Source: Cohnella thermotolerans DSM 17683 (GTDB lineage: Bacteria > Bacillota > Bacilli > Paenibacillales > Paenibacillaceae). From it: a stretch of 64,000 nucleotides of DNA. Positions 1 to 64,000 of this stretch are shown here, piece after piece. The stretch is from the NCBI RefSeq assembly GCF_000429825.1, contig NZ_AUCP01000001.1, positions 248,001 to 312,000 of the forward strand, in the 5' to 3' direction. How positions within the stretch are numbered: position 1 is the first letter of the stretch; each line of letters opens with the position of its first letter. Below the pieces are notes generated by a model. That model saw only the letters and a list, made by a program, of their open reading frames with translations, was not told where the DNA came from and did not search any database. Made by a program: the position numbers and the translations under genes.

Positions 1-1278
1 AAACCGGGGAGCCATAAACGATGCAATCCCCGTTATGGCCACGACCATGACCATCGGAGCGGATACGATTCCGGCCGCAATCGCCGCCTGGCCGATAACA
101 AGCGCCCCGACAATGCTGACGGCGGTTCCGATTTGCTTGGGAAGCCTGGCTCCGGCCTCGCGCAGCGCTTCAAACATCGATTCCATCAGCAAAGCTTCCA
201 CCAAGGCGGGAAACGGGACTTGCTCGCGCGATTTCGCCATCGTGAGCAGCAGAGGAGTCGGAATCATCTCCTGATGATACGTAATGACGGCGACGTAAAA
301 GGAAGGACCCAGCAACGAGATGCCAAAAAACAAATAGCGCAGCCAACGAATCGCCGTACCTACAACATATCGCTCATAATAATCCTCGGGCGACTGCAGC
401 AAGGAAATAAACGTCACCGGCGCGACCAGCACGCTGGGAGTTCCGTCGACCAGCACGACGACATGTCCTTCCAGCAAATAGGCGCTCGCCACATCCGGCC
501 GTTCCGTCGATAGAAGTTGAGGGAAAGGGGATGTCGGATTGTCTTCGATCAATTCCTCGATATAAACGCTTTCCAGGACGCCGTCAATATCAATCCGCCG
601 CAACCGGCTCATCATTTCCTCGACCAATGCGGGAGCCGCAATTCCTTCGATATAGGCGACGGCGATCTTCGTTCCGGAATAAACGCCAATGTTCATCGCT
701 TTGATTTTCAGGTTCGGGCTTTTTATTTTCCGCCTCAGCAACGCCGTGTTGCTCCGCAGCGATTCGATGAAGCCTTCCCGGGGCCCCCGCAACACCGACT
801 CGGCCGAAGGCTCTTCGATCGCCCGTTTTTCCCACATGGGCAATCCGACCGACAGGCCTTGCTTTTCCCCTTCCACAAACAGGATGGGATTGCCGCCGGA
901 TAATTGTTCCACGATATCGGTCGTGCTTTTCAACTCTTTTATGGACGAGACGGCAATTGCTTTTCGAATGTTCGGAAGTTCGGGTTCCAGCGCGAAATGT
1001 TGCTGAAGCGGCGCGAGCACGTGTCGGTCGACCTCTTCGATATGCGTCAAACCCTCGATGTAAACAAGCACGGCGCGGGTTTGACCGCCAATGAAAAAGT
1101 CGTGAAAAATGACGTCGGAACAATCCTCGTAGATGCTCTGAATCATCCGAACGTTCTCGTCCAGATTGGCGGAGAGTTCGGTCGGTGGATTCGGATCTTG
1201 GCCCTGCGGGTCGGCGTTTGCAGACTTTTGCCGAACGGAACGCAGCAGACGCTTCATCAATTTTTTTCCGTTGCCCAT
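1..1278 (-). CDS. Spore germination receptor subunit, GerA/GerAA family (3' end cut by window edge)
   Basis: The minus-strand frame is open from an ATG at 1278, preceded by GAGGAG, to the window edge: 426 codons without a stop. The N-terminal soluble part contains stretches typical of the family, such as VLVYIEGLTHIEEVDRHVL and AVAYIEGIAAPALVEEMM. It is followed by the start of the membrane part (AIRWLRYLFFGISLLGPSFY, then QVPFPALVEALLMESMFEAL and IGTAVSIVGALVIGQAAIAA). GerA-type A subunits sit in the spore inner membrane and form germinant receptors with B and C subunits. Those partners would lie beyond the window. Full-length relatives are about 480-550 residues, so roughly the last 80-100 residues are missing. 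The germinant cannot be inferred. Confidence 0.93.
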   Translation of the reverse strand, partial: MGNGKKLMKRLLRSVRQKSANADPQGQDPNPPTELSANLDENVRMIQSIYEDCSDVIFHDFFIGGQTRAVLVYIEGLTHIEEVDRHVLAPLQQHFALEPELPNIRKAIAVSSIKELKSTTDIVEQLSGGNPILFVEGEKQGLSVGLPMWEKRAIEEPSAESVLRGPREGFIESLRSNTALLRRKIKSPNLKIKAMNIGVYSGTKIAVAYIEGIAAPALVEEMMSRLRRIDIDGVLESVYIEELIEDNPTSPFPQLLSTERPDVASAYLLEGHVVVLVDGTPSVLVAPVTFISLLQSPEDYYERYVVGTAIRWLRYLFFGISLLGPSFYVAVITYHQEMIPTPLLLTMAKSREQVPFPALVEALLMESMFEALREAGARLPKQIGTAVSIVGALVIGQAAIAAGIVSAPMVMVVAITGIASFMAPRF

Positions 1279-1328
1279 GGCGATCTCCTCGTCCAAGCGC
1301 TTGTTCTCATCCGTTTTTTTCCTAGTAT

Positions 1329-1358
1329 GAGTATGGTTTGCTCCTGCTCCGAATATAC
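1329..1358 (-). promoter_or_regulatory. Possible sigma-G-type promoter of the gerA-type gene
   Basis: Reading the minus strand, GTATA (1354-1358) is followed after 18 bases by CATACTC (1329-1335), close to the forespore sigma-G pattern (GnATA, 18 bases, CATnnTA). It lies about 50 bases before the start at 1278. gerA operons are normally sigma-G controlled, which fits. One position of the -10 box is off consensus. Confidence 0.42.
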
Positions 1359-1370
1359 AAATGGAAGCGC

Positions 1371-1413
1371 AGAAAAGAGCCGTCCCGAGGCCATCGGCCT
1401 GACGGAACGGCTC
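1371..1413 (-). terminator. Rho-independent terminator after the SGNH gene
   Basis: GAGCCGT (1377-1383) pairs with ACGGCTC (1407-1413), and on the minus strand the stem runs into TTTTCT. It lies 10 bases past the SGNH stop codon and separates that gene from the gerA-type gene. Confidence 0.8.
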
Positions 1414-1423
1414 ATTGTTGCGC

Positions 1424-2074
1424 TTATTGCCACACAAACCCTACGGCCTGGAGAAACGCCCGAGCGAGCGTCGCGTGGCCGGCCATGCTCGGATGCACCC
1501 GGTCCCACGCCAGCGCGGCCGGATAAATATGCGCCAGCACCTCGTCGAACGCGGCTTGCGTATCGACGAACACGGTGCCGTGCCGCTCGGCGACCCGCTT
1601 CACGATCTCGCCGTACCGGTCCATCGTCGCCCGCATCGGGTCCGACCGGTTCGGCTCCAGATAGAAAGGCGTCATCAGCACGATGCCTTTGACCCGCATC
1701 TTCGTCTTGGCCACGAGCTCGTCCAGCGTCGCCTCGTATTCCTCCGGATAAACGTGCGACTCCGGTATGTACGGCTGGTCGAACTGGCGCCAGACGTCGT
1801 TCGTGCCGATCATGACGGACAGCCAATCCGGCTTCAAGTCCAGCACGTCCTTCTGCCAGCGCTCGGCCAGATCGCGGACCGTGTTGCCGCTCGTGCCCAT
1901 GTTGACGACCCGGATCGCCAGCTCCGGATAGACGGTCTTGAGCAAGCCGTCCACCAGCGACACGTAGCCTTTGCCGTAAGGATCGCCGATGCCTTCCCCG
2001 ACCGGGCGGTTGCGGCCGCAGTCCGTGATCGAGTCGCCGATCATGACGAGCTTGTCGTTCTTCTTGAATCTCAT
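1424..2074 (-). CDS. SGNH/GDSL-type esterase or lipase
   Basis: This 216-residue cytoplasmic hydrolase has all diagnostic SGNH blocks: GDSITDCGR near the N-terminus (nucleophile Ser15), Gly60 in the VNMGTSGNT stretch, GTND at 90-93, and DRVHPSMAGH at 191-200 with the catalytic Asp191 and His194. The ATG at 2074 was chosen over an upstream start because GGAGGAG lies just before it; the upstream ATG has no ribosome site. There is no signal peptide. Relatives remove acyl groups from carbohydrates or other esters; the substrate is not evident. It is followed by its own terminator and appears monocistronic. Confidence 0.93.
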   Translation of the reverse strand: MRFKKNDKLVMIGDSITDCGRNRPVGEGIGDPYGKGYVSLVDGLLKTVYPELAIRVVNMGTSGNTVRDLAERWQKDVLDLKPDWLSVMIGTNDVWRQFDQPYIPESHVYPEEYEATLDELVAKTKMRVKGIVLMTPFYLEPNRSDPMRATMDRYGEIVKRVAERHGTVFVDTQAAFDEVLAHIYPAALAWDRVHPSMAGHATLARAFLQAVGFVWQ

Positions 2075-2166
2075 TAAGACTCCTCCCCACGCGTTGCATC
2101 CTGCACAATACCCATTATATAGAATCGGTAAGCGCATTCAACCGAATGTTCGCGAACATCCGGAAA

Positions 2167-2184
2167 GGCGCCCCGAAGGGCGCC
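2167..2184 (-). terminator. Hairpin after the unknown gene at 2209-2811
   Basis: GGCGCCC and GGGCGCC form a perfect 7-bp stem with a 4-base loop. On the minus strand it is followed only by TTT, so it is a short terminator or just a stabilising hairpin. Confidence 0.5.
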
Positions 2185-2208
2185 CCGGTACGCAACGCGA
2201 GGCGAAGG

Positions 2209-2811
2209 CTACAGCTCGAGCAGAAGCATCTCCTTGCGCATCTCTTCCAGCCGCCTCTTGCTCGCTTCGACTTCTTCCGTCCGTTCTTGCTGCAGCGCCT
2301 CATGGAGCACCGCAAGCTCGTAATCGATTTCAAGCCGGAGAACACCCGCCCGGTGTTCCGCCCGCTTGGACTTGAATGCCTGAACCATATCTTCTACCGT
2401 AATTTGGGGACGCTTCTGGAAAATAATCCGATGTTCCATGCCCGACACCTCCACGAGACGAATGATTTCGCCAAACATAATGTTCTCGATAAGCACTTGG
2501 CGGTCCCGAAACCGCTTGACGACGGCATGACCCCGGGAATCGTTGATAAGCCTCTCGATCCATTGCGCCAGCTTCTCGTCCTTCACGATGTAATCGCCTA
2601 CCATCTTGTAACGATTGCGCGTCCGTTGAAACCTGAGCTTCAGCAATTTGCGGCCGGTCCGCACGGAGATTAGGAACTGCTGCTCGTTCTCGTTCCAGTA
2701 CAAGGAGTACCCTTCCGAGATGAGCTCCCGGATCAAATTCTGAATTTGCCTTCGGTCGAATCGAAGCTCCAAATTGCAATATTCAACCTCATGGCTCCGG
2801 TGCACGGCCAT
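2209..2811 (-). CDS. Conserved-looking protein of unknown function, 200 aa
   Basis: I do not recognise this protein. The start at 2811 (MAVHRSHEVEY) follows AGGAGGGGGG directly. It is soluble, charged and without signal peptide or membrane segment. The N-terminal third (about 10-90) reads as a mixed alpha/beta domain rich in Arg/Lys (for example LISVRTGRKLLKLRFQRTRN). The C-terminal 60 residues are very rich in Glu/Arg/Lys, with heptad-like leucines suggesting a coiled coil ending in EEMRKEMLLLEL. It stands alone, divergent from the DUF1054 gene. A nucleic-acid or envelope-stress role cannot be argued from sequence alone. Confidence 0.75.
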   Translation of the reverse strand: MAVHRSHEVEYCNLELRFDRRQIQNLIRELISEGYSLYWNENEQQFLISVRTGRKLLKLRFQRTRNRYKMVGDYIVKDEKLAQWIERLINDSRGHAVVKRFRDRQVLIENIMFGEIIRLVEVSGMEHRIIFQKRPQITVEDMVQAFKSKRAEHRAGVLRLEIDYELAVLHEALQQERTEEVEASKRRLEEMRKEMLLLEL

Positions 2812-2910
2812 CCCCCCCTCCTGCCGAGTTCGCATGGTTCGAGCGTTGACCGAATGTTCAGAATATTTGTTCTTACCACTATCTTATACTCCATCTTATG
2901 ATAAGGCAAC

Positions 2911-2939
2911 TTGGTTTCTTGACTATTTTCCAGTATAGT
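2911..2939 (+). promoter_or_regulatory. Putative sigma-A promoter of the DUF1054 gene
   Basis: TTGGTT (2911-2916) and TATAGT (2934-2939) are separated by 17 bases, about 75 bases before the ATG at 3014. Confidence 0.5.
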
Positions 2940-3013
2940 GAGGGAAAGCTTTCCGGAGCCCCGGAACCGGGGAAACTCCGGCCGCAACTTTATAGCCGCG
3001 AGGTGACTTGAAC

Positions 3014-3658
3014 ATGCAAGCAACCGCCAACCCCGGCTTCGCCGGATTCGCGGAGCAGGACTTCGACGCCATGAGCGTGCCCGGCCTGGAAGGCCGCATG
3101 GAAGCGATCGTCGGACAAGTCCGCCCGAAACTTCACCTGCTGGGAGACGCGCTCGCTCCCGTCATCGCCCGGTTGACAGGAGAGCAAACGTTCCCCCACG
3201 TCGCCAGGCACGCCAGACGCTCGGTCAACCCGCCGGACGACACGTGGGTCGCCTGGTCCCCGAGCGCCAGAGGCTACAAGGCGTTCCCGCATTTTCAGAT
3301 CGGCCTCTGGTCCACACATCTGTTCATTCAGTTCGCCATCATCTACGAATGCCCGAACAAGACGGTATTCGCGGAACGCGCGGCGCGCGAGCTCGCATCG
3401 ATCCGCGCCTCGGTGCCGCCGCACTACGTTTGGTCGAAAGACCATATGGTGCCGTCGGGATTGATCCATGGCGAGCTGACGGACGAGGAGCTGGAGGCGC
3501 TGTTCCGCCGGCTCGGAAGCGTCAAGGCGGCGGAGCTGACGTGCGGCGTCCACATCCGGCGCGGCGACCCGCTGCTCGGGAGCGGCGACGCTCTTCTTCG
3601 CAAGGCGGAGTCGGTATTCGCGACGCTGCTGCCGCTGTACAAGATGGCGCAGCCCTGA
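3014..3658 (+). CDS. yktB: DUF1054 (YktB/UPF0637) family protein
   Basis: The 214-residue protein carries the strongly conserved core of this Bacillales family: FPHVARHARRSVNPPDDTWV followed by KAFPHFQIGLWSTHLFIQFA, and a conserved HYVWSKDHM segment. Family members are about 210 residues and cytoplasmic, with structures known but no established function. The ATG at 3014 is 7 bases from GAGGTGA; the TTG two codons upstream is too close to that site. It is a single gene ending in a strong bidirectional terminator shared with the convergent RND gene. Confidence 0.92.
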   Translation: MQATANPGFAGFAEQDFDAMSVPGLEGRMEAIVGQVRPKLHLLGDALAPVIARLTGEQTFPHVARHARRSVNPPDDTWVAWSPSARGYKAFPHFQIGLWSTHLFIQFAIIYECPNKTVFAERAARELASIRASVPPHYVWSKDHMVPSGLIHGELTDEELEALFRRLGSVKAAELTCGVHIRRGDPLLGSGDALLRKAESVFATLLPLYKMAQP

Positions 3659-3678
3659 CGTATCTGCGGCGCAAAAAA

Positions 3679-3715
3679 ACGGCCTTCCCGTTCCGGACGG
3701 AACGCGGAAGGCCGT
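3679..3715. terminator. Bidirectional terminator between convergent genes
   Basis: ACGGCCTTCC (3679-3688) pairs with GGAAGGCCGT (3706-3715). It is flanked by an A run on the left and TTTTC on the right, so it can serve both the DUF1054 gene and the RND gene. Confidence 0.9.
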
Positions 3716-3726
3716 TTTCGGTTGCG

Positions 3727-6700
3727 TCAAGCCGCGGCCGACTGCCGCGCCGCTGCGCGCTGGCGGCGGGATTTGCGGAAGAACAGCAGTTCGTAAAGGC
3801 AGGGCACGATGACCAGCGTGAGCAGCGTGGCGACGACGAGGCCGCCGATGACGACGATGGCGAGGCTCCGGGAGACGATGCTGCCGCTCTCCGCCTGGCC
3901 GAACACGAGCGGCAGCATGGCGCACACGGTGGCCACGGCCGTCATCAGAATCGGGCGCATCCGCGTGCCCGCCGCTTCCAGCAGCGCTTCGCGGATCGTC
4001 ATCCGCTCTTCGTTCGTCTTGACGCGGTCGATGAGCACGATCGCGTTCGTAACGACGATGCCGATGAGCATGACGACGCCGAAGATGGCGGTGAAGTCGG
4101 GCGTCACGCCGGAGACGATGAGCCCGAGCACCGCTCCGATCGGCACGAACAGAATCGAAGCCAGAATGGCGATCGGCGCCCGCAGCGTCTTGAAGGTGAC
4201 GACCATAATGAGATAGACGATGCCGATGGAGACGATCATCATGGCGAACAGGCTGGCGAAGTCCGCGGATTGGTCCGCCGACGCGCCGCCGACCGACAGC
4301 TTCACCCCTGCGGGCGGCGAGAGCTCCTTCATCGCTTTGGAAATTTCGTTCCCGACGACGGACAACCGGCTCGGCTCGACCGTCGCGGTAATGCGAACGT
4401 AGCTTTTCCCGTCCTTATGATAAAACTTCGTCGGCTTCTCTTCCTTCACCCACTCGGCGACGCTGGATACCGGCTTCGGACCGGCGTCCGTCATCACCGT
4501 CAGGTTTGTCAGGTCGGCCGCGGTTTTCGGCTGCAGCGCGGGTTCGAGCACGACCGGCAGCGACCGGCCGTCCGCATGCAGCGTGCCGATCGGCACCGGA
4601 TTCAGCATCCCTTGCAGCTGGGAAGCGATATCGGAAGCTTTCGCTTCCGCCGCGTTCACGGCCAGCGTGTAAACTGTCTTGCGCTCCTCCTGGTTGCTTT
4701 CGACCTTGAGCACGTCTTTGATCGGCTTGATTTTCGCCATCGCTTCGTCGGCCACAGCCGTCAATTGGCTCAGATCGTCTCCGGTTACGTCCACGAACAC
4801 CTGCGTAGAGCTGCCGTCGCCGAAGAACGAGCCGGCACCGGCGTTCAGCTCCGCGCCCGGGAACTGCGAACGCTCGGCCTTGACGGCCTCGATGACTTTC
4901 TCGGCGTCGGCGCCTTCCTTCATCTTCACGTTGTAGGAGACGAGCGTCGGGGACTGCACGCTGCCGTATTTCGCGGCGTCGGCGCTGTTGCCCATGCTCA
5001 TCATGACCCACTCGGCTTCCTCCTGCTTCAGCAGGAACGACTCCAGCCTTTTCCCGTTATCCAGCACTTGATCGACCGGCGTATCCGGCTTGTATTCGAG
5101 CGTGACGTTCAGACTGGACGCGCTGGAGGAATCGACGGCGCCCTTCGGGAGGCTGAAATACGTAGCCAGCGAACCGACGAGCAGAACGAACGCAATGGCC
5201 AGCGGCACCCACTTGTGGCGAAGATTCCAATGCAGGAAAGCGGTAAACCGCTTGGACGGCTGATGCTCCTTGATCGTCGAGTTTCGCAGCACGCCTGCGC
5301 TCAGAAGCGGAACGACCGTCAGCGCGACGAGCAGCGACGACAGCAGCGAGTAGGTGACCGTCAAGGCGAACGGCAGCAGGAACGCTTGCAGCGAGCCGCG
5401 CAGCAGGCCCATCGGCAGGAACACCGCCACCGTCGTCAGCGTGGACGCGGTGATCGCCCGGGACACTTCCTTCGTCGCGTCGACGACGAGGCCGACCGAG
5501 AACGATTCCTTCTGGAGGCGGCGGAAAATGTTCTCGATGACGACGATGCTGTCGTCCACGAGACGACCGACGGCGACGGCGACGCCGCCCAAGGTGAGAA
5601 TGTTGAGCGAAATGCCGGACAGATCGAGCAAATACAGCGTCAAGGCGAGCGACAGCGGGATCGACACGATCGTGACCAGCGTCGCCCGGAAGTTGCGCAT
5701 GAACAGCAGGATGACGATCGTGGCGAACAGCGCGCCCATGAGCACCTCGCGAAGCATGCTGTTGACGGAGTCCACGACCTGATCGGAAGTGCTCATAAGC
5801 AGCTTCAGCGAGGCGTCCTTGTATTCGCCGTTCAGACGGTCGATCGTCTTCGCCACTTCTTTGCCGACGCTGACCGCGTTGGCGTTCGCCGCTTTGGAGA
5901 CGACCAGCGTGAGCGAATCCTTGCCGTCGACGCGGCTGACGCTCTCCCGATCGTCGTTCAGCTTCACGTCGGCGACGTCGCCGAGCGTGACGCCGTTTGC
6001 GACGGGCAGCTTCTTCAAGTCGTCGATGCTTTGCAGATTCGCCGACGCCACGTTCAAATTGACGACCGTCCCGTCCAGGGAGGTTTGGCCCACCGAAGCG
6101 GAGGCGTCCCGTCCCTGCAGCACGGCGTACAGCGCCTGAAGCGGCACGCCCTTGGCGGCCAGCTTCGCGGGATCGGCAGTGACGGCGACGGTCGGCGTCG
6201 ATTTGCCGGACAGCTGCACTTCCCCGGCGCCGTCGATCGAGCGGAACGCATCGACGACCTGCCGCTCGATCGTTTCCTTCCGCGCCTCGGTCGTTCCGTC
6301 CTGGAACGTAAGCGACGCGAAGGAGATCGGGATCATCGAAGTGTTGAACTGGACGACGTACGGCGGCGATACGCGCTCCGGCAAAGGCACCGCGCCGACC
6401 GCGCGTTCGACCTCCGCTTTCGCGTCCTTCATGTTCGTCTTGGAATCGAAGTTCAGATTGACCTGGGAAAAGCCGTCTCCCGACGTCGAGAAAATGTTCG
6501 TCTTGCCCTTGACGCCCGCCAAGGCTTGCTCCAGCGGGTTCGTCACCTGGCTTTCCATCGTCGCGGCGTCATAGCCTTGACCGATGACGCTTACCGTGAC
6601 CTGCGGGTTGTCCGCTTCCGGCAAAAATTCCATCGGCAGCTTCAAATAGCTGAAAAGGCCGAGGCCGAGCACCATCACGACCAGAATCGCGATGGCCGCC

Positions 6701-6735
6701 TTGTTGCGGAACGCTCCTTGAATAAATGGTTTCAA
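3727..6735 (-). CDS. RND-family efflux transporter permease (AcrB/SwrC type)
   Basis: This 1002-residue inner-membrane transporter has the classic RND plan: one N-terminal helix (residues 13-31), a large outward loop, a block of helices at about 330-490, a second loop, and a final helix block at about 840-985. The paired acidic residues of the proton relay are visible in RLVDDSIVVIENIFR (Asp394, Asp395). The start is a TTG at 6735 with AAGGGGAAAG before it; no ATG fits the family N-terminus. Gram-positive relatives such as SwrC export surfactin-like lipopeptides or other amphiphiles. No membrane-fusion partner lies beside it, so substrate and partners are unknown. Confidence 0.94.
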   Translation of the reverse strand: MKPFIQGAFRNKAAIAILVVMVLGLGLFSYLKLPMEFLPEADNPQVTVSVIGQGYDAATMESQVTNPLEQALAGVKGKTNIFSTSGDGFSQVNLNFDSKTNMKDAKAEVERAVGAVPLPERVSPPYVVQFNTSMIPISFASLTFQDGTTEARKETIERQVVDAFRSIDGAGEVQLSGKSTPTVAVTADPAKLAAKGVPLQALYAVLQGRDASASVGQTSLDGTVVNLNVASANLQSIDDLKKLPVANGVTLGDVADVKLNDDRESVSRVDGKDSLTLVVSKAANANAVSVGKEVAKTIDRLNGEYKDASLKLLMSTSDQVVDSVNSMLREVLMGALFATIVILLFMRNFRATLVTIVSIPLSLALTLYLLDLSGISLNILTLGGVAVAVGRLVDDSIVVIENIFRRLQKESFSVGLVVDATKEVSRAITASTLTTVAVFLPMGLLRGSLQAFLLPFALTVTYSLLSSLLVALTVVPLLSAGVLRNSTIKEHQPSKRFTAFLHWNLRHKWVPLAIAFVLLVGSLATYFSLPKGAVDSSSASSLNVTLEYKPDTPVDQVLDNGKRLESFLLKQEEAEWVMMSMGNSADAAKYGSVQSPTLVSYNVKMKEGADAEKVIEAVKAERSQFPGAELNAGAGSFFGDGSSTQVFVDVTGDDLSQLTAVADEAMAKIKPIKDVLKVESNQEERKTVYTLAVNAAEAKASDIASQLQGMLNPVPIGTLHADGRSLPVVLEPALQPKTAADLTNLTVMTDAGPKPVSSVAEWVKEEKPTKFYHKDGKSYVRITATVEPSRLSVVGNEISKAMKELSPPAGVKLSVGGASADQSADFASLFAMMIVSIGIVYLIMVVTFKTLRAPIAILASILFVPIGAVLGLIVSGVTPDFTAIFGVVMLIGIVVTNAIVLIDRVKTNEERMTIREALLEAAGTRMRPILMTAVATVCAMLPLVFGQAESGSIVSRSLAIVVIGGLVVATLLTLVIVPCLYELLFFRKSRRQRAAARQSAAA

Positions 6736-6888
6736 CTTGGATCTTTCCCCTTCCGCTCCATGTTTTCATGGTCTGTTTTCATATTCATGATAACGGGGGG
6801 CGGGAAAGATCAGGAAACGGCTGCAGACCGTTTTTGCACCTGGACCGAAGACGGAGGCCTTATCCGGCCGAAGTCGGTGCGGGGGACG

Positions 6889-7776
6889 TCAGCCCGGCAC
6901 GTTCACGCCGTTCCTCGCGCACAGGTCTTGCAAATAATCGAGCAGCCGGGGACGAAGCTCGTCGCGCCTCAGCCCCATTTCCACAATGGCCTTCAGGTAG
7001 CCGAACTTGTCTCCGATGTCGTGCCTCTCGCCCTGCATCTCGAGCGCGAGCACGCCCTCGGAACGGCAGACGACCTTCAGCGCGTCGGTGAGTTGGAATT
7101 CGTTGCCCGCGCCGCGCTCGATCTCGTGAAGAACGGGAAAAATCGCCGGGGTCAAAATGTAGCGCCCGAGAATCGCCACGTTCGACGGCGCTTCCTCCGG
7201 CCGCGGCTTCTCGATCAGATCTTCCACCTCGTAAAGCCGGCTCGCGAACGGCTCGGCCTGGATCATCCCGTATTTGCCGACGTCGTCCTGCGGAACGGGC
7301 TGCACGCCGACGACCGTCTTGCCGTAAGCTTCGTAAACGTGCAGCAGCTGCTTCAGCGCGGGCGGGTCCGACACCATGATGTCGTCGCCGAGCAGAACGG
7401 CGAACGGTTCCCCGCCGATGAACTGCTCCGCGCACAGAATGGCGTGGCCCAGCCCGAGCGGTTCGCTTTGACGGATATAGTGAATGGCCGCGAGCCCCTG
7501 GATGCCTTGGATTTCCTCGAGGAGCTCCGTCTTGCCCTTCTCCTCCAGCACCCGCTCCAGCTCGGCGGATTTGTCGAAATGGTCCTCGATCGCTTTCTTG
7601 TTGCGCCCCGTAATAATGATGATGCTCTCGATGCCGCTGGCAACGGCCTCTTCGACGATATATTGGATCGCCGGCTTGTCCACGATGGGCAGCATCTCCT
7701 TCGGCTGCGCCTTGGTGGCGGGCAGGAAGCGGGTTCCGAGCCCCGCCGCGGGAATGACGGCTTTGCGGATTTTCAT
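6889..7776 (-). CDS. galU: UTP-glucose-1-phosphate uridylyltransferase
   Basis: The 295-residue enzyme makes UDP-glucose from UTP and glucose-1-phosphate. The nucleotide-binding signature GLGTRFLPATKAQPKEML occupies residues 12-29. IIIITGRNKKAIEDHFD, LLGDDIMV and FQLTDAL follow at the expected positions, and the length matches GalU/GtaB. The ATG at 7776 has AAGGAG 9 bases upstream and overlaps the stop of gtrA (ATGA), so the two are translationally coupled. As last gene of the gtrA-ykcC-ykcB cluster it likely supplies the sugar donor for the glycosylation system. Confidence 0.96.
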   Translation of the reverse strand: MKIRKAVIPAAGLGTRFLPATKAQPKEMLPIVDKPAIQYIVEEAVASGIESIIIITGRNKKAIEDHFDKSAELERVLEEKGKTELLEEIQGIQGLAAIHYIRQSEPLGLGHAILCAEQFIGGEPFAVLLGDDIMVSDPPALKQLLHVYEAYGKTVVGVQPVPQDDVGKYGMIQAEPFASRLYEVEDLIEKPRPEEAPSNVAILGRYILTPAIFPVLHEIERGAGNEFQLTDALKVVCRSEGVLALEMQGERHDIGDKFGYLKAIVEMGLRRDELRPRLLDYLQDLCARNGVNVPG

Positions 7777-8189
7777 GGCGTATCGCTCCTTCTGGTGGAA
7801 TTGCCCGGATCGCGGAACGCCCACTTGCTCGTTCCAGCGTAATTGAAGATGAGACCGGCTCCGGTCGCCGCCGCCTTGCCGGCCAGCAATGGCCAGCCGA
7901 GGCGCCCGACGAACGCGTACAACAAAGCCGACGTCAATGCGAACGTCGCCGCGTTCACCGCCGCGAACCGGGGCAGCGAACGGGTCGAAGCCGCGCGGTC
8001 CCGGAACGTCCAGCTTCGGTTCCAGACGTAGCTGTTCAGCACGCCGCAGGCGTAGGAGAGGCATTGGGCGGCGAGATAGGGGAGGCCGCACCGCGTCAGC
8101 GCGGCGAATACCCCGTAATCGACCGCCGTGTTCGCCCCGCCGACGACACCGAACTTCAGCCATCGCCGGACGGCGGCGAGTTCAAACAA
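7773..8189 (-). CDS. GtrA-family membrane protein, probable polyprenyl-linked sugar flippase
   Basis: About 138 residues with four predicted transmembrane segments. It begins with the family signature RRWLKFGVVGGANTAVDYGV and continues with NSYVWNRSWTF in the second half, both typical of GtrA/GtcA. The only fitting start is a TTG at 8189 overlapping the stop of the upstream glycosyltransferase by 8 bases, and the stop overlaps galU. GtrA proteins are thought to flip undecaprenyl-phosphate-linked sugars across the membrane. Its position between a GT2 synthase, a GT-C transferase and galU supports that role. The start codon is less certain than the identity. Confidence 0.88.
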   Translation of the reverse strand: MFELAAVRRWLKFGVVGGANTAVDYGVFAALTRCGLPYLAAQCLSYACGVLNSYVWNRSWTFRDRAASTRSLPRFAAVNAATFALTSALLYAFVGRLGWPLLAGKAAATGAGLIFNYAGTSKWAFRDPGNSTRRSDTP

Positions 8190-9147
8190 TGCGGCTCGCC
8201 CGCCTCTCCTGCTTTCCCATGCCGTAGCAGGCGCGAACGATGTACAGCGGGCGCCCCCTCGCTTCGTCGAGAATGCGGGTGACGTACTCCCCGACCAGCC
8301 CGACCGCACCTAGCACGATGCCGGCCAGCAGCAGTTGCAGGGCGGCGATATAATTCAAGCCGTTGGCGGCGCGGCCGGCGATCGAGACGATCGAATCGGC
8401 GAGAAGGTAGAGGAAGCCTGCGGCAAAAAGCACGGTTCCGCCGGAAACGGCGAGCTTGATCGGTTTGTTGGAGAAGGACGTGAGTCCGTCCAGGCTCAGC
8501 TTCAACATTTTCTTGAACGGATATTTGGATTCGCCCGCGAACCGCTCCTGCCGGACGTATTCGATCGCCGTCTGCCGGAAGCCGACCCAGCTGACCAACC
8601 CCCGTACGTAACGGTTGCGCTCCGGCATCTTCTTCAGCTCGTCGACGACTTTGCGGTCCAGCAGCCGGAAGTCGCCGGTATCGACCGGAATGTCGATGTC
8701 GGTGGAAGCCCGGAGCAGGCGATAATACAGCTTCGCCGTCATTTTCTTGAAGAAAGTCTCGCCCTGCCTTTCGATCCGCTTGGCGTAGACGACGTCGTAG
8801 CCCGACTCCCACTTCGCGATCATCTCGAGAATGAGCTCCGGCGGGTCCTGAAGGTCGGCGTCGATGACGACGACCGCGGCTCCGGAGGCGTAATCCATTC
8901 CCGCTGTAATGGCGACCTGATGCCCGAAATTGCGGGAGAAATCGATCAGCTTCACCCGCGGATCCGTCAGGGCGATCGATTGGAGAATGACCGACGTCCG
9001 GTCCTTGCTGCCGTCGTTGACGAAGAGCAGCTCGTAGCTCTCCGCGGTCAAATCCATGACCGACCGAAGACGCCGGTACGTCTCCTGAATGACCGCCTCC
9101 TCGTTATAAACCGGCACGACGATGGAAAAGCGAATGTTTGCGCTCAT
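8182..9147 (-). CDS. ykcC: Polyprenyl-phosphate glycosyltransferase, GT2 (YkcC/CsbB type)
   Basis: The 321-residue protein opens with the GT2 nucleotide-binding segment FSIVVPVYNEEAVI and has the donor/metal motif DADLQDPPE at 96-104. Two hydrophobic helices follow at about 240-260 and 270-295. This is the layout of CsbB, GtrB and YkcC, which load a sugar onto undecaprenyl phosphate on the cytoplasmic face. ATG 9147 is preceded by GGAGGGAC. It sits 14 bases after the GT39 gene and overlaps gtrA, forming one operon. Glucose is a reasonable guess because galU is in the same operon, but the sequence does not prove the sugar. Confidence 0.92.
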   Translation of the reverse strand: MSANIRFSIVVPVYNEEAVIQETYRRLRSVMDLTAESYELLFVNDGSKDRTSVILQSIALTDPRVKLIDFSRNFGHQVAITAGMDYASGAAVVVIDADLQDPPELILEMIAKWESGYDVVYAKRIERQGETFFKKMTAKLYYRLLRASTDIDIPVDTGDFRLLDRKVVDELKKMPERNRYVRGLVSWVGFRQTAIEYVRQERFAGESKYPFKKMLKLSLDGLTSFSNKPIKLAVSGGTVLFAAGFLYLLADSIVSIAGRAANGLNYIAALQLLLAGIVLGAVGLVGEYVTRILDEARGRPLYIVRACYGMGKQERRASRIV

Positions 9148-9161
9148 GTCGATGTCCCTCC

Positions 9162-11360
9162 TTAATTCAAGGTCACTTCGTACAGCGTGCCGCCGGACGA
9201 TTCCGGTCCGCCTCCGAAGCCGCCAAAGCCGCCGCTGCCTCTCTTGACGCTTGCGGAAGACGCCGAAGTTCCGCTGTCGTATTCGCTGCTCGGGATCTCC
9301 GTCCCGTTCTCCTGAATCCATTGCGTCACTTCCGAATTGCCGCCCCGTCCGCCGCCGGACAGGTAGAAATATTTCACTTGTCCTTCCTGCACCAGTTCCT
9401 TCAGCTTGTCGACCGTCAGAATCGGGTCGCTGCCCGAGAAGCCGCCCATCGCCATCACCGCTTCGCCGGTATGGATAATGTAGGTTTCCGCCGTATTGAC
9501 GTTTGTCGTGGCGAACAGGAATTTCTCACCGGTGTTGTGGGCTTTGAGATATTCGTAAAGGCCTTCGTTGATGCTGCTGACCGAGCCGCCTCGGCCGCCG
9601 CCGAAGCCCGATTGGCTCGAAGGACCGGCAGCCGGAAGTTGGCTGCTCTGCCCGTACACGATCGGCGTGGCCGCCCAATAGAGCGGTGCCAGCAGCAGAA
9701 CGGCCAGAGCCGCGATAGCCGTGTAGTAGGAACGCCGGTTCGTCCAAATGTTCGCCGTCAGGATGACCGACAGGGAGAGCCCGACGACGCCGACGACGAT
9801 CGGCCACAGAATGCCGATTTGATCCGCGTATGGGTACAAAACGTACACTTCAAACGCGGTCGTCGCGGCCACGCCCGCCGGGAGCAGCCAGCGCCGCCAG
9901 CCCGCCCGATCCCGGTAGAAGCTCCACAGCTCCGTCCAGCCCGCTCCGACGAGCGCCGCAATCGGGGGCGCCAGCATGATCAGGTAGTATTGGTGGAAGA
10001 AGCCTGCCACGCTGAAGAAGCCCATGACCGGAAGGAGCCACGCCAGCCAGAAAAGCGTCTCCTTCTGCTTCGCCGTGAGCGGTTGTTTGCGGCGGATGCC
10101 GCTGAGCAGCCCGACCGCCGCGAAGCCGACGAACGGAAGCAGCCAGCTTGCCTGGCCGGACAGCTCCGACTGGAACAGCCGCAGCGGGCCTTTCCTTCCG
10201 GTGTTGAACATGCCGCCACCCGGAAATCCGCCGCCCTGGAAGCCTTGGCGTCCGAGGCGGCCATTGGCGAAGCCGCCGTCCCGGCCGTCTCGGCCGCTCA
10301 TGCCACTTTGGCTGTCCGTGCCGTTCGGAGCGCTCATGCCGTCGTCGCTGGCGCTTCCTTGTCCGCCGGCGTTCCCGCTCGACCCGGGAGCCGCCATTTG
10401 AACGGAGCCGTCAACCGCACTTGAGCCGTTGCCCCGGTTGTTCGAACCGCCGTCGTCCCCCGTTGGCGAGCTGACGGAAGCCGTGCCGTCCGGATTTTGC
10501 ATCCGGAATCCGTTCGGCATGCCGCCGCCGAATCCCCCTCCTCCTCCGCCTCCGCCGATTCCGCGGTTGCCTGTCAGCCTCGATACGCCGTTGTAGCCGA
10601 GCGCCAGCTCCAGCACGGAGTTCGTCTGGCTGCTTCCGATATACGGCCTTTGGTCCTTCGGAACGCTGTCCACGTAGACCGCCCAAGACAGCGAGACGAT
10701 GACGAGCGCGGCCGTCGCCCCGGCCAGAACGGCCACCTTGCGCTTCCAGTTCGTCTTGAACGCGATCAGATAGAACAAATAGAAGGCGGGCAGCACCATA
10801 AACGCCTGCATCATTTTCTCGTTGAAGCCGAGACCCACGACCGCAAAGGCGCCGACCGCCCAGCCCCATTTGCCCGTGCGGACGGCTTTGAACAACAGCC
10901 AGGTCGCCACGAGCAGAGTGAACACCAGCATGGCGTCCACGTTGTTCGTGCGGCTGACCGCCGCCGCGACGGGAGTGCACGCGGCCGCGAAGGCGGCCAG
11001 CCGCGCGGCCAATCGACCGAACGACGGCTTCACGAGAGCATACACGAGAAGCACGGAGCCGACGCCCGCGAGCGCTTGGGGCAAGATGACGCTCCAGCCG
11101 TGCAGGCCGAAAATTTTCGCGCTGATCGTCTGAATCCAGAAGGTGAGCGGCGGTTTATCGACCGTTACGAAACCGCCGGGGTCGAGCGAAGCGTAGAAAA
11201 AGTTATGGAAGCTTTGCAGCATGCTGGTTACGGCCGCCGTATAATAGGCATTCACGTAGTGATCGTTCCAGATGCCGTACACATTCAGAATGGCCGCCAT
11301 CAGAGCGGCAGCCGCCAATGGCCAATCGGGCTTGCGCCCGGATCGCCGTTTGTCGTTCAT
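9162..11360 (-). CDS. ykcB: GT39-type membrane mannosyltransferase-like protein (YkcB/YycA type) with Gly-rich loop
   Basis: The 732-residue integral membrane GT-C glycosyltransferase has an N-terminal first loop containing DKPPLTFWIQTISAKIFGLHGWS in shortened form (residues 68-90), the acidic donor-binding loop of the PMT/ArnT family, followed by many helices. A low-complexity Gly/Ser/Asn segment at about 268-383 interrupts the membrane domain, as in Bacillus YkcB. The extracellular C-terminal domain contains VMAMGGFSGSDP. ATG 11360 follows GAGGGATTTCT. It would move the flipped sugar from the lipid carrier to an external acceptor, completing the ykcC-gtrA pathway. The acceptor is unknown. 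Confidence 0.9.
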   Translation of the reverse strand: MNDKRRSGRKPDWPLAAAALMAAILNVYGIWNDHYVNAYYTAAVTSMLQSFHNFFYASLDPGGFVTVDKPPLTFWIQTISAKIFGLHGWSVILPQALAGVGSVLLVYALVKPSFGRLAARLAAFAAACTPVAAAVSRTNNVDAMLVFTLLVATWLLFKAVRTGKWGWAVGAFAVVGLGFNEKMMQAFMVLPAFYLFYLIAFKTNWKRKVAVLAGATAALVIVSLSWAVYVDSVPKDQRPYIGSSQTNSVLELALGYNGVSRLTGNRGIGGGGGGGGFGGGMPNGFRMQNPDGTASVSSPTGDDGGSNNRGNGSSAVDGSVQMAAPGSSGNAGGQGSASDDGMSAPNGTDSQSGMSGRDGRDGGFANGRLGRQGFQGGGFPGGGMFNTGRKGPLRLFQSELSGQASWLLPFVGFAAVGLLSGIRRKQPLTAKQKETLFWLAWLLPVMGFFSVAGFFHQYYLIMLAPPIAALVGAGWTELWSFYRDRAGWRRWLLPAGVAATTAFEVYVLYPYADQIGILWPIVVGVVGLSLSVILTANIWTNRRSYYTAIAALAVLLLAPLYWAATPIVYGQSSQLPAAGPSSQSGFGGGRGGSVSSINEGLYEYLKAHNTGEKFLFATTNVNTAETYIIHTGEAVMAMGGFSGSDPILTVDKLKELVQEGQVKYFYLSGGGRGGNSEVTQWIQENGTEIPSSEYDSGTSASSASVKRGSGGFGGFGGGPESSGGTLYEVTLN

Positions 11361-11393
11361 AGAAATCCCTCGTTTCTGTGTTTGCCTTGTCTC

Positions 11394-11411
11394 GATAAAC
11401 AAGATAAACAA
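11394..11411. repeat. Perfect tandem 9-bp repeat upstream of ykcB
   Basis: GATAAACAA occurs twice head to tail (11394-11402 and 11403-11411), 34-51 bases before the ykcB start. Its place in the 5' region of the glycosylation operon makes it a candidate regulator-binding site, but no regulator can be named. Confidence 0.55.
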
Positions 11412-11568
11412 CAAAACTTAAATCAAACTGAAACGAGGATGAGGGGGGATTAAAGTTCGCGGGCGAAAGGGGAGGCGACTGGTCAAACGGTGAACCTCAG
11501 CTCTGTAACCCGACATTAGCGGCTTACGGCTCGCCAAACGGCCCCCCACACACAAAGCGCAAACAAAA

Positions 11569-11601
11569 AAACCTCCGATCCGCGCCATGCGGTCGGAGGT
11601 T
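11569..11601 (-). terminator. Terminator after the MFS gene
   Basis: AACCTCCGA pairs with TCGGAGGTT across a 14-base loop. On the minus strand it is followed by a run of seven T, ten bases after the MFS stop. It also closes the 200-base interval 11361-11568, which otherwise holds only the ykcB upstream region. Confidence 0.88.
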
Positions 11602-11611
11602 TCCAAATCCA

Positions 11612-12790
11612 TTACCGTTCCGCGCTCGCCAAGGCGCGGTCTTCGCTGCGGAAGCGGGCCAGCAGGCCGAGCGCGGCAAGCGACAGCGCGCCGGAGACGA
11701 TGAACGGCAGAAACGCGTACAGGCCGAGCAGCGACGTTCCGAGAATCGGCCCGACAATGCGGCCGAGGCTGTCCATCGACGAGCTGAGGCCCGAGGCGAC
11801 GCCTTGTTCGACCTTCGTTTTCTGCGTAATCAGCGAGGTGACGCAAGGCCGGATCAGTGAGTTGCCGATGCCGAAAATACACAGGTAAACGGTGGCCGTT
11901 CCCCAGTGGCGGGCGGTCAGCAGCAGGAAAAAGCCGAGCGCCGAAATGATCAGGCCCGCGGCGATGTACGCTCCCTCCTGCCCCTTCTTGACCCTGCGCC
12001 GCACGACGCCGCCCTGGACGAGAGCGCCGACAATGCCGCAGAAGAAAAACATATAGCCGACGTTGCGCGGCGTAGCGTCGAACCGCTCCATGCCGAACAG
12101 CTGCATCGTCGCCTCCAGGATGGCCAGCGAGAATGTCACAAAAAAGGCGAGCACGTACAAGTTTTTGAGCGGCCCCTGGAACGCGGTCCAGCGGGACACC
12201 TTCGGCTGCTTCGCGATCTCGGCCCGCCGCTCCGGCGGCAGCGATTCCCGCAGCTTGCTCCAGGCGGCGGCGAAGGTGACGAGCGCCAGCCCGGCCGCCG
12301 CGTAGAACGGCGCCGCCAGCGAGATTCGGCTCAGCTCTCCGCCGACGAACGGTCCGAACGTAAAGCCGAGCCCGATGCTCATGCCGACGACGGCCATTCC
12401 TTTCGTCCGTTCCTCGTTCGTCGTAATGTCCGCGACGTAAGCGACGATGCAGGCGGTCACAGCGCCGGAGAACAAGCCTCCGAGCAGGCGCGACACGTAC
12501 ATCATGGCGAGGTTGTCGATGAACAGCCCGAACAGCAGGAAGCTGAGGCAGAAGCCAAGCACGCCGGTCATAATGACCGGACGCCGGCCGATCCGGCCCG
12601 ACAGTTTTCCCCAGAAGGGGGATAATAGAAAGGATACGAGCGAATACAGCGACAGCATCGCTCCGGTATGAAGCCTCGCCCGTTCCGGGTCGATATCGGT
12701 CACGGCTTGCGGCAGAACGGGAATAATGATGCCGAATCCGATGAAGGTCGTCACGAGCATAAGCGCGACGATTACCAGCTTGCTTCGCAA
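11612..12790 (-). CDS. MFS multidrug/tetracycline-type efflux transporter
   Basis: The 392-residue protein has 12 predicted helices and the drug:H+ antiporter signatures. Motif A is GKLSGRIGRRPVIMTGVLG after helix 2, with SRLLGGLFSG and GLGFTFGPFVGG (motif C-like) downstream. The start is a TTG at 12790 with GGAGGAG 9 bases upstream; earlier in-frame starts lack a ribosome site and would precede the first helix. It is monocistronic, divergent from speA and followed by a clean terminator. Relatives include TetA and NorA/Bmr-like pumps; the substrate cannot be predicted. Confidence 0.93.
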   Translation of the reverse strand: MRSKLVIVALMLVTTFIGFGIIIPVLPQAVTDIDPERARLHTGAMLSLYSLVSFLLSPFWGKLSGRIGRRPVIMTGVLGFCLSFLLFGLFIDNLAMMYVSRLLGGLFSGAVTACIVAYVADITTNEERTKGMAVVGMSIGLGFTFGPFVGGELSRISLAAPFYAAAGLALVTFAAAWSKLRESLPPERRAEIAKQPKVSRWTAFQGPLKNLYVLAFFVTFSLAILEATMQLFGMERFDATPRNVGYMFFFCGIVGALVQGGVVRRRVKKGQEGAYIAAGLIISALGFFLLLTARHWGTATVYLCIFGIGNSLIRPCVTSLITQKTKVEQGVASGLSSSMDSLGRIVGPILGTSLLGLYAFLPFIVSGALSLAALGLLARFRSEDRALASAER

Positions 12791-12952
12791 AGCGATTCTC
12801 TCCTCCGGTGCGAATGTGTTCCGACTCCATAAAATATGGTAGCACAGCCGCAAGTCCGTTCCAAATCCCGTTTGATGGCGTTTTCGTGACAGCTTGCGGC
12901 CGGATGCGTTCCCGTGGCGGTGCTCCCCCGTCCCGCGCCGGATCGCCGAATG

Positions 12953-12980
12953 TTGCATTCCCCCCCATTTTTGCTATACT
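12953..12980 (+). promoter_or_regulatory. Putative sigma-A promoter of speA
   Basis: TTGCAT (12953-12958) and TATACT (12975-12980) are separated by 16 bases, about 50 bases before the speA start. Confidence 0.55.
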
Positions 12981-13033
12981 CATGCTTGTTCATTCAACCG
13001 TACGTTACGGCATGGAAAGGCAGGCGCTTATCT

Positions 13034-14503
13034 TTGGATCATTCCCGCACTCCCCTGTTCGACGCCCTGTTGCGTCACGCGGCGCAGAATCCGGTACAAT
13101 TCCATATCCCGGGCCATAAGAAAGGAACCGGCATGGACCCGGCGTTTCGCGAATATATCGGGCAGAACGTGCTCGACATCGACCTGATCAACATCGCGCC
13201 GCTCGATGACCTTCATCAGCCTGTCGGCGTGATCCTGGAAGCGCAGCAGCTGGCGGCCGACGCGTTCGGCGCCGACGCCACCTTCTTCTCCGTGCAGGGA
13301 ACGAGCAGCGCCATCATGGCGATGATTCTGGCGGTATGCGGCCAAGGCGACAAAATCATCGTTCCGCGCAACGTTCATAAATCGGTCTTGTCCGCGATCA
13401 TCTTCTCCGGGGCTCGCCCGGTGTTCTTGTCCCCGGTGCGCGACCGCAATCTCGGGATCGACCACGGCATTACGACCCGCTCGGTGCGGCGGGCGCTCGA
13501 ACGGCATCCCGACGCCGCCGCCGTGCTCGTCATCAACCCGACCTATTTCGGCGTCTGCGCCAATCTGAAGGAGATCGTCGATCTCGTCCACGAGTACGAC
13601 ATTCCGGTGCTCGTCGACGAGGCCCACGGCGCGCTCATCCATTTCTCGGACCGGCTGCCGATGTCCGCCATGCAGGCCGGCGCTGACATGGCCGCCACCA
13701 GCGTTCACAAGCTGGGCGGTTCGATGACCCAAAGCTCGATTCTCAACGTCCGCGCCGGCCGCGTCAACATTCAGCGGGTGCAGACGATACTCAGCATGCT
13801 GACGACGACGTCGACGTCTTATCCGCTGCTCGCTTCGCTCGACGCGGCCCGCCGCCAGCTCGCGCTGCACGGGCGGGAGCTCGCGGAGCGAACGGTCCGG
13901 CTGGCCCAGGAAGCGCGGGAGGCCATCAACAAGATCGAAGGTCTGTATTGCTTCGGTGAAGAGCTTCTCGGCGACGAGGCGACTCACGATTACGACCCGA
14001 CGAAGCTGACGATTCACGTGCGCCATCTCGGCATTACGGGATACGATGCGGAAAATTGGCTGCGCGAGCGTTACCGCCTCGAAGTCGAGCTGAGCGATAT
14101 GTACAACATCCTCTGCCTCGTGACGCCGGGCGACGACGCGGAATCGCTGGGCATCCTCGTCGAAGCTCTCGCCCGCATGGCTGACGAGTTCCGTCATACT
14201 CGGGAGGTAAAGGATGTCGTTGTGAGAATTCCGGAAATTCCGCATCTGTCGCTGACGCCCCGGGATGCCTTCTACGGCGAGACGGAGGCGGTGCCGCTGA
14301 CCGAATCGGCCGGACGGATCATCGCGGAATTCATCTACGTCTATCCGCCCGGCATTCCGATCCTGCTCCCGGGAGAAGTCATCTCCCAGGAGAATATCGA
14401 TTATATCGTCGAGCATTTGGACGTCGGCTTGCCGGTCAAAGGACCGGAAGACCGCTCCGTTCGGCAAATCAAAGTCATCGTGGAGGAGACGGCCATCTCC
14501 TGA
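13034..14503 (+). CDS. speA: Arginine (Orn/Lys/Arg family) decarboxylase
   Basis: The 489-residue, fold-type I PLP enzyme matches the short Gram-positive decarboxylase family (SpeA/YaaO) of about 490 residues. Visible are the N-terminal FHIPGHKKGTGM, the aspartate motif DEAHGA (195-200) that contacts the PLP ring, and the Schiff-base lysine in ATSVHKLGGSMTQ (Lys226). A C-terminal domain contains IYVYPPGIPILLPGE. The start is a TTG at 13034; GGAAAGG lies 13 bases upstream, so the start is less firm than the identity. It probably makes agmatine for polyamine synthesis. Substrate preference between Arg, Lys and Orn cannot be read from sequence alone. Confidence 0.92.
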   Translation: MDHSRTPLFDALLRHAAQNPVQFHIPGHKKGTGMDPAFREYIGQNVLDIDLINIAPLDDLHQPVGVILEAQQLAADAFGADATFFSVQGTSSAIMAMILAVCGQGDKIIVPRNVHKSVLSAIIFSGARPVFLSPVRDRNLGIDHGITTRSVRRALERHPDAAAVLVINPTYFGVCANLKEIVDLVHEYDIPVLVDEAHGALIHFSDRLPMSAMQAGADMAATSVHKLGGSMTQSSILNVRAGRVNIQRVQTILSMLTTTSTSYPLLASLDAARRQLALHGRELAERTVRLAQEAREAINKIEGLYCFGEELLGDEATHDYDPTKLTIHVRHLGITGYDAENWLRERYRLEVELSDMYNILCLVTPGDDAESLGILVEALARMADEFRHTREVKDVVVRIPEIPHLSLTPRDAFYGETEAVPLTESAGRIIAEFIYVYPPGIPILLPGEVISQENIDYIVEHLDVGLPVKGPEDRSVRQIKVIVEETAIS

Positions 14504-14527
14504 CTGTCTGCAGCCCGACGGCAACCA

Positions 14528-14567
14528 AAGCCCCCGCTTCCGGCATCGGCACCGGCTGCGGGGGCTT
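14528..14567. terminator. Terminator after speA
   Basis: AAGCCCCCGC pairs with GCGGGGGCTT, followed by TTG and TTC. It also forms the breakpoint of the truncated minus-strand fragment next to it. Confidence 0.85.
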
Positions 14568-14687
14568 TGTTCATTCGGCTGGTCGCTGTTATAGACGATG
14601 GCGAAGTCGAACCGGCTGCTCTCGGAAGCGCATCCGACAAAGTTCACATTAGACGATTCCGTCAAGTCGTACAGAGGCTCGAACATC
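14568..14687 (-). pseudogene. N-terminal remnant of a small DUF3055-like protein
   Basis: An ATG at 14687 with a perfect GGAGGAGGG ribosome site opens a reading frame beginning MFEPLYDLTESSNVNFVGCA, then SRFDFAIVYNSDQ. This resembles, from memory, the first 35-40 residues of the roughly 90-residue DUF3055 (SAV0927-type) family. After about residue 38 the frame runs into the speA terminator and then continues antisense through speA with no natural stop, so the C-terminal half has been lost. The intact start signal means a short chimeric peptide could still be made. Confidence 0.5.
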
Positions 14688-14716
14688 ACGTCCCTCCTCC
14701 GCAGCAACGGAACTCG

Positions 14717-14745
14717 TTGCCAATCCGTTCCGCAGATGCTATCAT
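14717..14745 (+). promoter_or_regulatory. Putative sigma-A promoter of the DUF1885 gene
   Basis: TTGCCA (14717-14722) and TATCAT (14740-14745) have a 17-base spacer, 22 bases before the ATG at 14768. Confidence 0.6.
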
Positions 14746-14767
14746 TTCCCTTGGGGGGTGGCTACCG

Positions 14768-15187
14768 ATGAGTCAAAGCGCTTACATTTCGCTTGTTCAA
14801 GGATCCGCCGCAGATCGGATTGCCTTGGAGGACGTGAAGGAGCATCTTCTGCATTACCGGGAACAAACCTCGCTTACCGGGCAGCAGTTGGATTGGAATT
14901 ACGCGGAGGCGGCATTCCCCTATTCCATCGAGACCAAGCCCGGCGAAGAAGAGCGGTGGTTCTATCTGAAGGGCAAAACCCCGCAGTACCGCTTCATTCT
15001 GTTCGGAACGGGCGTTCGCTCCGAAGGCGAAGCCGAAATTCCGTTCGTTCACGTCGTCCTTCCCGATGGAGCGACCCACGGGGACAAGTCCAAAGCCAAC
15101 GAATTTTGCAAGTGGCTGGGCAAGCGTCTGCTGGCCGAAGTGAAGCTGTTCAACGGGCGCATCCTTTCCTATAACCCTCGGAAATAA
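14768..15187 (+). CDS. DUF1885 family protein
   Basis: The 139-residue soluble protein has the features I associate with DUF1885. The N-terminus MSQSAYISLVQGSA is followed by WNYAEAAFPYSIE, RWFYLKGKTPQYRFILFGTG and the highly conserved ATHGDKSKANEFCKWLGKR near the C-terminus, ending in LFNGRILSYNPRK. A Geobacillus structure exists for this family but no biochemical role is established. ATG 14768 follows GGGGGGTGG. It is a single gene with its own promoter and terminator. Confidence 0.88.
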   Translation: MSQSAYISLVQGSAADRIALEDVKEHLLHYREQTSLTGQQLDWNYAEAAFPYSIETKPGEEERWFYLKGKTPQYRFILFGTGVRSEGEAEIPFVHVVLPDGATHGDKSKANEFCKWLGKRLLAEVKLFNGRILSYNPRK

Positions 15188-15199
15188 ACGGCGCAACAA

Positions 15200-15242
15200 A
15201 GAGCCGCTCCTTCGTCCGTTGCGGACGCCGGAGCGGCTCTTG
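15200..15242. terminator. Terminator between convergent DUF1885 and DUF1292 genes
   Basis: AGAGCCGCTCC (15200-15210) pairs with GGAGCGGCTCT (15230-15240) around a loop that itself folds. There is only a short T tract on either side. Confidence 0.8.
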
Positions 15243-15268
15243 CCCGTTAAGCCTGAACAAGGGTCGAA

Positions 15269-15559
15269 TCAGTCCGCTTCCTGTGCAACCAATTCTTCGT
15301 ATACTTTCATAACGCGCTCCCACTCTTCATCGTCTTCGATGTTGACGAGCACTTCGTCTTCCCCATCTTCCTCGATGCGGAAGATGACGCCGTCGTCCTC
15401 GGGATCGTTGCGATCGAGCAGTACCGCGTACGCCTGATCGCCGCTCTCAAAAGTATACACAAGCACCATCTCGTGTTCGTTGCCGTCTTCGTCCGTTACG
15501 ACGAACACGGCCTCTTCGTGCTCGTGATCGCAATTTTCGTCATGAACATGATCGCTCAT
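15269..15559 (-). CDS. DUF1292 (YrzB-type) acidic protein
   Basis: The 96-residue protein is extremely acidic (net charge below -25). It has a His/Asp/Glu-rich start (MSDHVHDENCDHEHEE) and the DUF1292 core ITDEDGNEHE-like segment (VVTDEDGNEHEMVLVYTFES), ending EWERVMKVYEELVAQ. The family is widespread in Firmicutes, often beside ruvX (yrrK) and mtnN-type loci, with no known function. ATG 15559 follows GGAGGTTCTCC. The Cys/His-rich first 15 residues could bind metal; that is inference. Confidence 0.88.
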   Translation of the reverse strand: MSDHVHDENCDHEHEEAVFVVTDEDGNEHEMVLVYTFESGDQAYAVLLDRNDPEDDGVIFRIEEDGEDEVLVNIEDDEEWERVMKVYEELVAQEAD

Positions 15560-15674
15560 GGAGAACCTCCGTTCGATCGGTTGAATTTACCTGCTTCCGT
15601 ATCGTACCATTTCACGGCCTATCCGGTCAAACGAAGCGCCCCGCCCTGCACCGGTCGGAGCGCGCCGGAACGCC

Positions 15675-16250
15675 TTATTTGGAGATGATCGTCTTCTCGG
15701 ATACGACTTGCATAGGGGAGTTGTCGGAGGGCTTCATCCAGAAGCGAACCGTGTATTTCCCGCTGTATTTGAATTCATAGGACGTGTCGGCGGACGTGAA
15801 CCAGAAGTTGTCCTTGTCCGAAGGGAAGTCGCCGTCCTTGTCGGTGCGGCCGTCGATCCATGTCTCGTCTCCGTACGGATCGGCGATCGTCACCTTGAAG
15901 CCGCTGATGCTCGTCTGCAAATTGTCGATCTGCGCGAACACCCGGAAGCTGACTTTGCCTTTGGCTACCGAGCCGAAAGGCTTGTTGCCGGTCATCAGGA
16001 ACATGTGCACGTTCGGTTTGTAGATCGTCACCTTCTTCGCGCTGTCGTCCCAGGCGACAATCCCCTGCACGACGTCGCCAAGCGAGCGGACGCCGACGTA
16101 AGCCTTGCCGTCGATGAGCGTTCCGTCGTCGTCCATCTCCTGCTTGTTGAATATGATCTTCACCTTCTGCGAGACCGTGTCCGCAAAAATAGCCGTGCCG
16201 CCCAGCAACGTAAGCACCACGGTTAATAAGAGAAGCTTGCGGATTCTCAT
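15675..16250 (-). CDS. Secreted stalk-domain (copper amine oxidase N-like) protein
   Basis: The 191-residue protein starts with a clear signal peptide (MRIRKLLLLTVVLTLLGGTA, cleavage near IFA-DT). A Cu-amine-oxidase-N/stalk domain follows: KIIFNKQEMDDDGTLIDGKA, then YVGVRSLGDVVQGIVAWDD. In Paenibacillaceae this domain is a common cell-surface module. The C-terminal half (about 85-190) is a beta-rich region (KYSGKYTVRFWMKPSDNSPM) resembling an Ig-like fold. ATG 16250 follows GGAGGTAATGACGG. It is a single gene of unknown function. Confidence 0.85.
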   Translation of the reverse strand: MRIRKLLLLTVVLTLLGGTAIFADTVSQKVKIIFNKQEMDDDGTLIDGKAYVGVRSLGDVVQGIVAWDDSAKKVTIYKPNVHMFLMTGNKPFGSVAKGKVSFRVFAQIDNLQTSISGFKVTIADPYGDETWIDGRTDKDGDFPSDKDNFWFTSADTSYEFKYSGKYTVRFWMKPSDNSPMQVVSEKTIISK

Positions 16251-16343
16251 CCGTCATTACCTCCGTCGTCCCCGTCTGTTTCCTGGTCTGTATTTGGTTA
16301 TACCAACCTCGACAGGAAAAGTTGCGGACTGGAGGAAAAAATG

Positions 16344-16571
16344 CTACAGAGCCGCCTTAACGGCCGCCTTCGGCAGCGTCAGGACGCAAGGAACGCCGTT
16401 GCCTACGGCGCCGGGAGCGGACATCCGGGCGAAATACGCCAGTCCCCTCGCGCACGGGGTGGGACATACCGCGCATACGTCCGAAGTTACGATTTTCATC
16501 TGCGGCTGCTGGCTGTCCGAGGAAGCCCTCTTCTTTTTGACCGTTTTCGCTTTGCCCGCCGGTTTGTTCAT
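16344..16571 (-). CDS. Small four-cysteine protein, 75 aa
   Basis: The protein has a Lys-rich N-terminus (MNKPAGKAKTVKKKRASSDS) followed by DVCAVCPTPCARGL and a conserved-looking tail AYFARMSAPGAVGNGVPCVL. Cys33, Cys36, Cys40 and Cys62 form a CxxCxxxC plus distal C pattern that could hold a metal or a disulfide. ATG 16571 follows GGGGAATCGGCG. I do not know a named family. The compact motif and good start signal suggest a real gene rather than a chance frame. Confidence 0.6.
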   Translation of the reverse strand: MNKPAGKAKTVKKKRASSDSQQPQMKIVTSDVCAVCPTPCARGLAYFARMSAPGAVGNGVPCVLTLPKAAVKAAL

Positions 16572-16730
16572 CGCCGATTCCCCTTATTCGAACCGAATTC
16601 GTCCCCGATAAGGTATGCGCGGAGGCCGCGATCGGTGATTGGGCGCCTGGGCGTAAGCAAGCCGGGTGTTCAAAACCGCGAATATCCGCTATGATGGAAG
16701 AACGTACGGGCGAAAGGAAGCTGATCGATT

Positions 16731-16832
16731 GTGGTGACCACGTATATCGTGGCGGGCATTATCGCCGTCATTATTATTTTGTTGTGCGTCTGGGTAACGG
16801 GCAAAGCCTATTCCCGGAAATGGGAAGAATGA
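16731..16832 (+). CDS. Small single-pass membrane protein, 33 aa
   Basis: A frame starting GTG at 16731 (or the adjacent GTG at 16734) encodes VVTTYIVAGIIAVIIILLCV and then WVTGKAYSRKWEE. That is a single hydrophobic helix with a positively charged cytoplasmic tail. GAAAGGAAG lies 10 bases upstream and a strong terminator begins 5 bases after the stop, so it is a complete transcription unit. It resembles small Bacillales membrane peptides such as YtzI in layout, though I cannot assign it to that family with confidence. Confidence 0.65.
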   Translation: MVTTYIVAGIIAVIIILLCVWVTGKAYSRKWEE

Positions 16833-16837
16833 AAAAC

Positions 16838-16877
16838 AAGAAGCTCCGATGCGCGCTAGGCGCGATCGGAGCTTCTT
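16838..16877. terminator. Bidirectional terminator
   Basis: AAGAAGCTCCGAT pairs with ATCGGAGCTTCTT around a self-complementary GCGCGC..GCGCG core. It serves the small membrane protein gene and the convergent lipoprotein gene. Confidence 0.88.
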
Positions 16878-16901
16878 CGTAGCGGCAACGTCCGAGAGGC
16901 G

Positions 16902-17132
16902 CTACCAGCTTCTCGGCGTGAACTTTCCCCCGGATGCGGGCCCCGGCGCATATACGTCTCCGGTGACGCTCTCGATTCCGCGTCCGTAGACGTTCGCCGA
17001 GACGGCTCGCTCTTGCGGCGGCGCGGGCGCGATCCGGCAAGCGCCCAGCACGGCCGACAGCGCGGCCATGATCGCCGCGGCGCCCGCGGCGCGAAGCAGC
17101 TGCCGCCGAATCGGAGCCTTTCGAATCCCCAT
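16902..17132 (-). CDS. Small lipoprotein, 76 aa
   Basis: Starting at ATG 17132 (AAGGAGAG upstream), the protein has an Arg-rich n-region, a hydrophobic segment and a lipobox SAVLGAC. It is thus a signal peptidase II substrate of about 45 mature residues, Pro/Gly/Ala-rich, with no known domain (ending GGKFTPRSW). A longer in-frame start at 17171 lacks a ribosome site. The function is unknown. Confidence 0.6.
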   Translation of the reverse strand: MGIRKAPIRRQLLRAAGAAAIMAALSAVLGACRIAPAPPQERAVSANVYGRGIESVTGDVYAPGPASGGKFTPRSW

Positions 17133-17226
17133 CTCGATTCTCTCCTTGGACAGACCTTCCTGCAGTTCCATTCTGTCCGAGGCCGAGGAGGATTATTCCG
17201 CAAGTCGCCGTATCGCGAACACGGCT

Positions 17227-17391
17227 TTATTTTATATCCTTGTCCCAATTCGACTTCATTCGCCAGACGAACTTTTTGTCGTGCTCCCTCGTATCCTTGC
17301 GGACGAGATTCGCAACCGCGGCCATGACGAAGCCGATCAGACTGAACAATCCGATCAGCCATACCGCAAGCCAAGCCCACTCTTGATCCAT
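17227..17391 (-). CDS. Small membrane protein, 54 aa
   Basis: MDQEWAWLAVWLIGLFSLIG opens one hydrophobic helix that continues to about residue 28. A basic, charged cytoplasmic tail follows (VRKDTREHDKKFVWRMKSNW). ATG 17391 is preceded by GGGAGG at good spacing. It stands alone upstream of the tRNA-Val gene on the other strand. No family recognised. Confidence 0.6.
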   Translation of the reverse strand: MDQEWAWLAVWLIGLFSLIGFVMAAVANLVRKDTREHDKKFVWRMKSNWDKDIK

Positions 17392-17523
17392 GGCAGACGC
17401 CTCCCGCTCTTGTGCCGATGGTTCATGTTTACGCCCGGCGAACCCCAATCAGCACTCGCGGCAAAGGATACGGAAGCAAAAAATTTGGCGTCGATTGTGC
17501 AAAAAAGGCGGCCCTCTTCTCTG

Positions 17524-17552
17524 TTGACTTCGGGCCGCTCTCTTGGTATTAT
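17524..17552 (+). promoter_or_regulatory. Promoter of the first tRNA-Val gene
   Basis: TTGACT (17524-17529) and TATTAT (17547-17552) have a 17-base spacer, 18 bases before the tRNA. Confidence 0.75.
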
Positions 17553-17570
17553 ACTAAATGTCCTCGATAC

Positions 17571-17646
17571 GATCTGGTAGCTCAGCTGGGAGAGCACTAC
17601 CTTGACAGGGTAGGGGTCACAGGTTCGATCCCTGTCCAGATCACCA
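17571..17646 (+). tRNA. tRNA-Val (anticodon GAC)
   Basis: The 76-nt cloverleaf includes an encoded CCA. The acceptor is GATCTGG/CCAGATC, the D-arm contains AGCTCAGCTGGGAGAGC, the anticodon loop is TTGACAG on a CTACC/GGTAG stem, and the T-arm contains GGTTCGATCC. It differs from the second copy at 19057 only by a compensatory pair at acceptor positions 7 and 66. Confidence 0.97.
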
Positions 17647-17660
17647 TAACGACAATCGTT

Positions 17661-17695
17661 AGAGCCCGTTGGAATGATTTCCAACGGGCTCTTTT
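17661..17695 (+). terminator. Terminator after the first tRNA-Val
   Basis: AGAGCCCGTTGGAA pairs perfectly with TTCCAACGGGCTCT, followed by TTTTTC. Confidence 0.93.
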
Positions 17696-17779
17696 TCATG
17701 GTGCGCCCGAATAAATTCGGACCGGTAAGGGACATTAAGGCTGCCAAGCAAAATGACTCAACAAGAAAGGACGAATACG

Positions 17780-18157
17780 GTGAAAAAAACGGGGCTTCTT
17801 GTTTTAGCCATAGCCTGTTTCTCGCTTGCGTCTCCGCTGGCCGCCATCGCTCACACTTCGCACGGAACAACTGGCTACATTACGACCGGCACCGGCACGA
17901 CGACTTACGGAACGGCCGGCACGGAAACGACAGGCGTTGTCGGACCTTACAGCACGACCTACGGCACGACCGAAGCCGGAGCGTACACGACGAACAACTA
18001 CACCCCCGACGCCCGGAGCGTCGGCAATGTCCGCGCCAACAATTACCGGACGTACGCGACGAACGGCAGAGCCTCCAATTGGGGCTGGCTCGGACTGCTC
18101 GGCCTGATCGGGTTGGCCGGCCTCCGCAGCCGGGACCGGGACCGGGAACGTTCCTGA
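17780..18157 (+). CDS. Secreted WGxxGxxG-CTERM-type anchored protein
   Basis: GTG 17780 was chosen because AAAGGACG lies just before it; an ATG 27 bases upstream has no site. The 125-residue product has a signal peptide ending near AAIA-HT. A low-complexity Thr/Gly/Tyr-rich middle (repeats of TTGTGTTTYGTAGTETTG style) follows. The C-terminus NWGWLGLLGLIGLAGLRSRD plus an Arg cluster has the W-G-x-x-G-x-x-G helix of the WGxxGxxG-CTERM class, a putative sorting or processing tail. Mature function is unknown; it is probably exposed at the surface. It lies alone between the tRNA-Val terminator and its own terminator. Confidence 0.82.
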   Translation: MKKTGLLVLAIACFSLASPLAAIAHTSHGTTGYITTGTGTTTYGTAGTETTGVVGPYSTTYGTTEAGAYTTNNYTPDARSVGNVRANNYRTYATNGRASNWGWLGLLGLIGLAGLRSRDRDRERS

Positions 18158-18177
18158 TCTCCTTCGCTCCGCAACGA

Positions 18178-18225
18178 AAAGATCGTCCCCCCTGCCTGCT
18201 TGGCGGCTATGGACGATCTTTTTTT
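18178..18225 (+). terminator. Terminator after the WGxxGxxG gene
   Basis: AAAGATCGTCC pairs with GGACGATCTTT across a 22-base loop, followed by TTTT. Confidence 0.9.
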
Positions 18226-18281
18226 GATGTATAGATCAACCTTCGAATACCCAAAATGGTGGTTGAAGGAGTGAGAACAAC

Positions 18282-18992
18282 ATGAATAAACGGATCAATG
18301 GATTGTTCAAACGGATGGCGCTGACGGCCGGAGCGGCCCTCGCCATCGCCGGCACGGGTTACGCCGGCTTCGCTTCCGCGGCTGTTGCCGAAGACTCCGC
18401 ACAGACGCATCCGGCGTTCGGCCCGCATCACCATAAGGAACCCGTATGGATCCTCACCGTCGAGGGCAAAGAAGGCAACGCTCCCCTCCTGTCGCTGCTC
18501 AAAATCGACGCCGAAACGCTGGAAAGCCGGCTCCGCTCCGGCGAGTCTCTCGCGGACATCGCGAAGAAGCAAGGCGTGGACAAGATGAAGGTCGTTGATT
18601 TGCTCGTCGCCCAGCAGAACGAGCGCCTGAACGAAGCGGTCAAATCCGGCCAATTGACGGAAGAGCAAGCTTCCAGGTGGAGAAGCGGCTTGCAGGAACG
18701 GACAGAGCGGTTAGTCGAAAAGCACCATTCCTTCGGACAAGGCATGGGGCGCCGCAAAGCGCGATATTTGGAAGATACCGCCCAAGTGCTCGGCATGAGC
18801 CCGAGAAGCTTGCTGGAAGAGTTGAAGAAAGGCAAATCGATCGTGCAAATCGGCAAGGAGAAAGGCATCGCGGAGGACACGATCGTCTCCAAGCTGCTTG
18901 ATAAAGAGAAGGTTCGGATCAAGGAACGGATTCATCGCATCTGGGGCAACACCAGTCAGGTCAAATCGCACGAAAAAAACGATAAAAATTAA
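18282..18992 (+). CDS. Secreted protein with two repeated helical (DUF2680-like) units
   Basis: The 236-residue product has a signal peptide (about 1-36, cleavage near AVA-ED) and a His-rich linker (PHHHKEP). Two related units follow. Unit one contains LLKIDAETLESRLRSGESLA, DIAKKQGV and LLVAQQNERL (about 70-125). Unit two contains VLGMSPRSLLEELKKGKSIV, QIGKEKGI and SKLLDKEKVRIKERI (about 160-215). This alternating pattern occurs in secreted helical proteins of Firmicutes and Actinobacteria without assigned function. ATG 18282 follows GGAGTGAGAAC. The lysine-rich tail (KSHEKNDKN) is probably unstructured. Confidence 0.8.
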   Translation: MNKRINGLFKRMALTAGAALAIAGTGYAGFASAAVAEDSAQTHPAFGPHHHKEPVWILTVEGKEGNAPLLSLLKIDAETLESRLRSGESLADIAKKQGVDKMKVVDLLVAQQNERLNEAVKSGQLTEEQASRWRSGLQERTERLVEKHHSFGQGMGRRKARYLEDTAQVLGMSPRSLLEELKKGKSIVQIGKEKGIAEDTIVSKLLDKEKVRIKERIHRIWGNTSQVKSHEKNDKN

Positions 18993-19002
18993 GACAAAAC
19001 GC

Positions 19003-19031
19003 TTTACAACTCCCGGACAAGCCGCTATAAT
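19003..19031 (+). promoter_or_regulatory. Promoter of the second tRNA-Val gene
   Basis: TTTACA (19003-19008) and a consensus TATAAT (19026-19031) are separated by 17 bases, 25 bases before the tRNA. Confidence 0.85.
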
Positions 19032-19056
19032 AGATCAAGTCGAAAGGATTTCACTT

Positions 19057-19132
19057 GATCTGATAGCTCAGCTGGGAGAGCACTACCTTGACAGGGTAGG
19101 GGTCACAGGTTCGATCCCTGTTCAGATCACCA
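19057..19132 (+). tRNA. tRNA-Val (anticodon GAC), second copy
   Basis: 76 nt with encoded CCA, identical to the copy at 17571 except acceptor position 7 (A for G) and 66 (T for C), so the stem is preserved. The anticodon loop is TTGACAG. Confidence 0.97.
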
Positions 19133-19146
19133 TAACTTATCCAACG

Positions 19147-19174
19147 AACCCTACCGGATGCGGTAGGGTTTTTT
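19147..19174 (+). terminator. Terminator after the second tRNA-Val
   Basis: AACCCTACC pairs with GGTAGGGTT, followed by TTTTC. Confidence 0.92.
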
Positions 19175-19264
19175 CGTGCAACCTTTTCCATAACGGCCTC
19201 GTCTGAGGGGTTGACTGACATGTCGGCAACACACCCGAAGAACAACCGATTGGAGGACGAACGT

Positions 19265-20257
19265 ATGGCCAGAACGAGCAAATCCGCCGCCGCCCTGCTG
19301 CTTGCCGGACTGTCCTGTCTCGTGCTGAGCGGAACCGCGAACGCTTTTACCGACATTCAAAACGATCCGGGGAAGGCGTCGATCCTTGACCTGAAGCAAC
19401 GCGGCATCGTGCATGGCATCGGCAACGGGCAATTCAAGCCGGGCGCGAAGGTTACCGGCGCTTCCGCCGTGACGCTCATCGTCAAGGGACTGGATCTGAA
19501 CATCGACAACATCCGCTTCGTCAAGAAGCCGAAAGCAAGCCAGTATTTCTCGAAAATCAAAGACAACGCGCCCTATGCCTCCGCGTTTATGATCGCGCAA
19601 TTGAACGGCCTGGACATTCCGCGCGATATCGACCCGTCCGCGAACGTCACGCGGGAACAATTCGCGCACTGGCTGTTCCAGGGCATCTCCGCCAAAGGTG
19701 AGTTCGCTTTCACCGAACAGTACATCCTGCTCGCCGATGAGGACAGCGTGACGAAGAACTACATGAACAGCATTCAGAAGCTGCTGATCGCGAATATTGC
19801 CGAGCTGGACGCCAGAGGAAAATTCCGTCCGAAGGAGGCGATCACCCGCAGCGAGGCGGCCGTCCTGCTGGACAGAGCGATCGAATTCGTGGAGAAAACG
19901 AAGCCTATCCCCGTCCCAGATCCGGGCAAAAGCATTCTGAGCGACGTCAAGCTGACATCCGCCCCGCTCGCCGACGGCGTCACCAAAGTAACGCTGACGG
20001 CCACAGCCCCGCATCCCGGCTACGGCATCGAAGTGTCGAACATCTCGTTCATCGGCAGCGCTGCGGTCATCGATTACCGGGTCGTTCAGCCGGACCCCGA
20101 CAAGATGTACCCTCAGCACGTCGCGACGGTCAAGACGGAAACCTATATTCCCGCTTTTTACAAGCCTGTGCTCGGGTCGGCGACGGCATCCGTCGATTCC
20201 GGCGCTTCGACGGATGCCGCCACGGGAGGCTCGACGGGCTTTCCGATCGACGAGTAA
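19265..20257 (+). CDS. Secreted SLH-domain protein with PrcB-like C-terminal domain
   Basis: The 330-residue product has a signal peptide ending near ANA-FT. Three S-layer-homology-type units follow (about 26-75, 85-145 and 150-210), recognisable by GIVHGIGNGQFKPGAKVTGA, DIDPSANVTREQFAHWLFQG and GKFRPKEAITRSEAAVLLDR. SLH units usually bind pyruvylated cell-wall polymer. The C-terminal region (ATAPHPGYGIEVSNISFIGS, then QHVATVKT) resembles the PrcB C-terminal domain, found in protease-complex partners and inhibitors. ATG 19265 follows GGAGG. The natural role is unknown; a wall-anchored protease-interacting protein is the best inference. Confidence 0.85.
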   Translation: MARTSKSAAALLLAGLSCLVLSGTANAFTDIQNDPGKASILDLKQRGIVHGIGNGQFKPGAKVTGASAVTLIVKGLDLNIDNIRFVKKPKASQYFSKIKDNAPYASAFMIAQLNGLDIPRDIDPSANVTREQFAHWLFQGISAKGEFAFTEQYILLADEDSVTKNYMNSIQKLLIANIAELDARGKFRPKEAITRSEAAVLLDRAIEFVEKTKPIPVPDPGKSILSDVKLTSAPLADGVTKVTLTATAPHPGYGIEVSNISFIGSAAVIDYRVVQPDPDKMYPQHVATVKTETYIPAFYKPVLGSATASVDSGASTDAATGGSTGFPIDE

Positions 20258-20277
20258 GCGGGGCGGTTCCCCCGCTT
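20256..20277. terminator. Hairpin overlapping both convergent stop codons
   Basis: AAGCGGGG pairs with CCCCGCTT. The hairpin includes part of the TAA of the SLH gene and the TAA of the radical SAM gene. No T run, so it is a weak terminator or an end-protecting hairpin. Confidence 0.5.
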
Positions 20278-21097
20278 AAGGAGCAAGCGGCGGCGGAGCG
20301 AAGCCTTCCGCGCTGACCGTGACCGCGCCCGGAGGCATGAGGCGCCCGAGCTCGGCCGCGAGCGCCGCCAACGGCTCCGGCCCGTACCATTCGCTCCAGC
20401 CGTTGCGCGCATATAGGCCGCGCATGCCGAGCCGCTCGCTGCGGCGTCCCCCGCTACCGTCGCCGCGGAAATAGTCGTCCACGACGACGCGCGGCACCGC
20501 CGCGGCCAGCTGCGCCGCGAACGCGGGCGTATGCGGCAGCAGCGGCGAGACGGCCGCCTGCGTGGCGACGCCCGCGGCGGCGAGCTCGCGCAGCGCCCGC
20601 AGCCGCGCCGCGAAGGGCGGAGCCGACGGCGTCAGCGCGCGGCGCACGTCGTCGCGATCCGTCTCCACCGTCACGCTGACGCGGACGCGTCCGGCCAGAC
20701 GGCGCAGGACGTCCGCATCGCGGAGCACGAGCGGCCCGCGCGTTTGGAGCAGCACGAAATCCGGCGGTTCCTCCGCCATCGCTTCCAGCAGCCCTCTCGT
20801 AAGCTGCAGCTTCGCTTCGAGAGGCTGATAAGGGTCCGTTGCCGACGAGAAGAAGACGGCGACGGGCCCTTTCGTTTTGGCTCTCGCCAGCTCCCGCTTC
20901 AGCGTCGCCGGGTCGCCCTTCTTGGCTTCAGCCCATTCCCCCCAAGGCTCGGAGCGAAACATCGCGACCGGCAGCCTGCGCACGTAGCAATACGAGCATC
21001 CGTACGAGCAGCCGACGTACGGATTCAATGTATGCGTATAGCCGCTCAGATAGCCGGTTGCCGGCGTCAACCAGCGGATCGGACGGGCAGCGCTCAA
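20276..21097 (-). CDS. Radical SAM protein of the SPL-like (Rv2578c) type
   Basis: The 273-residue protein contains NPYVGCSYGCSYCYVRRLPV with the 4Fe-4S ligating CxxxCxxC (Cys30, Cys34, Cys37). It continues with FFSSATDPYQPLEAKLQLTR and VSVTVETDRDDVRRALTP, the order seen in spore-photoproduct-lyase-like radical SAM proteins of unknown substrate. It is shorter than SplB (about 340) and lacks its conserved C-terminal cysteine, so it is unlikely to be SplB itself. The start is a TTG at 21097 with GGAGGAGGG, 2 bases after the ung stop; the genes are an operon, which hints at DNA repair. Local GC is very high. Confidence 0.88.
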   Translation of the reverse strand: MSAARPIRWLTPATGYLSGYTHTLNPYVGCSYGCSYCYVRRLPVAMFRSEPWGEWAEAKKGDPATLKRELARAKTKGPVAVFFSSATDPYQPLEAKLQLTRGLLEAMAEEPPDFVLLQTRGPLVLRDADVLRRLAGRVRVSVTVETDRDDVRRALTPSAPPFAARLRALRELAAAGVATQAAVSPLLPHTPAFAAQLAAAVPRVVVDDYFRGDGSGGRRSERLGMRGLYARNGWSEWYGPEPLAALAAELGRLMPPGAVTVSAEGFAPPPLAP

Positions 21098-21099
21098 GC

Positions 21100-21831
21100 T
21101 TAAGCCCTCCTCCCGTCCTCGCGCCCGGCGGCGGCTTCCGCCTCGGCCGGATTTCCCAGTTCCGGCACCTGCCAATCGATCTCCGGCAGTCCATGCGCCC
21201 TGAGGAACGCGTTGGCGCGCGAGAACGGCCGGCTGCCGAAGAAGCCGTTATGGGCCGACAACGGGCTCGGATGCGCCGATTCGATGACCAGGTGCCGCTT
21301 CCGGTCGATAAACGCCGCCTTCTCCTGCGCGTTGCGGCCCCACAGAATGAAGACGAGCGGCCGCTCGCGCTCGTTCAGCGCCGCGATCACCGCCGTCGTG
21401 AACGTCTCCCAGCCGAGGCTGCGGTGAGAGTTCGGCTGGCCTTCGCGCACCGTCAACACCGCGTTGAGCAGCAGCACGCCTTGTCTTGCCCAATGCTCCA
21501 GGTAGCCGTGGCTCGGGATCGTGCAGCCGAGATCGTCCCGCAGCTCCTTGTAAATGTTCTGAAGCGAAGGAGGCGTTCGGACGCCCGGCCGGACGGAGAA
21601 GCTGAGCCCGTGCGCCTGCCCCGCTCCGTGATAAGGGTCTTGTCCGAGAATGACGACTTTGGCGTCCTCGTAGGAAGTCAGATGGAGCGCTTGGAAAATA
21701 TGATGCATGTCCGGGTAAATCGTCCGCTCCCGGTATTCGGCGGCCAATTGCCGGCGAAGCTTCTGATAATAAGGCTTCTCCAGCTCCGGCTGGAGAAGCG
21801 GTCCCCAATCGTTGTGAAAAATAACGGCCAT
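21100..21831 (-). CDS. ung: Uracil-DNA glycosylase, family 1
   Basis: The 243-residue base-excision enzyme has the water-activating motif GQDPYHG (63-69, catalytic Asp65), the loop [13 protein letters not shown], and the DNA-intercalating motif [13 protein letters not shown] (from His187). It removes uracil from DNA after cytosine deamination or dUTP incorporation. ATG 21831 follows GGAGGTCTAATCGGC; the longer frame upstream has no site. It is the first gene of a two-gene unit with the radical SAM protein. Confidence 0.97.
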
Positions 21832-21936
21832 GCCGATTAGACCTCCATCCATGCAAAAAAGGTTTACAAATGGATCGCTCCCCTTCATTATAACAATGAA
21901 AAGGCAAAGGAACCTAGTCGAAAAGGAGGAAAACCC

Positions 21937-22773
21937 ATGTCATCCGTTTATTGGGACGGGCGCCGGTTCGTCGGCAAGGAGGAGATCCGGATATCCCCCG
22001 ACGACCGGGGCTATTATTTCGGCGATGGCGTCTACGAAGTATTCCGCGTCTACGGCGGCCGTCTTTACGAGCCGAAGGCGCATTTCGACCGCCTCGTCCG
22101 TACGGCGGACGGCTTGCGTCTCAAGCTGCCGCTGTCGGTGGAAGCGATCGAAGAGAACCTCACCCGGCTGATCGCGCACAACCGTTTGTCCGAAGGCACC
22201 GTATACATGCAAATTACCCGCGGGGCGGCGCCGCGAAGCCATCCGTTCCCGCAGGAGGCGGAGCCGGTCGTTCTCGCCTACTGCAACGAAGTGCCGAGGC
22301 CCGCCGCTTCGATGGAAGCCGGCATCAAGGCGATTACCGTCCCGGACATCCGCTGGCTCCGCTGCGACTACAAGACGCTCAACCTGCTCCCCAACGTGCT
22401 CGCGAAGCAGGAAGCGCTCGATGCGGGCGCGCAGGACGCCATCTTGCACCGCGACGGGACGGTGACCGAATGCAGCGCCTCCAATATTATGATCGTGAAG
22501 GACGGAGCGGTCGTCACTCATCCGGCCGATAATTGGATTCTGCACGGCGTCACCCGCGGAGTCGTGCTCCGTCTGGCCCGCGCTTCGGAGATCGAAACGA
22601 TCGAGCGCGCGTTTACGGTCGAAGAGCTGCTGAACGCGGACGAAGCATTCATTACGGGAACGACCGTGGAAGTGACCCCCGTCGTCGCCGTGGACGGACA
22701 AGCTATCGACAACGGATCGCCGGGCCCGGTCACCCGCCGGCTCCAGCGCGAATTCGCGGCCACGATCGGTTAA
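21937..22773 (+). CDS. dat: D-amino acid aminotransferase
   Basis: The 278-residue fold-type IV PLP enzyme has [20 protein letters not shown] at the N-terminus, Schiff-base Lys146 in [16 protein letters not shown], and [13 protein letters not shown] plus [11 protein letters not shown] at the cofactor-phosphate side. It matches Bacillus Dat in length and active-site spacing. Dat interconverts D-alanine and D-glutamate, supplying peptidoglycan precursors. ATG 21937 follows AAAAGGAGGAAAACCC. It is a single gene with its own terminator. Branched-chain aminotransferases share the fold, but the motifs favour D-amino acid specificity. Confidence 0.92.
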
Positions 22774-22790
22774 TCGGTTATGAAGAGAGA

Positions 22791-22846
22791 AAGGGCCGTT
22801 CCGAGGAAGCGCGGCAAGACGCCTCCTTCGGACAGCCCTTTTTTCT
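22791..22846 (+). terminator. Terminator after dat
   Basis: AAGGGC and GCCCTT close a long imperfect stem (22791-22840) that ends in a run of T. Confidence 0.8.
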
Positions 22847-22874
22847 ATATCCCCTTCGCCTGTCTTCCCGCCGG

Positions 22875-23048
22875 TTAATCGTATGTTTCGATGCTGAAAA
22901 CGACGTATCGGTTCAGATGGTCTCTCTCCACCTCCGCCTTTTCGACGACTCGGCACTCCTGGGATTGAGGGTCTTCGACTACAAAATAGGAACGGTTGTT
23001 GTCGCGGTACAGCCTCTTGGCCAGATCGATGGCATATTGCTTCGTCAT
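22875..23048 (-). CDS. Small hypothetical protein, 57 aa
   Basis: It begins MTKQYAIDLAKRLYRDNNRS and contains YFVVEDPQSQECRVVEKAEV, ending in VVFSIETYD. ATG 23048 follows GGGAGAGGGAGA. It is soluble, mixed-charge and resembles a small alpha-beta domain. No family recognised. It lies 100 bases downstream of the metallophosphoesterase on the same strand and could be cotranscribed. Confidence 0.6.
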   Translation of the reverse strand: MTKQYAIDLAKRLYRDNNRSYFVVEDPQSQECRVVEKAEVERDHLNRYVVFSIETYD

Positions 23049-23147
23049 GCTCTCCCTCTCCCCTTGCATCGAATGGATCCGAGGATAGAATTCAACGATC
23101 GGAAGCCAATTCCTGCCGGCTCGTTCGTGCCAAATTTTTCCCTTCCT

Positions 23148-23660
23148 TCAACCCTGCTCTTCGCTTGCAACGACGGAATCCCGGATTTGCTCGAACGTCA
23201 ACGGCTTGTACGCCCAATGCTCCACGCAGACGTTGAAGTGGTTCTTCCCTTCGTATTTCTGCCCGTGGATATGCCCATGGACATTAACGTAAGGCATGTG
23301 CTTGTTCATGTACATCGGCTCGTGCGAGAGGAAAAAGAACTCCTTGTAGATGATCGGATACTCGCTCACCTCGTCGAAGCCGACCTCCAGCCACCAGCTC
23401 CTCGTCCTCCCGCGATCGTGGTTGCCCAGAATCAGAAACTTGCGTCCGTTCAGCCTGCCGACAATCTCCCTTGTCTTCTCCCGGTTCAGGAACGAGAAAT
23501 CGCCCAGATGGAACACCTGATCGTCCTTTCCGACGACCGAGTTCCAGCTCTCGATCATGGCGAGGTTCATCTCCTCCACGTCCCCGAAAGGCCGGGATTC
23601 GAAATCGATGATGTTCCGGTGGCCGAAATGGTGATCCGATGTAAAAAAGGTTTTGGACAT
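23148..23660 (-). CDS. Calcineurin-like metallophosphoesterase
   Basis: The 170-residue protein has the di-metal motifs in order: TSDHHFGHRN (7-16), HLGDFSFLN (about 51-59), GNHDRGR (about 79), and SHEPMY then VNVHGHIHGQKY near the C-terminus. This short form is common in phage and bacterial genomes as a predicted phosphoesterase. Substrate unknown. ATG 23660 follows AGAGGAGC. Its 5' side (23661-23976) contains only the tRNA-Leu terminator and no other gene. Confidence 0.9.
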   Translation of the reverse strand: MSKTFFTSDHHFGHRNIIDFESRPFGDVEEMNLAMIESWNSVVGKDDQVFHLGDFSFLNREKTREIVGRLNGRKFLILGNHDRGRTRSWWLEVGFDEVSEYPIIYKEFFFLSHEPMYMNKHMPYVNVHGHIHGQKYEGKNHFNVCVEHWAYKPLTFEQIRDSVVASEEQG

Positions 23661-23833
23661 CCGGCTTTGCTCCTCTCATTCGCTTTCTTCGCTGATCGAA
23701 ATCGTCTGTTTACAACTTAACCGATTTGGGCCCGCAACGGAAGTTTTCATCCAGCCCCGGTAACGAAAGAGGCAGTCTCCAAAGTCCGAATGACTTCAGG
23801 GACGGGCAGCGCCGTTCTTCTTGTTTAAACGAA

Positions 23834-23888
23834 AATACCCCGCTTCGTTATTTCCGCCAGCCTGACGAAAAATACGAAGTGGGGTATT
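23834..23888 (-). terminator. Terminator of the tRNA-Leu transcript
   Basis: AATACCCCGCTTCGT pairs with ACGAAGTGGGGTATT (15 bp, one G-U). Read on the minus strand it ends in GGGGTATTTTCGTTT. Confidence 0.85.
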
Positions 23889-23976
23889 GCGTCTCTACTT
23901 TTATGTATCGAATCACTCAAGCGAATGATCGGGCCGTCGGAGTCCAAAGTTGGAACATTCGGCCTAATAATCGAAG

Positions 23977-24065
23977 TGGTGCCGAGGACGGGAATCGAAC
24001 CCGTACGATGGTCACCCATCCCAGGATTTTAAGTCCTGTGCGTCTGCCAGTTCCGCCACCCCGGC
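23977..24065 (-). tRNA. tRNA-Leu (anticodon TAA)
   Basis: 89 nt with encoded CCA and a long variable arm. On the minus strand the acceptor is GCCGGGG/CCTCGGC, the anticodon arm CAGGA-CTTAAAA-TCCTG, and the T-arm contains GGTTCGATTCC. Confidence 0.96.
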
Positions 24066-24156
24066 ACGAAAAAATGCCCTGAAAACTTGACCAATTCTTT
24101 GCGACGACAAGAAAGATCATAACATGTATCCTGGTGTAATGCAACATAGAATGGAA

Positions 24157-24186
24157 GAAAAAAGACGGCCGTCCCCGCGGCCGCCT
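24157..24186 (-). terminator. Terminator behind the chemotaxis-receptor remnant
   Basis: GGCGGCC and GGCCGTC form a 7-bp stem with one mismatch, followed on the minus strand by TTTTTTC. It now also ends transcription from the tRNA-fMet/tRNA-Ile pair. Confidence 0.75.
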
Positions 24187-24211
24187 TCGTTGTTTCCGTT
24201 CGACTCCGACA

Positions 24212-24271
24212 TCAAACTTTAAACTTGCCAATGAGACTTTGCAGCGCTTCCGCCATGCCGGCCAGTCTCGA
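24212..24271 (-). pseudogene. C-terminal tail of a methyl-accepting chemotaxis receptor gene
   Basis: The last 20 codons read SRLAGMAEALQSLIGKFKV then stop, matching the end of many methyl-accepting chemotaxis proteins (pattern LAxMAExLQxLIxKFKV). Upstream the frame turns into unrelated sequence and a tRNA-like fragment. A proper terminator follows the stop, as expected for the original gene's 3' end. Only this tail remains in the interval 24066-24383. Confidence 0.6.
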
Positions 24272-24307
24272 AAATAAAATAAGCACAAGAATCCCAAATC
24301 CGAACAC

Positions 24308-24338
24308 ATCCGGATTCAAATCCTGTGCGTCTGCCAGT
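24308..24338 (-). pseudogene. tRNA-Leu fragment (D-arm to anticodon arm)
   Basis: Eighteen consecutive bases (24321-24338, TCCTGTGCGTCTGCCAGT on the plus strand) are identical to 24034-24051 inside the intact tRNA-Leu. CATCC and GGATT just left of them also match. The acceptor and T arms are missing, so it cannot be functional. Confidence 0.65.
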
Positions 24339-24383
24339 CTATTTAAGCTGGCTTCGCTATGGGAACGCTTGCTTGTCCTCTTG

Positions 24384-24460
24384 TGGTGGGCCCTGAGGGA
24401 CTCGAACCCCCGACCAATCGGTTATGAGCCGACAGCTCTAACCAACTGAGCTAAGGGCCC
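24384..24460 (-). tRNA. tRNA-Ile2 (anticodon CAT, lysidine type)
   Basis: 77 nt with CCA: GGGCCCTTAGCTCAGTTGGT at the 5' end and anticodon arm TCGG-CTCATAA-CCGA. Although the anticodon reads CAT, the 5' GG acceptor and the GGCTCATAACC arm match bacterial Ile2, whose C34 becomes lysidine, rather than elongator Met (GGTTCATACCC). Confidence 0.82.
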
Positions 24461-24478
24461 TCGTTAGGTCTTACGAGG

Positions 24479-24558
<80 letters not shown>

Positions 24559-24596
24559 TCATTCATAGCAAGTATCCTTGAACAGCGACAAGAACT

Positions 24597-24626
24597 AATA
24601 TACTACATAAACAGGCCTATCGTCAA
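24597..24626 (-). promoter_or_regulatory. Promoter of the tRNA-fMet/tRNA-Ile pair
   Basis: On the minus strand TTGACG (24621-24626), 18 bases, TATATT (24597-24602), followed by the tRNA 38 bases downstream. Confidence 0.75.
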
Positions 24627-24653
24627 GGAAGATCTCGAGAAAAGACGTAAAAA

Positions 24654-24824
24654 TCAGGATTGTTTTTCCTCGTCTTTCGGCTGTTGGGCCGCTTCAGCTT
24701 TGGCCATCTCCGCCAGCTTCTGCAGCAAAATATGCTGGGGCATATGCATCAGATGCTCCAGCGGCACGTTCAGGTGCTTCGCCAGCTTAACGGCCGTATC
24801 GGCCGACAAAGGCATTCTCCGCAT
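24654..24824 (-). CDS. yycC: YycC-like small protein, 56 aa
   Basis: ATG 24824, with AAGGAG 9 bases upstream, encodes MRRMPLSADTAVKLAKHLNV then PLEHLMHMPQHILLQKLAEM and an acidic/basic tail ending EEKQS. The core (xLSxETAxKLAKxLNxPLExxMHMPQHILxQKL) matches the small YycC family of Bacillales. It is predicted to be helical and soluble; the function is unknown. It is a single gene upstream of the tRNA promoter. Confidence 0.85.
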   Translation of the reverse strand: MRRMPLSADTAVKLAKHLNVPLEHLMHMPQHILLQKLAEMAKAEAAQQPKDEEKQS

Positions 24825-24871
24825 CTCAATCCGCTCCTTCCACCTTAGACCTTACCACAAAGGCGCGAACG

Positions 24872-24909
24872 TGCCAAGGCCCGCGGCGCGATCGCCGCAG
24901 GCCTTGGCA
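24872..24909 (-). terminator. Hairpin after the 54-residue protein gene
   Basis: TGCCAAGGCC pairs with GGCCTTGGCA, and inside it GCGGCG pairs with CGCCGC. There is no T run, so termination efficiency is doubtful. Confidence 0.5.
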
Positions 24910-24915
24910 GACGAA

Positions 24916-25080
24916 TCAGGGAACGTAGCGCACCCCGTATTTCCCTTTTCGGGAACGGTAAATCTCGATTTCGTGCGGCATGTCGATGCCGAACAGCCAA
25001 CCGTCGTACTCCATCCTGCGAACGAGACAGCCCGCCTGAAATTTGGTGTCGTACAGACGAGACCAATATACCCATTTCAT
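24916..25080 (-). CDS. Small hypothetical protein, 54 aa
   Basis: ATG 25080 follows GGAGGGATTCGCA. The product begins MKWVYWSRLYDTKFQAGCLV and ends GKYGVRYVP. It is aromatic-rich and basic, without a membrane segment. No family recognised. Confidence 0.55.
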   Translation of the reverse strand: MKWVYWSRLYDTKFQAGCLVRRMEYDGWLFGIDMPHEIEIYRSRKGKYGVRYVP

Positions 25081-25208
25081 TGCGAATCCCTCCGGATCGT
25101 AGGTGATGGGCTTAGGATTTGCGCCCGGAGCTTCGATTAATCGCGAATGGCGGGTTGGCAAATGATTGTAGCCTCGCTAAGCCGGCGACGGGCACGCGGC
25201 CGATGCCG

Positions 25209-26762
25209 TTAAGGGATTTCCCCAGCCGCGCGCATGGCGGCTTCCTTCTCCGGCGACAGTCCGCTATTGTCCATATAAGGCGTCATGTCGATCTCGCCCT
25301 TCGGATTCGCCTTGATTTTCTGCAGCAGCTCGTCGCCCTTCTTCTGCCAGTCTGCCAGCGCCTCCTTGACGGTCATTTTGCCGCTTAGCGCCTTCTGGAA
25401 CGAGAGATCCGCGAGCTGGTTGACCAAACTCAAATTCGGACGCTCCCGATACAGCTTCTCTTCGGCGTCGCTCGATTCGTACAGAGCCGGCTTCAGCTTG
25501 TAGAACGCTTCGATGTTGAACGCGCTGCCGTCGCGCGGTTTGATGAACTCCTTAAGGGTGCTGAGCTCGTAATTGCTGCGCGCCTTGAACTTGGCCGTCT
25601 CCTTGCTGTTGATAAACTTGACGAATTCCCATGCGTCGTCCGGATTTTGCGCGTTGGCGCTGATTCCGGTCAACTCGCTCAAATAGACGCTCGGGCCGAC
25701 GTCGGGCATCTCGGGCAGCACGGGATACGTGACGACGTCCCAATCCAGCTTCTCGTACCCTTTCATTTTGTCCACATTCTGGTTGAAGGTGATCAGATCG
25801 TTCACCAGACTGAAGCCGCCGATCGTCATGGCGACGCGGCCCGTGAAGAACGGCCGTTCCTGATACGGATTGTACCTGTAATTTCCGTCCGCCGGTTGCT
25901 CGGGCCGGAGATCTTCCTGATGCGGGATGACGCGGTCCTTGTAGAGCTGGATCGGCTCGTTCCACGCCCGCTCCCATTGGGGAGTGTCCACCGTCATTTT
26001 CTCCCCTTTGTCGTCGAACATGCGCAGCTTCAGCGGCGAGACGATGTTCTGCACGTTGTAGAATTGCAGCCCCCCGCCCCAGTCGTTCAGCGACAAGCCG
26101 TAGACCGCGTCCTTGCCCGTTCCGGACTTCAGCCGTTTCGCGAGATTGAACACGTCGTCCCAGTTCATCCCGTCTGTCGGAACCCCGACGCCGGCTTGCT
26201 GGAACAGCTTCTTGTTGTAGAAGAGCGCCGATGCCGAGAACGTCGGGGACAGCGCGTACAGCTGGCCGTTGCCCTTCTCGCGAATCGTGTCCAGAATGGA
26301 CGGAACGTAAGCCTCCAAATCCACCTTATCCTCTTTGATGAGCGGATCGAGCGGCTTGAGCAGGTTCTCTTGAACAAGCTTGCCCAGCGTCCCGGTATCC
26401 AGCATGACGACATCCACAGGATTGGCTCCTGTCATAATTTCTTTCAGCTTCTCCACCGGGTCCGGCTGTTCTTTCTGCATTCTCTCTTCATTGGATTCGT
26501 ACATCGAATCCGAATAATCGATCGCGTTGACCAGCTCGATATCGATATTGCCGTGGGCAAGCTCGAACATGTCGGTATACTGCTGGCGAAAATACGATTC
26601 GTTGTCCTTGCTGCCGTACAGCATGCCGATTCGCAGCGTGCGGCGGTTGTTCGGATCGTCGGCGTCCGAACTGCTGCAAGCCGCGGCGATCGGGACGATC
26701 ATGGACATGGCCATCAGGGCGGCAAGGGAACGGACGTTGCGGTGAAGTGTCGGTCTCAACAA
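25209..26762 (-). CDS. Extracellular solute-binding lipoprotein (family 1 fold), copy 2
   Basis: Start TTG 26762 (or 26759) is placed behind AAGGAGG; a TTG seven codons earlier contains that site and is rejected. The 517-residue product has a lipobox PIAAAC (Cys29) and the family-1 periplasmic-binding fold: IMTGANPVDVVMLDTGTLGK, FYNKKLFQQAGV, FTGRVAMTIGGF and AQNPDDAWEFVKFINS. It is clearly paralogous to the neighbour at 26871 (shared DPNNRRTLRIG, ESYFRQQYTD, FNLARRLKSGTGKDA-like segments). Such proteins usually feed sugar or oligosaccharide importers, but no MalFG-type permease is present here. A terminator separates the two copies, so this copy depends on read-through or its own promoter. 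Confidence 0.9.
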   Translation of the reverse strand: MLRPTLHRNVRSLAALMAMSMIVPIAAACSSSDADDPNNRRTLRIGMLYGSKDNESYFRQQYTDMFELAHGNIDIELVNAIDYSDSMYESNEERMQKEQPDPVEKLKEIMTGANPVDVVMLDTGTLGKLVQENLLKPLDPLIKEDKVDLEAYVPSILDTIREKGNGQLYALSPTFSASALFYNKKLFQQAGVGVPTDGMNWDDVFNLAKRLKSGTGKDAVYGLSLNDWGGGLQFYNVQNIVSPLKLRMFDDKGEKMTVDTPQWERAWNEPIQLYKDRVIPHQEDLRPEQPADGNYRYNPYQERPFFTGRVAMTIGGFSLVNDLITFNQNVDKMKGYEKLDWDVVTYPVLPEMPDVGPSVYLSELTGISANAQNPDDAWEFVKFINSKETAKFKARSNYELSTLKEFIKPRDGSAFNIEAFYKLKPALYESSDAEEKLYRERPNLSLVNQLADLSFQKALSGKMTVKEALADWQKKGDELLQKIKANPKGEIDMTPYMDNSGLSPEKEAAMRAAGEIP

Positions 26763-26782
26763 ATTTTTCCTCCTTCGGTTCA

Positions 26783-26829
26783 AAAGAACGCCGCTCGCGT
26801 TAGCTTTCTTGCTTGCACGAGCGGCGTTC
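26783..26829 (-). terminator. Terminator between the two solute-binding genes
   Basis: GAACGCCGCTCG pairs with CGAGCGGCGTTC. On the minus strand it is followed by TTTTG, just before the ribosome site of the downstream paralogue. It probably reduces expression of the second copy relative to the first. Confidence 0.8.
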
Positions 26830-26870
26830 CGAATTTTATCTGGTCGTCGATCTGGCTCGTTTATTAGGGG

Positions 26871-28400
26871 TCAGCCAATCGGCTTGGCGATGGCGCCTCC
26901 GCCCATGCCGCCGTAGACATCGCCGGGCACCCCGCCGATTTGGCCTTTCGGGTTCAGCTTGATTTTCTGCAGCAAGTCGTTGCCCTGCGTCTCAAATTCC
27001 GCCAGCGCTTCCTTGACCGATTTCTGATTCTGAATGACCTTGTTGAATTCCGTTTGCGCAAGCTGCTGGATTAGATACAGATTCGGCCGCTCCTGGTTCA
27101 ACTTCTGCTCTTCGTAGCTGTTCTCCGAGATGAGCGGCTTCACCTGCGTGAAGGCGTCGATGTTGTAGCTCATCCCGTCCTTCACCTTGACGAATTCCTT
27201 CAAGGCCGGCATTTCGTAGCTGCTGCGGGACCGCAGCTTGCCCCACTCTTTGCCGTTCATGAATTTGACGAATTCCCAGGCGTCGTCCGGATTTTGCGCC
27301 TTCGTGTTAATGCCGGCCAAGCTGCTCAAATAAATGTAGCTGCTGACGCCCGGCATTTCGGCGAAGGTCGGCACCGGAAGAACGTCCCAATCGAGCGGCT
27401 CCATTCCTTTGAACTTCTGATAGTTGCGGTTGTACATGTCGATATCGTTGATCATATTATAGTTGCCGATGACCATCGCGGCCTTGCCGTTGAAGAAGGG
27501 CTGCTGAAAATACGGATTATAGCGGTTCTGGTCTTCCTGCGGCTGCTGGACTTGAAGATCCTCGTTGCTCGGCAGCACGTGATCCTTGTAAAGCTGAGAG
27601 ATCGTCGTCCATACCTTCTCCCATTGCGGCGTGTTGACGGTCATTTTCTCCGCCTTGTCGTCGTATAATTTGAGCTGCAAGGGAGCCGCATAGTTCGTCA
27701 TATCCGAATACGGATCGCTGTAGCCCCACTGGTTGAACGTAAATCCGAACTTGGCGTCTTTGCCCGTGCCCGACTTCAAACGCCTCGCCAGATTGAATAC
27801 GTCGTCCCACGTCAGATTGCCGGTCGGAACGTCGACGCCCGCCTGGGCGAACGCCTTCTTGTTGTAGAACAGAGCGGAAGGCGTATAAGTCGGAGCCAGC
27901 GCGTACAGCTGGCCGTCGCCGGCGGCCTTGATCCCTTCGATGACGGCGGGAACGTAATCGTTGACATCGATCTTGTCTTCCTTCATGAGCGGATCGAGCT
28001 GCTTGAGCAGATTCTCCTGCACGAGACTTCCGAGCACGCCCGAATCCATGATCATGACGTCGACCGGGTTCGCGCCGGTCATAATCTCCTTCACCTTCTC
28101 GATCGGATCGGGCTGCGGCTTGTCGGGCGTCTGCTCGTCGAACTGCGTCTCCGTGTAGTCGATCGCCGGAACGATCTCGATGTCGATGTTATTATGGGAA
28201 AATTCGAACAGGTCGGTGTACTGCTGGCGGAAATACGATTCGTCCTGCGAGCTGCCGTACATCGTGCCGATCCGGAGCGTCCGGCGGTTGTTCGGATCGT
28301 CCTCGTTCTTACTGGTGCATGCCGCCAGCGTCGGTACGAGAATCGCCAGAGACATGGCGACCAGCGTCCACCTGGGGATCGAATGTTTGCGAATGGTCAT
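26871..28400 (-). CDS. Extracellular solute-binding lipoprotein (family 1 fold), copy 1
   Basis: The 509-residue lipoprotein (lipobox PTLAAC, Cys28) has the same domain order as the downstream paralogue: IMTGANPVDVMIMDSGVLGS, YALAPTYTPSALFYNKKAFA, FNGKAAMVIGNYN and AQNPDDAWEFVKFMNG, ending in a Gly-rich tail. The ATG at 28400 overlaps the stop of the ATPase gene (ATGA), tying it to the FtsX-type exporter operon. The family normally binds carbohydrates for ABC import. Its coupling to MacB-like components is unusual, and it may instead sense or capture a ligand for that complex. Ligand unknown. Confidence 0.92.
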   Translation of the reverse strand: MTIRKHSIPRWTLVAMSLAILVPTLAACTSKNEDDPNNRRTLRIGTMYGSSQDESYFRQQYTDLFEFSHNNIDIEIVPAIDYTETQFDEQTPDKPQPDPIEKVKEIMTGANPVDVMIMDSGVLGSLVQENLLKQLDPLMKEDKIDVNDYVPAVIEGIKAAGDGQLYALAPTYTPSALFYNKKAFAQAGVDVPTGNLTWDDVFNLARRLKSGTGKDAKFGFTFNQWGYSDPYSDMTNYAAPLQLKLYDDKAEKMTVNTPQWEKVWTTISQLYKDHVLPSNEDLQVQQPQEDQNRYNPYFQQPFFNGKAAMVIGNYNMINDIDMYNRNYQKFKGMEPLDWDVLPVPTFAEMPGVSSYIYLSSLAGINTKAQNPDDAWEFVKFMNGKEWGKLRSRSSYEMPALKEFVKVKDGMSYNIDAFTQVKPLISENSYEEQKLNQERPNLYLIQQLAQTEFNKVIQNQKSVKEALAEFETQGNDLLQKIKLNPKGQIGGVPGDVYGGMGGGAIAKPIG

Positions 28401-29287
28401 GCGGTTTCCCCCTCCAATGATTTCGGTGCGCGAATCAAAATTTTCTCCCCGTCGAATTCCATGCTCGCCTTGTCTTTAATGTCCAGCGCCTGCAGGAATT
28501 CCTTCGGGATTTGCAGCCTGCCGACGCGGTCGACGACGACGTACGCTTCGTGAACTTCGTCCAGCCCCCCTCCGCTTCCGTGAAGCGAAGGCGCGTTGTC
28601 CAGATTCGGATTCCGCTTGATGAACTCGGTGCTGGTCAGGCCGTCGCGGATGGCGACGACGCGGTCCACCTTCCCCGCGAGCGACAAGTCGTGGGTGACG
28701 ATGACGACCGTAAGGCCCAGCTCGCGGTTGAACCGGCGGAAAATATCCATAATCATGTCCGAGGTCCGCGAATCGACCGAGCCCGTCGGTTCGTCCGCCA
28801 GCAGCATCTGCGGCTTGTTGGCCAGCGAGATCGCGATGGCGACCCGCTGCTGCTCGCCGCCCGACAGCTGCGTCAGCTTGTTGTGCATCCGGTCCTTCAG
28901 CCCGACCCATTCGAGCAGCTGCTTCGCGTAAGCCCTGTCGAGCTTGCCGGAGAACATCATCGGCATCTCCACGTTCTCCAGCGCCGTCAGGAACGGCATC
29001 AGATTGCGCGCGTTGTTCTGCCAGACGAAGCCGACCGTGTCCCGTTTGTACTTGACCAGATCGTCGTCGCTCGCCTTGAGCAGATCCCAGGGACCGACGC
29101 GCACCTGGCCGGCGGAGGGCCGGTCCAGCCCTCCGAGAATGTTCAGCAGCGTCGACTTGCCGCTGCCGCTGTTGCCGATAATCGCCATCATCTCGCCGTC
29201 GCTCACCGACAGGTTCAGCCCCTGGAGCGCAACGACTTCCAGATCGTCCGTCTTGTAAATTTTCACGAGTCCTTCGCATTGGATCAT
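28397..29287 (-). CDS. ABC ATPase (LolD/MacB type) with C-terminal AbrB/SpoVT-like domain
   Basis: The 296-residue protein has the LolD/MacB ATPase core: Walker A GNSGSGKST (38-46), Q-loop FVWQN, signature LSGGEQQRVA, Walker B MLLADEPTGSVD and switch His in VTHD. After the ATPase ends (about 225) a linker leads to EAYVVVDRVGRLQIPKEFLQ, then KASMEFDGEKILIR (247-288). This reads as a swapped-hairpin AbrB/SpoVT/MazE-type domain, normally a DNA-binding or dimerisation unit. The gene starts 4 bases after the permease stop. It most likely drives the neighbouring FtsX-like permease; the tail may dimerise the ATPase or give a regulatory function. Confidence 0.9.
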   Translation of the reverse strand: MIQCEGLVKIYKTDDLEVVALQGLNLSVSDGEMMAIIGNSGSGKSTLLNILGGLDRPSAGQVRVGPWDLLKASDDDLVKYKRDTVGFVWQNNARNLMPFLTALENVEMPMMFSGKLDRAYAKQLLEWVGLKDRMHNKLTQLSGGEQQRVAIAISLANKPQMLLADEPTGSVDSRTSDMIMDIFRRFNRELGLTVVIVTHDLSLAGKVDRVVAIRDGLTSTEFIKRNPNLDNAPSLHGSGGGLDEVHEAYVVVDRVGRLQIPKEFLQALDIKDKASMEFDGEKILIRAPKSLEGETA

Positions 29288-29291
29288 GGCG

Positions 29292-32168
29292 TTAACGCTC
29301 CTCTCCCAGCTTGACAGCCTGATGAACCTTCAGGCGGCGGATGTGCGACACGAGCAGGGCGACGCCGATCGCCATCATGACGCCGACAACGATATACAGC
29401 TTCACGGTGTCGGCGTTGTCGAACACGACGCGGAACGGCGGAACCTGATTCGCGGCGTTGTCCGTCGTCTGCAGGAACGGCAAGAACAGCACGCTCGTCA
29501 GCTTGCCGATCCCGATGCCGAGGCCGATGGACAGCCCCGCAGTAAAAATCTGCTCCAGCAGAAGCATCCCGGTCAGTTGCTTGCGCGACAGCCCCATCGC
29601 CCGCAGAACGCCGATCTGCACGATCCGGCCGGACAGGTTGAAAAACCAGAAGAGCACGTATCCGGCCAGCGATACGACGATCGTGACGAGGAAGCCGAGG
29701 CTCAGAATGCCGAACACGCCGCCGCGCGCGGGATGCTTGCTCTGGGTAATGAGCTCGCTGCGGGCGTCGCTGATCGACGCGATCTCGATGCCGTGCTTCT
29801 GCAGCTCCGGAATGATCGGAGCCGTCTTGGCGCCCGGCTTCATCTTCAGCCATACGTCGTACTGCATCATCGGCGCCTGATCGTAAATGTAATCGAGGTT
29901 GGCGACGATAAACGGCGACTGGTCGGGATATTGGGCCGGCCAGTAAGGCAGAAGGGCCGCGACGGTGAAAACGACGGGTTCTCCCTGCAATATGGCCTGG
30001 ATCTGGTCGCCTTGCTTCAGATTGTACTTCTTGGCCATATTGGACGAGACGAGCGCGTATTCCGGCGCCTTGCCCATCAATGCCAGGTAGCGGTAAGGAC
30101 TCGCCGGATACAGATCGCTGCGGAACCAGGCGACGCGCGCGAAGTCGACGTTGTCGATGCCGACGATCGTTCCCTGCCCCGCCGTGCGGCCGGAGATCGT
30201 TATGCTCGCTTTGGTCTGCAGGACGCGGGCGGCGTGCTCGACGCCGGGCAGCGTGCGAAACACCTCGAACGGCGGCTCGTTGTAATTGATCTTCGTCGGC
30301 GTCGGCTGTTGCCCGCCTCCGCCGCCGTTCCCGCCCTGGCCGCCCCCGCCTTGGCCCGAGCCTCCTTGACCGGAGCCGCCGCCCGAATTCGTCGGCGCCG
30401 ACATCTCGGGGCTTCCTTCCCAGACGGTCGACACGATGACGTCCGTTCCGTATTTGTACAGAATCCGCTCCTCGGAGTTGAGCCCGATCGTCCGGGCGGC
30501 AGCCGAGTTGTACACGCCGAGCCCCAACGTCAGAATAAGCAAGATCATGAGCGGGTAATACGAACGGGAGGACCGGGACAGCTGCGTCAGCGTCAAATAG
30601 AGCGGCACGGGCAGGATCGCCCTCCACAGCTTGTTGAACAGCTTCAGCAGCAGCGGGAACAGCCGCAGGAACAGCAGCCCGGCCGCGAAGATAGAGATCG
30701 CCGGCACGAAGAACAGGAACGGCTGCACGTTGAGCTGGTCGGTCGTCATGCCGGTCTTGAACGACACCATCTGCCGCTCGTTGAACAAGTACCAGCCGTA
30801 GCCGGCGACGCCGATCAGCGCGACGTCGAGGAACCAGCGCTGCCAGACGGGCGCCCGGTCCGTCCGCGCCATCTTCCGCTTGTAGTCGACGATCGACGTC
30901 CGGGTGAACACGAGCGCCGGAATGACGGCGGCCCCGATGGCGACCAGGACGGCCGCGATGCCGGCGAGAATGCCGTCGATGCTCAGGCCGACCGGAATCG
31001 CCTTGCGGTTGACGAACGACAGGAAGCCGTCCGCCGAGCCGATGCTCTTGGCCATAAACCAGCCGATGAACGGTCCGATCAGCAGCGATATAAGGCCCAG
31101 CAGGACGCCTTCGAGCAGGAAGATCAGGAAGATTTGGCGCGTTCCCGCTCCCCGGCTGCGCATAACCGCGATGTCCGAGCGCTGCTTCTCGAGCGCCTGG
31201 CGTGCGTTCATCGTAATAAAGTAGAACACCATCGCGATCATCGGCGCGGCCAGGGTGAACAGCATCGTCTGCAGTTGAATGCTCTGGCTGCGGAACTCGC
31301 CCAGCATGCTCGCGAACGATATTTCCACCCGCGTATCCTTCAGCAGCTGGTAGACTTCGATGTCGACCCGATTCAGCGTGCGGCCGAGCGGAGTCAGCTG
31401 GCTCGTCTTGATCTCGCGAAGATCGTAGGCGGTATACCAGCTGGCCGTCTGCAGCGGGATTTGCATCTGCCCCATCAGGTCTTCCTTCATCGCGGGCTCG
31501 GCGATAAACAGCGTGTTCATGAGGCTGTCGAGCCCCTGATACCAGTAGGGCCCCGCTTCGTCCTTCGGCTTGAACGAACCGACGATCTCGACCCGCAGCG
31601 TCAAATTCAGCCCGCCGTAGATCGGATAGAGCAGCACGTCGCCGACGTGCAGATCGTTGCGGTACATCGCCTCCTCCATCATGACGGCCTGGATCGTTCC
31701 GTCGGAGTCCGCGCGGTCCGCGTACATCTTCCCGCCCGACATTTCGACTTGATCGGCGAGGCCGCTGAACGAGGCGAGCGTCATTTTGCGGGAGCGGCTC
31801 GCGTCCACCTTGCTCGGGTCCTCCGGCGTCACTTCCGCGCTGCGAATCGTCAGGCTTCGCTGGGAAGCTTCCGCCGGGAAGCCGATTCGGGCCGGAACGT
31901 CGTCCGTAATGTATTTGTCGACGTTGTCGAAGCTGGTGCGATCCGTCTTCCCGTCGGTAGACTGGTAGCGGATAAGCAGCGATCCGGCGGGCAATCCTTC
32001 GCTGTTGTCCTTGAGCGATTGCGCGACGACGCGCTTCAGGGCGCCGTCCGCATACATCGGAATGCTGGTCGTGAACGCCACCGCCACGAGCAGGCCGGCC
32101 AGCGTGCTGATCGTAAGCCAGCGGGTGTTCCACATCTTGCGGAATAAGAAACGGATCAGCGCGCTCAT
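29292..32168 (-). CDS. Large FtsX-like ABC permease (MacB/LolC superfamily)
   Basis: The 958-residue membrane protein has an N-terminal helix (RWLTISTLAGLLVAVAFTTS), a large extracellular domain, a first FtsX-like three-helix block at about 285-440 and a further block at about 480-545. A second large outer domain is interrupted by a Gly-rich low-complexity segment near 593-621, and the final FtsX block is at about 820-950 with SLGFLVTIVVSLAGYVLFWF. This double-FtsX layout fits mechanotransmission-type export or surface-processing transporters. ATG 32168 lies 4 bases from the HlyD gene stop. It presumably works with one or both operon ATPases. Confidence 0.9.
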   Translation of the reverse strand: MSALIRFLFRKMWNTRWLTISTLAGLLVAVAFTTSIPMYADGALKRVVAQSLKDNSEGLPAGSLLIRYQSTDGKTDRTSFDNVDKYITDDVPARIGFPAEASQRSLTIRSAEVTPEDPSKVDASRSRKMTLASFSGLADQVEMSGGKMYADRADSDGTIQAVMMEEAMYRNDLHVGDVLLYPIYGGLNLTLRVEIVGSFKPKDEAGPYWYQGLDSLMNTLFIAEPAMKEDLMGQMQIPLQTASWYTAYDLREIKTSQLTPLGRTLNRVDIEVYQLLKDTRVEISFASMLGEFRSQSIQLQTMLFTLAAPMIAMVFYFITMNARQALEKQRSDIAVMRSRGAGTRQIFLIFLLEGVLLGLISLLIGPFIGWFMAKSIGSADGFLSFVNRKAIPVGLSIDGILAGIAAVLVAIGAAVIPALVFTRTSIVDYKRKMARTDRAPVWQRWFLDVALIGVAGYGWYLFNERQMVSFKTGMTTDQLNVQPFLFFVPAISIFAAGLLFLRLFPLLLKLFNKLWRAILPVPLYLTLTQLSRSSRSYYPLMILLILTLGLGVYNSAAARTIGLNSEERILYKYGTDVIVSTVWEGSPEMSAPTNSGGGSGQGGSGQGGGGQGGNGGGGGQQPTPTKINYNEPPFEVFRTLPGVEHAARVLQTKASITISGRTAGQGTIVGIDNVDFARVAWFRSDLYPASPYRYLALMGKAPEYALVSSNMAKKYNLKQGDQIQAILQGEPVVFTVAALLPYWPAQYPDQSPFIVANLDYIYDQAPMMQYDVWLKMKPGAKTAPIIPELQKHGIEIASISDARSELITQSKHPARGGVFGILSLGFLVTIVVSLAGYVLFWFFNLSGRIVQIGVLRAMGLSRKQLTGMLLLEQIFTAGLSIGLGIGIGKLTSVLFLPFLQTTDNAANQVPPFRVVFDNADTVKLYIVVGVMMAIGVALLVSHIRRLKVHQAVKLGEER

Positions 32169-32171
32169 CGG

Positions 32172-33284
32172 TTACCGCCCTACGACTTTCTGTCCCGGCG
32201 TTAATCCTTGCAGCACTTCGGCTTCCGTCGCGGTCTGCTGGCCGACCTCGATGTCGACCTCGCGCTTGCTGCCGTCCGCTTCCGCCACCTGGACGTAAGT
32301 GCGGGCGCCGATCGTGCGCAGCGCGGAGAGCGGGATGACGACGGCGTTCTCCTTGCGGTTGACGACGACCGACACCGTGAGCGGCGTGCCGCGCGTCACC
32401 GACGCGGGAAGCTTCGGCACGTCGACGACCAGATAGTCGTCGATGCGCTCGATTTTCTGCCCGTTGCCTTGGCCATTCCCGTTGTTATCGTCGGTCTGGG
32501 GCGAAGGCAGCGCCTTGACTTTGCCCTTGACCGTGCCTGCGCTGTTGATGTCGACGTCCGCCTCCATGCCGACGGCCACCTTCGCCAGATCGTCCTTGGA
32601 GAACGAAGTGCCGACGACGACCAGCCGGCTCGTGTCCGCGACGATGGCGATCGGGTCGTACGCTTTGACGCTGGCCCCCTCCTGCACGCTGACCGAGACG
32701 ATCGTCCCGTCGAACGGCGCCGTCAGCACCGCGTCGGCGATATCCTGCTGCAAATCCGCGATATCCTGGCGCTGCTGCTCGAAGGCGATCTTCTTCTTCT
32801 CGAATTCGATCGGATCCATCTCGTCGCGCTGGCGAAGCGTCTCCTTCATCGCCGTCTCCGCTTCGCTGAACGCGAGCTGCTGGTCGCGGAGCGACTTCTT
32901 CATGTCTTCCACGTCCAGCTCCGCGATGGGTTGTCCGGCCTTCACGCTGTCTCCGACATGTATGTATAATTTCTTCAAATACTTGCCGTCGAGATTTTTC
33001 GAAGTGAAATACAGCGTCTTCTCCTGCATCGACATGATCTTGCCGGAAGCCTGCACCTTCGTCTCCAGCGTCTTGGTCGTCACTTCGTACTCGGGCTTCT
33101 TGGAAATTTGCGGAAGCTGAATCGTCGACAAATCCTCCTCCGCCGGCTCGTCGGGCAGCAGACCGCAGCCCGTAGCCGCCACTGCGAGCGCTAGGACGGC
33201 CAGCAGTCCCGCGGCGCGGCGCCTGTGCGGCCGCTCCTTTCCGTCGTCCTTAGACGAACACGCCGTCCACCATTTCATAGACAT
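32172..33284 (-). CDS. HlyD/MacA-like adaptor lipoprotein
   Basis: The 370-residue protein has a lipobox VAATGC (Cys40) after a basic n-region, then the RND/HlyD plan: barrel-sandwich lipoyl half (LYIHVGDSVKAGQPIAELDV), a helical hairpin at about 125-185 (many Glu/Gln/Lys), a second lipoyl half (VLTAPFDGTIVSVSVQEGAS) and beta-barrel/proximal domains with VVIPLSALRTIGARTYVQVA. ATG 33284 has GGAGGTAGCCG upstream inside the preceding gene, overlapping it by 35 bases. In Gram-positives such adaptors pair with MacB-like permeases; here the partner is the FtsX-like protein. Confidence 0.92.
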   Translation of the reverse strand: MSMKWWTACSSKDDGKERPHRRRAAGLLAVLALAVAATGCGLLPDEPAEEDLSTIQLPQISKKPEYEVTTKTLETKVQASGKIMSMQEKTLYFTSKNLDGKYLKKLYIHVGDSVKAGQPIAELDVEDMKKSLRDQQLAFSEAETAMKETLRQRDEMDPIEFEKKKIAFEQQRQDIADLQQDIADAVLTAPFDGTIVSVSVQEGASVKAYDPIAIVADTSRLVVVGTSFSKDDLAKVAVGMEADVDINSAGTVKGKVKALPSPQTDDNNGNGQGNGQKIERIDDYLVVDVPKLPASVTRGTPLTVSVVVNRKENAVVIPLSALRTIGARTYVQVAEADGSKREVDIEVGQQTATEAEVLQGLTPGQKVVGR

Positions 33285-34020
33285 GATCGGCTACCTCCAT
33301 AATTGTTGTATCGTGGGTCGTCATGCAGATCGAGATGTTCTCGGTCTCGACAATCTCCCTAAATACCGCCATCACCTGCGCCGCCATCTGCGAATCGAGC
33401 TCCGCCGTCGGCTCGTCGGCCAGGATGAGGCTGGGCCGATGGGAGATCGCCTTGGCGATGGCCACCCGCTGCTGCTCGCCCCCGGACAGCTCGAACGGAC
33501 GGTGGTGCATCCGTTTGGCCAAGCCGACAAGCTCCAGGCAAGCGGTGGCGCGAGATTTCCATTCGCTGCGGGGAACCTTCGCCATCCGCATCGACAGCTC
33601 CACGTTCTCGTAGGCGGACAGCAGCGGCATCAAGGCGTAAGCCTGGAAAATAAAGCCGATATCCTTGCGGCGGATCGCCGTCCGGCGGTTGTCGTCCCAT
33701 TCGTGGAAAGGCTGTCCGCGAAAATAGATTTCGCCCTTCGTCGGAACGTCCAGGCCTCCCATTAAATTCATCAGCGTCGTTTTGCCGGAACCCGAGCGTC
33801 CTTTGAGCATGACCAGCTGCTTCGGATAAAGCTGCAAATCGATGCCCTTGAGCACCCTGAGCTTCTGGTTCCCGACGTCGAACGACCTTTCGACGCCGCG
33901 CACCGTAAGCAGAGGCTCCGCGTTCCCGCTTGCGCTCATTCCGCCGCTCTCTCTCTCTTCGGCGTCCGGCTTGCCTCCCGGCTGCTTCCGGGACGGGCTG
34001 CGCTGTCTCCAAGCGAGCAT
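33250..34020 (-). CDS. ABC transporter ATPase (LolD/MacB type)
   Basis: The 256-residue ATPase has Walker A GRSGSGKTT (about 74-82), signature ELSGGEQQRVA, Walker B LILADEPTAELD and a switch motif MTTHD. ATG 34020 was chosen for AAGGAGGGAAGTCG; the N-terminus carries a 35-residue basic extension before the domain starts at LLTVRGVERSF. It is the first gene of the six-gene operon; a TATAAT at 34055-34060 lies just upstream as a possible -10 box, without a clear -35. It could energise the FtsX-like permease alone or with the second ATPase. Confidence 0.92.
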   Translation of the reverse strand: MLAWRQRSPSRKQPGGKPDAEERESGGMSASGNAEPLLTVRGVERSFDVGNQKLRVLKGIDLQLYPKQLVMLKGRSGSGKTTLMNLMGGLDVPTKGEIYFRGQPFHEWDDNRRTAIRRKDIGFIFQAYALMPLLSAYENVELSMRMAKVPRSEWKSRATACLELVGLAKRMHHRPFELSGGEQQRVAIAKAISHRPSLILADEPTAELDSQMAAQVMAVFREIVETENISICMTTHDTTIMEVADHVYEMVDGVFV

Positions 34021-34192
34021 TCGACTTCCCTCCTTCTGCCAATTGCCTTCCACAATTATAACGAGGCTATCCGGCAAAAAGTTACGACTTTAGCATTTTT
34101 TTATGAGAATCATGAGAAGACGGCGGAACCAAAATTTCGACACCGAACGACAAATGCGCCTGCCAAGCCGATTTTTTTCGCTGCCTCTTTAT

Positions 34193-34227
34193 AAGGAGGG
34201 GATATTTTGTGTATGATGAAGAAATAA
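34193..34227 (+). promoter_or_regulatory. Leader with strong ribosome site and tiny ORF upstream of glnS
   Basis: AAGGAGGGG (34193-34201) is the best ribosome site in the region, but the first ATG it serves (34213) gives only Met-Met-Lys-Lys-stop. A GTG at 34209, also well placed, opens an out-of-frame reading of 39 codons overlapping the glnS start. The glnS start itself has its own site 9 bases upstream. The arrangement suggests a translated leader. Confidence 0.45.
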
Positions 34228-34255
34228 CATGTTACTGCGAGGAAGGTTGGTCGGA

Positions 34256-35917
34256 TTGGAAAGCAAATCGGCGTCATCGAATTTCATTCGGAACATTATC
34301 ATGGAAGACCTCGAATCGGGCAGAGTGACCGAAGTGGTCACGAGGTTCCCGCCGGAGCCGAACGGTTATTTGCATATCGGACATGCCAAATCCATCTGCC
34401 TGAACTTCGAGTTGGCCGACGAATTTAAAGGACGGACGAACCTGAGGTTCGACGACACGAATCCGGTCAAGGAAGACGTCGAGTACGTCGAATCGATCAA
34501 GCGGGACGTCCAATGGCTCGGGTTCCAGTGGGACGGACTGTTTTTCGCTTCCGATTATTTCGGGGAAATGTACGAGCGGGCGCTTCTGCTTATTCGCAAG
34601 GGCCTGGCCTACGTCGACGATCAAACCGCGGATCAGATTCGCGAAACCCGCGGAACGCTGACCGAGCCCGGCGTCGAAAGCCCGTACCGCAACCGTTCGG
34701 TCGAGGAGAATCTCGACCTGTTCCGGCGGATGAAGGACGGGGAATTCGGCAACGGGGAGAAGGTGCTCCGGGCGAAAATCGACATGGCGTCGCCGAACGT
34801 CAATATGCGCGACCCGGTTATTTACCGGATCGTCCACGCGCATCATCATAATACGGGGGACGCCTGGTGCATCTACCCGATGTATGCGTTCGCCCATCCG
34901 CTCGAAGACGCGATCGAAGGAGTTACGCACTCGATCTGCACGCTGGAATTCGAGGATCAGCGTCCGTTCTACGACTGGGTCGTCGAGCATTGCGAGATGG
35001 AAGCGAAGCCGCGGCAGTACGAGTTCAACCGGCTCAACCTGACGAACACGGTCATGAGCAAGCGCAAGCTGAAGCAGCTCGTAGACGAGAAAATCGTCGA
35101 CGGCTGGGACGACCCGCGCATGCCGACCATCTCCGGGTTGCGGCGCAAGGGCTACACGCCGGAAGCGATCCGCGCGTTCTGCCGCGAGATCGGCGTGGCG
35201 AAGAGCTACGGCGTCGTCGACGAGCGCATGCTGGAGCATTTCATCCGCGAGGATCTGAAGCTGAAGGCTCCGCGGACGATGGCGGTTCTCCGGCCGCTCA
35301 AGGTCGTCATCACCAACTATCCGGAAGGACAAGTCGAATGGCTCGATGCGGAGAACAATGCCGAGAACGAAGAGCTCGGCCATCGCCAGATTCCGTTCTC
35401 CCGCGAAATTTATATCGAGCAGGACGATTTCATGGAAGTTCCGCCGCCGAAATATTTCCGGCTGTTCCCCGGCAACGAAGTGCGGCTGAAGCACGCTTAC
35501 TTCATTAAATGCGAGGAAGTCGTGAAGAACGATGCGGGAGAAGTCGTGGAAATCCGCTGCACGTACGATCCCGAGACGAAGAGCGGCTCCGGCTTCACGG
35601 GCCGAAAGGTGAAGGGAACGATCCACTGGGTCGAAGCGAGCCATGCCGTTCCGGCCGAATTCCGGCTGTACGAGCCGCTCATCCGGGACGAAGAAGAAGG
35701 GGACGATTCGTCGTTCCTTGAGCGGATCAACCCGAACTCGCTTGAGACGCTTCGCGGCTTCGTCGAGCCGGGCATGAAGGAAGCGGCTCCGCAGGACAAG
35801 TTCCAGTTTTTCCGCCACGGCTACTTCAATGTCGATCCGAAGGACAGTGCGCCGGGACGTCCGGTGTTCAACCGCATCGTCTCGCTCAAAAGCTCGTTCG
35901 AATTGCCGAAAGCTTGA
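34256..35917 (+). CDS. glnS: Glutaminyl-tRNA synthetase
   Basis: The 553-residue class I synthetase opens with the hallmark [20 protein letters not shown] containing HIGH (40-43). [13 protein letters not shown] follows, then the KMSKS equivalent [10 protein letters not shown], and the beta-barrel anticodon-binding domains end near [14 protein letters not shown]. Length matches E. coli GlnS (554). TTG 34256 was selected because AGGAAGG lies 9 bases before it; earlier in-frame starts lack that spacing. Direct Gln-tRNA charging is uncommon in Bacilli, which mostly use GatCAB, so the gene is likely of proteobacterial-type ancestry by old transfer. No T-box is visible upstream. Confidence 0.96.
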
Positions 35918-35946
35918 CAAATCCGCTTCCATTGCGCTTATCATCC

Positions 35947-35983
35947 GGCTCCACCCCCTCGTTCGGGGCGGCGGAGCCTTGCT
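35947..35983 (+). terminator. Terminator after glnS
   Basis: GGCTCC and GGAGCC close a stem that also pairs CCCC with GGGG around TCGTTC, followed by TTGCTTTT. Confidence 0.7.
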
Positions 35984-36004
35984 TTTCGCCGAAAGGAGCG
36001 AACG

Positions 36005-37333
36005 ATGATGACATGGCGTCCGCTGCTCTGTCTCTGTCTGGCAGTCTCAACCGTTGTCGGCGCGGCGGGATGCGCCCGAGACCATACGCCCGCGGGCTCT
36101 CCCTCCGCCTCGCCGACCGCGTCGGCAACCGCTTCCGCCCCGTCCGCAAGCGTCACTCCGTCCCCTTCGCCTTCCGTTTCCGGCCCGGGCAACGAAGCCT
36201 CCTCTTCGCCGTCCGAGTCCGCATCTTCGCCGCCCGCCGATCCGGTCCGGCGTGAGCTGCAACGGATGACGCTCAAGGAGAAAGTCGGCCAGATGATTCT
36301 CGCGGGCATCGACGGCACCGAACTGGACGCCCAGGCCAAGCGGATGATCGGCGAGGACAAAATCGGGGGCGTCATCCTGTACGGGAACAATATCTCGGAC
36401 TTGAAAGGCATGGTCTCCCTCGTCAACTCGATCAAACGGGAGAACGCGCCGAATCCCGCGCCGATCTTCGTCAGCGTCGATCAGGAGGGCGGTCGGGTCA
36501 GCCGCCTGCCGAGGGAGTACGTCAAGATGCCGGCGAACGCGACCGTCGGCCGGACCGGCAGCGCGGAGCTGGCGGGAATGATGGGCCGGCTGCTGGCTCG
36601 GGAGCTTCTCTCCGCCGGCTTCAACATGGATTTCGCCCCGGTGCTGGACGTCAACAGCAATCCGGACAATCCCGTCATCGGCGACCGCTCGTTCGGCAGC
36701 TCGGCCAGCCTCGTGACGAAGCTCGGGTTAGCGGAGATGAAGGGGCTTCGCGAAGGGGGCGTCATTCCGGTCGTGAAGCATTTCCCCGGCCATGGCGATA
36801 CGTCGGTCGACTCCCACCTGGAGCTGCCCGTCGTCGACAAGACGCCCGCGCAGCTGGCGAAGCTGGAATGGGTTCCGTTCCAGGCGGCCGTTAAGAACGA
36901 CGTCGAAGCCGTCATGGTCGCTCATATTTGGTTCCCGAAAATCGACCCCGACAAGCCGGGCTCGCTGTCGGAGGAGATCGTCGGCAAGCTGCTGCGGGGC
37001 GATTTGGGCTACAAAGGCGTCGTGATCACGGACGATCTGGGCATGGGGGCGATCGCCAAGCATTATACGCTGGCTGAGGCGGCCTTGGACGCCATCCGGG
37101 CGGGCGCCGACATTCTGCTCGTCGGCCACGGCTACGACAACGAGCGGACGATTTACCAAGCCGTGCTGCAAAGCGTGAAGAACGGCTCCATCGCGGAATC
37201 GCGCATCGACGAGAGCGTCTACCGCATACTGGAGCTGAAAAGCCGCTACAAGCTGCACGACCGGGAAGTCAAGGTGCCGGACCTCGCCGACTTGAACGCG
37301 GACATTCGCAGTTGGCTCAAGCAGGTGGGGTAG
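36005..37333 (+). CDS. GH3 beta-N-acetylhexosaminidase-like lipoprotein (NagZ type)
   Basis: The 442-residue product has a lipobox VGAAGC (Cys23) and a 55-residue Ser/Pro/Ala-rich linker. The GH3 barrel then shows MTLKEKVGQMILAGIDGTEL, VDQEGGRVSRLP (159-169), the acid/base dyad motif KHFPGHGDT (258-266) and nucleophile region ITDDLGMGAI (Asp343/344). The KHFPGHG motif is specific to the NagZ branch, which cleaves N-acetylglucosamine from muropeptides or cell-wall fragments. Here it would sit on the outer face of the membrane. ATG 36005 follows AAAGGAG. It is a single gene. Confidence 0.92.
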   Translation: MMTWRPLLCLCLAVSTVVGAAGCARDHTPAGSPSASPTASATASAPSASVTPSPSPSVSGPGNEASSSPSESASSPPADPVRRELQRMTLKEKVGQMILAGIDGTELDAQAKRMIGEDKIGGVILYGNNISDLKGMVSLVNSIKRENAPNPAPIFVSVDQEGGRVSRLPREYVKMPANATVGRTGSAELAGMMGRLLARELLSAGFNMDFAPVLDVNSNPDNPVIGDRSFGSSASLVTKLGLAEMKGLREGGVIPVVKHFPGHGDTSVDSHLELPVVDKTPAQLAKLEWVPFQAAVKNDVEAVMVAHIWFPKIDPDKPGSLSEEIVGKLLRGDLGYKGVVITDDLGMGAIAKHYTLAEAALDAIRAGADILLVGHGYDNERTIYQAVLQSVKNGSIAESRIDESVYRILELKSRYKLHDREVKVPDLADLNADIRSWLKQVG

Positions 37334-37358
37334 CGCGCAATCGTGCCGCGGCCCGGCT

Positions 37359-37383
37359 TGTAAGATCGTTTTTCGATCTTACA
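37359..37383. terminator. Inverted repeat between convergent GH3 and SLH-GH18 genes
   Basis: TGTAAGATCG and CGATCTTACA pair perfectly with a TTTTT loop (AAAAA from the other strand). The T run lies in the loop and not after the stem, so termination is only possible, not clear. Confidence 0.5.
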
Positions 37384-37452
37384 GTGCGCGGAACGCCCGA
37401 CGGAATGAGCGGACTTTCTGCGGCGAGCATATGAAGGGGCTGCGCTGCTCCG

Positions 37453-39081
37453 TTATTCGAACGCGAACGAAGCGTACTTCGCCGCGTTCCGGATCGCCGG
37501 CCAGACGTCGGCCGTCTCCCCGCCGATGGACCAGTAGGCGAGGCCGGCAACGCCGCGTTCGGCGACGGCCAGGCTTTTGAGCGTCAGCGAGCGGCTGTCC
37601 TCCGCCCAAATGCGGTACGTCGTCGCCCCCTTCGCGAACGTGTAAATATACTGCCCGACCGTATCGTTCCAGGAGCGCGTGCCGGAAGTCAGCGACGAGA
37701 TCGTCTCCGCCTGCTCGGCGATCGTCATCTCCAGGGACGACACCTTCGGCGACACGGTCCATTGTCGGGTATAGAACGGCAAGGCGACGATCGTTTTTGC
37801 CGCCGGGACGTTGCCGATCAGCTTGTCCAGCCCTTTTTCCAGCCATGGAAGCGAGGATACGGAGCCGGCGATCGGGTCGGTCTCCCAATGCTCGTCATAG
37901 GCCATCAGCACAAGATAGTCGGCCGAACGGCCGAGCGCCGCGTAATCGAACGCCGCCGTCCAGTCGTCGCCCTGATCCGGCGATACGTCGACCGACACCA
38001 CCGCGCCGACCTTATGAAGCGCCGCCGCCAGTTCCGTCACGAACGAAGTCATTCCGGAACGGTCGTCCGGCAATACATTTTCGAAATCGACATTAATGCC
38101 GTCCATTCCGTACTTCTGCACGAGCGAAGCGAGCGCCGCGACGATCGTCTGGCGTTTGGACGCGTCGCTCAGCATGGCATGGGTGGTATCTGCGTTCGAG
38201 CGGTTCCCGATCATTCCCCACACCTTCCTGCCGTTCGCGGAGGCCCACTTCAGGAGAGCCGTGTCCGTCGCATCGGTAAGCGTCTTCGCCGAATCGAGAA
38301 AAAAGACGCGCGGGACGAGCGTATTGACGGTCGAGCGGCTGACGCTCGCGATATATTCCGAAGTCGTCTGCCCGTATTGCCAGCCGAGCTGCAGTCCCAG
38401 CGAGGGAGCGGCCTCGAACTGGGCCTCCCACTCGTCGCGGAACGCGATCCGGCCCAGCAGCGCAGCCGTCTCCGCGCGGGTGAGCGGATCATGCGGGCGG
38501 AACAGCCCATTATCCCCTCGGATCAGGCCCGCATTCGCGGCGATCTGCACCGCTTCGACGGCCCAGTCATCGATTTGAGCCGCATCCTTGAAGGAAGAGC
38601 GCGCATCGCCCGCCCCCTTGTCTTTCAGCCGCAGCGCCCTTACGAGAATAGCCGCCGCCTGCTCGCGGGTGACCGCCGCGCCGGGGCCGAACGAGTTGGC
38701 GGACGTTCCCCGCACGATGCCAAGCTGCGACGCCGCCCCCACCGAGGCGTAATACCACGCCTTTCGGCCGACGTCCTGAAAGGCGGGGATACTGGCATCG
38801 ACCGGCTCCAGCCCGAACAAGCGCAAGACCATCGCCGCGAACTCCGCTCTCGTAATCGATTTGGCCGGTTCGTATGTACGCGGGCCCGTGCCCCCTACGA
38901 TGCCCCGCTCGTAAAGCGCCGCGATATCGGCTTTGGCGAAGCTGGAAGCGATATCGTCGAACGGCAAACCGGCCGAAGCCGACGAAGCGGGCGAAGAAGC
39001 CGCCGCAAGCGTCATCCCGATAAGCACGCCGAGCGCGACAAGCGACGAACGAATCCAATGATAAGTCCTCAGTGCAGACAC
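37453..39081 (-). CDS. Secreted SLH-domain glycoside hydrolase family 18 protein
   Basis: The product (about 542 residues from a GTG at 39081; start uncertain, alternatives at 39111 GTG or 39072 CTG) has a signal peptide and three SLH units (about 40-90, 100-150, 163-212). They are marked by GPRTYEPAKSITRAEFAAMV, ANSFGPGAAVTREQAAAILV and NGLFRPHDPLTRAETAALLG. A GH18 barrel follows, with the catalytic DGINVDFE (327-334, acid Glu334) and YLVLMAYDEHW. It resembles spore/cortex and wall hydrolases of the YaaH/SleL group with wall-anchoring modules. The likely role is wall or chitin-type glycan hydrolysis at the cell surface. Confidence 0.9.
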   Translation of the reverse strand: MSALRTYHWIRSSLVALGVLIGMTLAAASSPASSASAGLPFDDIASSFAKADIAALYERGIVGGTGPRTYEPAKSITRAEFAAMVLRLFGLEPVDASIPAFQDVGRKAWYYASVGAASQLGIVRGTSANSFGPGAAVTREQAAAILVRALRLKDKGAGDARSSFKDAAQIDDWAVEAVQIAANAGLIRGDNGLFRPHDPLTRAETAALLGRIAFRDEWEAQFEAAPSLGLQLGWQYGQTTSEYIASVSRSTVNTLVPRVFFLDSAKTLTDATDTALLKWASANGRKVWGMIGNRSNADTTHAMLSDASKRQTIVAALASLVQKYGMDGINVDFENVLPDDRSGMTSFVTELAAALHKVGAVVSVDVSPDQGDDWTAAFDYAALGRSADYLVLMAYDEHWETDPIAGSVSSLPWLEKGLDKLIGNVPAAKTIVALPFYTRQWTVSPKVSSLEMTIAEQAETISSLTSGTRSWNDTVGQYIYTFAKGATTYRIWAEDSRSLTLKSLAVAERGVAGLAYWSIGGETADVWPAIRNAAKYASFAFE

Positions 39082-39147
39082 CTCTTTTCCGATAAGACAG
39101 CATTCTACCACTCTATCCTATCAGAGAAAGAGAGCCTCACAGGAGCC

Positions 39148-40134
39148 TCAATTGTTGGAAAAAGCGCCGAAATCCCCCTGCAGCACCGCCGTCAGCATCC
39201 GGTAGAACAGCCGGTAATCCGCCTCCAGGACGACCTCCGCGTTCGGGCCGGCGCCCGTCCAGGCCGGCGTGTTCTCGGGAGCGGGCCGCGTATCGACGGC
39301 GCTGAAGCCCCGGTTCGCCTCGCTCTGGCATTCGATCTCCACCCGGTAACGGCCCGATCGGACGATGAGCTCCGGGCGAAGGCACATCGCGATCGTCACG
39401 GAATCGGGATGGGTGACCCCTTCCAACCCGTTCGCCAGGTTGAACGCCAGCGCTTTGCGGTTGACCTGGTGATAGAACCTTGCGATCGGCGTGTCGATCG
39501 CCTTCAGCGCCTCGAGATCGTTCCCGCCGACAAGCGCGTACCGGCAGCAGACGTCCCAGCCGACCATCGTGATCGGGAAGCCGCCCTCGAAGACGATTCG
39601 CGCCGATTCGGGATCGACGTAGAAGTTGAACTCCGCCGTCGGCGTGATGTTGCCCCGAAAGTGGCAGGAGCCGCCCATAACCCACAGCCGTTTGATTTTG
39701 CCCGCAATGGACGGGTCCAGCATGTAAGCGACCGCGAGATTCGTCAGCGGACCGTGGGCGACGATCTCGAGCTCGCCGGGCGACTCGTTCACCAGCCGGA
39801 CGATCGCGTTCGCGGCATGCTCGGCTTCGGCCTGGATCGCGGGCGGCGGGAATCCGGAATCGCCCATCCCGTCCGCACCGTGCACGTAAGCGGCCTGGAC
39901 CAGGGGCCGCAGGAGCGGGCGGTCACAACCTCGATAGACCGGCACCTGCCCGCTCCTTCCCGCCCGCTCCACCGTCAGGAGCGCATTCGCCGTGCATTGT
40001 TCGACCGGGATGTTGCCCATCACGGTCGTAATGGCTTCTACCCGCACGCCGGGCCATAGCAGCCCGAACAGGAGCGAAGTGACGTCGTCCCCCGCCGTAT
40101 CCGTATCGATGATCAAACGTTTGCTCGTCTCCAA
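39148..40134 (-). CDS. Inosine-uridine preferring nucleoside hydrolase
   Basis: The 328-residue hydrolase has the Ca-binding N-terminal motif IIDTDTAGDD (8-17), ITTVMGNIPVEQ, IVAHGPLTNLAVA and LWVMGGSCHFRGNITPTAEF, then VGWDVCCRY. These are the conserved blocks of the IunH/RihA-C family that cleaves ribonucleosides to ribose and base. The start is a TTG at 40134 with GGGAGGAAG upstream. Substrate preference (purine or pyrimidine) is not clear. It is a single gene. Confidence 0.94.
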   Translation of the reverse strand: METSKRLIIDTDTAGDDVTSLLFGLLWPGVRVEAITTVMGNIPVEQCTANALLTVERAGRSGQVPVYRGCDRPLLRPLVQAAYVHGADGMGDSGFPPPAIQAEAEHAANAIVRLVNESPGELEIVAHGPLTNLAVAYMLDPSIAGKIKRLWVMGGSCHFRGNITPTAEFNFYVDPESARIVFEGGFPITMVGWDVCCRYALVGGNDLEALKAIDTPIARFYHQVNRKALAFNLANGLEGVTHPDSVTIAMCLRPELIVRSGRYRVEIECQSEANRGFSAVDTRPAPENTPAWTGAGPNAEVVLEADYRLFYRMLTAVLQGDFGAFSNN

Positions 40135-40280
40135 GTTTCTTCCTCCCGCTGTCGTTCAGTTCGGCGGCGAAACGCGCCGGCGCGTTCTTCCCCGTCATTT
40201 CCATTATAAAGGACGACGGGCGGCTTGGCTGCTTCCCGTTCCGGCTCATCTGCGGAAGGGCCGTCAGCTCCCGGCTTCCG

Positions 40281-41009
40281 TCAGCTTCGCATGGCGATGG
40301 CGTTGCCGGAACCGTACCGCTTCAGCCCGCGGCCGAACAGCCAGGCGCCGGCCAGACAGCTGCCGACGGCCATCGCCAGCGCGCCGGCTGCGAAGGCGGG
40401 GTCGAAGTCGCGCAGCAGTCCGATCGGCAAATAGCTGATGAAGCCGGCGGGAACGATCGAGAACAGCGCGATGCGCGCCATGCCGCGGAAAATGTCGGCC
40501 GGATACGTCGTCAGCGAGACGAAGCTGTTGAACACCTGCGACGCAATGCCTTCCGAATTGCCCAAGTAGAAAGCGAGGCAGCCGGCAATAAGCATCACTC
40601 CCATGAACAGCAGGCCGCTGATGAGCAGGCCGAGCGCGAATGCGCAGGCGCCGGCAAGCGAACGGTCGCCAACCCATGCGTATATGGCGAGCCCGAACAA
40701 CAGGTCGCCCGCCGCCGTCACCGACATCCGGCTTGCCAGCACACCCAGCAGCACCGGCTTCGGCTGGGACAGGTAGACGTCGAGCTGGCCGGACGAGACG
40801 ATGGCGGCGATCCGGTGGAAATTGCCGAACAGCACGCTCGCCCAACCGAAGCCGCCCGCTCCTACCGCCCACAGCATCATGACATCCCGGAGCTCCCAGC
40901 CGTTCACGACGGGAAACCGGTTGAAGAACAAGCTCCAGAAAAACAGCCATAGCAAATTGTTCACGAACATCATGCCGGCCAGCAGCGCGAAGCTGAGCCG
41001 GTATTCCAT
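40281..41009 (-). CDS. ABC-2 type permease (COG3694-like)
   Basis: At least 242 residues with six predicted helices. It is the second membrane component of a three-gene exporter with the genes at 41118 and 41936. The nearest ATG is at 41009 (MEYRLSFALL), but it has no ribosome site. The frame stays open upstream to a TAG near 41113, encoding GIVRFLLTSWKVNLAAAMEY, which looks like the true family N-terminus (a short amphipathic lead before the conserved MEYR). No ATG, GTG or TTG exists in that extension, so either a rare start is used or a base is wrong. Function: paired export permease, substrate unknown. Confidence 0.8.
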   Translation of the reverse strand: MEYRLSFALLAGMMFVNNLLWLFFWSLFFNRFPVVNGWELRDVMMLWAVGAGGFGWASVLFGNFHRIAAIVSSGQLDVYLSQPKPVLLGVLASRMSVTAAGDLLFGLAIYAWVGDRSLAGACAFALGLLISGLLFMGVMLIAGCLAFYLGNSEGIASQVFNSFVSLTTYPADIFRGMARIALFSIVPAGFISYLPIGLLRDFDPAFAAGALAMAVGSCLAGAWLFGRGLKRYGSGNAIAMRS

Positions 41010-41117
41010 CGCCGCGGCCAGGTTGACTTTCCAACTGGTCAGCAGGAAGCGAACGATCCCTATCCCTTTGGCTAAGGGACTCCGTCCGGGCGCAGCGAGA
41101 AAGGGCTCCGGCTAACG

Positions 41118-41939
41118 TTATCCTCCGTTGACATACAGCTTCCTCACTCCTCTCCGGTACATGAAGGCGACGAGCGCCCCGAGAACGGCGATCCAGCCGA
41201 TTTGAACGGCCGCGAATCGCAGCAGCATCGCCCCGTCGTAATGGACTGCCGCCCGAGCGGGCAAGTACAGCGCGGCCTGAAAAGGAAGCCAGGCGCAAAC
41301 CCGTTGCAGCCATCCCGGCATCAGATCGACCGGGAGCAGCATGCCGCCGATCGTAAATTGCAGCTTCTGCAGCACGAACTGCAGCCCGGCCGTCTCCTCC
41401 ACCCAGAACGCGCACAGCGCGACGGACGCGTTCAGCAGAAACGCTACGGTCAAAGCGCCGAGGCTGAGCGCCATAAAGCCCGGCCACCCGAAGCCGAAGT
41501 CCGGTGCGCCGACGAACGACCACGCGACGGCGCTGCCGACCAGCAGATGGACGGCGCAGCGAAAGGCCGCTTCGGACAGAAACGCCGAATAATGATAGCC
41601 GAGATAGGACATCGGGCGGATGAGGCGCACCGCGATGTCCCCGCTTTTGACCTCTTCCTCGACCTTCGCGGTCAAGGGCGGAGCGGCCATCGTCAGCGAT
41701 TCGGTGAACACGAGATACCAGATAATCTCCTTCATCGTGAAGCCGGAGATGACCTTCGCCGAGTCCCCGCCGTAAGCGGCCGTCCACAGCTGGACGAACA
41801 CGAATAGAATGAGCAAGAGAAACGAGGAACGGAGCAGAAAATCGGTCTTGTACGCAAGCTGCTGTTGAACGGTCAGCCGCGCCACCGCTTCCGCCTTGCG
41901 TCCGGACGCCGCCCGCAGGACGAATCGCCAACCTGTCAT
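41118..41939 (-). CDS. ABC-2 type permease (COG4587-like)
   Basis: The 273-residue membrane protein has an N-terminal amphipathic lead with LTVQQQLAYKTDFLLRSSFL, then about six helices. Conserved MKEIIWYLVFTESL and GDIAVRLIRPMSYLGYHYSA stretches are typical of COG4587. The ATG at 41939 (GGAGGCGGGAGC upstream) overlaps the ATPase stop (ATGA). It forms a heteromeric exporter with the neighbouring permease; the order ATPase-permease-permease is conserved in many Firmicutes and Actinobacteria. Confidence 0.88.
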   Translation of the reverse strand: MTGWRFVLRAASGRKAEAVARLTVQQQLAYKTDFLLRSSFLLLILFVFVQLWTAAYGGDSAKVISGFTMKEIIWYLVFTESLTMAAPPLTAKVEEEVKSGDIAVRLIRPMSYLGYHYSAFLSEAAFRCAVHLLVGSAVAWSFVGAPDFGFGWPGFMALSLGALTVAFLLNASVALCAFWVEETAGLQFVLQKLQFTIGGMLLPVDLMPGWLQRVCAWLPFQAALYLPARAAVHYDGAMLLRFAAVQIGWIAVLGALVAFMYRRGVRKLYVNGG

Positions 41940-42943
41940 GCTCCCGCCTCCGTCTCTTGGCGCATGCCGTAGATATGTTTGATCGTCTCTTCCAGCGGCG
42001 GGTCCTCGACCGTAATGTCCTCGAGGCGAACCCGGCCGATCCACGTGGCCAGCACCTGCTCGATCGCCGTCCGCCGGAGATCGACGGCCACCGTCAACGT
42101 CCGCCCTTCCGCGCGGACGACGCGCGCTCCGTCCGGAAGCGCCAGAGCCGCATCCGACACGGGATCGGCCAACGTAACGTTAATTGTCTTGCGGTTCAGA
42201 ACGTCCCGCTTCATCCGCTCGACCGGCTCGTCGAGCAGGAGGCCGCCGTGATGGATGACGACGACGCGCGAGCACAGCTCCTCCACGTCGCCCGCATCGT
42301 GGGACGTCAGGAAGACCGTCGTCTCTTCGCTGCGGTTGCGCTCCCGGATCAACTCGCGGATGCGCTGCTTCACGACGACGTCGAGCCCGATCGTCGGTTC
42401 GTCGAGGAACAGCAGCTGCGGACGATGAAGGAAGACGGCGGCGATCTCGCACCGCATCCGTTCCCCGAGCGACAGCTTGCGGACGGGCGTATGCAGGTAA
42501 GGGCCGAGCTCGAAGCGCTCGATCAGCTCGCGGCTTCTTCGCGCGTACTCGTCGCGGCGCATTTCGTATACCCGGCCGATCAGCTCGAACGTGTCGACGG
42601 GAGGCAAGTGGTACCAAAGCTGCGACTTCTGTCCGAAAACGGCGCCGATCCGGTAAGCGAGCTCGGCCCGCTGTCTCCAGGGCGACAAACCCAGCACCTC
42701 GGCCTCGCCGGACGACGGATGCAGAATGCCCGTCAACATCTTGATCGTCGTCGATTTGCCGGCGCCGTTCGGGCCGAGGAAAGCGACCGTCTCTCCTTGC
42801 TCGACATCGAGATCGATCCCTCGCACCGCCGGCTTCGTCTCCCATTGCGGACGGAACAGGGAACGCAGGCTGCCCCCGAGCCCCGGCTCCTTCCGCTTCA
42901 CCTTGAACGTCTTGCTCAACCCTCTCGTACGAAGCGCCAACAT
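41936..42943 (-). CDS. ABC-2 exporter ATPase (COG4586/DrrA-like)
   Basis: The 335-residue ATPase has Walker A GPNGAGKSTT (57-66), the family-specific segment AVFGQKSQLWYHLPPVDTFE, signature KLSLGERMRCEIAA, Walker B LLFLDEPTIGLD and LTSHDAGDVEELC. A C-terminal 90-residue domain follows, as in COG4586. ATG 42943 follows GGGGGAG. It heads a three-gene exporter operon preceded by a candidate ykkC-family riboswitch, so its expression is probably ligand controlled. Substrate unknown. Confidence 0.92.
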   Translation of the reverse strand: MLALRTRGLSKTFKVKRKEPGLGGSLRSLFRPQWETKPAVRGIDLDVEQGETVAFLGPNGAGKSTTIKMLTGILHPSSGEAEVLGLSPWRQRAELAYRIGAVFGQKSQLWYHLPPVDTFELIGRVYEMRRDEYARRSRELIERFELGPYLHTPVRKLSLGERMRCEIAAVFLHRPQLLFLDEPTIGLDVVVKQRIRELIRERNRSEETTVFLTSHDAGDVEELCSRVVVIHHGGLLLDEPVERMKRDVLNRKTINVTLADPVSDAALALPDGARVVRAEGRTLTVAVDLRRTAIEQVLATWIGRVRLEDITVEDPPLEETIKHIYGMRQETEAGA

Positions 42944-42989
42944 GGCCCGATACTCCCCCTGTCTCCATTTGCCTCTGTCGTGGTAAAGC

Positions 42990-43042
42990 AAAAAAGACCC
43001 CGGCCCGCTCCGCGTCGAATGCGGAACTTGCCGAAGGTCTTT
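42990..43042 (-). terminator. Expression-platform terminator of the candidate riboswitch
   Basis: On the minus strand AAAGACC ... GGTCTTT closes a long stem with inner pairings CGGC/GCCG and TCCGC/GCGGA, followed by TTTTTTG. The 5' arm shares GACC with the conserved aptamer segment GGGATAAAAGACC, giving mutually exclusive folds. Confidence 0.8.
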
Positions 43043-43140
43043 TATCCCTACGGTGTAGCGCGGCGCCTTGCCGCCAGCCGGTCTCGCTCGGTTCGCCCGC
43101 CGGGTCGCCCTCCCGCGGCGTCGGATCCCTAGAAACCCTT
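43030..43140 (-). ncRNA. ykkC/yxkD-family riboswitch aptamer (candidate)
   Basis: Minus-strand RNA carries the class landmarks in order: TTTCTAGGGATCCG at the 5' end (about 43121-43134), GCGAACCGAGCGAGACCGG in the middle, and TACACCGTAGGGATAAAAG at the 3' end (43040-43056). These correspond to the CUAGGG.UCCG, GGUCCGAG and ACACsG.GGGAUAAAAG elements of ykkC RNAs. The sequence after GATAAAAG differs from the guanidine-I consensus (CCCGGGAG) and ACACCG replaces ACACGG, so it may belong to a variant (ppGpp, PRPP or nucleotide-binding) subclass. Because the terminator arm overlaps the aptamer 3' end, ligand binding should turn expression on. Confidence 0.72.
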
Positions 43141-43215
43141 CCGTTTGATGTAACATATTACCAGCGGAACGGCGCTTTGGCAATCCCTTTTTTGCACGAG
43201 CAACCGTTGCCCGAC

Positions 43216-43458
43216 TCAAGCGGTGTACAGCAGATCCTCCATGATCGTCAGCAGCCGCTGCCGCATCCGCTTCAACTTTTCGACCGCCCGGTCCGCCATC
43301 GGCTCCGCGCCCGCCATCTTCTTCATGACGCCGAGCATCCGGTGCGCCTCGCTGATCTCGGAAATTTCGCGGCTGAACGCCATGTGCCGGTCGTACTTCT
43401 TGACTCTGTGCAGCAGATCCGCCGTGCTTGCCCACAGTTGTTCGAAGGTCGGTGTCAT
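43216..43458 (-). CDS. Small helical protein of unknown function, 80 aa
   Basis: ATG 43458 (MTPTFEQLWASTADLLHRVK) has AAAGGA 8 bases upstream; the ATG nine bases earlier is too close. The product is fully helical and rich in Lys/Arg/Met (MLGVMKKMAGAEPMADRAVE, then LKRMRQRLLTIMEDL). It has no cysteine or membrane segment. It lies between the exporter leader and the pyrE terminator; no family recognised. Confidence 0.6.
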   Translation of the reverse strand: MTPTFEQLWASTADLLHRVKKYDRHMAFSREISEISEAHRMLGVMKKMAGAEPMADRAVEKLKRMRQRLLTIMEDLLYTA

Positions 43459-43524
43459 TGCATTCATCCTTTCCGGAACAAAGTATACCCCTTATCTACC
43501 CCCTCGGCGGCCGCTTGAAACGCA

Positions 43525-43560
43525 AAAAACCTCCAACCGGGCGGGCCGGATTGGAGGTTG
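43525..43560 (-). terminator. Terminator of the pyr operon
   Basis: AACCTCCAA pairs with TTGGAGGTT around a GC-rich loop. On the minus strand it runs into TTTTTTG, 27 bases past pyrE. Confidence 0.92.
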
Positions 43561-43586
43561 GAGCCGGACATGCGCTTGCAGCCGAC

Positions 43587-44234
43587 TTAAACGCCGAATG
43601 CCGACGGATTCTCGCGCCACGACTTCAGCAGCGCGACGTCTTCCTCGCGGATCGCGCCGCTCTCGAGCGCGACGGAGATGAGCGCCGTATAGTTGGAGAG
43701 CGTGTCGAGCGGAATATTCTCCGCCGCGAACGCATCGAGCGCCTGGGCGAACTGGTAGGTGAAAATGGCGACGACGCCCTGCACGACGCAGCCGGCTTCG
43801 CGGACGGCGACGGCCGCCTTGAGCGAGCTGCCGCCGGTCGAGATCAAATCCTCGATCAGCACGACCTTCTGGCCCGGCTCGAAGTGCCCTTCGATCTGGT
43901 TCGTCTTGCCGTGCCCTTTCGCCTTGTCGCGGACGTACAGCATCGGCAGGCCGAGCTTCTGGGCGACCCAGGCGGCGTGCGGGATGCCGCCGGTGGCGAT
44001 GCCGGCGACCGCCTGGCAATCCGGATAACGGCTGCGGATGACGGCGGCGAAGCCTTCGGCGATCAGCTCGCGGATGGCCGGGTAGGACATCGTCAGCCGG
44101 TTGTCGCAATAGATCGGCGATTTGATGCCGGACGTCCAGGTGAAGGGCTCGTTCGGGCGCAAGGCGACGGCGCCTATGCTCAGCAGGCTTTTGGCGATTT
44201 CGTTCGGCAGTTGCTCCAGTTGGACGGTGGACAT
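43587..44234 (-). CDS. pyrE: Orotate phosphoribosyltransferase
   Basis: The 215-residue enzyme joins orotate to PRPP to give OMP. FTWTSGIKSPIYCDNRLTMS, GIATGGIPHAAWVAQKLGLP and the PRPP-binding loop VVLIEDLISTGGSS are all intact. The ATG at 44234 overlaps the pyrF stop (TAATG). It is the last gene of the operon, before the terminator. Confidence 0.97.
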   Translation of the reverse strand: MSTVQLEQLPNEIAKSLLSIGAVALRPNEPFTWTSGIKSPIYCDNRLTMSYPAIRELIAEGFAAVIRSRYPDCQAVAGIATGGIPHAAWVAQKLGLPMLYVRDKAKGHGKTNQIEGHFEPGQKVVLIEDLISTGGSSLKAAVAVREAGCVVQGVVAIFTYQFAQALDAFAAENIPLDTLSNYTALISVALESGAIREEDVALLKSWRENPSAFGV

Positions 44235-44968
44235 TACGAGCTCATCTCCTCAACAATGGTTTGAAAAGCTTGAACGGGATCCGGCGCGCCGGTAATCGGC
44301 CTGCCGATGACGAGGTAGTCGGTGCCGCCCCGCACCGCATCCAGCGGCGTCGTCATGCGCGACTGGTCGCCGGCGTCGGCGCCGCGGGGCCGGATGCCCG
44401 GCGTGACGGTTGCGAAGTCCGCGCCGCAGGCGGACTTGATCGCCGCCACTTCGAGCGGGGAGGCGACGACGCCGTCCAGTCCGGCGGACTTGGCCAAGCG
44501 GGCGTAACGCACGACCGCATCCTCTACCGGGCCGGGAATGCCGATCTCGTCGTTTAGCGTCGCCTGGCTTGTGCTCGTCAGCTGCGTAACGGCGATAATG
44601 AGCGGCCGGTTGGGCGCGTCGCCCGCTTCGATCGCATCCCGCACGCCTTGGACGGCGGCGCTCATCATGGCCGAACCTCCGGCCGCGTGAACGTTGAACA
44701 TGTCCACGCCGAGCCGGGCGATGCTGCGCGCTCCGCCTCTGACCGTGTTGGGAATGTCGTGCATTTTCACGTCGAGAAAAACGTTGAAGCCTCGCGCCTT
44801 CAGCTCGCGCACGATGTCGGGACCGGCGGCGTAGAACAGCTCCATCCCCACCTTCGCCCAGCATCCGCTTCCTTGCAGCCGTTCGGCCAGCTGCAGCGCG
44901 GCCCGGGCGTCCGGCTTGTCCAGCGCCACCATCACCTTCGACGCCGCTTCGCTTCGAGTCAATGCCAT
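44234..44968 (-). CDS. pyrF: Orotidine 5'-phosphate decarboxylase
   Basis: The 244-residue TIM-barrel enzyme converts OMP to UMP. The catalytic DVKMHDIPNT (Asp66, Lys68, Asp71) is intact, as are VTPGIRPRG and GRPITGAPDP at the phosphate site. ATG 44968 follows GGAGGCCTAT. It is separated from carB by about 90 bases containing a large hairpin; pyrK and pyrD, which normally lie there in Bacillus, are absent. Confidence 0.97.
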   Translation of the reverse strand: MALTRSEAASKVMVALDKPDARAALQLAERLQGSGCWAKVGMELFYAAGPDIVRELKARGFNVFLDVKMHDIPNTVRGGARSIARLGVDMFNVHAAGGSAMMSAAVQGVRDAIEAGDAPNRPLIIAVTQLTSTSQATLNDEIGIPGPVEDAVVRYARLAKSAGLDGVVASPLEVAAIKSACGADFATVTPGIRPRGADAGDQSRMTTPLDAVRGGTDYLVIGRPITGAPDPVQAFQTIVEEMSS

Positions 44969-45004
44969 ATAGGCCTCCTATTTCTTCTATTTTGTTCATA
45001 TAGA

Positions 45005-45046
45005 AGCCCGATCTCCCTCCCGCTTCGAACGGGTGGGAAACCGGGC
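45005..45046 (-). promoter_or_regulatory. Large hairpin between carB and pyrF
   Basis: GCCCGATCTCCCTCCCGCTT pairs with the following complementary run ending CCGGGC at 45046, with a 6-base loop around TTCGAA. No T run follows on the minus strand, so it is better read as a processing, stability or partial-attenuation element than as a terminator. Confidence 0.5.
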
Positions 45047-45060
45047 GTAAACCGATCGGC

Positions 45061-48000
45061 TTAAGCTTGCAGAACCGGCATCGGCGAGCTGGAGAAGCGG
45101 AGCGACTCCAGCATGTGCAGCAGCGCGCGGGCCGTATCGAGCGAAGTCAGGCAGACGACGCCGTTCTCGACCGCTTCGCGGCGGATGCGGAAGCCGTCGC
45201 GTTCCGGCGTTTTGCCTTTCGTCAGCGTGTTGACGACGAACTGCGCCTGGCCGGTGCGGATGAGGTCGAGAATGTTCGGCGAGCTCTCGCTCAGCTTGTT
45301 GACGCGCTTGACGCGCATGCCCGCCTTCTCGAGCGCGTCGGCGGTGCCGCCCGTGGCGAGCAGCTTGTAGCCGAGGTTGTAGAAGCCTTGCAAAATTTCG
45401 ATCGCTTCATCCTTGTCCTTGTCGGCGATCGTGGCGATGATCGAGCCGGATTGCGGTATTTTCATACCGGAGCCGATGAGGCCTTTGAACAACGCCTTGG
45501 CGAAGTGGCGGTCGCGGCCCATGACTTCGCCGGTAGACTTCATCTCCGGCGTCAGCGTCGGGTCGACGCGGCGCAGCTTGGCGAAGGAGAAGACCGGCAC
45601 CTTGACGGAGACGAATTCGTCTTCCGGCCACAGCCCTTCCTTGTAGCCGAGGTCGGCCAGCTTCACGCCGAGAATCGCCTGCGTCGCGAGGTTGGCCATC
45701 GGCACGTTCGTCACCTTGGACAGGAACGGCACCGTGCGCGAGGAGCGCGGATTGACTTCGATGACGTACACTTTGTCTTGCCAGACGACGAACTGAATGT
45801 TGACCAGGCCGACCGTCTTCAGCTCCTTGGCGATGCGGATCGTAATGTCGATCGCCTGGCGCTTGACATCTTCCGACAGCGTCTGCGGCGGATAAACCGC
45901 GATCGAGTCGCCGGAGTGGACGCCCGCGCGCTCGACGTGCTCCATAATGCCCGGGATGAGCACCGTCTCACCGTCGCAGATGGCGTCGACTTCGATCTCT
46001 TTGCCGAGCATGTAGCGGTCGATCAGCACCGGATGCTCCGGATTGATCTTGACGGCCACCTTCATGTAGTTGAGCAGCTCCTCGTCGGAGTAGACGATCT
46101 CCATCGCGCGTCCGCCGAGGACGTACGAAGGACGGACGAGCACCGGATAGCCGAGCTCGCGGGCCGTGCCGACCGCTTCCTCGACGGAAGTGACCGTGCT
46201 GCCCTTCGGCTGCGGAATGTTCAGCTTGCGAAGCAGCGCTTCGAACCGTTTGCGGTCTTCCGCTTCATCGATGCTGTCGAGCGACGTGCCGAGAATGCGC
46301 ACGCCTGCTTTGGCCAGCGGGCCGGCCAGGTTGATCGCCGTCTGGCCGCCGAACTGCACGATGACGCCGATCGGCTGCTCCTGCTCGATGACGTTCATGA
46401 CGTCCTCGAAGAAGAGCGGTTCGAAGTACAGGCGGTCGGACGTGTTGAAGTCGGTGGACACCGTCTCCGGGTTGTTGTTGATGATGACCGCTTCATAGCC
46501 GGCGTTGCGGAGCGCCCATACGGCGTGGACGGTCGAGTAGTCGAACTCGATGCCCTGGCCGATCCGGATCGGGCCGGAGCCGAGCACGATCACTTTCTTT
46601 TTGTCGCTGGGCAGCACTTCGTTCTCGGTCTCGTAGGTCGAATAGTAGTACGGCGTCGTCGCTTCGAATTCGGCCGCGCACGTGTCGACCATCTTGTAAA
46701 CCGGCTTCACGCCTTGCTGCAGACGGTAAGCGCGCACGTCGGCTTCGGCCGTGTGCGGGGCGCCGGCGCCCTGGCCTTCGCGGCGGAGCTCGGCGATCGC
46801 CCGGTCGGTGAAGCCCATGCGCTTCGCTTTCAGCAGCGTCTCCTTCGTCAGTCCCGGCTCGCGGCGGATGACATCCTCGAACGAGATGATCCGCTCGATC
46901 TTATCCAGGAACCACCAGTCGATGCTCGTCGTGTCCTGGATGGATTGGAGCGTCCAGCCGCGGCGGAACGCTTCCGCGATGAGGAACAGCCGCTCGTCGT
47001 CCGCTTTGGCAAGGCGCGCCTTGAGCGTCTCGTCGTCGATCTCGCTCGCGCCTCTCAGCAGGAGGCGGTGCACGCCGATCTCCAGCGAACGGACAGCCTT
47101 GTGAATCGATTCCTCGAACGTGCGTCCGATCGCCATCACTTCTCCGGTCGCCTTCATTTGCGTGCCGAGCTTGCGGTTCGCGTCGGTAAATTTATCGAAC
47201 GGCCAGCGCGGAATTTTGCTGACGATGTAGTCCAGCGTCGGCTCGAAGCAGGCGTACGTTTGGCCCGTAACGGGGTTGACGATCTCGTCCAGCGTGTAGC
47301 CGACCGCGATTTTGGCCGCCATCTTGGCGATCGGGTAGCCGGTCGCCTTGGAAGCGAGCGCCGACGAGCGGCTGACGCGCGGATTGACTTCGATCACGTA
47401 ATATTGATAGCTGTGCGGATCGAGCGCGAACTGCACGTTGCAGCCGCCTTCGATGTTCAGGGCGCGAATGATCTTGAGCGATGCCGAGCGGAGCATTTGG
47501 TACTCGCGGTCGGACAGCGTCTGGCTCGGCGCGACGACGATGCTGTCGCCCGTATGGACGCCGACGGGGTCGAGGTTCTCCATGTTGCACACGACGATGC
47601 AGTTGTCGTTCGCATCGCGCATCACTTCGTATTCGACTTCCTTCATGCCGGCGATCGACTTCTCGATGAGGCACTGGCCGATCGGGCTGTAGCGGATGCC
47701 GTTCGCGACCGTCTCGCGCAGCTCTTCCTCGCTTCCCACGATGCCGCCGCCCGTGCCGCCCAGCGTATAAGCCGGACGCACGATGACCGGATAGCCGATC
47801 CGGTTCGCGAATTCGACGGCCGCTTCGACGGTCGTGACGATGTCGCTCTCCGGCACCGGCTGATCCAGCTCGCGCATAAGGGCGCGGAACAGGTCGCGGT
47901 CTTCGGCGCGCTCGATTGCGGCCAATTGGGTGCCGAGCAGCTTGACGCCTTCCTGCTCCAGCACGCCCGCGCGGGCCAGCTCGACGGCCATGTTCAGGCC

Positions 48001-48282
48001 CGTCTGTCCGCCCAGCGTCGGCAGCAGGCCGTCCGGCCGCTCCTGACGGATAATTTGCGAGACGAACTCGAGGTTGATCGGTTCGATATACACTTTGTCG
48101 GCCATGTTCGTGTCGGTCATGATCGTGGCCGGGTTGCTGTTGATGAGGACGACTTCGAGGCCTTCTTCCTTGAGCGCCTGGCACGCCTGGGTGCCCGCAT
48201 AGTCGAATTCCGCCGCTTGTCCGATGACGATCGGACCGGAGCCGATCACGAGAATTTTCTTGAGGTCTTTATTTCTGGGCAT
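45061..48282 (-). CDS. carB: Carbamoyl-phosphate synthase large subunit
   Basis: The 1073-residue two-domain synthetase has duplicated ATP-grasp halves: first [20 protein letters not shown] and [20 protein letters not shown], second [20 protein letters not shown] and [22 protein letters not shown]-terminal MGS-like allosteric domain begins near [20 protein letters not shown]. It assembles carbamoyl phosphate from bicarbonate, two ATP and ammonia channelled from CarA. ATG 48282 overlaps carA by 14 bases. Placement inside pyr genes marks it as the pyrimidine-specific pyrAB copy. Confidence 0.98.
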
Positions 48283-49414
48283 ACTGCAGCTCTCCTCTCA
48301 GCATCTGGGCCAGCTCAGCCTGACGCGGCTTTTGCGGGTTGTTGCGCTTGTGCTCGCGGATCATCTCCAGGAAGCGGTCGAACAGGTAGCTGTTGTCGAA
48401 AGGACCCGGGGCCGCCTCCGGATGGTATTGAACGGTGAAGGCCGGATATTTCGTGTGCTTCAGACCTTCGATCGTCTTGTCGTTGTTGTTGATATGCGTC
48501 ACTTCGAGGTCCGTGCCCGCGATCGATTGCTCCTTGACCGTGTAGCCGTGGTTTTGCGAAGTGATGAAGCAGCGGCCGGAAGCCAGCTCCTTGACCGGAT
48601 GGTTGCCGCCGCGATGGCCGAACTTCAGCTTCTCCGTGTCCGCGCCGCAAGCGAGTGCGAACAGCTGGTGGCCGAGGCAAATGCCGAACAGCGGATATTC
48701 CCCGAGCAGCTCGCGAATGGTCTCCACGGCGTGGGGAACGTCCTTCGGATCCCCGGGGCCGTTGGACAGCTGGATGCCGTCCGGGTTCAGGCGGCGAATT
48801 TGGTCCGCCGTCGTGTCGTGCGGCACGACGACGACGTCGCAGCCGCGCTCGGTCAGCTCGCGAAGAATGCCGCTCTTGGCGCCGTAGTCGATCAGCACGA
48901 TGCGCTCGCGGCTTCCCGGGCTGGAGAATACGTGCTTCGTCGACGTGCGGGCCACTTGGTCGCGCAGCAGCGATGAAGCGGCCAGACGCTCGCGAAGCTC
49001 TTCCACGCGCTCGTTGCCCGTGGACAGAATGCCTTTCATCGTGCCGTGGCGGCGAAGAATGCGCGTCAGCATCCGGGTGTCGATCTCGCTGATCCCGACG
49101 ATGCCGTATTCCTTGAGCAGATGGCCCAGCGTATATTGCGCGCGCCAGTTGCTCGGAATGTCCTCGTGCCGGCGCACGACGAAGCCGTGAATATAGGGAC
49201 GCACCGATTCGAAATCGTCGCGGTTAATGCCGTAGTTGCCGATAAGCGGGAACGTCATGGTGACGATCTGACCGCAGTAGGAAGGGTCCGACAGCACCTC
49301 CTGGTAGCCGGTGATTCCCGTGTTGAACACGACTTCCCCGGTCGACGCGCCCTCCGCGCCGATGCTCTGTCCCGTGAACAGCGTGCCGTCTTCCAACAAC
49401 AATCTTGCTTGCAT
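48269..49414 (-). CDS. carA: Carbamoyl-phosphate synthase small (glutaminase) subunit
   Basis: The 381-residue subunit has the conserved CPSase N-domain ([20 protein letters not shown]) and a class I glutamine amidotransferase domain. The nucleophile elbow is [14 protein letters not shown] (Cys246), with the His/Glu pair in [11 protein letters not shown]. It hydrolyses glutamine and feeds ammonia to CarB. ATG 49414 follows AGGAGGAATCGGG, 55 bases after pyrC. Confidence 0.97.
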
Positions 49415-49469
49415 CCCGATTCCTCCTATGGTTTAAACTCGCAGCGCGTTGATCCGTGCTGTCCGGTGC

Positions 49470-50768
49470 TTAGCGAATGCCTTCTTCTTCCGTCCAAACG
49501 ACCCGTCCGTCCACCATCGTCAGCGTCGGCCAGCCGTACAGCTTCCAGCCGGCGAACGGGGTGTTGCGGCCTCTCGTCAGGAACGCTTCGGGGTCGACTT
49601 CCCGTTCGTTCTCCAGATCGATCAGAACGAGGTCGGCGGGTGCGCCCGGCTCCAGCTTCCCGGTGTCGAGCCCGAACACGCGAGCCGGGTCGCTCGTCAT
49701 GCGGCTGAGCAGGAAGCCGAGCGTCCAGCGGCCCGTTCGAACGAACTTCGTATAGAGCAGCGGGAACGCCGTCTCGAATCCGACGATGCCGAACGGCGCG
49801 CGTTCCATGCCCCGCGCCTTCTCTTCGGCGCTGTGCGGCGCGTGGTCGGTGACGATGATGTCGATCGTTCCTTCCTCAAGCGCCCGGATGCAAGCTTCGA
49901 CGTCGCGAGGGGTTCTCAGCGGAGGGTTCATTTTCCAATTGGCGTCCATCGTGTCCGGAATGTCTTCGTCGGACAGCACCAGATGGTGCGGACACACTTC
50001 GGCCGTCACGTTCACGCCGACCGATTTGCCCAGCTTGATCAGGCGGACCGACTGTTCCGTGCTGACGTGGCACACGTGGTAATGGACGCCCGTCGCTTCG
50101 GCCAGCAGAATGTCGCGCCCGACGTGAATCGCCTCCGATTCGTTCGGGATGCCCTTCAGGCCGTGCTTGCGGGAGAACGCTCCTTCCGTCACGGCGGCGC
50201 CTTCCACCAGCGAATCGTCCTCGCAATGGGCGATGACCGGCAGGCCGAGCGACTTGGCGAGGGCCATCGCGTTTTTCATCATCTGCGCGTTCTGGACGCC
50301 GACGCCGTCGTCGGTAAACCCGATCGCGCCGGCCTCCTTAAGGGCCGCGAAGTCGGTCAGCTCGCGGCCGAGCTCGTTCTTCGTAATGGCGGCGTAAGGC
50401 AACACCTTCACGACGCCTTCCGAAGCCGCCTTGTCCAGCACGTACCGGACCGTCTCCGGCGTGTCGGTGACCGGCCGCGTATTCGGCATGCAGGCGATCG
50501 TCGTGAAGCCGCCTTTGGCCGCCGAGCGCGTGCCGGACGCGATCGTCTCCTTGTATTCGAAGCCCGGCTCCCGCAGGTGCACGTGCATATCGATGAATCC
50601 CGGCGACAGCAGCTTGCCGGAGGCGTCGATCACTTCGCAGCCGTTCGTATCCGGCGACGCCGATCCGTCCGCCCACTCCGCGATTTTGCCGTCCTGCACC
50701 TTCAGGTGCCTTTTCACCAATTGCCGATCCCCGTCCACGAACAAGGCGTTCAATATCCAGGTTGTCAT
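49470..50768 (-). CDS. pyrC: Dihydroorotase, class I
   Basis: The 432-residue metal-dependent amidohydrolase shows FIDMHVHLREPG (His62, His64), metal-bridging Lys region VGFTDDGVGVQ, VIAHCEDDSL, YHVCHVST and VTDHAPHS. It cyclises carbamoyl aspartate to dihydroorotate. ATG 50768 follows GGAGGACGAACGAC; the longer frame upstream has no site. It is immediately downstream of pyrR where pyrB would normally sit. Confidence 0.96.
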   Translation of the reverse strand: MTTWILNALFVDGDRQLVKRHLKVQDGKIAEWADGSASPDTNGCEVIDASGKLLSPGFIDMHVHLREPGFEYKETIASGTRSAAKGGFTTIACMPNTRPVTDTPETVRYVLDKAASEGVVKVLPYAAITKNELGRELTDFAALKEAGAIGFTDDGVGVQNAQMMKNAMALAKSLGLPVIAHCEDDSLVEGAAVTEGAFSRKHGLKGIPNESEAIHVGRDILLAEATGVHYHVCHVSTEQSVRLIKLGKSVGVNVTAEVCPHHLVLSDEDIPDTMDANWKMNPPLRTPRDVEACIRALEEGTIDIIVTDHAPHSAEEKARGMERAPFGIVGFETAFPLLYTKFVRTGRWTLGFLLSRMTSDPARVFGLDTGKLEPGAPADLVLIDLENEREVDPEAFLTRGRNTPFAGWKLYGWPTLTMVDGRVVWTEEEGIR

Positions 50769-50818
50769 GTCGTTCGTCCTCCTCTGCCGCTTGCGCCTCT
50801 GTTCAACCCAACGGACGG

Positions 50819-50854
50819 TCATGCATCTTTATACATTATATTGTATATGCATGA
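50819..50854. repeat. Inverted repeat in the pyrR-pyrC gap
   Basis: TCATGCA (50819-50825) and TATACA (50830-50835) are mirrored by TGTATA (50842-50847) and TGCATGA (50848-50854). The repeat surrounds a TATAAT-like centre and is AT-rich against a GC-rich background, so it may be an operator over an internal promoter. Confidence 0.6.
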
Positions 50855-50868
50855 ACTTCTTTTGTCAC
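50840..50868 (-). promoter_or_regulatory. Possible internal promoter for pyrC-carA-carB-pyrF-pyrE
   Basis: On the minus strand GTGACA (50863-50868), 17 bases, TACAAT (50840-50845), about 70 bases before pyrC, overlapping the inverted repeat. Confidence 0.5.
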
Positions 50869-50925
50869 TATTGCGCCGCGGTTATGAATAAAAATTCACA
50901 TTTTGTTTGTCTCTTCCGGTTTCTC

Positions 50926-51630
<705 letters not shown>

Positions 51631-51657
51631 ATTTAAAGGTACCAGATTATTATTGGA

Positions 51658-51686
51658 ATTATCGCATTTTCGACAGGCTCTGTCAA
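51658..51686 (-). promoter_or_regulatory. pyr operon promoter
   Basis: On the minus strand a consensus TTGACA (51681-51686), 17 bases, GATAAT (51658-51663), about 25 bases before the PyrR-binding segment. Confidence 0.88.
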
Positions 51687-51697
51687 GGCATGAAGAA

Positions 51698-51729
51698 GCC
51701 CCGGGAGCCGATGAACCGGGGCCCGGGGC
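51698..51729 (-). terminator. Terminator after dapL
   Basis: GCCCCGGG pairs with CCCGGGGC over a 16-base loop, with TTCTTC after it on the minus strand. It separates dapL from the pyr promoter. Confidence 0.75.
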
Positions 51730-51758
51730 AGATGGAGCCGGATCGTCCGGCCCGGAAA

Positions 51759-53012
51759 TTAAAATTCGAATTCGACGTCGGACAGACGGCGTTTGATCTC
51801 GTCGATGACGCGCAATTCTTCGGCTTCGCCCTTGGCGATGAACGTGACGGAGAAGCGGACGAAACGGCCGGCGTCGTCCCACGGCACCGTCGAGATCAGC
51901 TTCTCGCGGATCAGATATTGCGAGAACGCCTCGCCGGATTCGAACCGCTGGCCGCCTTTGATGCCTTTGGGCGCTTCGACGTACAGGAAGAACGATCCTT
52001 TCGGCTTCTCGGCTTTGAAGCCGAGCTCGTTCAGCGCGCCGACGAGCAAGTCGTGGCGGCGGGAATACTTGGCCGCGATCGCTTCGGTAATTTGCGGATT
52101 CGCAAGCCCGTAAGCGGCTGCTTTCTGAATGGCGATGAACTGGCCGGAATCGTTGTTGTCCTTCACGTCGCCGAACGCCTTGACGATCAGCGGGTTGCCG
52201 GCGATGAAGCCGATCCGCCAGCCGGTCATGTTATAAGACTTGGACAAGGAGTGCAGCTCCACGCCGACGTCCTTGGCGCCCGGCACGGACAGGAAGCTGA
52301 GCGGCTTCACGCCGTCGAAAGTAAGCGCCGCGTAAGGCGCGTCGTGCACGACGACGACGCTGTATTTTTTCGCCCAAGCGACGACTTTGGCGAAAAACTC
52401 GGGGGTCGCCGCCGCACCGGTCGGGTTGTTCGGATAGTTCAGGTAAAGCAGCTTCGCGCGCCGCGCGATGTCCTCCGGAATGGAATCGAGATCCGGCAGG
52501 AAATGGTTTTCCTTCGTCAGCGGGACGTTGTAAACTTCGCCGCCGAGGTATTTCGTGTGCGTGCCCATGACCGGATAGCCGGGAACGGTCATGATCGTCA
52601 CGTCGCCCGGGTTGATGAACACGCTGGGCAGCATCGCGAGCGCCGGCTTCGTGCCGATCGTATGCAGCACTTCCGTCGCGGCGTCGATGCCGTCGACGGA
52701 GAACACTTCCTTCAAATATTTCGCGGCGGCTTCCTTGAATTCCGGGATGCCGTTGTCGGCATAGCCGCGGTTCTCGGGTTTGGCCGCTTCTTCGGCAAGC
52801 TTGGCGACGACGCCCGCGTCCGCCATTTCGTCCGGCTCGCCGACGCCCATGTCGATCAATTCGACGTCCGGATGGGCCAGCTTGGCCGCCGCTTTGGCGC
52901 GTTTGATTTTCTCGAATTTGTAGATGTTCGTATCTTTGCCGTAATTGGCGCCGCCGATGCGGTCCGCGAACTGCTGCTGGATATACGTCGATTGGTAATG
53001 TTCTACGCTCAC
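51759..53012 (-). CDS. dapL: LL-diaminopimelate aminotransferase
   Basis: The 417-residue fold-type I PLP enzyme has the family-diagnostic N-terminus NIYKFEKIKRAKAAAKLAHP and MGVGEPDEMAD, then YPNNPTGAAA, the Schiff-base lysine in HSLSKSYNMTGWRIGF, and FVRFSVTF at the C-terminus. DapL converts tetrahydrodipicolinate to LL-diaminopimelate in one step, bypassing the DapD/E route, feeding lysine and peptidoglycan. GTG 53012 was chosen for GAGGAG 9 bases upstream. It is a single gene between rluD and the pyr operon. Confidence 0.9.
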   Translation of the reverse strand: MSVEHYQSTYIQQQFADRIGGANYGKDTNIYKFEKIKRAKAAAKLAHPDVELIDMGVGEPDEMADAGVVAKLAEEAAKPENRGYADNGIPEFKEAAAKYLKEVFSVDGIDAATEVLHTIGTKPALAMLPSVFINPGDVTIMTVPGYPVMGTHTKYLGGEVYNVPLTKENHFLPDLDSIPEDIARRAKLLYLNYPNNPTGAAATPEFFAKVVAWAKKYSVVVVHDAPYAALTFDGVKPLSFLSVPGAKDVGVELHSLSKSYNMTGWRIGFIAGNPLIVKAFGDVKDNNDSGQFIAIQKAAAYGLANPQITEAIAAKYSRRHDLLVGALNELGFKAEKPKGSFFLYVEAPKGIKGGQRFESGEAFSQYLIREKLISTVPWDDAGRFVRFSVTFIAKGEAEELRVIDEIKRRLSDVEFEF

Positions 53013-53140
53013 TGTCGGACACTCCTCGAATAAAGTTGATGATTCGTTACGCCAAACATTCCCGCGTCTTTGCACTATTTCGCCAAAATTTCGCACGGGA
53101 GCTACTGTATTAAATATGCCTGAACGGTTATGCAACCGCC

Positions 53141-53266
53141 ATGGATTTTTTCGCCGAACATTTGCAGGATTTGCAAAAGGACGCGCCGCCATGGGAAAAA
53201 GCGGGACTTAAGAGCGGTCCGTGGTTCGATGAAAAAAGCATTCCCGTGGGACGCCGCCCGTTATAA
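53141..53266 (+). CDS. Possible small protein, 41 aa
   Basis: ATG 53141 opens a frame MDFFAEHLQDLQKDAPPWEK followed by AGLKSGPWFDEKSIPVGRRP and Leu-stop. The composition (aromatic, Pro, charged; GxWFD motif) looks protein-like in the otherwise gene-free interval 53013-53323. No Shine-Dalgarno sequence precedes it and no terminator follows, so it may be chance. No family recognised. Confidence 0.3.
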   Translation: MDFFAEHLQDLQKDAPPWEKAGLKSGPWFDEKSIPVGRRPL

Positions 53267-53323
53267 TCGTGCAACTTCGGCCATCCCGCGCTCCTTCACC
53301 CTGCCCCCGCGCGATCCGTCCGC

Positions 53324-54331
53324 TTACCGCGACCGGAGCATGCGCAGCGCGTGCTCCATGTCCTCCGGCAGCGGAACGCTGAATTCCAGCGTCTCGCCCG
53401 TGCGCGGATGGACGAAGCCGAGCACGCCCGCGTGCAGCGCCTGGCCGACCATGCCGAGCGAGCGGCCGCTGCGGCCCCCGTACATCGGATCGCCCACAAT
53501 CGGGTGGCCGATGTACTTCATGTGCACGCGAATCTGGTGCGTGCGCCCCGTCTCGAGCCGCAGCTCGACCAGCGTATAATCGTCGAACCGCTCCGCCACC
53601 GTGAAATGCGTCACCGCGCGCTTCGAGCCGCGGTCGGTGACCGCGAACATTTTGCGGTCATGCTTGTCCCGCCCGATCGGCGCGTCGATCGTGCCTTTGT
53701 CGTGAGGCAGGACGCCGTATACGAGCGCGCAATACCGGCGGATGACCGTGTGCGCTTTGAGCTGCTCGGCGAGCGAAGCGTGCGCCAGATCGTTCTTCGC
53801 CGCCATGAGCAGGCCGGACGTATCCTTGTCGATGCGATGAACGATGCCGGGACGCATCATGCCGTTAATGCCGGACAAATCGCGGCAGTGGTACAGAAGC
53901 GCGTTGACGACGGTTCCGCTCGAATGCCCGACGGCCGGATGGACGACCATTCCCCGCGGCTTGTTGATGACGATCACGTCGGCGTCCTCGTATACGATGT
54001 CCAGCGGGATGTTTTCCGGCATGGCTTCAACCGGCTCGGGCTCGGGAAACCGCACGACGATCTCGTCCCCGGCCGACACCTTTGCGTTCGGCTTCACCGC
54101 GGCGCCGCCCACAGTGACGGCTCCCTGTCGGATCCACTCTTGAACTTGGGATCGCGATACCGTCCCGTCGCCAATCGCCTCCGTTACGTGCTTGTCGATC
54201 CGTTCTCCGGAGCGGTCGGCGTCGACCGTCCAGACCAGCGTATTTTCCGCCGGATCGCCGTCCCCCGCATCCGCATCCTCAAGCTCAGGATACGGTCGAT
54301 TCTTCTTCTCCGGATTGTTCTCCATGTTCAT
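53324..54331 (-). CDS. rluD: 23S rRNA pseudouridine synthase, RluD type (YlyB)
   Basis: The 335-residue protein has an S4-like RNA-binding domain at about 40-100 (SGERIDKHVTEAIGDGTVSR) and a catalytic domain with IVINKPRGMVVHPA and the active-site aspartate in GIVHRIDKDTSGLLMAAK, plus LETGRTHQIRVHM. RluD modifies helix 69 of 23S rRNA. ATG 54331 follows AAAGGTAGCC. It overlaps the end of lspA by 47 bases, matching the Bacillus lspA-ylyB order. Confidence 0.94.
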   Translation of the reverse strand: MNMENNPEKKNRPYPELEDADAGDGDPAENTLVWTVDADRSGERIDKHVTEAIGDGTVSRSQVQEWIRQGAVTVGGAAVKPNAKVSAGDEIVVRFPEPEPVEAMPENIPLDIVYEDADVIVINKPRGMVVHPAVGHSSGTVVNALLYHCRDLSGINGMMRPGIVHRIDKDTSGLLMAAKNDLAHASLAEQLKAHTVIRRYCALVYGVLPHDKGTIDAPIGRDKHDRKMFAVTDRGSKRAVTHFTVAERFDDYTLVELRLETGRTHQIRVHMKYIGHPIVGDPMYGGRSGRSLGMVGQALHAGVLGFVHPRTGETLEFSVPLPEDMEHALRMLRSR

Positions 54332-54821
54332 GGCTACCTTTCTTCTCCTTGCTTGACGACAACAGCGAGTCCAGTATGATCAGCGCCACTCCGCAGACGA
54401 TCGCGCAGTCCGCCAAATTGAATATCGGGAACGTGTACGTGCCGAAGTTGAATTGCAGAAAATCGACCACTTCCCCGTAAATCGCCCGGTCGAGGAAATT
54501 GCCTACCGCTCCGCCAAGAACCAAGGAAAGCGCGATGAGCATCAGCGTCCTGCCGTCGCGGTAGGCCCGGTGAAGGTACCAGACGATGGCGACGGCGACG
54601 GCGACGGTAATCAGGATGAAAAATACGCGCTGCTCCTGAAGGATGCCGAATGCGGCGCCCCGGTTGCGAATGGAAGTAATGAGGAAGAAATTGCCGATCA
54701 CCTTGATCTGCTCGTTCAACTCAAGGGAGCTGTCGATGATTTTTTTGGAGATGTAATCGACGGCAAAGACGAGCAATGCCGCCAGATAGTAAATCCATAT
54801 CCCCGGTCTTCTACGTTGCAT
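54285..54821 (-). CDS. lspA: Signal peptidase II (lipoprotein signal peptidase)
   Basis: The 178-residue protein has four membrane helices and the catalytic aspartates in GGAVGNFLDRAIYGEVVDFL and FNLADCAIVCG. NRGAAFG, a conserved family motif, lies after helix 1. It cleaves prolipoproteins before the lipidated cysteine. A charged cytoplasmic tail (KEKKGSHEHGEQSGEEE) extends beyond the usual end and overlaps rluD. ATG 54821 follows GGCGGACG. Confidence 0.96.
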   Translation of the reverse strand: MQRRRPGIWIYYLAALLVFAVDYISKKIIDSSLELNEQIKVIGNFFLITSIRNRGAAFGILQEQRVFFILITVAVAVAIVWYLHRAYRDGRTLMLIALSLVLGGAVGNFLDRAIYGEVVDFLQFNFGTYTFPIFNLADCAIVCGVALIILDSLLSSSKEKKGSHEHGEQSGEEESTVS

Positions 54822-55045
54822 ACGAAGCGTCCGCCTTTCAAACGGTTAGTTCCTGCCTGATGATTTTACCATAACGTCGAACCGACCGTCCACGCGCCGC
54901 TGTCGTTCGCTCCTTTCCCGGAATTAATACTTTCCGCCCCGCTAACGAAAACTAGCGTGTAGTCGAACCGCCGGCCGGATCAAGAACGCCCCGAATCGCC
55001 CGAAGCCGTGCCGGCGGCCCCATCTTACGATAAGGAGTGGACACG

Positions 55046-55783
55046 ATGACCCTCCCGCTTACCGAGGAACGGCTTCAATCGCTGCGCAGGCGGCTGCTGC
55101 GCGACAAGAACGACATCGAACAACGCACGCGGCAGAATGGGCATTTCGGATTGACGAACGCTTACCGCGAATCGACAGGGGAGCTGTCCGGCATCGACAA
55201 CCATCCCGCGGACGCGGGTACGGAGACGTTCGAGAGAGGCAAGGACGTCGCGCTGCTGGAAAACGAAGCGTTCAGGCTGGAACGAATCGAAGCCGCGCTC
55301 CGACGGATGGATACGGGCGAATACGGCCGGTGCGCGGCCTGCGGGCGGTTCATCCCGGCGGAACGGCTCGAAGCGCTTCCGACCGCCATTTACTGTCTGG
55401 AGCATGAACCTAGACAGCGGGAAAAAGAGGGCCGGCCGGTCGAGGAGACGTTCCTGCATCCGCCGTTCGGCCGCACGAGCCTCGACGAGCGGGGCGACCA
55501 GAACGGCTTCGACGGCGAGGACGCCTGGCAAATCGTCGAGTCTTGGGGCAACTCCGACAGCCCCGCCATGGCGGAAGACGGCAATATCGACGATTACGGC
55601 AGCATGGCGATCGAATCGGACGAGAACGACGGCTTCGTCGAGCCGCTCGAAAGCTTCCTCGCCACCGACATTACCGGCCGCGACATCAGCGTCGTCCGCA
55701 ACCGGGCTTATCATCGCTACCTGGCGAACCGCGAAGGCGATCCGCTGCTGGAGCCGGACGAGTCGGCGGACGAGCAGACTTGA
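55046..55783 (+). CDS. TraR/DksA-type zinc-finger protein (YteA/YlyA group)
   Basis: The 245-residue protein has an N-terminal coiled coil (LTEERLQSLRRRLLRDKNDI), the conserved THNAELSDxDNH-like region (ESTGELSGIDNHPADAGTET) and a DksA-type finger at about 90-115: GRCAACGRFIPAERLEALPT then YCLEHE (C-x2-C, C-x2-H). ATG 55046 is 9 bases from AAGGAG. It occupies the ylyA position between ileS and lspA but on the opposite strand from them. The C-terminal half is acidic, as in YteA. It may modulate RNA polymerase, by family analogy. Confidence 0.88.
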   Translation: MTLPLTEERLQSLRRRLLRDKNDIEQRTRQNGHFGLTNAYRESTGELSGIDNHPADAGTETFERGKDVALLENEAFRLERIEAALRRMDTGEYGRCAACGRFIPAERLEALPTAIYCLEHEPRQREKEGRPVEETFLHPPFGRTSLDERGDQNGFDGEDAWQIVESWGNSDSPAMAEDGNIDDYGSMAIESDENDGFVEPLESFLATDITGRDISVVRNRAYHRYLANREGDPLLEPDESADEQT

Positions 55784-55805
55784 CGACTTGTCGACTTGAT
55801 GCCGC

Positions 55806-56174
55806 TCAATACGGATTGATCTCCAGCTGGCGCTGCACGATCCGGACAATGTCGGCGATGTAGTCTCCGACGACGGGCAAATTCAGCGCGCCGAGCAGCT
55901 GCAGCAAATAGACGATTGTCGCGGCGAAGAACGTAAAGCCGAGCGCGATGCCGATGCCCCGCGTCAAGCCGGAGACGAAATTGCGCCAAATGAGGCTCCA
56001 CGGCTTTTGCATCAGGTTGACGTACTCTCTCAGCTCCGCTTTCTCCAATTCGGTCGCAAGCCGGTCGATCCGGCCGGCCAGCGCGTCCAGCGTCCGTCTC
56101 AGCAGCTCGGCCTGCTGCTTCAGACCGGCTCCGGAACCCTTCGTTTTCAAATCCGTATCATTGCGTTTGTCCAC
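55806..56174 (-). CDS. DUF5665-like membrane protein
   Basis: From GTG 56174 (GGGGGA upstream) the 122-residue product has a basic soluble start, a coiled-coil stretch (LRRTLDALAGRIDRLATELE), then REYVNLMQKPWSLIWRNFVS and a Gly-rich helix GLTRGIGIALGFTFFAATIV with a second short hydrophobic part. This is typical of the DUF5665 family of one- to two-helix membrane proteins. Function unknown. It is convergent with the TraR/DksA gene. Confidence 0.8.
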   Translation of the reverse strand: MDKRNDTDLKTKGSGAGLKQQAELLRRTLDALAGRIDRLATELEKAELREYVNLMQKPWSLIWRNFVSGLTRGIGIALGFTFFAATIVYLLQLLGALNLPVVGDYIADIVRIVQRQLEINPY

Positions 56175-56249
56175 TCCATGTCCCCCGCGTCTCGAAGTAG
56201 TCGCTATCCATAGGTTGCCACAATTTCCAACTCCAATCCGCAATCGCAA

Positions 56250-56286
56250 AAGCGGCCGTCATCGACCCTACGGGTCGAGCGGCCGC
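56250..56286 (-). terminator. Terminator between kinase remnant and the DUF5665 gene
   Basis: AGCGGCCG with inner CGACCC pairs with GGGTCG and CGGCCGCT. On the minus strand it ends in TTTTGC. Confidence 0.8.
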
Positions 56287-56293
56287 TCTTCGT

Positions 56294-56663
56294 CTATTTC
56301 ATGCGTTCCCTGTAATAACGGTTGATCGAGCGGTAAATGTCCCGATACCCGTCGTAGATGCCGTCGTAAACCGCATGCACGGATTCGTCCGGCTCCAGGC
56401 GCGACTTCCAGGCGACGGCACGGTCGACCGCTTCGTCCGGCGACGAATAGCATTTCGCCCCGATTCCGGCCAGCATGGCCGCGCCCAAGGCGGAAGCGTC
56501 CCGGTTCTCCAGCATGGACACCGCCTTGCCGGCGACGTTGCCGACCATTCGGCACCAGACGGGGTTGCGGCTGCCTCCGCCGCCCAACCTCAGCTCGCGA
56601 ACGGGAACGCCCGCCTTCCGTCCGAGTGCGATGCGCTCCGGACCGAAAGGCCTTTTGTCGTTC
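56294..56663 (-). pseudogene. C-terminal remnant of an FGGY-family carbohydrate kinase
   Basis: About 115 codons encode the end of a gluconate/xylulose-type kinase: RKAGVPVRELRLGGGGSRNP and ENRDASALGAAMLAGIG, ending RDIYRSINRYYRERMK with a normal stop and terminator. The whole N-terminal ATPase half is missing. The frame is closed upstream by a TGA inside the last codons of ileS, and no ATG or ribosome site is present. It is the relic of a deletion that fused the kinase tail to the ileS 3' end. Confidence 0.8.
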
Positions 56664-56675
56664 TCTGCTTCGCTA

Positions 56676-59600
56676 TTACTTCGTCACAATCGCCAGCCCG
56701 ATCGTCTTGTCGCCGACTTGCACCGTCTCCGTCGCTTCCGTCCGGCCGAACGCCACTTCGTTGACCAGCACGTTCTCCCGGAGCACATGGTCGAACGCCT
56801 TCAGCGCCGCTTCCGTCTCGGCGTCCACGTCAAGCACGAGCCCGACGCGCTGCTCGATCGGCAGATCCAGCTTCTTGCGCGTATCCTGCACGGCGCGGAC
56901 GATCTCGCGCACAAGCCCTTCCTGCTCGAGCTCCGGCGTGATGTCGGTGTTGAGCGCGACCGTCAGGCCGTAGCCGGACGCCGACGCGAAGCCAGGCTTC
57001 GCCTGCTTCTCGACGAGCAGCTCCTCCAGCGAGACGTCCATCGCCTCCCCTTCCGGCGAGACGAACGCCAGCTTGCCCTCGGTCACGACCTTGCGCGCCT
57101 CGTCCGCCGACAGCCCCTTGAGGACACCCTGGATCGGGCCGACATGCTTGCCGTATTTTTTGCCCGCCAGCTTCAGGTTCAGCTTCAGCGTGAAGTCGAC
57201 GAAGCCGCTGTCGTCGGTGACGAGCGTAATCCGCTTGACGTTGATCTCGTCCTTGACGATGTCCTCGTAGCCCGCCACGTCGAACGCTCCGCTCAGCGAC
57301 ACGAGCAGCTCGGAGAGCGGCTGCCGCGTCTTGATGCCGGCTTCGTTGCGCACGTTGCGCGCCAGTTCGACGATGTTTTTCACCGTCTCCATGTCCCGCT
57401 CCAGCTCGGCGTCGATCTTCGACTCGTCGGCGGTCGGATAGTCCGCCAGATGAACGCTGTCCCCGCCGCCCAGGTTGCCGAAGATGTCTTCGGCCACGAA
57501 CGGCGTGTACGGCGCGATCAGGCGCGACAGCGTGAGCAGCACCTCGCGCAGCGTCTGGTAGGCGGACACTTTGTCCTCCGTCAGCCCGCTGCCCCAGAAG
57601 CGGTCGCGCGAGCGGCGGACGTACCAGTTCGAGAGCTCGTCGACGAACGTCTCGATCGCCTTGGCCGGGTTCAGGAAATCGTTCGCGGAGAGACCGCGGC
57701 CGACTTCCCCGATCAGCGTGTGCAGACGGGAGACGATCCACCGGTCCAGCTTGTTCGCGGACGGGCGAATCGGGTGCTCCGCGGGATCGAAGCCGTCGAT
57801 CGAAGCGTACAGCGCGTAGAACGCATGCGTGTTCACCAGCGTGTCGATCACTTTCGATTTCGCTTCGGCGACGATGCCTTTGGAGAACCGCTTGCTGTTC
57901 CACGGCGCGCTGTCCGCGAGAAGCGCCCAGCGGAACGCGTCGGTGCCGAATTCCTCGATGATGTCCCACGGGTCGATGACATTGCCCTTCGACTTGCTCA
58001 TTTTCTGGCCGTTCTCATCCAGCACGTGGCCGGTGGAGATGACCGACTTGTACGGCGCTTGGCCGTTGTAAAGCGTCGATACCGCCAGCAAGCTGAAAAA
58101 CCAGCCGCGCGTCTGGTCGATCCCTTCGCAGATGAAGTCCGCCGGATACTGCTCGCGGAATTTCGCTTCGTCCCCGAACGGATGATGATATTGCGCGAAC
58201 GGCATCGAGCCGCTGTCGAACCAGACGTCGATGACCTCCGGCGTCCGCTTCATGACGCCGCCGCATTCGCAGCGCAGCTCGACTTCGTCCACGTACGGCT
58301 TGTGCAGCTCCAGATCTTCCGGCACGTCGCCGATCGCCAGCGCGCGAAGCTCGGCGTGGCTGTGGGGCGCCTTCTCCTTGCCGCACGTCTCGCACGTCCA
58401 GACGTTGAGCGGCGTCCCCCAGTAGCGGTTGCGGCTGATGTTCCAGTCGACCAGATCCTCGAGGAATTTGCCGAACCGGCCGTCGCGCAGATGCTCGGGA
58501 TACCACTGAACCGTCTTGTTGTTGGCGATCAGCTGATCCTTGACGGCGGTCGTGCGGATGAACCAGCTCTCCGTCGCGTAGTAGAGCAGCGGCGTTTTGC
58601 AGCGCCAGCAGAACGGATAGCTGTGCTCGTGCTTTTCTTTATGGTAGAGCAGCCCGCGCTCGGACAGCTTCTTTACGATTTCGACGTCGACCTCCGGATC
58701 CTTGACGAACCGTCCCGCGAGATCGGTCACGGCGTCGATGTAGCGGCCGACGTTGTTCACGACCATGAGCATCGGAATGCCGTGCTTCTGCGCGACGCGA
58801 TAGTCGTCTTCGCCGTGCGCCGGCGCAATGTGGACGATGCCGGTACCGCTCGAATCGGTGACGAAGTCCCCGTCGATGACGCGATACGCGCCTTCCACCG
58901 GCACGTACGTGAACAGCGGCTCGTATTCGAGCCCGACCAGCTCCTTGCCCTTGACGTAGCCCAGCGTCTCGTATTCGCCCTTCATAACTTTGTCCGCCAG
59001 CGTGCCGGCCACGATGTACGTCTCGCCGTCCTGGCGGACGCGGACGTATTCGATATCCGGATGAACGGCCAGCGCCACGTTCGCCGGCAGCGTCCAAGGC
59101 GTCGTCGTCCACGCCAGCACGAACTCGCCGCTGTCCTTCAGCCTGAACTTGGCCGTGGCGGTCAAATCCTTAACATCCTCGTAGCCTTGCGCCACTTCGT
59201 GCGAGCTGAGCGTCGTCTGGCAGTCCGGGCAGTACGGGCTGACGCGGTGGCCGCGGTACAGCAGCCCTTTGTCGTGAATCGTCGCCAGAATGTTCCAGAC
59301 GCTCTCGATGTAGCGGTTGTCCAGCGTGATGTAAGGGTCGTCCATGTTCGTCCAGTAAGCGATCGCTTCGGTCAGCTCGCGCCATTGGCGCTCGTATTCG
59401 AACACGCTCTCCTTGCACTTCTTGACGAACGCTTCGACGCCGTACCGTTCGATCTCCTGCTTGCCGGAAATGCCGAGCTGCTTCTCGACGCCGAGCTCGA
59501 CGGGCAGGCCGTGCGTGTCCCAGCCGGCTTTGCGGATGACGCGGTAGCCGGACATCGTCTTGTAGCGGCTGACGAAATCCTTGATGACGCGCCCGAGCAC

Positions 59601-59771
59601 GTGCCCGATGTGCGGCTTGCCGTTCGCGGTCGGAGGCCCTTCGTAAAAAACGAAGTTCGGCGCTCCTTCGCGATTGTCGATCGACCGGCGGAACGTATCC
59701 TCTCTCTTCCATTTGTCCAGGACGCGCAGCTCGCGGGCGCGCGCCTTCTCTTTGACGTCTACGCGGTTCAT
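56676..59771 (-). CDS. ileS: Isoleucyl-tRNA synthetase, type 2 (eukaryotic-like)
   Basis: The 1031-residue class I synthetase has NGKPHIGHVLGRVIKDFVSR with HIGH at 54-57, GWDTHGLPVELGVEKQLGI, the editing domain (LAWTTTPWTLPANVALAV) and KMSKSKGNVIDPWD. It ends without the C-terminal zinc-binding CxxC region of bacterial type 1 enzymes and is about 100 residues longer, so it belongs to the IleS2 group, known for mupirocin tolerance in other species. ATG 59771 is preceded by AAAGGAAG. It is controlled by the upstream T-box. Confidence 0.95.
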   Translation of the reverse strand: MNRVDVKEKARARELRVLDKWKREDTFRRSIDNREGAPNFVFYEGPPTANGKPHIGHVLGRVIKDFVSRYKTMSGYRVIRKAGWDTHGLPVELGVEKQLGISGKQEIERYGVEAFVKKCKESVFEYERQWRELTEAIAYWTNMDDPYITLDNRYIESVWNILATIHDKGLLYRGHRVSPYCPDCQTTLSSHEVAQGYEDVKDLTATAKFRLKDSGEFVLAWTTTPWTLPANVALAVHPDIEYVRVRQDGETYIVAGTLADKVMKGEYETLGYVKGKELVGLEYEPLFTYVPVEGAYRVIDGDFVTDSSGTGIVHIAPAHGEDDYRVAQKHGIPMLMVVNNVGRYIDAVTDLAGRFVKDPEVDVEIVKKLSERGLLYHKEKHEHSYPFCWRCKTPLLYYATESWFIRTTAVKDQLIANNKTVQWYPEHLRDGRFGKFLEDLVDWNISRNRYWGTPLNVWTCETCGKEKAPHSHAELRALAIGDVPEDLELHKPYVDEVELRCECGGVMKRTPEVIDVWFDSGSMPFAQYHHPFGDEAKFREQYPADFICEGIDQTRGWFFSLLAVSTLYNGQAPYKSVISTGHVLDENGQKMSKSKGNVIDPWDIIEEFGTDAFRWALLADSAPWNSKRFSKGIVAEAKSKVIDTLVNTHAFYALYASIDGFDPAEHPIRPSANKLDRWIVSRLHTLIGEVGRGLSANDFLNPAKAIETFVDELSNWYVRRSRDRFWGSGLTEDKVSAYQTLREVLLTLSRLIAPYTPFVAEDIFGNLGGGDSVHLADYPTADESKIDAELERDMETVKNIVELARNVRNEAGIKTRQPLSELLVSLSGAFDVAGYEDIVKDEINVKRITLVTDDSGFVDFTLKLNLKLAGKKYGKHVGPIQGVLKGLSADEARKVVTEGKLAFVSPEGEAMDVSLEELLVEKQAKPGFASASGYGLTVALNTDITPELEQEGLVREIVRAVQDTRKKLDLPIEQRVGLVLDVDAETEAALKAFDHVLRENVLVNEVAFGRTEATETVQVGDKTIGLAIVTK

Positions 59772-59807
59772 ATGTCGTTCGCTTCCTTTCGTGGAGTCTG
59801 TGGAAAA

Positions 59808-60110
59808 AATAAAAAAACCCGTCCCGGCAAAGGGACGAGTTCGACTCGCGGTACCACCCTTGTTCCGCCTCGCGCAGCCCTTGGGCGTGCGATAGCGGCA
59901 CTCGAGAGCGCAGCGGCAAGAAGCTGCGCCGCCCTGATAACGGCAGGGAATCCGTCCGCGCCTAGCATGCCGGAAGGTCCGGCCGTTCGGCGCGACGTCT
60001 CGGGGAGGATATGCCGCCATCGCTTCACGCTGGCTCGCACCGGCCGCCAGCTCTCTGACATCCGCTCATGAGGCACTTGTTCCCGTCTTCGACGTTCGTC
60101 TTCATCTTCT
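59808..60110 (-). promoter_or_regulatory. T-box leader of ileS
   Basis: On the minus strand the T-box sequence AGGGTGGTACCGCG (59847-59860) precedes a terminator CGTCCC / GGGACG with GGTTTTTTT. The stem I region near 60030-60060 has the typical AGAGAGCTGGCGGCCGGTG followed by CGAGCCAGC. ATATCC near 60010 could present an AUC isoleucine specifier, but the specifier loop was not folded. Uncharged tRNA-Ile should switch to antitermination. Confidence 0.93.
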
Positions 60111-60117
60111 TCCCTTT

Positions 60118-60146
60118 TTTATAACGATAAATCCTCCGTTTGTCAA
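60118..60146 (-). promoter_or_regulatory. ileS promoter
   Basis: On the minus strand TTGACA (60141-60146), 17 bases, TATAAA (60118-60123), directly before the T-box leader. Confidence 0.85.
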
Positions 60147-60292
60147 ATCATTTGTGCGATCGACCGACTCGGACCCGCGCGCCGACGACTCGCGCATCAA
60201 ACGATGGTTATCGCTGCACCCTACATGCCCGGCATCCGCATACGTTCCATACGGCCGATCGATGATAGAGGCAGGTTCGCGCACGCGACAAA

Positions 60293-60329
60293 AGGCCGTC
60301 CCATAGGCCCGAAAGCTGGGAGACGGCCT
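60293..60329 (-). terminator. Terminator after divIVA
   Basis: AGGCCGTCCCA pairs with TGGGAGACGGCCT (one bulge). On the minus strand it is followed by TTTTG. It ends the ylm-divIVA unit. The rest of 60147-60364 shows nothing else. Confidence 0.8.
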
Positions 60330-60364
60330 CCCTCGGCCATTCCTGATAAAAAAATGCGCGAACG

Positions 60365-60853
60365 CTACTCCAATTCGCGTACGCGGGAATCGCTTGCTTC
60401 GAGCGAATCCCAGCCGTCCTGGTTGAGCAGGTCGAGCTGCGATTCGACGAGCGCCCGGAAGCGCGCGCGGTAGATCGCGGCCTGCTTCTTCAACTCCTCC
60501 GCTTCCATCGCCACCTTGCGGGATTTGACGAGCGAGTCGTTGATGATGCGGTCGGCGTTCTTCTCCGCTTCCTTGACGATGAGCTGCGCTTCCTTCTTCG
60601 CGTTATTCTTGAGCTCGTCGGCCGCTTCCTGGGCGACGATGATCGTCTTGCTGAGCGTCTCCTCGATATTCGCGAAGTGGCTCAGCTTCTCCTGAAGCGC
60701 AGCCACCTGGTTTTGCAGCTCTTTGTTCTCGCGAATCATCGCTTCGTAATCTTTAATAATCTGATCCAGAAATTCGTTGACTTCGTCTTCGTCGTAGCCG
60801 CGAAGGCGCCGGGCGAATTCCTTGTTATGAATGTCCAATGGAGTAAGCGGCAT
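60365..60853 (-). CDS. divIVA: DivIVA cell-division / polarity protein
   Basis: The 162-residue protein starts with the conserved membrane-curvature-binding region MPLTPLDIHNKEFARRLRGY and DEDEVNEFLDQIIKDYE, then a long coiled coil to about residue 145. It localises to septa and poles and recruits MinJ/MinCD or sporulation proteins in Bacillus. ATG 60853 follows GGGAGG. It is the last gene of the ylmD-divIVA unit. Confidence 0.95.
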   Translation of the reverse strand: MPLTPLDIHNKEFARRLRGYDEDEVNEFLDQIIKDYEAMIRENKELQNQVAALQEKLSHFANIEETLSKTIIVAQEAADELKNNAKKEAQLIVKEAEKNADRIINDSLVKSRKVAMEAEELKKQAAIYRARFRALVESQLDLLNQDGWDSLEASDSRVRELE

Positions 60854-60932
60854 TAACGTACCTCCCGAGTTCTTTGTCCGGTTATGTTCATTCACTCAAT
60901 TCGACGGAAGACGGCAAATTCCTCCCGGGAGC

Positions 60933-61718
60933 TTATACAAATTTGCCGATTCGCGCGCGGATTCTCCCGCTTTTGGAGACGCCCTCCACGTTCAAAACCT
61001 TGAAACGGCCGAACCCTTTGAGCGAGACGACGTCGCCTTCCGACAGCGGGACGGACGGATCCTCGACCGTCTTCCAGTTGACGCGGCAGCGGCCGGCGCG
61101 GATCGGCTCGACGATTTTCGCCCGGCTCAGCCGGAACACGTCGCTCGCCACGCCGTCCAGCCGCATGGAAGCGACGGAGACGACCGATTCTTCAAGCTGC
61201 GGCTTCACTTCGCGCAGCTCTTCCAGCGGGAGCAGCGACGCCGTCACCGCGGCGCGGTGGACTTGCCTCAGATGGGTGCGAAGGAAGTCGCCGATCTCCT
61301 CGGCGATCAGCGCGTGGCAGCCGTCCTCGCGGACGTGGATGTCGCCGATCTTCTCGCGCTTGATGCCGAGGCCAAGCAGCGCCCCGAGATAATCGCCGTG
61401 ATCAAGACCCGCGATGCGGCGGTCGCTTGAGGCGATGTCCAGCACGGCGATGCCGATCGGCTCGTCCTCGAGCGGCCGGTAGTCGGGCGCCACGATCGCC
61501 CGGCGGCGCTCCGCGTCGGGGCTGCCGCCGTCGAGCCGGATGGCGGCGTTCGGATGGCGATTCGCGAGCGTAAACAAAATATGCGCCTGGCGGGGATCGA
61601 GAAAGTCGGTTCGCCGAACTTCATGAAGCTCGGCGGCTCTCTCGACCCACTCCCAGGCGCGGTCGACGAACGGTCGCTCGTCGGGATGAAAGTGCGCGTA
61701 AATGTCGGGATGCGGCAT
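60933..61718 (-). CDS. ylmH: YlmH-family S4 RNA-binding protein
   Basis: The 261-residue protein has an N-terminal region typical of YlmH (HFHPDERPFVDRAWEWVERA, FLDPRQ) and a central GDYLGALLGLGIKREKIGDI signature. A C-terminal S4 domain contains LSRAKIVEPIRAGRCRVNWK and GDVVSLKGFGRFKV. YlmH binds ribosome-associated RNA and acts in rescue of stalled 50S-peptidyl-tRNA in Bacillus. ATG 61718 follows AAAGGAA. Confidence 0.93.
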   Translation of the reverse strand: MPHPDIYAHFHPDERPFVDRAWEWVERAAELHEVRRTDFLDPRQAHILFTLANRHPNAAIRLDGGSPDAERRRAIVAPDYRPLEDEPIGIAVLDIASSDRRIAGLDHGDYLGALLGLGIKREKIGDIHVREDGCHALIAEEIGDFLRTHLRQVHRAAVTASLLPLEELREVKPQLEESVVSVASMRLDGVASDVFRLSRAKIVEPIRAGRCRVNWKTVEDPSVPLSEGDVVSLKGFGRFKVLNVEGVSKSGRIRARIGKFV

Positions 61719-61756
61719 CAGTCGATCGATTCCTTTCGGGCACAACGTGAGCGGAT

Positions 61757-62026
61757 CTAGCGGATGAACACGTCCAGGACCGCAATCAGCCCCTGAGCGA
61801 TGAAGCGCAGGGCGATAAGCGCGACAATCGGCGAGATGTCGAGAACGCCTCCGATCGCCGGAATGAACCTGCGGAAAATTTGCAAATAAGGCTCGGCGAT
61901 CTTGCCGAGCAGCTCTCCGACGAAGCTCTCCCTAACCGCGGGAACCCAGGACATAAGCACATAGATCAGAATCACGTAAAAGTAGATGTTGTATACGAGC
62001 CATATAAAGCTTGCCAGTTGGTCCAA
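61757..62026 (-). CDS. ylmG: YggT-family membrane protein (YlmG)
   Basis: The 89-residue protein has two membrane helices with the family motif YVLMSWVPAVRES, then IAEPYLQIFRRFIPAIGGVL and DISPIVALIALRF. YlmG/YggT proteins act near the division machinery and in plastids affect nucleoid or photosystem assembly. The start is a TTG at 62026 with GAGGTGA 7 bases before it. It lies 7 bases after sepF. Confidence 0.93.
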   Translation of the reverse strand: MDQLASFIWLVYNIYFYVILIYVLMSWVPAVRESFVGELLGKIAEPYLQIFRRFIPAIGGVLDISPIVALIALRFIAQGLIAVLDVFIR

Positions 62027-62033
62027 ACAGAGG

Positions 62034-62483
62034 TCACCTCATTTTTTGATAGTCGGCTTCCTCCGCCATCATTTCCGAGATCGTTCCGGATATTTCCACG
62101 GAATCGGGCGTGCAGAGGAAAATATTCGTACCGATCTTGGAAATATGTCCTCCGAGCGCATAGACGGTTCCGCTCAGGAAATCGACGATACGAACCGCTT
62201 GCTCGCGCCGGACCCGCTGCAAATTGACGATGACGGAACGTCGGGACTTCAGGTGATCCGCCATCTCCTGCGCCTCGTCGTACGTGCGCGGCTCCGCGAG
62301 CATGACGCGGACGCTCTTCTGCGAATGAATGCTGACGACGTTGTTCTTACTTGATTGTTTACGGAGCTCGAACGGAGAAGTTTCAACTTCCTGCTCGTCT
62401 TCGATTCCCATCTTATCCCGGTCGGCCGGAGCTTCCTCTTCCTGCAAGCCCAAATAGTTCAAAAATTTGTTCATTACGCTCAT
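62034..62483 (-). CDS. sepF: Cell division protein SepF
   Basis: The 149-residue protein has an N-terminal membrane-binding amphipathic helix ([17 protein letters not shown]) and a C-terminal SepF domain containing [40 protein letters not shown] and [20 protein letters not shown]. SepF polymerises into rings and tethers FtsZ to the membrane. ATG 62483 follows GGGAGGG. Confidence 0.96.
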
Positions 62484-62533
62484 GATTTTCCCTCCCGTGT
62501 GGCCGACCCGGATCGGTCCGGCGAATCGCATTG

Positions 62534-63226
62534 TCAGGCTTCTTCTTCTTTACCCACCAATATGCTGCCCAATCGCACCCAGGTCGCGCCTTCCTCGATC
62601 GCCACCTCGAAATCGCCCGACATGCCCATGGACAATTCGGTCAGCGGCGCGGGGAACGCTCTCTTCGCGTTCATCTGGTCCCTTAGCTGGCGAAGGCGCC
62701 TGAACACGGGCCGCGTCTCCTCCGCCTCGCTCGCCAGCGGCGCCATCGTCATGAGGCCGACAGGCCGAATCCGGTCGAGCCCGCGGAGCGCGGCGGCGAG
62801 ATCGTCCAGCTCCTCCGGCCGCATGCCGTGCTTGGACGCCTCTCCGGAGACGTTCACCTGCAAGAAGCAGGGGACGACGATGTCCAGCGCGGCGGCCCGC
62901 TTCTGGATTTCCTCCGCGAGCGGCAGGCGGTCCAGCGAGTGTATGTAATCGAAACGGCCGACGACGTCTTTGACTTTCCTCGTTTGCAGCGAGCCGATAA
63001 AGTGGAAGACGGCTTGTCCGTGAAGCAGCCGCCATTTCTCCTCCGAATCCGGCCAGCGGTTCTCCCCGATGTGCCGGATTCCTTGAGATACGGCGTTCGC
63101 CGCGGTCGCCGCGGACACGTACTTGGTGACGGCGACGACGTTCACGTCCTCCCGCCTCCGGCCGCTGCGCCGGCAAGCCTCTTGTATTCGTTGTTCCACG
63201 TCGCGCATCCGGTCTTGCAAGGCCAC
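62534..63226 (-). CDS. ylmE: PLP homeostasis protein, YggS/YlmE family
   Basis: The 230-residue PLP-binding TIM-barrel protein has VVAVTKYV with the cofactor lysine. [40 protein letters not shown] and [20 protein letters not shown] follow. Members have no known catalysis and regulate PLP and amino-acid pools. GTG 63226 was preferred (AAGGGG 11 bases upstream); another GTG at 63238 overlaps the ylmD stop but lacks spacing. Confidence 0.93.
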
Positions 63227-63234
63227 GGAAGCGT

Positions 63235-64000
63235 TCACCCCTTCAGCTTGCCGAGCCAGCTCATCATCCGGCCTGTCGCGCCCTTCTCCATGCGATGCGA
63301 GAAGAACAGATCGGTCCGGCACCCGGTGCACCATGTTGTCATTTCGATGCGGCTCGGCAAAATTCCTGCTTTTATCATAAGATGTCGGTTGATTTCTTTC
63401 AAGTCGAGCCGCGCGCGGCCGTTGCCGCCATCCTTGTAAAACGTCTCTTCCGGCGCCCCGAACTCCTCCCGAAGCCGCCCCGTCAACGGCCTTACGCGCC
63501 CCATCACCGCTTCGTCCACCTCGTAGCAGCAGGCGCCGATCGACGGTCCGACGGCGGCGCGCATCGTCTCCGGACGGGCGCCGTACGTCTCGCCCATCGC
63601 CCGGATCGTCTCGCCGGCGACGTCCGCGACGGTGCCCTTCCAGCCGGCATGGGCCAGCCCCGCCGCGCCCGTGGCCGGGTCGTAAAAATAAAGCGGCACG
63701 CAGTCCGCGAAATACATGACGAGCAGCACGCCGGGCTCGTTCGTGATCAGCGCGTCCGCGTCCGGAATCGCGGATTCGCGGTCCAGGCGGCCGCGGCCCC
63801 GGTCGGCGGCGGTCACCGCGTGGACGCGGTTGCCGTGCACCTGCTCGGCGCAGGTCCACGCCGCGAAGTCCCAGCCGAGCGCTTCGGCCACCCGGCGGCG
63901 GTTGGCGATGACGTCGGCAGCAATGTCGCCGACATGCAGCGCCGTATTGAGCGTGTTGCGCGGAGAAGCGCTCACCCCGCCGTTCCGGGTCGAGAAGCCC
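63235..64000 (-). CDS. ylmD: YlmD/PgeF-family purine nucleoside phosphorylase-like (laccase-domain) protein, 5' end beyond window
   Basis: The open frame continues to the window edge, so the start is missing. The first visible residues GFSTRNGGVSASPRNTLNTA are an internal family motif. Metal ligands are visible in TCAEQVHGNRVH, ADCVPLYFYDP, AHAGWKGTVADVAGETI and GPSIGACCYEV. Family members were once called laccases or polyphenol oxidases and are now known to act on purine nucleosides or as peptidoglycan-editing factors. It is the first visible gene of the ylmD-ylmE-sepF-ylmG-ylmH-divIVA unit. Confidence 0.92.
   Translation of the reverse strand, partial: GFSTRNGGVSASPRNTLNTALHVGDIAADVIANRRRVAEALGWDFAAWTCAEQVHGNRVHAVTAADRGRGRLDRESAIPDADALITNEPGVLLVMYFADCVPLYFYDPATGAAGLAHAGWKGTVADVAGETIRAMGETYGARPETMRAAVGPSIGACCYEVDEAVMGRVRPLTGRLREEFGAPEETFYKDGGNGRARLDLKEINRHLMIKAGILPSRIEMTTWCTGCRTDLFFSHRMEKGATGRMMSWLGKLKG

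Follow-up and report, generated by a model that had tools for sequence, protein, structure and literature searches.

On the minus strand of the window, the 64-kb stretch of DNA that was analysed, lie the three genes of an ABC-2 exporter (an ATPase and two permeases), followed by a gene for an inosine-uridine nucleoside hydrolase (Table 1). The exporter is preceded by a leader (43150-42990, minus strand) that lies 5′ of the ATPase start at 42943. Further upstream on the same strand are pyrC, carA, carB, pyrF and pyrE, named from their translations, with a terminator-like hairpin (43550-43532) after pyrE. A 78-residue ORF (43223-43459, minus strand) sits between pyrE and the leader, and a relative (46%) occupies the corresponding position in another locus, L039.

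The leader has a promoter of its own and holds an RNA with the full ykkC fold, and the 3′ side of the aptamer is used a second time in the terminator. A preliminary description of this DNA had placed three blocks in ykkC order in the exporter leader without naming a strand; we find CTAGGGATCCG, CCGAGCGAGACCGG and ACACCGTAGGGATAAAAG in this order on the minus strand, between 43132 and 43039, and the blocks CTAGGG, CCRAG, ACAC and GATAAAAG of the P1-P2-P3 ykkC fold are present. The terminator had also been said to share the 3′ segment of the aptamer, and this holds in the MFE fold, in which the 5′ arm of the terminator is GACCUUCGGCAAGUUCCGC, the 3′ aptamer strand made up of the 3′ strands of P3 and P0. 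This terminator was not listed in a simple terminator scan of the window. The promoter matches the consensus at 9 of 12 positions, and one such promoter was found compared with 0.1 in shuffled sequences.

Table 1. Features of the exporter locus and of the leader RNA.
Feature	Position	Strand	Basis or detail
Promoter	43155..43183	-	-35 TTGCCA 43183-43178, 17-nt spacer, -10 TAATAT 43160-43155
Predicted ykkC subtype 2a-like (ppGpp) aptamer with add-on helix P0	43021..43149	-	R2, RF00442, covariation
P0	43143-43139 with 43026-43022	-	CGGAA/UUCCG
P1	43137-43132 with 43085-43080	-	
Position-49 equivalent	C43086	-	numbering mapped in this analysis
ACACC	43056-43052	-	
P3	within aptamer 43021..43149	-	CCG/CGG and AGG/CCU
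Position-96 equivalent	U43035	-	numbering mapped in this analysis; counted back from P3 CGG
Intrinsic terminator (expression platform)	42990..43040	-	MFE fold; U-run 42995-42990
ABC exporter ATPase (NatA-like)	41936..42943	-	PF00005, 2.9e-27
ABC-2 permease 1	41118..41942	-	PF06182, 5.1e-11
ABC-2 permease 2	40281..41009	-	PF06182, 2.9e-28
Inosine-uridine nucleoside hydrolase	39148..40134	-	PF01156, 8.9e-84

These elements recur in orthologous leaders. Sixteen Cohnella leaders have a near-invariant promoter, P0, P1, ACACCG and tail in common. Across the 51 family members compared, a looser pattern, applied without a control, placed a 17-nt spaced promoter at the equivalent position in 50, and a hairpin followed by a run of at least 4 U was present in 50, with the 3′ strands of both P0 and P3 paired in 46 of these 50. 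The 5′ arm of the terminator is nearly fixed and its 3′ arm drifts, a pattern that a double role of the 5′ arm, in terminator and aptamer, would predict. Counts out of 51 omit L167, which is missing its 5′ half, and the relics L166 and L168; L170 and L172 are of the guanidine-I type.

At gathering cut-offs, a search of the 64-kb window with Rfam returned five tRNAs and nothing else. At a relaxed threshold, the guanidine-I family RF00442 was the sole ykkC family to match the leader, over its full length and with 25.7 bits (E 0.0095 in 351 bases, E 0.032 in the genome), which falls below its gathering score of 63 bits. The same model yields three strong matches elsewhere in this genome, and a second band of weak matches across 37 Cohnella genomes. 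This group of exporter leaders goes undetected by the ykkC model of Rfam when its cut-off is applied. Two further RNAs, the BCAA-linked 2a RNA L174 and the exporter-linked L242, likewise have no Rfam match at gathering cut-offs, indicating that annotation at these cut-offs will miss at least part of the riboswitch class.

Single-sequence folding energy is only modestly low (z -2.18), with 5 of 200 shuffles folding as well. In an alignment of 58 family sequences, L167 included, that was fitted to the structure, 98.5% of cells pair. Its covariation score was reached by 0 of 500 shuffles, its 7 pairs changed on both sides by 2 of 500, and its 23 further pair types by 69 of 500. P0 pairs in 99.3% of cells and changes from C-G to U-A in 4 of the 54 rows with letters, and P1 shows U-A, C-G and A-U at one position. 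The pairs of P1a and P1b and three of the six in P3 are invariant and therefore uninformative; at the remaining P3 pairs, no double-sided change was seen in the 58 sequences.

We fetched 20 loci from the Cohnella search. One of them, L053, is a good RF00442 match and was unused; the other 19 comprised 18 weak matches and the window's own leader. The same RNA lies 5′ of the same exporter in 16 of the 19, and L045, L048 and L050 do not hold this RNA. A covariance model built from the 16 Cohnella leaders (R1) gave 62 matches of at least 72 bits in 344 genomes of the family. A second model (R2), built from 18 RNAs from outside the family that are linked to BCAA, glutamate-synthase or Liv genes, gave 63 matches of at least 54 bits in 338 family genomes, one of which, G021:C2, looks PRPP-type and is preceded by a purine riboswitch. 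The exporter ATPase follows 61 of the 62 strong exporter-type leader matches in these 338 genomes, the other running off its contig in G616. The preliminary description had proposed a survey of other operons of this exporter; the same leader precedes it at all 61 testable strong matches, each with NatA-like ATPase and ABC-2 permease genes behind it. By name, the relatives belong to Cohnella, Paenibacillus and Thermobacillus. Eleven that we fetched from among the many weaker R2 matches were three more PRPP-type tandems and eight guanidine-I type RNAs.

Leader and exporter also travel together within the genus, as 17 of 37 Cohnella genomes have permease 2 and exactly these 17 have a strong leader match. 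In the Cohnella genome G017 a leader relic is present and the exporter is missing. This relic (L166) and a second copy in G353 (L168) both lack the 5′ half and have no exporter behind them, which suggests that the switch decayed as the exporter was lost.

Approaching the linkage from the exporter, 62 named loci with a related permease included 15 with R2 matches above 55 bits. L252 scored 31 bits and L270 14.4 bits, the latter at chance level. No leader was present at L257, L258, L260, L261 and L305 (36-42% identity) or at more distant loci, including Streptomyces and four Paenibacillus loci at 25-29% identity; the upstream stretch was missing at L283 and L302 and short at L264. Leaderless relatives indicate that the leader belongs to one branch of the exporter family and not to all of it.

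We assigned the RNA to a subtype by its diagnostic residues. In the cited passages of PMC6031431, position 46/49 splits guanidine-I RNAs from subtype 2 and position 96 splits PRPP from ppGpp RNAs, and subtype 2a is marked by a pyrimidine at 49, a position 96 that is absent or not G, the helix P0 and ON behaviour. Position 49 is C in 51/51 family members, and position 96 is U in 49, C in one and A in one, with G in 0/51. Among RNAs with recognised targets, the 2a set (BCAA, glutamate-synthase or Liv genes) has C at 49 in 19/19 and G at 96 in 1/19 (L184), and the PRPP set has a pyrimidine at 49 in 52/52 and G at 96 in 51/52 by script, the remaining RNA, L081, being a misparse whose tail has G. 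The PRPP set consists of 52 loci with a recognised purine-related downstream gene, except L238; L216, L222 and L237 (repeats) and L220 were left out, and L070, L084, L086, L090, L094 to L098 and others were outside the set and unlabelled. Judged by its sequence, the window RNA is of the ppGpp type by both published rules.

The residues bear directly on whether the leader could be a guanidine-I riboswitch controlling a guanidine exporter, as its sole Rfam ykkC match, its overall fold, its terminator arrangement and its exporter target might suggest. At position 46/49 the window has C where 27 of 34 guanidine-I-type RNAs, parsed by script, have A (the others G in 4, C in 1, T in 1 and 1 unread), and it has ACACC and not ACACG, CACG being present in 34/34 guanidine-I-type RNAs. 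P0 is present, the genome already has its three good RF00442 matches, and R2 gives guanidine-I RNAs 13-47 bits (14 sequences). We consider this reading almost certainly wrong.

Model comparisons point the same way. R2 scored 73.0 bits on the window leader (E 1.2e-19 over 505 kb; E 8.8e-23 unfiltered in 351 bases), 21.6 bits higher than R3, a PRPP model from 13 purine-gene-linked RNAs whose predicted structure is without P0. Of the 52 family sequences, 51 scored higher with R2 than with R3 and one (L165) scored the same with both; R3 exceeded R2 in 36 of 36 held-out purine-type RNAs, among them L238, which has no recognised gene, and L087 (R3 100.7, R2 64), held out since it was too long for R3 training. 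R2 and R3 do not part all known 2a from 2b RNAs, as R3 outscores R2 on the ilvE-linked L177, L185 and L194, all R2 training RNAs, and on the glutamate-synthase-linked L184, and about equals it on L175 and L176. The preliminary description hinged on a significant score to some ykkC model and named the search that would supply it; that search gave 25.7 bits with RF00442, 73.0 with the ppGpp-set R2 and 51.4 with the PRPP model R3, RF00442 alone falling below gathering. Its suggestion that variant positions lead away from guanidine-I and toward a subtype-2 ligand, with ppGpp, PRPP or nucleotides as candidates, is upheld by C at 49 in 51/51, by the lack of G at 96 and by R2 over R3 in 51/52.

L184 combines a glutamate-synthase target with the PRPP-type G at 96 and a higher R3 score; either the position-96 rule has an exception here, or L184 is a PRPP riboswitch at a gene where none would be expected.

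The pyrC-carAB-pyrF-pyrE genes directly upstream on the same strand would fit a PRPP riboswitch (subtype 2b), and PRPP and ppGpp aptamers are very similar: by the cited passages of PMC5912903 and PMC6031431, the leader has the fold, P0, C/U at 49 and ACACC in common with 2b, and R3 still gives it 51.4 bits. Against this, G is absent from position 96 in 51/51, R2 leads R3 on the window, the leader has its own promoter with a terminator-like hairpin after pyrE, and its target is not purine synthesis or uptake. The family's PRPP-type RNAs are instead found in tandem with a purine riboswitch before xpt-pbuX-like genes (4 loci). We judge a PRPP riboswitch here to be very improbable, and residues and models led us to reject it along with the guanidine-I reading.

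At the four tandem loci (L307, L308, L309 and L310, in G021, G029, G057 and G590), a purine riboswitch (RF00167) is followed by a PRPP-type ykkC RNA, and the genes behind resemble xpt and a xanthine/uracil permease. R2 scores these RNAs at 50-62 bits, close to the scores of the exporter-linked group and in one case among them.

Searching 398 genomes of the phylum with R1 returned many ykkC RNAs, and we examined 29 loci from outside the family. Nineteen of them lie 5′ of ilvE, ilvN-like, ilvC, glutamate synthase or Liv binding-protein genes, named from translations. Two, in distant Bacillota, lie 5′ of the same exporter with a 2a-type leader, and both hold all three genes (ATPase 54/52%, permease 1 35%, permease 2 39/42% identity). 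One locus precedes an ORF without clear identity. The 2a-type RNAs L176, L189, L198, L193, L175, L200 and L192 stand before other genes, again named from translations: sodium-coupled transporters, a GltS-like carrier, peptide permeases and an S9 peptidase-like gene.

The phylum search also bears on subtypes 2c (NDP) and 2d (orphan), which the cited passages of PMC7266159 associate with NUDIX/HAD hydrolases and EamA/TauE transporters, respectively. The closest labelled relatives of the window RNA, compared with 2a, 2b and guanidine-I RNAs, are 2a, and we give a 2c or 2d RNA scant probability.

Several features of the family depart from the 2a pattern. Across the family P1b reads AACC, at a place where the 2a and 2b sets have an invariant G (GACC or GTCC), and its pairing must be shifted in register; this G does not appear among the class-defining features in the passages cited here. 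The P3 internal loop is short and nearly closed. The PRPP structure has G at both 104 and 105, where the family reads CAAG/AAAG, leaving one G in the tail; a similar tail is found in the 2a RNAs L174, L177 and L183, and other 2a RNAs have AGG or GGG. The changes in P1b, P3 and tail could be neutral or could alter the ligand.

If they altered the ligand, the leader would be a ykkC variant particular to this clade, descended from the ppGpp class and now sensing another purine nucleotide, such as pGpp, GDP, a GMP-like compound or another NDP. The clade-wide change in P1b and the nearly closed P3 loop favour such a variant, as do the nucleoside hydrolase that follows in the window and in L039 and the presence of the exporter alone behind strong family matches, which leaves no target of known function to confirm the ligand. 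However, the equivalents of G6, G48, C49, C75, C77 and C78, which are reported to make PRPP or ppGpp contacts, are kept under the mapping made in this analysis, P3 and tail are almost identical in the livK-linked L183, two other genomes have a leader with ordinary P1b at the same exporter, and the hydrolase is not conserved. We hold this variant to be unlikely. It is equally doubtful, in our estimate, that the exporter leaders of the Paenibacillaceae are a separate ykkC subtype, which would descend from the ppGpp class, with P1b and P3 remodelled, and bind another guanine nucleotide or a related compound; were this true, the ligand would also point to the substrate of the exporter. A new ykkC subtype had been considered at one stage, prompted by unlikeness to guanidine-I RNAs in the genus survey, and it was reduced to this minor reading because GACC, CAAG/CAGG tails and P0 proved common to BCAA-, glutamate- and Liv-linked RNAs in the phylum search.

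Together, the fold, covariation, diagnostic residues, terminator overlap and gene linkage, all computed, make it probable that the leader is a ppGpp riboswitch (ykkC subtype 2a) acting as a transcriptional ON switch, with 2c and 2d compared by description only. Its ligand would be (p)ppGpp, and we infer the ON direction by analogy, from the class and the terminator overlap. In the proposed switch, transcription would begin a short way before P0. In the ligand-free RNA, the 3′ strand of P3 and P0 would pair downstream to form the terminator, and transcription would stop before the exporter genes. As (p)ppGpp rises in the stringent response, it would bind a pocket between P0 and P3, with contacts modelled on a published mutant structure; the guanine of ppGpp would pair with the conserved C of ACACC (position 75), since position 96 has no G to do so. 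The bound aptamer would then keep its 3′ strand, no terminator would form, and the three-gene ABC-2 exporter would be made.

The export pump is thus probably turned on during starvation. Such a switch would tie the exporter to the stringent response through RNA alone. Among the strong family matches examined, the exporter is the only target of this riboswitch, and one riboswitch with one transport operon would make a clean test system.

The ppGpp riboswitch, ykkC subtype 2a, was reportedly described by Sherlock et al. in 2018. It is treated in the cited passages of PMC5912903, PMC6031431 and PMC7266159, and those of PMC5912903 include natA-transporter-, BCAA- and glutamate-synthase-associated RNAs in the subtype. 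The 'natA' named there would be the present exporter type, as its ATPase is NatA-like, and a link from the riboswitch class to the exporter has thus probably been noted already, as 2a RNAs with natA transporters, in the cited part of that paper. We regard the leader as a new member, well conserved, of a riboswitch class that is already known; among the papers searched, none joined 'ppGpp riboswitch' with 'Cohnella'. It resembles the known ppGpp riboswitch in ykkC fold, P0, pyrimidine at 49, ACACC, lack of G at 96, shared terminator and NatA-like exporter target, and differs in the AACC of P1b and shorter P3 internal loop of the window clade and in the exporter alone being found behind the family's strong matches.

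For the exporter itself, we take ABC_NatA_like to be the CDD name of the ATPase, and COG4586, COG4587 and COG3694, the numbers given in the preliminary description, presumably apply to its genes. No paper among those searched named two or more of these COGs. The best NCBIfam match of the ATPase is drrA (215.8 bits, below the cut-off of 312.45); all 25 matches listed are below cut-off and give no pointer to a substrate. Permease 2 has no relative in PDB at E ≤ 10 by sequence. Inferring a substrate from solved structures or names was accordingly rejected. Our guess is an amino-acid- or peptide-related compound, since most other genes behind 2a-type RNAs concern amino-acid supply.

Gene neighbours were also rejected as a route to the substrate, with pyrE, a lipoprotein-like ORF and the nucleoside hydrolase (2 loci) pointing to none. 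The hydrolase is possibly co-transcribed with the exporter, and neither a promoter nor a terminator was found in 39900-40400. Its copy in L039 is 90.5% identical, and tblastn finds it at none of the other loci, some of which end early; it is not a conserved part of the exporter unit and carries little weight. By tblastn, pyrE is upstream in 8 of 16 Cohnella loci and in 13 of 35 further family loci, whose upstream stretch is short. Mechanical clustering of ORFs, reading-frame artefacts on the other strand aside, placed other clusters in at most 6 of 54 loci. Behind the exporter, 8 of 54 loci have the lipoprotein-like ORF (for example at 5331-6410 of L133, in leader-strand orientation), and in several loci tblastn picks up an additional ABC ATPase (27-33%) there.
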